From NCBI GenBank assembly GCA_023488925.1, contig JAMDDA010000064.1, forward strand, positions 1 through 15,960: a DNA stretch of 15,960 nt. The letters run 5' to 3'. Made by a program: the position numbers and the translations under genes. Positions 1-15,960 of the stretch are shown one piece after another. The first letter of the stretch is position 1; every line of letters starts with the position of its first letter. The notes under the pieces are model-generated. The model worked only from the letters and a program-made list of their open reading frames with translations, made no database searches and had not been told where the DNA came from. This stretch comes from Actinomycetota bacterium (lineage in GTDB: Bacteria > Actinomycetota > Thermoleophilia > RBG-16-64-13).

Positions 1-95
1 GCGCTCCTGCGGGGCGGAGGGTAGCCGGCGGGTCTTGGGGGCCGCGGACCCAGGCATGAACGTTGTGGAGAATACCCGGACATCCAATACGGCCC

Positions 96-623
96 TCACA
101 AGGTAGCCAGGATGAGTTTTTCGAGATCCTGCAGATCCGTCTGACCCTCGTGTCGGGCCATCAGCCCTCCTTTGCCGTCGAGTACGATGACGGTCGGCAG
201 CGAGTTCACCCGGTAATACGCCGCCACTACTCCCGAGGTGTCCTCGATCAGAGGTAGCGAGACCCCTTGACTCGTGAGGTAGGCCACAGCCTCTTGCTCC
301 TCCTGCTCAACCACCAGCATGAAACCCACCCTCCCGCCGCTCTCTCGATAGAACCTATCCAGTTCCGGCATCTCCGCCCGGCACGGTGGTCAGTGACTCG
401 TCCAGAAGACAACCACCAGCGGCCTGCCCAGATGGGCGCGCAGTGCCGACGGCGGTGCGCGGTCAGACCCCAGGGAAGTGCTCGGCGGCGTGGCGGGCAC
501 CGTCGCGGTGGACCCCGTTACCACGACAGGCTTCGGTCCGGGTTCCCGACCGCAGGAGACCCCCACGAGACCCATCCCCACCCCCAGCGCAACAGCCAGA
601 AGAAAGGCCGCGCCGCGCTGCAT
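96..623 (-). CDS. TlpA-like exported thioredoxin, candidate selenoprotein (UxxC) read through in-frame TGA
   Basis: Two reading frames, 390-623 and 96-371, are in the same minus-strand frame and are separated only by a TGA (390-392) and six sense codons. Joined, they encode 175 residues with the architecture of a TlpA/ResA-type thioredoxin: an N-terminal hydrophobic export signal (residues 5-23) with Cys24 as a possible but weak lipoprotein cysteine (G at -3), a Pro/Thr/Ser-rich linker, a beta strand ending FWTSH, the TGA at residue 78, then PPCRAEMPEL, and a cis-proline motif SLPT (Pro143). Family members read WCxxC here, so TGA takes the place of the first active-site cysteine, giving U78-P-P-C81. 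Such proteins reduce or isomerise disulfides outside the cytoplasm. The gene starts 8 nt after the upstream membrane protein stop, so the two are probably co-transcribed. The alternative is a TGC-to-TGA nonsense mutation, but intact sequence on both sides and the exact position of the TGA favour selenocysteine. Confidence 0.72.
350..389 (-). promoter_or_regulatory. candidate bacterial SECIS hairpin(s) downstream of the TGA
   Basis: Immediately 3' of the TGA on the minus strand are two mutually exclusive hairpins. The nearer pairs CCGGGC (381-376) with GCCGG (369-365) through one bulged G, leaving a loop GGAGAT (375-370) that starts 14 nt after the TGA. The farther pairs GGAAC (366-362) with GTTCT (354-350), leaving a 7-nt loop TGGATAG that starts 28 nt after the TGA. 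Bacterial SECIS elements are short hairpins just after UGA with a G in the first two loop positions; both loops satisfy this. The first sits slightly closer than usual, the second at typical distance. In GC-rich DNA short hairpins are frequent, so this supports but does not prove selenocysteine insertion. Confidence 0.45.
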
Positions 624-631
624 GCACCGGC

Positions 632-1411
632 CTACCGAGTCTCCAGAATGAAGCCTACGAGCTGCTCCACCTCCTGCCGGTCCAACGGCGGAGTGCCGTT
701 CCTCGCCGGTGAAGCTTCCGATGAGACGTCAACTATCGTGCGGTCGGGCAGCTGCGCGACAAGCTGACACCCTGACCCGAACGGCCCGCTGGTCACATAG
801 GCCTCGGTGGCACCCAGGACGGAGACCTTCTCGGTCCCGAATCCAATCGACGAGGCGTGATTCGCAAGATCAGCCGAATCCATGGCCGCGGCGGCTGCGG
901 GATATCCCAGGGCCGCATCGGGATTCTTGAAGATGGTAATGACCACGATGCCCTCTCGGATAGTGACCCGAGGAGCCAGCACGATCTCCGTCACGGTCGT
1001 GTCGGGCATCACCATCTCTACGGCCTCGACCACCTCGAGTCCGGCCCCGGGCACCGCACTCGCCAGGTCTTTCGCCAACTGCTGCGCCCGCGCCGACGGG
1101 ACTCGCTCAGGGAGGGGGGTACGGTCGGGATATTCCCCGTCTCCAACATTCGGCTGTTTCTGACCATCAGAAGGGGGAATCTCCGGGTCGGCGTGCGCAG
1201 CGGGTGAAGCGCCGCTCCGCGCGATCAGGTCTGGGGTCGGCTGCGCAGGGTCGCCGGCGTCAGCCACCGCGACATACACACTGGCGACCAATGCCAACGC
1301 CCCCGCCAGAGCACCGATTGCCCTGACCTGACGCCGGAGCCGCGACTGGTCGTCATCGCGGTTCGGACCATGACCATGGGAGCGAAGACGTAGATGTCTG
1401 ATGGCGGGCAA
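632..1411 (-). CDS. membrane-anchored protein of unknown function
   Basis: A 259-residue protein not recognised as a known family. Residues 1-28 are basic and His/Arg/Asp-rich. Residues 29-50 form one hydrophobic segment (VRAIGALAGALALVASVYVA), consistent with a signal anchor. Residues ~51-105 are a Pro/Ala/Asp-rich linker and the remainder a compact, presumably extracytoplasmic, domain rich in Val and Ala with a single cysteine in GSGCQLVAQL near the C-terminus. The start is uncertain: the TTG used here directly abuts a GGAGGG Shine-Dalgarno (1412-1417), closer than normal, and no ATG or GTG lies nearby in frame. It precedes the TlpA-like gene by 8 nt, so the two probably form an operon. It could be a client of, or scaffold for, that thioredoxin; this is inference from position only. 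Confidence 0.7.
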   Translation of the reverse strand: MPAIRHLRLRSHGHGPNRDDDQSRLRRQVRAIGALAGALALVASVYVAVADAGDPAQPTPDLIARSGASPAAHADPEIPPSDGQKQPNVGDGEYPDRTPLPERVPSARAQQLAKDLASAVPGAGLEVVEAVEMVMPDTTVTEIVLAPRVTIREGIVVITIFKNPDAALGYPAAAAAMDSADLANHASSIGFGTEKVSVLGATEAYVTSGPFGSGCQLVAQLPDRTIVDVSSEASPARNGTPPLDRQEVEQLVGFILETR

Positions 1412-1463
1412 CCCTCCAATCAGAGTACGGCAAGCTGAACTGCTGAGTTAGCGGAGCCACCTG

Positions 1464-2057
1464 TTAGCTGGGTCCATTAGTTGTAAAACCGACCCACCAG
1501 GCGTTGTCCTTGTTGCGGATTCCCCACCGATCCGTCGACTGGTTGTGGCGCCAGTAGTAGGTGCCGAAAGTGCCATAGACACGGTGATAGTCATAGCCAC
1601 TGGACGAATACCCGTACGGCATATACGCCATCAGGTTGAACCACGTGAAGTAGCCCACTACGCCATCCGGCGAAAGGGACGTGTCGTTCTGGAAATCCTC
1701 AACGGCAGCTTCGGTTTGCGATCCAAATAGCCCATCATTGAGCGGCCCGGGATAGTAGCCCAGGTACCTGAGCTCCCGCTGAACGCCAACCACGTAGTCG
1801 GCGGCGTTGTCGAACGAGGAGCCGTTGACGCCCAGATAGCAGAAATCCTCCCAGTGAGAGTTCTCATGAGTGCTCGGGAACTTGTAAGGGGCGTAGCCGT
1901 TCCAGACACAACCCGACGGGTACAGGGCGGCCTTGGCAACTCCAGGCCCAAGCAGCCAAGAAGCGAAGAAGACCGCGAATACCATCAGCGTGATATCCAC
2001 GGCAGGAGTCTTGAGTTGATGCGGTCGGCCGGCGGACGCGTTCAACATTCCCCTCAT
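1464..2057 (-). CDS. secreted peptidoglycan-binding domain (PG_binding_1-like) protein
   Basis: A 197-residue protein. Residues 18-44 are a hydrophobic signal segment ending GVAKA, a likely signal peptidase site. Residues ~88-143 match the peptidoglycan-binding type 1 fold: VQRELRYLGYYPGPLNDGLF, then TEAAVEDFQ and DGVVGYFTWFNLM. The C-terminal ~55 residues are rich in Tyr, Trp, Gly and Ser (YGTFGTYYWRHNQS) and not recognised; Cys50 and Cys73 could form a disulfide. The start was chosen at ATG 2057 because AAAGGAG (2063-2069) lies 5 nt upstream; an in-frame start further upstream has no comparable ribosome site. There is no catalytic domain, so the likely role is cell-wall attachment or spore/wall-associated binding. 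It stands alone, with 52 nt to the next gene downstream. Confidence 0.82.
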   Translation of the reverse strand: MRGMLNASAGRPHQLKTPAVDITLMVFAVFFASWLLGPGVAKAALYPSGCVWNGYAPYKFPSTHENSHWEDFCYLGVNGSSFDNAADYVVGVQRELRYLGYYPGPLNDGLFGSQTEAAVEDFQNDTSLSPDGVVGYFTWFNLMAYMPYGYSSSGYDYHRVYGTFGTYYWRHNQSTDRWGIRNKDNAWWVGFTTNGPS

Positions 2058-2073
2058 GCCTGCTCCTTTCCCC

Positions 2074-2087
2074 GGCCCTCCAGGGCC
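2074..2087. repeat. short hairpin just upstream of the ribosome site of the peptidoglycan-binding gene
   Basis: GGCCCT (2074-2079) and AGGGCC (2082-2087) are perfectly complementary with two bases between them, so the practical fold is a 5-bp stem with a 4-base loop. It lies 4 nt upstream of the AAAGGAG site of the gene starting at 2057 and could affect its translation. No protein partner or ligand-binding structure is evident. Confidence 0.35.
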
Positions 2088-2478
2088 GCGCCGCAGACAT
2101 GCTTTGTCGAAGGTCCACCCCCGGTTCCCGGCTGCGATACGCAAAGCTACCTATCTTGATGCCCCCACTATCGGAGAATCACCCATGAACACCATACCCC
2201 CACCGCAGAAGTCAATAGGTCGCCTTCCGCCCTATTCGGCAGTCTTTTGATCGCCGCGTGGGCGGCCAGGACGACGCCCTGGAGGTGGTTGCGAACACCC
2301 TCCGCGTGGCACGCTCGGCTGCATATCCGGTCTGGGGGCCGGGGGGCCAACAGAGGGCGACGGCGCTCCCGGAGGGTAGACATCGGGCGCTCTGGCCTCG
2401 CGACACACCCAGCCGCGGAGCCATCCGCCGCCCGACCGAGTGCGCCCCGCGCCGGGCGCGACGGCGCTCCCGCCCCAC
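2088..2478. other. intergenic stretch without a credible gene
   Basis: Open frames here on both strands are Arg/Pro/Ala-rich, lack ribosome sites and resemble no family. The stretch becomes extremely GC-rich from about 2330. It contains one exact 15-bp direct repeat (2357-2371 and 2458-2472). No tRNA, convincing promoter or terminator was seen. Confidence 0.5.
2357..2472. repeat. 15-bp direct repeat pair, copies 101 bp apart
   Basis: GCGACGGCGCTCCCG occurs at 2357-2371 and again at 2458-2472. It is non-coding and may be a remnant of local duplication. Confidence 0.5.
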
Positions 2479-2586
2479 CAGGCTGTTGAAGAACCCGGAA
2501 TCACGCCACGTTCGGCCGCGGACAAGAATCAAATGCAGCGATTATTCGTCTCCGAACGTGGCGGTCATGGTCTTTTCAACAGCCTG
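2479..2586. repeat. 108-bp nested imperfect inverted repeat (MITE-like element or bidirectional terminator)
   Basis: The outer arms CAGGCTGTTGAA (2479-2490) and TTCAACAGCCTG (2575-2586) are perfectly complementary. The inner arms CGCCACGTTCGG (2504-2515) and CCGAACGTGGCG (2552-2563) are also perfectly complementary. Partly matching sequence joins them, so each side forms a ~37-45 nt arm around an AT-richer centre. The right end touches the TAG stop of the YidB-like gene. It encodes no protein. It could be a small non-autonomous transposable element or repetitive palindrome, and in RNA it would fold into a long hairpin that may terminate transcription of that gene. Confidence 0.75.
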
Positions 2587-3069
2587 CTACAGTTTGAATT
2601 GGGCGCTGAGGTGCTTGCGGAGTGTCTCGGCGTCGGGTACGCGGCCCTCCGGTGTCAGTTTGTCGATCACACGGGGAAGGGTGTTCGTCAGGCTCGTGGC
2701 TGCGACATCGGAGGACACGCCGAACTTGCGCGCGACCTCCGCGACCCGATCCGGACCCAGGACTTCGACCAGCCGCTTGGTGGATACGGGCATGTTGTCC
2801 CCCGTGCCGACCCAGGTGCCCACGAACTCACCCAGCCCCCCGGCCCGGATCTTTTCGAGCAGAGCCGGAAGCCCGCTGCCGTCGCTGCCGATGAGCTCCA
2901 TCACCATCCCCATGTGAATGTCGCCGCCCGGCGCGGGTGAGCCACTCGACGCCGGATCGCCGCTCGGCGCCGGTGAGCCGCCGGCCTCCGGCGGCGACAC
3001 GGTGGCGGTCCCGCCGCGCGACTCCGTGCGTCCGCCAAAAAGCGAGCGGAGCTGGTCCAAGAAACCCAT
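2587..3069 (-). CDS. YidB/DUF937 family protein
   Basis: A 160-residue protein. The N-terminus MGFLDQLRSLFGG is typical of YidB-like proteins. Residues ~20-52 are a low-complexity Pro/Gly/Ser/Ala linker. The conserved domain follows: GLPALLEKIRAGGLGEFVGT, then VGTGDNMPVS, LGPDRVAEVARKFGVS, and LTPEGRVPDAETL. The start is fixed by a near-perfect AAGGAGGT four bases upstream of the ATG. The family's function is unknown; it is widespread, probably cytoplasmic, and often annotated simply as YidB. The gene is monocistronic by appearance, with the inverted repeat 2479-2586 immediately after its stop. Confidence 0.87.
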   Translation of the reverse strand: MGFLDQLRSLFGGRTESRGGTATVSPPEAGGSPAPSGDPASSGSPAPGGDIHMGMVMELIGSDGSGLPALLEKIRAGGLGEFVGTWVGTGDNMPVSTKRLVEVLGPDRVAEVARKFGVSSDVAATSLTNTLPRVIDKLTPEGRVPDAETLRKHLSAQFKL

Positions 3070-3294
3070 GGTGACCTCCTTCTTCCGGAATCCCCCAAAA
3101 GGCCGCGTACCCAGAAATCACACTTACCAATCCGCTCCGAACCCGCCTGCCCTCTCCGCGACACCCGGGCGGGCTCGGCGACGCTGCGAACATTCGCCCA
3201 GGCATCGCCGCGCCTTCTCTGCCCGGGAGCCCCGCCCCTTCGTTTCCCAGCGGACCGCCGCCCCTCTCCGCCTGCGCGGCCGGGTCGGCGTCTC

Positions 3295-3573
3295 TCAGTG
3301 TCGCCAACAGCGCCCGCAACGCCTTCTCGCTCGACGCGGCCGACGCTCCCCGCCTCCGGTGTGCTGGGAGCTGGGCCGTCTCTGGCCGCGGCCGGCGGCA
3401 ACGTTTTTCTGTGTCTCGGCGCGCCGTAACGGGTCCGGGTGGGGACACCGCTCGCGGGAGAAGACCTCCAGATGAACGGCCGAGGCGAAGGCAAGGCAGG
3501 ATTTCCTGCCGCTATCGCCACAGTTCGTACGGGGCAGTTCCTTGTGGATATCGAGGACCTTGCACGAGGTCAT
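3295..3573 (-). pseudogene. Fe-S domain (PF04060-like) ORF, probably degenerate or frameshifted
   Basis: The first ~50 residues read as the four-cysteine Fe-S domain of corrinoid/acetyl-CoA-pathway type proteins: KVLDIHKELPRTNCGD, then SGRKSCLAFASAV, then RCPHPDP. The spacing C18-x2-S21-x4-C26-x16-C43 matches CxxC-x4-C-x16-C except that the second cysteine is Ser21 (AGC), one base change from TGC. After residue ~52 the frame turns Arg/Gly-rich and non-protein-like. Another minus-strand frame (in 2828-3448) gives more protein-like text, EKALRALLATLRDADPAAQA, suggesting a frameshift. The ATG overlaps the TGA of the acyl-CoA dehydrogenase (ATGA), which supports a once-functional, translationally coupled gene. 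It could instead be an intact small protein with three ligands, or contain a sequencing error. Confidence 0.5.
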
Positions 3574-4781
3574 CGGTCATCGCTGCCAGGGTCGCGCTCT
3601 CGCTCAGGCACCCCTCTTCCCGCGTCGGGCTCCCCCGCCCCGATGGCCCGACTGATCACGAGACGCATCATCTCGCTGGTACCCTCACCTATGGTCAGCA
3701 CCCGAGCATCCCGGTAGAAGCGTGAGACCGGGTACTCGTCCATGAAACCGTAGCCGCCGTGGATCTGCACCGCCTGGTCCGCCGCCCACACGGCGAGCTC
3801 GGTACAGGTGAGTTTGGCCATGGCGGCCACCGTCTCGTAGGGCCGCCCTCGATCTTTCAGCACCGCGGCCTTGTAGAGAAGCAGCCGGGCCCCTTCGATG
3901 CGGGTGGCCATGTCGGCCAGCCGAAAACCCACCGCCTGGTACGTGCCGATCGGCCGGCCGAACTGGCGACGCTCCCGCGCGTGGCGCAGAGCCATCTCGT
4001 AAACACCCTGGGCCAAACCGAGGCCGAGGGCCCCCACCCCCACGCGCCCCGCGTCCAGAACGGTGAGGAACTGGGCAAGGCCCTTTCCCCGGACACCCAA
4101 GAGGTTCGCTTCGGGCACCCGGGCCTCCTCGAAATGTAGCTCGTGTGTGTCCGAGCCGCGCCAGCCCATCTTCCGGTAGGAGGGCCCGCGAGTGTACCCG
4201 GGGGTGTCCTGCGGCACGATGAGGTTGGAGATCTCGCTGCGGCCGTCTTCCCTGGCGCCGGTCACCACAGCCAGGTTCACCAAGGCGGTGATGGCGGTGC
4301 CCGAGTTGGTGATGAAGGCCTTGGTGCCGTTGACGATCCACTCGCCGTTCTCCAGCCGAGCGGTGGTGCGGATGGCGCCGGCATCGGAGCCAGCCTCGGG
4401 TTCGGTGAGACCGAAGGCTCCCAGAGCCTTACCGGAGGTCAGCCGGGGCAGCCATTCCCTCTTCTGCTCCTCGGTGCCGAAAAGCCAAATGGGGTTTGTG
4501 CCGAGCGAGGTGTGGGCGGCCACCGTGATGGCCACCGACGAGTCCACGCGGGCGAGCTCCTCCACGGCAAGGACATACGTCAGGGTGTCCCCGCCTGCGC
4601 CCCCGTATTCCTCCGGAAAGGGGATGCCCATGAGCCCGAGTTCACCGAGAGCGGCCACAATCTCGTAGGGAAAGCGGGCCTCGCGATCGATAGCCTCTGC
4701 CTGGGGCGCGATCTCCTGCTCGGCGAAGTCGCGCACGGTGTTGCGCACGAGCCGCTGCTCCTCGCTCAGATCGAACTCCAC
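3570..4781 (-). CDS. acyl-CoA dehydrogenase
   Basis: A 403-residue flavoprotein that oxidises an acyl-CoA to the trans-2-enoyl-CoA, passing electrons to an electron-transfer flavoprotein. Residues 1-120 are the helical N-terminal domain (FDLSEEQRLVRNTVRDFAEQ), LTEPEAGSD at 125-133 begins the FAD-binding middle domain, ERRQFGRPI at 270-278 and QIHGGYGFMDEY at 339-350 are in the C-terminal domain, and Glu366 in IGEGTSE is at the usual catalytic-base position. The GTG start at 4781 is preceded by GGAGG with 6-nt spacing; upstream in-frame sequence is not protein-like. The ~20-residue tail after VISRAIG is charged and unconserved in appearance. It follows the DUF35 gene by 52 nt in the thiolase operon. 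The chain length or type of substrate cannot be read from sequence. Confidence 0.95.
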   Translation of the reverse strand: MEFDLSEEQRLVRNTVRDFAEQEIAPQAEAIDREARFPYEIVAALGELGLMGIPFPEEYGGAGGDTLTYVLAVEELARVDSSVAITVAAHTSLGTNPIWLFGTEEQKREWLPRLTSGKALGAFGLTEPEAGSDAGAIRTTARLENGEWIVNGTKAFITNSGTAITALVNLAVVTGAREDGRSEISNLIVPQDTPGYTRGPSYRKMGWRGSDTHELHFEEARVPEANLLGVRGKGLAQFLTVLDAGRVGVGALGLGLAQGVYEMALRHARERRQFGRPIGTYQAVGFRLADMATRIEGARLLLYKAAVLKDRGRPYETVAAMAKLTCTELAVWAADQAVQIHGGYGFMDEYPVSRFYRDARVLTIGEGTSEMMRLVISRAIGAGEPDAGRGVPERERDPGSDDR

Positions 4782-4833
4782 GCCATTCCTCCGGTCGCCG
4801 ACCTCATCGTCAGCGGAGCGTCCGCCGCAGGCC

Positions 4834-5490
4834 TTACCCGGCCGGGACGAAGTAGACGTCGGTGGCTCGGAATTTCGAGTTCCGCAGGAAGCGGGCCGTG
4901 ACCGGCATCCCGATACGTACCTCTTCGGCTTCCACCCCGACCAGCCGGGACAAGAACAGCGTGTCCACGCCGTCGAACTCGACCAGGACGAGCGTGAACG
5001 GGGTCTCCTCCAAGAAAGCCTCACCGCCGTAGTAGCAGGTGGTAAAAGTGTGGATTCTCCCCTCCCGCGGCAGCTCGTACCACGCGGTGGGGGCGCCGCA
5101 CTCCATGCAGTGGCTCCGGGGGGTGGCGTAGACGTAGCCGCAGGCCGCGCACCGCGAACCCAGGAGCTTCTGCTGAGAGAGCCCGGCGAAGAAAGGCGAG
5201 TCCTGCGCGTAGGAGTGGACGTAGTCCACCTCCCAGTGCCACTTCAGGATGATCGGGTCGAGGTTGTACAGGATGGAGCCCTCGAGGGTTTCGGGAAGCT
5301 TATGCCCGGCGGCCCCACCCTTGTCGGCGCCGGCGCGGCCCGGGCCCACGCCCCCGGTGGAGCCGCGGGCGCCCACTTCGGCCCGACTCGTCCGGCCTGC
5401 GGAACTCTTAGCGCCCGCTTCCGCCCGGCTCATCCGGCCTGCGGAACCCTCGGCGCCCACTTCCGCCCGGCTCTTGTCTCGTCCAGCCAT
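4834..5490 (-). CDS. DUF35 OB-fold/zinc-ribbon acyl-CoA-associated protein with N-terminal repeats
   Basis: A 218-residue protein. Residues ~100-132 hold a rubredoxin-like zinc ribbon with Cys114/Cys117 (CAACG) and Cys128/Cys131 (CMECG). Residues ~140-215 form the OB-fold (GRIHTFTTCYYGGEAFLEE, VLVEFDGVDTLFLSRLVG, GMPVTARF). DUF35 proteins bind next to thiolase-like enzymes and channel or hold the acyl-CoA; the thiolase-like partner lies just upstream, 42 nt away. The first ~60 residues are unusual for the family: three 14-residue tandem repeats (SRAEVGAEGSAGRM and variants, residues 7-48), then a Gly/Ala linker. The start is supported by AAAGGAGG just before the ATG, so the repeats are probably translated. 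Confidence 0.9.
   Translation of the reverse strand: MAGRDKSRAEVGAEGSAGRMSRAEAGAKSSAGRTSRAEVGARGSTGGVGPGRAGADKGGAAGHKLPETLEGSILYNLDPIILKWHWEVDYVHSYAQDSPFFAGLSQQKLLGSRCAACGYVYATPRSHCMECGAPTAWYELPREGRIHTFTTCYYGGEAFLEETPFTLVLVEFDGVDTLFLSRLVGVEAEEVRIGMPVTARFLRNSKFRATDVYFVPAG
5347..5472 (-). repeat. three tandem 42-bp repeats in the DUF35 gene
   Basis: Three imperfect in-frame 42-bp units encode 14-residue repeats beginning SRAEVGAEGS, SRAEAGAKSS and SRAEVGARGS. They sit at the extreme N-terminus of the DUF35 protein before the conserved domain. The repeat is disordered in composition (Ala, Gly, Ser, Arg, Glu). Confidence 0.85.
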
Positions 5491-5532
5491 GCCCCCTCCT
5501 TTCGCCGCTTCGTCCCTACCACCGCCCCATAC

Positions 5533-6837
5533 TCAGGGCCGCTCGAGGATGGTCACGGTGACGTAGGTTCCGGTGCCGGCGTGCGAGTGGATGAGCCCCC
5601 GCCGCGCGTTCCGCACCTGCAGCGTAGGATCGCCCAGGTGCTTCGCCGTGGTCCCCTGCAGCTGCCAGAGGGCGAAAACCCCTTGCATGAGGCCGGTCGC
5701 TCCCACCGGATGACCGCAGGCCAGGAGCCCTCCGCTCGGATTCACGGGCACCCGGGGCGTGACGGGCAACTCCAGACCGTAGTCGACATTCGGCATGAAC
5801 GTAGCCCCTCCGGCCGAGTAGGGGCCGCCTTCACCATAGAGGCACAGACCCAGGTCCTCCACCGTCTGGATCTCCGACGAGGTGTAGGCATCGTGGAGCT
5901 CCACGAAGTCGATCTCCTCCCGGGGATCACCGATACCGGCCATGGCGTAGGCCAGCTTGGCGGCCATGCGGCCCGCCCGGAAGGAGTGCACCCCGGGATA
6001 GCGCAGGCCCGCGTAGTCGGCGGCCGATTCGTGGGGCAGCAGGATCACGTCGCCGTGGGGCCGATCGGCCATGCGCATGGCGTCGGTCCCCGTGCCGATG
6101 CCGGTGATACGTACCGGGTGGTCGCACACCCGCTCCGCCACCTCCTCACCGGCGACGATCAGGCAGGCGGCTCCGTCGGACATGGTGCAGATGTCGAGCA
6201 TGGTGAGCGGGGTGGCCACCATCTCGGCGGAGCGGACGTCGTCCACGGTCAGACGCGCAGGGAACTGCGCGTAGGGGTTGTGGAGGGCGTTGGCGTGGTT
6301 CTTGATGGAAACCCGGGCCATCTGCTCCACGGTGGTGCCGAACTCATGCATGTGTCGCCGCACCATCATTGCGTAGTAGCCGGTGTAGAAGCCGCCCACG
6401 GGGAAATCGAAGTTGGTGTCGCTGGCCAGGGCGATGAACTCGTTGCCCTTCCAGGTGCTGACCCGGCTCATGGTCTCGAAGCCCACCGCCACGCAACAGT
6501 CCATCCGGCCCGAAGCCACCTCCTGGTAGGCGTTCTGCAGGTTGAGTCCCCCGGTGGCTCCGCCCCCCTCGATGCGACGCGAGGGTTTGGGACACAGGCC
6601 CAGGTAGTCGTGGACCATGATGCCCGCCATCAACTGTCGCGTGAAGTGGTCGGAGAAGTAGGAGAGGCTCGAACCGTCGATCATGTCCACCGTGAGGGTG
6701 GGCACATCGGCCATGGCGTAGTCGAAGGCCTCCTTGCACATCAACCGGAAGTCCATCCCGGGGTGGGCTTTTGCGAACTTGGTGATGCCCCCGGCGATGA
6801 TGTACACCGGCCGGGAGAACGCCCCCGTCTTGGTCAT
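5533..6837 (-). CDS. thiolase-like (SCP-x/lipid-transfer type) protein lacking the nucleophilic cysteine
   Basis: A 434-residue thiolase-superfamily protein. N-terminal half: PVYIIAGGITKF, then RRIEGGGATGGLNLQNAY (87-104), SGRMDCCVAVGFETMSR. C-terminal half: EEIDFVELHDAYTSSEIQTV, then NPSGGLLACGHPVGATGL, and HAGTGTYVTVTILER. In thiolases the RRIEGGGATGG position reads roughly E-x-x-C-A-S-G; here Gly93 (GGC) replaces the cysteine. The HDAY and GHPVGATG catalytic-loop motifs are kept. Ltp2-type aldolases also lack that cysteine and pair with DUF35 proteins, so a retro-aldol cleavage of a beta-hydroxyacyl-CoA is a reasonable hypothesis. The start at ATG 6837 is chosen because GAGGAG lies 9 nt upstream; an in-frame ATG at 6870 falls within tandem repeats. 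It is first gene of the operon with DUF35 and acyl-CoA dehydrogenase. Confidence 0.9.
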   Translation of the reverse strand: MTKTGAFSRPVYIIAGGITKFAKAHPGMDFRLMCKEAFDYAMADVPTLTVDMIDGSSLSYFSDHFTRQLMAGIMVHDYLGLCPKPSRRIEGGGATGGLNLQNAYQEVASGRMDCCVAVGFETMSRVSTWKGNEFIALASDTNFDFPVGGFYTGYYAMMVRRHMHEFGTTVEQMARVSIKNHANALHNPYAQFPARLTVDDVRSAEMVATPLTMLDICTMSDGAACLIVAGEEVAERVCDHPVRITGIGTGTDAMRMADRPHGDVILLPHESAADYAGLRYPGVHSFRAGRMAAKLAYAMAGIGDPREEIDFVELHDAYTSSEIQTVEDLGLCLYGEGGPYSAGGATFMPNVDYGLELPVTPRVPVNPSGGLLACGHPVGATGLMQGVFALWQLQGTTAKHLGDPTLQVRNARRGLIHSHAGTGTYVTVTILERP

Positions 6838-6849
6838 CTGCGTTCGCTC

Positions 6850-6897
6850 CTCATCCGTCCGCCCCCTCATCCGTCCGCCCCCTCATCCGTCCGCCCG
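6850..6897. repeat. three tandem copies of a 16-bp unit upstream of the thiolase-like gene
   Basis: CTCATCCGTCCGCCCC is repeated head to tail at 6850-6865, 6866-6881 and 6882-6897, the last differing only in its final base. The copy nearest the gene contributes the GAGGAG ribosome site of the thiolase-like gene (minus strand), so the repeats extend directly into its leader. Confidence 0.85.
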
Positions 6898-6977
6898 CTA
6901 CCGGCCACCCGCGGCGGTCCGCCACCGGTGCGCCCGGCACTCCCTACCGGCTCCCGGAGGCGGCCCTCGCCGGCGTG

Positions 6978-7016
6978 CCCGGCACCGGGTACGGCCACCC
7001 CCGGCACCGGGTACGG
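6978..7016. repeat. 17-bp direct repeat pair between nuoN and the thiolase-like operon
   Basis: CCCGGCACCGGGTACGG is present at 6978-6994 and 7000-7016, a 22-bp period. Each copy has internal CCCGG/CCGGG symmetry. The 247-bp gap 6838-7084 holds no gene; no clear terminator with a T-run was seen. Confidence 0.65.
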
Positions 7017-7084
7017 TGTGCCCGCGGCGACCCGAGATCATGCGCTCCTGCCTGCCCGAGGCCGCTGCGCGCCTCACCCCAAAG

Positions 7085-8569
7085 CTACCCGAGCGCTCCG
7101 AAGAGCAGACCAGGCACCACGCCCAGAAGCAAAGTGAGGCCGACCGTGAGCCAGAGGGCCGTGCGTAGGCTCCACCCCGCGGCGGCTCTCGCACCGGTTT
7201 CGGCGACCGGCGGCGGAGCACCGGGCGCCGCTCCGCCGCCCGGACCTGCGGGCACTGCACCGGGGCCGGCGACCGCGGCGGGTTTATCCACCCGCCCCGG
7301 CGGTGCTTCCAGGTACATTTTCCGGATCACGTTGCCGTAATACCCGAAAGAGACGGCGCTGTTGATCACGCCCAGCACCACCAGCCAGACCACGCCGCCC
7401 TCGACGGCCCCCAGGAATACCGAGAACTTCCCCCAAAACCCGGCAAAGAGCGGCACCCCGACGAGCGAGATGAGGAACACGGTGAGGGCGGCGGCCCAGC
7501 CCGGCCGCCGCCGGCCCAGACCCGCGAGACCGGCGATGGCGTCGCCCAGCCCGTCCCGCTCGAGAAGGGCCACCACCAGAAAGGCACCCACGGCTGCACT
7601 CCCATAAGCGGCAAAGTACAGAACCGCCCCGTCCATGCCCTGGGGCGTACCGGCCGCCACCCCCACCAGGGCGTAGCCGGCGTGGGCCACGGCCGAGTAG
7701 GCAAGCATGCGCCGCAGCCCGGCCTGGCGGAAGGCGGCCAGGTTCCCCCAGAACATGGTGCCCAAGGCCATCCAGGCCAGGGCGGCCGTCCACGCGCCGC
7801 TTTGCCCACCCAGTCCCTCCAGGATGCGGACCAGGGCAACCACCGCCGCCAGCTTCGGCCCCACCGCCAGGAAGGCGGCCACCTCGGGGTGCGAGACCTC
7901 GAAGGCATCGGGCAGCCACTGATGGAAGGGGAAGGCCGCCAGCTTGAAGCCAAAGCCCACCAGCATAAAGCCGATGCCCAGCAGGAGAAGCGGCGACGAC
8001 CCCACCTGCGCGGGAAGCGGCACCCGTACCGTGCCCGTCATGCCGTAGATCAGGCTGAGGCCGTAGTAGAGAATGGCTGAGGCGAGCACACTCAGAATGA
8101 AGTACTTGAGGGCCCCCTCGAAGCTCCGCCGATCGGCGCCGCGGAAAGCAACCAAGGCGAAGCTGGGGATGATGGTGAGCTCCACCGCGAGAAAAATCAC
8201 GATCAGGTTTCCGGCGGAAACCAGCACCGAAGCCCCGAAGAGCGAGAGCGCAAAAAGCAGGAGGAAGTCGCCGCCATCCTTGCCGGCCACGGCCCCGTCG
8301 AGGGCGGCCAGCGACACCACCGCCCCCAGGGTCAAGAGGACCGAGTCGGCGAAGAGTGAGAGCCGGTCGACCACCAGAGCCTCGTGGAAGAAGCGGGCCG
8401 ACCGGCCCAGCAGCCCGATATCGACCACGAACGCGGCCCCTAAGAGGAGCGCCCCGGCGAGCACCAGGGCCCGCCGGGCGCCGGCTCCCGGCAACGACGC
8501 GGCCACCAGCCCGACGACCACCAAGAGACCGATACCGGCCTTGGGCAGCAGCAAGAAGGCGGTGCCCAT
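7085..8569 (-). CDS. nuoN: NADH-quinone oxidoreductase subunit N
   Basis: A 494-residue, multi-spanning antiporter-like membrane subunit of complex I. It is NuoN rather than NuoM or L by motifs: LELTIIP-type VELTIIPSFALVAFRGADRR (129-148), KYFILSVLASAILYYG (155-170), FKLAAFPFHQWLPDAFEVSH (208-227) and PLFAGFWGKFSVF (373-385). Glu130, Lys209, Lys239 and Lys381 are at positions expected for the proton-channel charges. Residues ~422-460 are a Pro/Gly/Ala-rich insertion before the last helix. The ATG shares one base with the TGA of nuoL (TGATG), so the two are translationally coupled. It is the last gene of the membrane-arm operon; no nuoM lies between L and N. Confidence 0.95.
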   Translation of the reverse strand: MGTAFLLLPKAGIGLLVVVGLVAASLPGAGARRALVLAGALLLGAAFVVDIGLLGRSARFFHEALVVDRLSLFADSVLLTLGAVVSLAALDGAVAGKDGGDFLLLFALSLFGASVLVSAGNLIVIFLAVELTIIPSFALVAFRGADRRSFEGALKYFILSVLASAILYYGLSLIYGMTGTVRVPLPAQVGSSPLLLLGIGFMLVGFGFKLAAFPFHQWLPDAFEVSHPEVAAFLAVGPKLAAVVALVRILEGLGGQSGAWTAALAWMALGTMFWGNLAAFRQAGLRRMLAYSAVAHAGYALVGVAAGTPQGMDGAVLYFAAYGSAAVGAFLVVALLERDGLGDAIAGLAGLGRRRPGWAAALTVFLISLVGVPLFAGFWGKFSVFLGAVEGGVVWLVVLGVINSAVSFGYYGNVIRKMYLEAPPGRVDKPAAVAGPGAVPAGPGGGAAPGAPPPVAETGARAAAGWSLRTALWLTVGLTLLLGVVPGLLFGALG

Positions 8570-10602
8570 CAGTGCGCCCCCAGCAGGAAGGCGGCCAGCA
8601 AGACCACGCCGACGACCACCGCGGCCACGTAATCGCGTACCTCGCCGGACTGGAGACGGCGGGTCGCCCGCCCGACCCGGAGGGTGCCGTAGGCTATACC
8701 GTTGACCAGCCCGTCGATACCGGCGGCGTCCACCGTCCGGGCAAGAAACCCCGCCAGCGCCGTGTACGAGCCGATGAGCACGCGCGCGTAGAAGGCATCC
8801 ACGTGGTACCCGGCGGCCACCCGTCCATAGGCCCACGGAGCACCCGCCTCCAGTCGAGCGTCAAGATCGGCGCCGGCGGCGGACCGGCGGCCGTACCCCG
8901 CCCAAGCCAGGGCTACCCCGGCGAGTGCGACCAGGACAGCGGCCACCGTGAGCCACACCGGCGTTCCGGGGGCGCCTTCTCCCGTCTCCACCAGACCGAG
9001 AAAACTCTGGAGCGGCCGGCCCAGGAAGCCGGCCCCCGGAAGGCCCGCCGCCAGTGAGGCCGCCGCCAGCAGAAGCAGAGGCACGACCATGACCGGCCCC
9101 GATTCCCGCGGGAGACCCGCGGGGTGCTCCTTGGGCGCGACCTCCTCGACCGCGCGGCCGGTCCCCCCGGCCGCCGCCGAGGATTCGCGATAGGCCGCCT
9201 TGGCCTGCGCCCGCAGCTCATCCTCGCCCCCGCGGCCGGTCCCCCCGGCCGCCGCCGAGGATCCCGGCCCGAAGAACACCAGGAACACCAGGCGGAACAC
9301 ATAGAAGGCGGTCAGGAAGCTCGCCGCGAGCAGCATGAGCAGCAGCGCCGGGTGGCTCGCGGCCACCACGCCCAGGATCTCCTCCTTACTCCAAAAACCG
9401 GCAAAAGGCGGAACGCCGGCCAAGGCGAGCGCGCCGACCACAAAGCTCCCCGCGGTGAGGGGCATGCGGCGCGCGAGGCCCCCCAGCTCCTCGACCACCT
9501 GCCGGCCGGTGGCGTGGATCACGCTGCCCGCCCCCAGGAAGAGCGTGGCCTTGAACCAGGCATGGGTGAACAGGTGGAACACCGCCGCCGCCGGAGCCCC
9601 CGCTCCCAGGGCGGCCACCATGAAGCCGAGCTGGCTGATGGTGGAGTAGGCCAGCACTTTCTTGATATCCCGCTGGGTCGCGGCGATGGTGGCGGCCATC
9701 AAGGCGGTGAAGGCTCCGATCCCGGCCACCACGTCCAGGGCGGCCGGCGAAGCCGCGAAGATGGCAAAGGTGCGGGCCACCAGGTACACGCCGGCCGCCA
9801 CCATGGTGGCCGCATGGATGAGGGCCGAGACGGGAGTGGGACCCTCCATGGCGTCGGGGAGCCATACGTGCAGGGGGAACTGCGCCGACTTACCCGCGGC
9901 CCCGGCGAAGAGCAGCAGGGGGATGGCGGTGGCCCAGGCGCCGCCGAGACCCCCGCCCTGGGCTTCGGCGAAGACCGCCCCGTAGTCCAGGGAGCCGGTC
10001 TGCCGCACGATGGCGAAGATCCCGACAAGCAGGCCCAGATCACCGATACGCGTGGTCAGGAAGGCCTTCTTGCCCGCGGCGGCGGCCGCCGGCCGCTCGA
10101 AATAGTAGGAGATGAGCAGGTAGGAGCTGGCGCCCACCAGCTCCCAGGCCACGTAGAGCAGGAAGAAGTTGGCGGCCAACACCAGCAGCAGCATGGCTCC
10201 GCTGAACAGGGAGAGCTCGGCGAAGTAGACCACCGCATCGCGGTCGCCGTGCATGTACCCTACGGAGTAGAGGTGCACCAGGAAGCTCACGGCGGCCACG
10301 ACGACCACCATGACCGTCTGGAGCCCGTCCGCCTGCAGCGAGAAGGGCACCTCCAGGGCACCCGCCCGGAACCACACGGCGCGGAGGGCCGGGTCGTCCC
10401 CCGAGCGGACCGCGAAAAAGACGGCCAGCGCCGCCACCAGCGCCACGAGCGTGCCGCCCGCGGAAAGCCAGCCGGCCGCGCGCCGCCAAACCCCGGCCGG
10501 CGCCCCTCCCAGACGGGAGGCGACCCCCCCTCCCACCAGCAAGAGAGCGCAGACCCCGAAGGGCACCGCCGGTATGGCCACGAGCACGGCGCCCACCGTC
10601 AC
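8569..10602 (-). CDS. nuoL: NADH-quinone oxidoreductase subunit L
   Basis: A 677-residue proton-translocating antiporter-like subunit. Key residues visible: Glu154 in VAWELVGASSYLL, Lys238 in AGKSAQFPLHVWLPDAMEGP, TPVSALIHAATMVAAGVY (256-273), DIKKVLAYSTISQLGFM (312-328), Lys351 in THAWFKATLFLGAGSVIHAT, and Lys406 in FAGFWSKEEIL. The C-terminus RRLQSGEVRDY plus a final helix is the typical NuoL end. The GTG start overlaps the nuoK stop (GTGA). Residues ~447-500, between two helices, are an unusual hydrophilic insertion with the 10-residue SSAAAGGTGR repeated twice, encoded by an exact 32-bp repeat. Confidence 0.97.
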   Translation of the reverse strand: MTVGAVLVAIPAVPFGVCALLLVGGGVASRLGGAPAGVWRRAAGWLSAGGTLVALVAALAVFFAVRSGDDPALRAVWFRAGALEVPFSLQADGLQTVMVVVVAAVSFLVHLYSVGYMHGDRDAVVYFAELSLFSGAMLLLVLAANFFLLYVAWELVGASSYLLISYYFERPAAAAAGKKAFLTTRIGDLGLLVGIFAIVRQTGSLDYGAVFAEAQGGGLGGAWATAIPLLLFAGAAGKSAQFPLHVWLPDAMEGPTPVSALIHAATMVAAGVYLVARTFAIFAASPAALDVVAGIGAFTALMAATIAATQRDIKKVLAYSTISQLGFMVAALGAGAPAAAVFHLFTHAWFKATLFLGAGSVIHATGRQVVEELGGLARRMPLTAGSFVVGALALAGVPPFAGFWSKEEILGVVAASHPALLLMLLAASFLTAFYVFRLVFLVFFGPGSSAAAGGTGRGGEDELRAQAKAAYRESSAAAGGTGRAVEEVAPKEHPAGLPRESGPVMVVPLLLLAAASLAAGLPGAGFLGRPLQSFLGLVETGEGAPGTPVWLTVAAVLVALAGVALAWAGYGRRSAAGADLDARLEAGAPWAYGRVAAGYHVDAFYARVLIGSYTALAGFLARTVDAAGIDGLVNGIAYGTLRVGRATRRLQSGEVRDYVAAVVVGVVLLAAFLLGAH
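9153..9262. repeat. exact 32-bp palindromic repeat, two copies inside nuoL
   Basis: Positions 9153-9184 and 9231-9262 are identical over 32 bp and lie 78 bp apart, in the same reading frame. Each contains a 7-bp stem, CGGCCGG/CCGGCCG, around TCCCC. Translated they give SSAAAGGTGR (residues 448-457 and 474-483 of NuoL) in a cytoplasmic or periplasmic loop. This resembles palindromic elements inserted in frame into protein genes. Confidence 0.9.
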
Positions 10603-10898
10603 TCCCGCAGCAGGCGCACCCGGTCCACGTCGGTGGAGCCGTAGCGCCGGTAGATGGTCAGGATCAGCGCCAAACCTACGGCCGCTTCGCAGGCGGCGAC
10701 GCCGATACCCAGGATGGCGAACACCTGCCCGGTCATGAGCTCCGGCTGGTAGAGCCGGGAAAAGGCCACCAGGTTGAGATTGGCGGCGTTCATCATGACC
10801 TCCACCGAGACCAGCAAGGTGATGGCATTCCGCCGGGTAAGCACACCGAAGAGCCCGATGGCGAACAACACCGCCGACAGCACCAGCACCGCCGTCAT
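10599..10898 (-). CDS. nuoK: NADH-quinone oxidoreductase subunit K
   Basis: A 99-residue, three-helix membrane subunit of complex I, normal length for the family. Conserved acidic residues of the proton path are present: Glu33 in SVEVMMNAANLNLVAF and Glu71 in GVAACEAAVGLAL. The ATG overlaps the nuoJ stop and its own stop overlaps the nuoL GTG, both by four bases. Confidence 0.97.
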   Translation of the reverse strand: MTAVLVLSAVLFAIGLFGVLTRRNAITLLVSVEVMMNAANLNLVAFSRLYQPELMTGQVFAILGIGVAACEAAVGLALILTIYRRYGSTDVDRVRLLRE

Positions 10899-11389
10899 TG
10901 CCGCTCCCCCCGCGCCACGACCAGGGCGGCCACGACGGCCGCCAGCAGAACTACGCCCATGAGCTCGAAGGCGAAGAGCTGCCCCCCCAGGAAAGACCGC
11001 CCCAAGAGGTCCACCGTCTGCGCAGGCGCCTTCCCTGGCTCCGGAAGTCCGGCGCCCAGCGAAGCCACCACGAGTCCACCCCCCACCAGATACGCGAGCA
11101 CCGCGCCCAGGCCGGGCCGATCGGCGCCCGCCAGCGGGTGACGTTCGCCCGACGCGGACAGCATGAGGGCAAACAGCATGAGCACGACGACGCCCCCGAC
11201 GTACACGAATATCTGCACGACCGAGACGAAGTCGGCCGCGAGTACATAAAACTCCACGGCCACCGCCGTCAGGAATGCACCCAGGGACATGATGCTCCGC
11301 AGGATCTGGCGGGTGAGCACGGCGTAGAGGGCGGACACCGCGGCCACCACCCCCACGAGCACGAAGAGCATGCTCTGCCCGCCGCTCAT
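10895..11389 (-). CDS. nuoJ: NADH-quinone oxidoreductase subunit J
   Basis: A 164-residue membrane subunit with five hydrophobic segments. The family core is clear: ILRSIMSLGAFLTAVAVEFY, then DFVSVVQIFVYVGGVVVLML containing the conserved VQxxVYxGGVxVL motif of the third helix. The start at ATG 11389 overlaps the nuoH TGA (ATGA); an open frame further upstream is not protein-like. In most operons nuoI stands between nuoH and nuoJ; here the two are joined directly. Confidence 0.96.
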   Translation of the reverse strand: MSGGQSMLFVLVGVVAAVSALYAVLTRQILRSIMSLGAFLTAVAVEFYVLAADFVSVVQIFVYVGGVVVLMLFALMLSASGERHPLAGADRPGLGAVLAYLVGGGLVVASLGAGLPEPGKAPAQTVDLLGRSFLGGQLFAFELMGVVLLAAVVAALVVARGERQ

Positions 11390-12351
11390 CCGGCCACCAC
11401 CTGCATGGCCAGGCCCGCCAGCACCAGGTTGACCAGGCTCAGGGGCAGGAACACCTTCCAGGCGAGCCGCATCAGCTGATCGGAGCGGAAGCGGGGCAGG
11501 GTCCAGCGGATCCACATGGTGAGGAAGACGATGGCCAGGGTCTTGACGAGAAACCACACGAACGCCGGCAGCAGGGGGCCGTTGCCCCCGCCCAGGAAGA
11601 GCACCGTGGCGAAGGCGCTCGCCGCAAACAGGGCTCCGTACTCGGCCAGGAAGAAGAGGGCCCAGCGGAAACCCGAGTACTCGGTGTGGTAGCCGGCCAC
11701 CAGCTCCGACTCCGCCTCGGGGATATCGAAAGGCGTGCGGTTGACCTCGGCCAGGGTCGTCACCAGGTAGAGCACGAACCCGAGGGGCTCCAGGACGAGG
11801 AAGGGCACGGTCCGCTGTGCCTCGAGCACCGCGGAGACACGCAGGCTGCCGGCCAGCATGACCACACCCACGACCGCGAGCGTGCGCGGGATCTCGTAGC
11901 TGATGAACTGGGCCGAGGAGCGCAGCCCGCCCAAGAAAGAGTAGTTGTCGTACGAGGCCCAGCCGGCCAACAGCAGCCCCACCGCGGTTACGCCGGGCAC
12001 AGCCAGGAAGTAGAGCACCCCCACGTTCAGGTCACGCATGATGAGGGGAGCCCCGAAGGGGATGACCGCGAAGCTCAGGACCGCCGGCACGGCGGTGAGC
12101 AGCGGCCCCAAGCGGAAAGCCATGGCGTCCGCGCGGGCGGGCCGTACATCTTCCTTGAAAAGCAGCTTCACGATGTCGGCAACCGTCTGCAGCAGGCCGT
12201 GGGGACCGGTATGCATCGGGCCCACGCGCATCTGGATGCGCCCCGATATCTTCCGCTCCACCAGCACCAGGACGGTGGTGAGCGCTCCCACTATGGTCAG
12301 CGATACCGCCCCCCAGAGGGCTCCCCAGGCGAACGTCGCCGCACCGCTCAC
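11386..12351 (-). CDS. nuoH: NADH-quinone oxidoreductase subunit H
   Basis: A 321-residue membrane subunit forming the quinone-site entrance and the link to the hydrophilic arm. Diagnostic motifs: ERKISGRIQMRVGPMHTGPH near the N-terminus, ISYEIPRTLAVVGVVML in the middle, EVNRTPFDIPEAESELVAGY and HTEYSG later, and MWIRWTLPRFRSDQLMRLAW near the C-terminus. The GTG start at 12351 gives the usual family N-terminus, with a weak ribosome site; sequence upstream in frame is out of character. It lies 22 nt after nuoA. Confidence 0.96.
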   Translation of the reverse strand: MSGAATFAWGALWGAVSLTIVGALTTVLVLVERKISGRIQMRVGPMHTGPHGLLQTVADIVKLLFKEDVRPARADAMAFRLGPLLTAVPAVLSFAVIPFGAPLIMRDLNVGVLYFLAVPGVTAVGLLLAGWASYDNYSFLGGLRSSAQFISYEIPRTLAVVGVVMLAGSLRVSAVLEAQRTVPFLVLEPLGFVLYLVTTLAEVNRTPFDIPEAESELVAGYHTEYSGFRWALFFLAEYGALFAASAFATVLFLGGGNGPLLPAFVWFLVKTLAIVFLTMWIRWTLPRFRSDQLMRLAWKVFLPLSLVNLVLAGLAMQVVAG

Positions 12352-12373
12352 CGGCGCACCCCGAGCGTAGCTC

Positions 12374-12748
12374 TCACCGCCACACCAGGGCACCTTTGCG
12401 CCAGGCGTAGAAGAGCCCCAGGGCAACCAACACAACGAAAATCCCCACCTCCGCCAGGGCGGCCCAGCCCTGGTCCCGCAGGACAGGGGCGATGGCGAAG
12501 AGCAGGAGAGTCTCCACCTCGAAGACGATGAAGACCAGGGCGAAGTTGTAATAGGCCATGTGGAAAGGCCGGCGCGGGACCGACGCCTGAGGCATGCCCG
12601 ACTCGTAAGGCTCGCGCTTGAGGCGCTCCGGGCGGGAGGGCCGCAACCATCGGAAGACCAGAATCGTGAAAACGGGGAGAGCAAAGACCGCCAGAGCGAA
12701 CCCGAGTAGGAAAACCACATCGGACTGGTACGGATCGTTCAACCCCAC
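12374..12748 (-). CDS. nuoA: NADH-quinone oxidoreductase subunit A
   Basis: A 124-residue membrane subunit with three helices. Characteristic are REPYESGMPQ in the loop and YYNFALVFIVFEVETLLLFA, where the acidic FE-VE-T pattern is typical of NuoA. The start is uncertain: GTG 12748 directly abuts the ribosome site GGGGAGA (12749-12755), while TTG 12742, two codons later, has ideal 6-nt spacing and may be the true start. It is the first gene of the minus-strand membrane-arm operon, divergent from nuoB. Confidence 0.94.
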   Translation of the reverse strand: MGLNDPYQSDVVFLLGFALAVFALPVFTILVFRWLRPSRPERLKREPYESGMPQASVPRRPFHMAYYNFALVFIVFEVETLLLFAIAPVLRDQGWAALAEVGIFVVLVALGLFYAWRKGALVWR

Positions 12749-12774
12749 TCTCCCCGTCGCGAATAGCCGCTGGG

Positions 12775-12803
12775 TTGCTTACCCCATACGGCGGCGGCAT
12801 AAT
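12775..12803 (+). promoter_or_regulatory. putative sigma-70-type promoter for nuoBCD
   Basis: TTGCTT (12775-12780) and CATAAT (12798-12803) are separated by exactly 17 nt; the -10 hexamer matches consensus in five of six bases and the -35 in three. The region is AT-richer than its surroundings and points toward nuoB. It implies a leader of about 200 nt. Confidence 0.45.
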
Positions 12804-12884
12804 CGGGAGCGCTGCGGCGCCCCGGGCTACCCGGCCGGGAAGCTCCCCCGCGGGGCGCTCCGTCGGTGCCCCATCTTACCCGAT

Positions 12885-12906
12885 GCGGAGCGCGGGCACG
12901 CTCCGC
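12885..12906. repeat. perfect 8-bp hairpin in the nuoB leader
   Basis: GCGGAGCG (12885-12892) and CGCTCCGC (12899-12906) are exact reverse complements around a 6-base loop. No T-run follows, so it is not a standard intrinsic terminator. It lies in the predicted untranslated leader of nuoB and may be structural or a protein-binding site. Confidence 0.55.
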
Positions 12907-12995
12907 CGGCGCGGGTTTCGCCGATCGCCCGCGGGGGCAGATTCCGGACCGTCGGCGTTTGCACACCGGGGAGCAGCAGACAGGGCGTAGTCGCC

Positions 12996-13002
12996 AGGAG
13001 GT
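12996..13002 (+). promoter_or_regulatory. strong Shine-Dalgarno for nuoB without a canonical start codon
   Basis: AGGAGGT is a near-perfect ribosome site. Six bases downstream is ATA (13009-13011), in frame with nuoB. There is no ATG, GTG or TTG in any frame within the next 50 bases. See nuoB for the start-codon discussion. Confidence 0.7.
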
Positions 13003-13071
13003 CGCACCATAGAGGAGAGAGAAACACATCCGGGGTCGGCCGTCCCCGAACGCGCGTGGCTCGACACGGGT

Positions 13072-13596
13072 GTGCTGGTTCCCCTGAGCCGGCCGCGGGG
13101 GCCGGCCTACGGGCCGTTGCTGGAGGGACCGGGCTTCGCCGTCCACTCCGCACAGCAGGTGATCGCGTGGGCCCGCAGCCACTCCCTCTGGCAGATGATG
13201 TTCGGGCTGGCGTGCTGCGCCATCGAGATGATGGCCACCAACGCCGCCCTCTACGACCTTGACCGCTTCGGCGTCATGCCGCGGGGATCACCCCGGCAGT
13301 CCGACCTGCTCGTCGTTTCCGGCACCGTCACCTACAAGGTGGCCACCATGGTGGAGCGCGTCTACCATCAGATGGCCGAGCCCCGCTGGGTCATCGCCAT
13401 GGGTGACTGCGCCACCGCCGGCAGTCTCTACTACCACGACGGGTACAGCGTGGTGAAGGGCGTGGACCAGATCATCCCCGTGGATGTCTATGTGTCGGGA
13501 TGTCCCCCCCGCCCGGAAGCGCTGATCGACGGCATCTTGGAGCTCGAGAACATCATCCGGGGCCGGTCCCCGGGGAACACCGGGGGCCGCCCGTGA
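13072..13596 (+). CDS. nuoB: NADH-quinone oxidoreductase subunit B
   Basis: The subunit that carries cluster N2, the last Fe-S centre before quinone. From the first canonical start (GTG 13072) it has 174 residues. Cluster ligands are Cys48-Cys49 in [12 protein letters not shown], Cys113 in [11 protein letters not shown], and Cys144 in [21 protein letters not shown] 13072 has no ribosome site. The frame is open upstream to a TAG at 12988, and the extra residues ([20 protein letters not shown]) look like real protein. A perfect AGGAGGT lies 6 nt before an in-frame ATA at 13009, so translation may start there, giving 195 residues, or the ATA may be a sequencing or assembly error for ATG. Its stop overlaps nuoC. 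Confidence 0.95.
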
Positions 13597-14108
13597 CGAC
13601 TGAGGCCCGGCCGGGCGCGGCGCCTCTAGTTCCCCGGTCCGACTTCGACGCCGAGCGTCTCGCGGACGCTCTGGCGGCGGAGCTCGGGAGCGATCTCTTG
13701 GAGCGCACCGCCGACGGTCACGGCGTGCTCTGTCTGCGTACGAGCCTGGCCGGGTACCGCCGGGCGGCCGAGCGGCTCCGCCAACACGGGGCGGACCGGC
13801 TGGACTTCCTCACGTTCGTCGACTGGCGGGATCACTTCACCCTCACTCTGCAGGTCTACGCCCTGGGCAGTCGGGCGGTAGTGCGCCTGAAAGCCGACCT
13901 GCCGCGGGACGGCGTGGAAGTCCCCACGGTGAGCGACCTGTGGTTCGGAGCCGGCTGGGAAGAACGAGAGGCCTACGACCTCTTCGGCGTGCGCTTCGCC
14001 GGTCACCCCGACCTGCGCCGCATCCTCCTGCCGGAAGCCTGGCACGGACACCCGCTGCGCAAGGATTACGTGGACGACGTCGACATCTCCCGGCCCCAGT
14101 ATTTCTGA
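13593..14108 (+). CDS. nuoC: NADH-quinone oxidoreductase subunit C
   Basis: A 171-residue, 30-kDa-subunit family protein of the hydrophilic arm that packs against NuoB and NuoD. The signature is [20 protein letters not shown], followed by [16 protein letters not shown]. It is a stand-alone C, not fused to D. The GTG start overlaps the nuoB TGA (GTGA), so an open frame upstream to 13500 is not used. Confidence 0.95.
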
Positions 14109-14130
14109 GAACCCCAGAGACGGCTCCCCC

Positions 14131-15318
14131 ATGACGCCGCACGACGAGAAAACCAGGCAACCACAGGCGGCCGTCCCGCCGGAACGGCTGGTGCCCGAGG
14201 AAGACCGGGGTGCGCCGGATGACGTCCAGGACTTCCTGATCAACGTGGGCCCCCACCACCCGGGTACCCACGGCGTGCTGCGCCTGGTGGTGCACCTCGA
14301 CGGCGAGAAGGTGGCGGGCCTCGACCCGCGCATCGGCTACATGCACCGGTCGCTCGAAAAGATCGTCGAGAACCGCACCTACCACCAGGTAATCGCCTTC
14401 ACCGACCGCACCGCGGACTACCTCGCCGCCATGCACAACGACTGGGTGTACTGTTTAGCGGCCGAGAAGCTCCTGGGCATCACCGTGCCGGAGAGGGCGG
14501 AGTATCTGCGCGTCATCACCGGTGAGATCAACCGCATGACCAGCCACCTGCTCTCGCTGGGAGCCCTGGGCCTGGACAGCGGGGCCACCACCTACTTCCT
14601 TTGGTGCTTCGCCGCCCGGGAACGTCTGGTGCGGTTGCTGGAGGACATCTGCGGCGCGCGTCTGACCTACGTGTACATGCGCCTGGGCGGCGTCATCGCC
14701 GACGCCCCTCCCGGGTGGCTCGAACGGGTGGACGAGGTGGTGCACGGGGTGATTGCGGAGCTTCCCCGGCACCGAGCCCTCTTCCACGACAACTACATCT
14801 GGCACCAGCGTTCCCGGGGCATCAGCACCCTCACCCCCGCCGAAGCCCTGCGCATCGGCGCCCAGGGCCCGGTGTTGCGGGCGGCCGGGGTCAAGTGGGA
14901 CCTGCGTCGCGACATGCCCTACTCCATCTACGACCGCTTCGAGTTCGACATCCCGGTAGGCACCACGGGCGACGTCTACGACCGCACCGAGGTGCGTCTG
15001 CAGGAGATCGTGGAGAGCGCCAAGATCATCCGCCAGGCGGTGCGGGACATTCCGGAGGGACCCATCCTGGCCAAGCGGGTCCCCCGGCTGCCGGCCCCCC
15101 CGCCCGGGGAGGTCTACGCCCGGTTGGAATCGCCCCGGGGTGAGATCGGCTGCTATCTGGTGAGCGACGGCGGCATCAAACCCTACCGCATGAAATGGCG
15201 GGGCGCCTCGTTCCACAACGTGGCCATGCTGCCCGAGCTGGCGGTGGGTTACACGCTGAGCGACCTGATCAACATCGTCGGTACCCTGGACCCGGTCATG
15301 GGGGACGTGGATCGATGA
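14131..15318 (+). CDS. nuoD: NADH-quinone oxidoreductase subunit D
   Basis: A 395-residue, 49-kDa-subunit family protein that lines the quinone pocket. The quinone-site motif INVGPHHPGTHGVLR includes His43 and His47, GYMHRSLEKIVENRTYHQ follows, and the C-terminal FHNVAMLPELAVGYTLSDLI and GTLDPVMGDVDR end is canonical. It begins 22 nt after nuoC. The N-terminal ~30 residues are polar and not conserved in appearance. Its stop overlaps the next gene by ATGA. Confidence 0.97.
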   Translation: MTPHDEKTRQPQAAVPPERLVPEEDRGAPDDVQDFLINVGPHHPGTHGVLRLVVHLDGEKVAGLDPRIGYMHRSLEKIVENRTYHQVIAFTDRTADYLAAMHNDWVYCLAAEKLLGITVPERAEYLRVITGEINRMTSHLLSLGALGLDSGATTYFLWCFAARERLVRLLEDICGARLTYVYMRLGGVIADAPPGWLERVDEVVHGVIAELPRHRALFHDNYIWHQRSRGISTLTPAEALRIGAQGPVLRAAGVKWDLRRDMPYSIYDRFEFDIPVGTTGDVYDRTEVRLQEIVESAKIIRQAVRDIPEGPILAKRVPRLPAPPPGEVYARLESPRGEIGCYLVSDGGIKPYRMKWRGASFHNVAMLPELAVGYTLSDLINIVGTLDPVMGDVDR

Positions 15319-15960
15319 GGTGGGAGGATCTGCTCAAACCCTGGCTGAGCATCGCCAAGGGGGGTGTGCAGACCTTCCGCCAGATGGTCTCACCTCCCAC
15401 CACCATCCTCTACCCTTACGAGCCGGCGCCGCTCTCGCCCCGCTGGCGCGGGCCGCTGCGCCTGCGGGGGGTCATGGACGACCAGCAGCCACCGGTCACC
15501 GACGCTCCCCCCCTGGAGTTCAACGACCTCATGAACGAGCTCCACGAGCAACGGAAGATCGCCCCCTGCCAGGGAGGGTGCCCCGCCAACGTCGACGCCC
15601 GGGGCCAAAACGCTCTGGTGGCCGCCGGGAGGACCATCGAGGCCTACAACCTCGTGCGCCGCCGCAACATCCTCCCCGGGGTGTTGGGCTACGTGTGCAA
15701 CAACCCCTGCGAAGACGTGTGCCGGCGCGCCTACCTCGACGACCCCATCGCCATCCGGCAACTGCACCGGGAGTGCTTCGCGGTCTACGATCGCGAAGCG
15801 CGCTTCCCCGGGCACCTGCGGAGCCTGGTGTACCGCACCGAACACGTGGCGGTGGTCGGTGCCGGCCCGGCCGGCCTGGCCGTGGGCTACGACCTCGTGC
15901 AGATCGGGTACCGGGTCACGATCTACGACCGCGAGGAGATTCCGGGCGGCCTCCTGGTGA
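15315..15960 (+). CDS. NuoI-like N-terminus fused to a GltD/NfnB-type Fe-S/FAD oxidoreductase (partial)
   Basis: At least 215 residues, running off the window's right edge. Residues 1-50 read as the N-terminus of complex I subunit NuoI: KGGVQTFRQMVSPPTTILYP and PLSPRWRGPLRL. Where NuoI would continue with its CxxC ferredoxin motif, the protein instead has a GltD-type N-terminal domain: Cys85 and Cys89 (APCQGGCPANVDARG), then Cys128, Cys132 and Cys136 (GYVCNNPCEDVCRRA), then the FAD-binding GAGPAGLA (182-189) followed by a VTIYDREEIPGGLLV. This family couples NAD(P)H to Fe-S centres. The ATG overlaps the nuoD stop (ATGA), so it is translated with the complex I genes. NuoI ferredoxin cysteines may lie further downstream, outside the window. 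The start and fusion are clear; the function is inferred. Confidence 0.9.
   Translation, partial: MRWEDLLKPWLSIAKGGVQTFRQMVSPPTTILYPYEPAPLSPRWRGPLRLRGVMDDQQPPVTDAPPLEFNDLMNELHEQRKIAPCQGGCPANVDARGQNALVAAGRTIEAYNLVRRRNILPGVLGYVCNNPCEDVCRRAYLDDPIAIRQLHRECFAVYDREARFPGHLRSLVYRTEHVAVVGAGPAGLAVGYDLVQIGYRVTIYDREEIPGGLLV

Follow-up and report, generated by a model that had tools for sequence, protein, structure and literature searches.

The right end of the window analysed here, a complete contig of 15,960 bp (G000:C53) from a genome that is 65% complete, lies within a gene that very likely codes for NuoI of a complex I whose cluster has no nuoE, nuoF or nuoG. A flavoprotein of the GltD/NfnB type has been inserted into this NuoI ahead of the ferredoxin domain and would form a wire from NAD(P)H to quinone. 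The insert probably stands in for the NADH module, which normally consists of three proteins, and the fusion suggests how a stripped-down complex I obtains its electrons. Published accounts leave the donor of the 11-subunit complex I unsettled (PMC11238625; similarly PMC5736913), and an attempt to find one common donor protein for complexes I lacking NuoEFG is reported as unsuccessful (PMC11238625). For one set of lineages the fusion, placed at the cluster where electrons enter, points to a particular donor module and makes the donor question directly testable, in the form of one polypeptide with defined ligands and a predicted difference between NADH and NADPH. If true, nature would have here a compact substitute for the N-module of three subunits, with a bearing on the modular assembly of complex I. 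We found no published NuoI-GltD fusion or GltD-type complex I donor in the open-licence literature.

Organization of the nuo genes

The nuo cluster of the window is divergent. On the minus strand are nuoA (12374..12748; NF005839, E 2.5e-25), nuoH (11386..12375; NF004741, 353 bits against a cut-off of 305), nuoJ (10895..11404), nuoK (10599..10898, by profile annotation), nuoL (8569..10602; TIGR01974, 594 bits, over the cut-off) and nuoN (7085..8536; TIGR01770, 328 bits against a cut-off of 332.6), with uncertain starts for nuoH, nuoJ and nuoN. The nuoJ open reading frame was assigned by its position between nuoH and nuoK and by tblastn, in which it retrieves nuoJ-positioned genes in relatives. 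The plus strand carries nuoB (13072..13596; TIGR01957, E 6.3e-65), nuoC (13581..14108, start uncertain; TIGR01961, E 5.9e-27), nuoD (14131..15318; NF008974, TIGR01962 and NF004739) and the first 215 codons of the fused gene (15315..15960), which stops there because the contig ends. NuoB has the N2 cysteine motifs CC, GDCA and GCPPRP, and NuoD is of the quinone-site type, with an HHPGTHG motif and none of the NiFe-binding CxxC motifs; together these identify a quinone-type complex rather than a hydrogenase, since group 4 [NiFe] hydrogenases have CxxC pairs in the NuoD-type subunit. The ATG of the fused gene at 15315 overlaps the nuoD stop codon as ATGA, which agrees with the coupling to nuoD proposed in an earlier reading of these letters without database searches (the sequence-only reading), and the same overlap recurs in three relatives (L034, L036 and L037).

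No nuoE, nuoF, nuoG or nuoM was found in the window cluster, and no separate nuoE, nuoF or nuoG in the window or the clusters examined in its family (f1), an outcome in favour of that reading. Fourteen fusion-bearing genomes lie outside f1, and ten loci were fetched from these. The fused gene occupies the usual place of nuoI, between nuoH and nuoJ, in nine of the ten, with the order nuoA-B-C-D-H-[fusion]-J-K-L-M-N as far as the contigs extend; the tenth (L073) is divergent like the window, but has nuoM. Separate NuoE, NuoF or NuoG matches (tblastn with references from one f1 locus, L051, E<=1e-4) are present in none of the ten. In all ten, and likewise in the f1 clusters, the fused gene is the sole nuoI of its cluster, a second nuoI occurring only in another cluster.

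Architecture of the fused protein

The gene begins with a NuoI N-terminal segment (residues 1-51, 15315..15467, plus strand), consisting of a helix followed by TxxYPxExxxLSPRWRG and matching NF004539 NuoI at residues 13-52 (E 6.7e-5). It continues with a GltD-type Fe-S domain (residues 80-155, 15552..15779; PF14691, Fer4_20, E 7.8e-11 at residues 82-153), which carries C85, C89, C128, C132, C136 and H151, and with the start of an FAD-binding Rossmann fold (GAGPAGL, residues 175 on, 15837..15960), where PF13450 scores over its cut-off and FAD-type Rossmann folds match residues 177-212.

The full-length architecture was read from complete relatives in same-family genomes and named records. The L036 protein of 656 aa has a NuoI N-terminus (1-51), a GltD/NfnB-type Fe-S/FAD/NAD(P) module (~80-485), a linker bearing a CxxC and the NuoI 2x[4Fe-4S] domain. 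Its first 57 residues, searched by themselves, match TIGR01971 NuoI (E 5.9e-6), with residues 19-51 aligned to profile positions 4-36, and in the whole-protein search residues 559-639 align to positions 40-121 of this 121-position model. Between the two pieces lie Fer4_20 (83-157) and Pyr_redox_2 (177-470), the combination of Fer4_20 and a FAD/NAD(P) double Rossmann fold that characterizes the GltD/NfnB family. Alignment with ordinary NuoI of the same family places the insertion directly after RFRG/RWRG, and with the two-piece profile match this indicates that NuoI was opened ahead of its first cluster motif, not replaced. Since TIGR01971 matches in two separate pieces, the whole protein reaches only 92.7 bits with it, against a curated cut-off of 113.05. 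The NuoI hallmark that the sequence-only reading saw at residues 1-50 is thus borne out by both NuoI profiles, and of its two suggestions, that the ferredoxin part is replaced or that it is split, the second holds and the first does not, the ferredoxin domain being C-terminal in 28/28 full-length relatives. Chance resemblance at the N-terminus was rejected, as the 57-residue piece matches ten NuoI/FpoI/NdhI models, eight of them at E<0.005.

Conservation was examined in two alignments. The first (A3) has 28 rows, all given sequences being kept. The second (A4) has 57, which include close relatives and are therefore not 57 independent observations; omitted from it were P0025, P0032 and P0040 (short), the partial P0005-P0009, P0041 and P0048 (duplicates of used loci), P0046 (a near relative), P0060 and P0070 (NuoH fusions) and L063 (a contig-end fragment). 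The proteins considered are the best 120 of 2253; from P0069-P0160 we used P0075, P0085, P0088, P0089 and P0091 and read P0070, the rest being judged by length, Pfam and names. T30, Y33, P34, R43, R45 and G46 of the N-terminal segment are invariant in the 28 rows, and the two CxxCxxCxxxCP motifs, which lie beyond the end of the window gene, occur in 28/28 and 57/57 relatives. These motifs, the FAD GxGxxG and the NAD(P) GGG(D/N)V are all found in full-length relatives, as the earlier proposal led one to expect.

The predicted structure of one relative (P0026) has a helix at residues 3-25. A first model from a shallow alignment had pLDDT under 50 from residue 492, and a second model was used instead. 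Its best structural matches are the StnC / NfnABC large subunits (8oh5_C, 9bov_A), and as the VIA-align matches cover mainly residues 80-525 the assignment of the NuoI part rests on sequence.

Fe-S cluster ligands and a proposed electron path

Fifteen cysteines are invariant in the 28 full-length fusions and fit four clusters: C85, C89, C128, C132 and C136 on the GltD side, C555 and C558 in the linker, and C563, C566, C569, C573, C601, C604, C607 and C611 in the NuoI domain, a tally of four distal, three proximal and eight NuoI ligands. In the 57-row alignment the eight NuoI cysteines and C85, C89 and C558 are present in 57/57; C555 is Cys in 53/57 and Ser in 4/57, and one row is gapped at C128-C136. 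According to PMC7596348 the distal cluster of Thermotoga maritima NfnB is ligated by C39, C42, C47 and C100 and the proximal one by C51, C90, C96 and E117. Counterparts of C47, C100, C51, C90 and C96 are in place in the fusion, and the N-terminal CxxC of the distal cluster (the C39/C42 pair) is absent from its N-terminus. Linker residues 521-575 align to the N-terminus of Pyrococcus NfnI including RCLQC (weakly when taken alone, 8.8 bits), and C555 and C558 can therefore supply the missing distal pair. For the proximal cluster, residue 151 (His or Lys) would complete the set of four ligands; it aligns with StnC K170, itself a cluster ligand in one state of StnC.

Electrons in complex I pass along the clusters in the order N5-N6a-N6b-N2, and the first NuoI cluster motif of the fusion, with C563 as its first ligand, is what we take to be N6a. 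C558 is only five residues from C563, from which we strongly infer that the distal cluster should lie beside N6a, where the last cluster of NuoG normally delivers electrons. In the path that we propose, NAD(P)H would give a hydride to FAD, single electrons would move from FAD to the proximal [4Fe-4S] cluster (C89, C128, C132, H/K151) and on to the distal cluster (C85, C136 and the linker pair C555 and C558), and from there they would enter N6a and N6b of NuoI and reach quinone by way of N2 in NuoB. The fused protein would then be a one-chain NAD(P)H input wired into N6a, its cofactor content and the path and direction of its electrons being predictions.

Nucleotide preference and direction of electron flow

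According to PMC7596348, the NADP phosphate is held by YRR in NfnB and DsrL-2, and those DsrL-1 enzymes that have been assayed favour NAD(H) or depend on it. At the YRR position the 57-row alignment has (L/V/R)E in 37/57 and YRR in 20/57. The E form is found in all six f1 loci that cover the motif (L034-L039), the window gene ending before it, and YRR in all seven loci of a second family, f25. Residue 151 and the motif combine as H/E in 32 rows, K/E in 4, K/YRR in 19 and H/YRR in 1, with one row gapped. With YRR replaced by (L/V)E, NADH is the predicted substrate in the window's family, and NADPH is predicted for the f25 and Aquicultor-like members that keep YRR. The E form also occurs outside the fusion. 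Twenty unfused GltD-like loci, taken from the genome of the window and from relatives, were compared: one (L011) has the E form, 12 have YRR followed by MPA (L002 being the only YRR one from the window's genome), and the remainder have no readable motif or no open reading frame.

The wiring is symmetric, and it could be run mainly backwards, with the proton motive force driving quinol electrons from N2 through N6b and N6a to FAD, where NAD(P)H would be made to supply biosynthesis; the YRR members are the likeliest candidates. The NADPH motif kept in 20/57 fusions fits such a role, as do a related GltD-type protein, AvDsrL-1A, described as biased towards NAD+ reduction (PMC7596348), and the second, unfused complex I of several hosts, which could carry out the forward reaction. 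In f25, however, no NuoI-bearing complex other than the fused one was found, which would have to serve both needs, and we regard mainly backward running as possible but unlikely.

We give a low probability to the alternative that the electrons really come from ferredoxin and enter at the distal cluster. The flavin site would then be a side exit through which the complex balances its pools of ferredoxin, NAD(P)H and quinone, whether or not the FAD bifurcates. A ferredoxin donor has been proposed for the 11-subunit complex I of Desulfitobacterium (PMC11238625), and NfnB, one of the close relatives of known structure, has a bifurcating FAD and exchanges electrons with ferredoxin; moreover an arginine near the FAD, R222, is invariant in the 28 fusions and aligns with StnC R239. 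StnC, however, keeps this same arginine and does not bifurcate, and an NfnA-like gene is not evident among the annotated flanking genes.

Other complex I copies, NuoM and NuoF-type genes

The fused gene is the only NuoI match (E<=1e-9) in the seven f25 genomes, three of which (98-100% complete) have no NuoF match. Elsewhere the fused complex I is often not the only one of its host. The sequence-only reading named a full normal nuoI elsewhere, together with nuoEFG, as evidence that would count against it; an ordinary NuoI over the cut-off does accompany the fusion in 5/7 fusion-bearing f1 genomes, but in a separate 11-gene cluster with no nuoEFG alongside. The two f1 genomes without an ordinary NuoI are the incomplete G000 and G012. 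Outside f1, a full-length NuoI-like match slightly under the cut-off is present in G339, G181, G230 and G211, that of G181 in a second 11-gene cluster and that of G339 beside a nuoG match; G181 and G339 thus hold a second complex I.

Of the genes for three antiporter-type subunits, the window and the covered f1 clusters carry nuoL and nuoN alone, and no NuoM match over the cut-off occurs in any fused f1 cluster. In the nine non-f1 loci where it could be read nuoM was found, the remaining one stopping in nuoL at the contig end. The genomes G001 (91% complete) and G013 (99%) have exactly five antiporter-type genes (E<=1e-20), namely the L, M and N of the other cluster and the L and N of the fused one, and the fused complex therefore either pumps without NuoM or borrows it, proton pumping being itself a prediction here. 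The length of the lateral helix of NuoL was considered as a mark of a genuine loss of NuoM and rejected: the C-terminal part of NuoL is about equal in length with or without nuoM in the cluster (14 aligned NuoL), at most a mild hint of a NuoM borrowed from the second complex.

Genes of the NuoF type (PF01512) occur in 18/18 f1 genomes and in 11 of the 14 others, in the latter at 16 places over the cut-off, 14 of which were fetched (G382:C248 and G339:C135 were left out). Near these 14 there are no complex I genes except, in L100 and L101, for weak 35-bit NuoI matches. NuoE-NuoF-NuoG-type sets are found at seven of the places, and at six of these together with a GltD match, which is the make-up of the StnABC/NfnABC transhydrogenases; at the other seven the match to NuoF is weak (24-31% identity) in six and missing in one, the tblastn NuoE/F/G references coming from one f1 locus (L051), which limits the sensitivity. 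L051 is the single nuoEFG-like f1 locus annotated by profiles and has NuoE, NuoF, NuoG-like, formate dehydrogenase alpha and lipoamide dehydrogenase genes; close homologues of its NuoE/F/G occur in L044, L046 and L050. Further NuoEFG-type sets were noted in f1 at L047 and L052. None of the contexts annotated places nuoEFG with the fused complex, with which NuoF-type proteins may nonetheless dock.

Relationship to known systems

The fused protein shares with NuoI (TIGR01971) the N-terminal helix, YPxE...RWRG, two CxxCxxCxxxCP motifs, the C-terminal segment and the operon place, and differs in the ~500 residues inserted between profile positions 36 and 40. The fused clusters resemble the 11-subunit complexes I of Desulfitobacterium and Chloroflexi, described as nuoABCDHIJKLMN without the NADH module genes (PMC11238625, PMC5736913), but here the input module is a covalent part of NuoI and the window's family also has no nuoM in its cluster; unlike the clusters of 14-subunit complex I they have no nuoE, nuoF or nuoG. 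The simplest account is a complex I of the 11-subunit type with its NADH module present as a single inserted domain. More tentatively, we suggest as one broader proposal a third way to feed complex I, in which an Actinomycetota lineage built the NAD(P)H input into NuoI, in NADH and NADPH versions that differ at a short nucleotide-binding motif and sometimes fused to NuoH, with the window's family having a ten-subunit, NuoM-less pump of altered proton stoichiometry.

The flavoprotein module itself has several relatives. The StnC / NfnABC large subunit likewise has a GltD-type module with a CxxC after the flavin domain, and StnC a Lys at the position of H/K151, but these modules are joined to NuoG/FdhF-type domains of soluble transhydrogenases and not to NuoI. 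The NfnB / GltD small subunit has the same FAD and NAD(P) double Rossmann fold and counterparts of the cluster ligands; in the fusion the C39/C42 pair has moved to a C-terminal linker and YRR is replaced in 37/57. DsrL (PMC7596348) also has a GltD core, a linker and a C-terminal 2x[4Fe-4S] domain, and likewise divides into NAD(H)-preferring DsrL-1 and YRR-bearing DsrL-2; as described there it lacks the NuoI N-terminal segment, has its distal ligand positions N-terminally rather than in a C-terminal linker and is partnered with DsrAB. PRK13984 (NF010590) has a NuoI-like ferredoxin part and a GltD part on one chain, with the NuoI-like part first and the GltD part after it, an order deduced from profile coordinates. 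The fused protein scores 289.6 bits against it, far from the cut-off of 946, and PRK13984 was found in 0/296 genomes of the phylum (E<=1e-150), being over the cut-off in Thermotoga maritima.

These likenesses bear on the alternative that the gene encodes a soluble GltD-ferredoxin enzyme, like DsrL or PRK12771, that only happens to be encoded among nuo genes. Other GltD-type proteins are known to end in a ferredoxin domain (PMC7596348), and PRK12771 matches the GltD part and linker with 407 bits. The ferredoxin part, however, scores best with NuoI: derivation of the C-terminal ferredoxin from PRK12771 was rejected, the last 119 residues of the L036 protein scoring 76.7 bits against TIGR01971 and 27.8 against PRK12771. 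The NuoI N-terminal segment, moreover, is present in 57/57 rows (degenerate in P0056), no other nuoI was found in the f25 genomes, and in two proteins among the matches listed, of 1004-1006 aa, NuoH is joined to the whole fusion (NuoI N-terminus, GltD, ferredoxin domain of NuoI) on one chain. We consider a soluble enzyme very improbable and retain a NuoI subunit with an inserted flavoprotein as the preferred reading.

Distribution and origin of the fusion

Searching for proteins of the length of the fusion with the C-terminal domain gave 19 matches, 16 of them at 653-659 aa. In a phylum-wide sample, 17 of 396 genomes have a match that begins inside the NuoI N-terminus (E<=1e-32), distributed over six families: f1 (3), f25 (7), f47 (3), f55 (2), f64 (1) and f72 (1). 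At the class level 7/399 genomes reach this threshold, from f1 alone, and among the f1 genomes examined the fusion is present in 7/18 and absent from 11/18. The window gene is indeed cut by the end of its contig, and in L034 the reading frame is broken, but intact homologues of 653-659 aa in many assemblies across six families, including the one-contig genome G181, leave next to no room for the assembly join or frameshift that the sequence-only reading had named as a refutation.

A NuoD tree of 30 rows, from which L081-L083 and L091-L093 are omitted as no NuoD match was found in those stretches, has one branch that parts 17 fused from 13 unfused clusters (94/91; 93% of bootstrap trees); when the fused and unfused labels are shuffled, 10.2 changes are needed on average. 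The tree is compatible with a single insertion event, a result that is not firm because the unfused rows include a long branch (L094).

The source names of the relatives are Thermoleophilia, Coriobacteriia, Candidatus Aquicultor and Candidatus Subteraquimicrobiales, all Actinomycetota. We note that two proteins among the matches listed, P0043 and P0044, are 84% identical to the f25 query and come, perhaps through mislabelling or transfer, from metagenome-assembled genomes labelled Anaerolineae and Firmicutes.

Composition and surroundings of the fused complex I

The complex I cluster that carries the NuoI-GltD fusion in the window's family contains no nuoM at the profile cut-off, either in the window (7085-12748) or in two further genomes of the family, G001 and G013, and in both of these the sole NuoM above the cut-off belongs to the other, ordinary complex I cluster. 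Either the fused complex I pumps with two antiporter-type subunits, or it shares the NuoM of the other cluster. Genes for an acyl-CoA dehydrogenase, a ChsH2-type OB-fold protein and a thiolase adjoin the cluster in the window (3570-6870, minus strand), and in G001 an acyl-CoA dehydrogenase and a thiolase are likewise close to it.

Variants and hosts of the fusion

Fusion goes further in P0060 and P0070 (1004-1006 aa), single polypeptides composed of NuoH, the NuoI N-terminus, GltD and the NuoI ferredoxin domain, with a nucleotide motif of the YRR type. The fused gene of G001 (L034:10001-11970) is broken by a frame change in its sequence record; P0026 is an intact close homologue. Two other fusions, P0043 and P0044, are 84% identical to the query from the Aquicultor-like family, and their source MAGs are labelled Anaerolineae and Firmicutes; either these are mislabelled bins or the fusion has been transferred beyond the Actinomycetota.

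A different arrangement is found in the curated family PRK13984 (NF010590; Thermotoga maritima), in which the NuoI-like ferredoxin part comes first and GltD after, possibly an independent solution of the same problem. GltD-like ORFs with a ferredoxin motif followed by a CAGCGAP motif were also seen in unfused family members (L017, L022), and we would guess that these are linked to 2-oxoacid:ferredoxin oxidoreductases.

Related genes away from the two complex I clusters

Six loci in hosts of the fusion (L099, L104, L105, L106, L107 and L108) contain NuoE-NuoF-NuoG-type genes together with a GltD match, resembling the electron-bifurcating transhydrogenases StnABC/NfnABC. The GltD module is therefore apparently used twice there, and these hosts seem to have it in both a soluble and a membrane complex. 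NuoE/F/G-like genes are also present in the window's own genome (L050, on G000:C120) and at L044, L046 and L051, the last adjoined by formate dehydrogenase alpha and lipoamide dehydrogenase genes, with neither complex I there.

A third complex I-like cluster, at L091:6363-13845 (G010:C13) and at L092 (G004:C3), has matches to NuoA, H, K, L, M and N in both, and to NuoJ in L091 only. Neither locus has a match to the references for NuoB, C, D or I; L092 encodes a divergent protein that matches the NuoD type in part, and the L091 cluster adjoins CopC/CopD and cation efflux genes.
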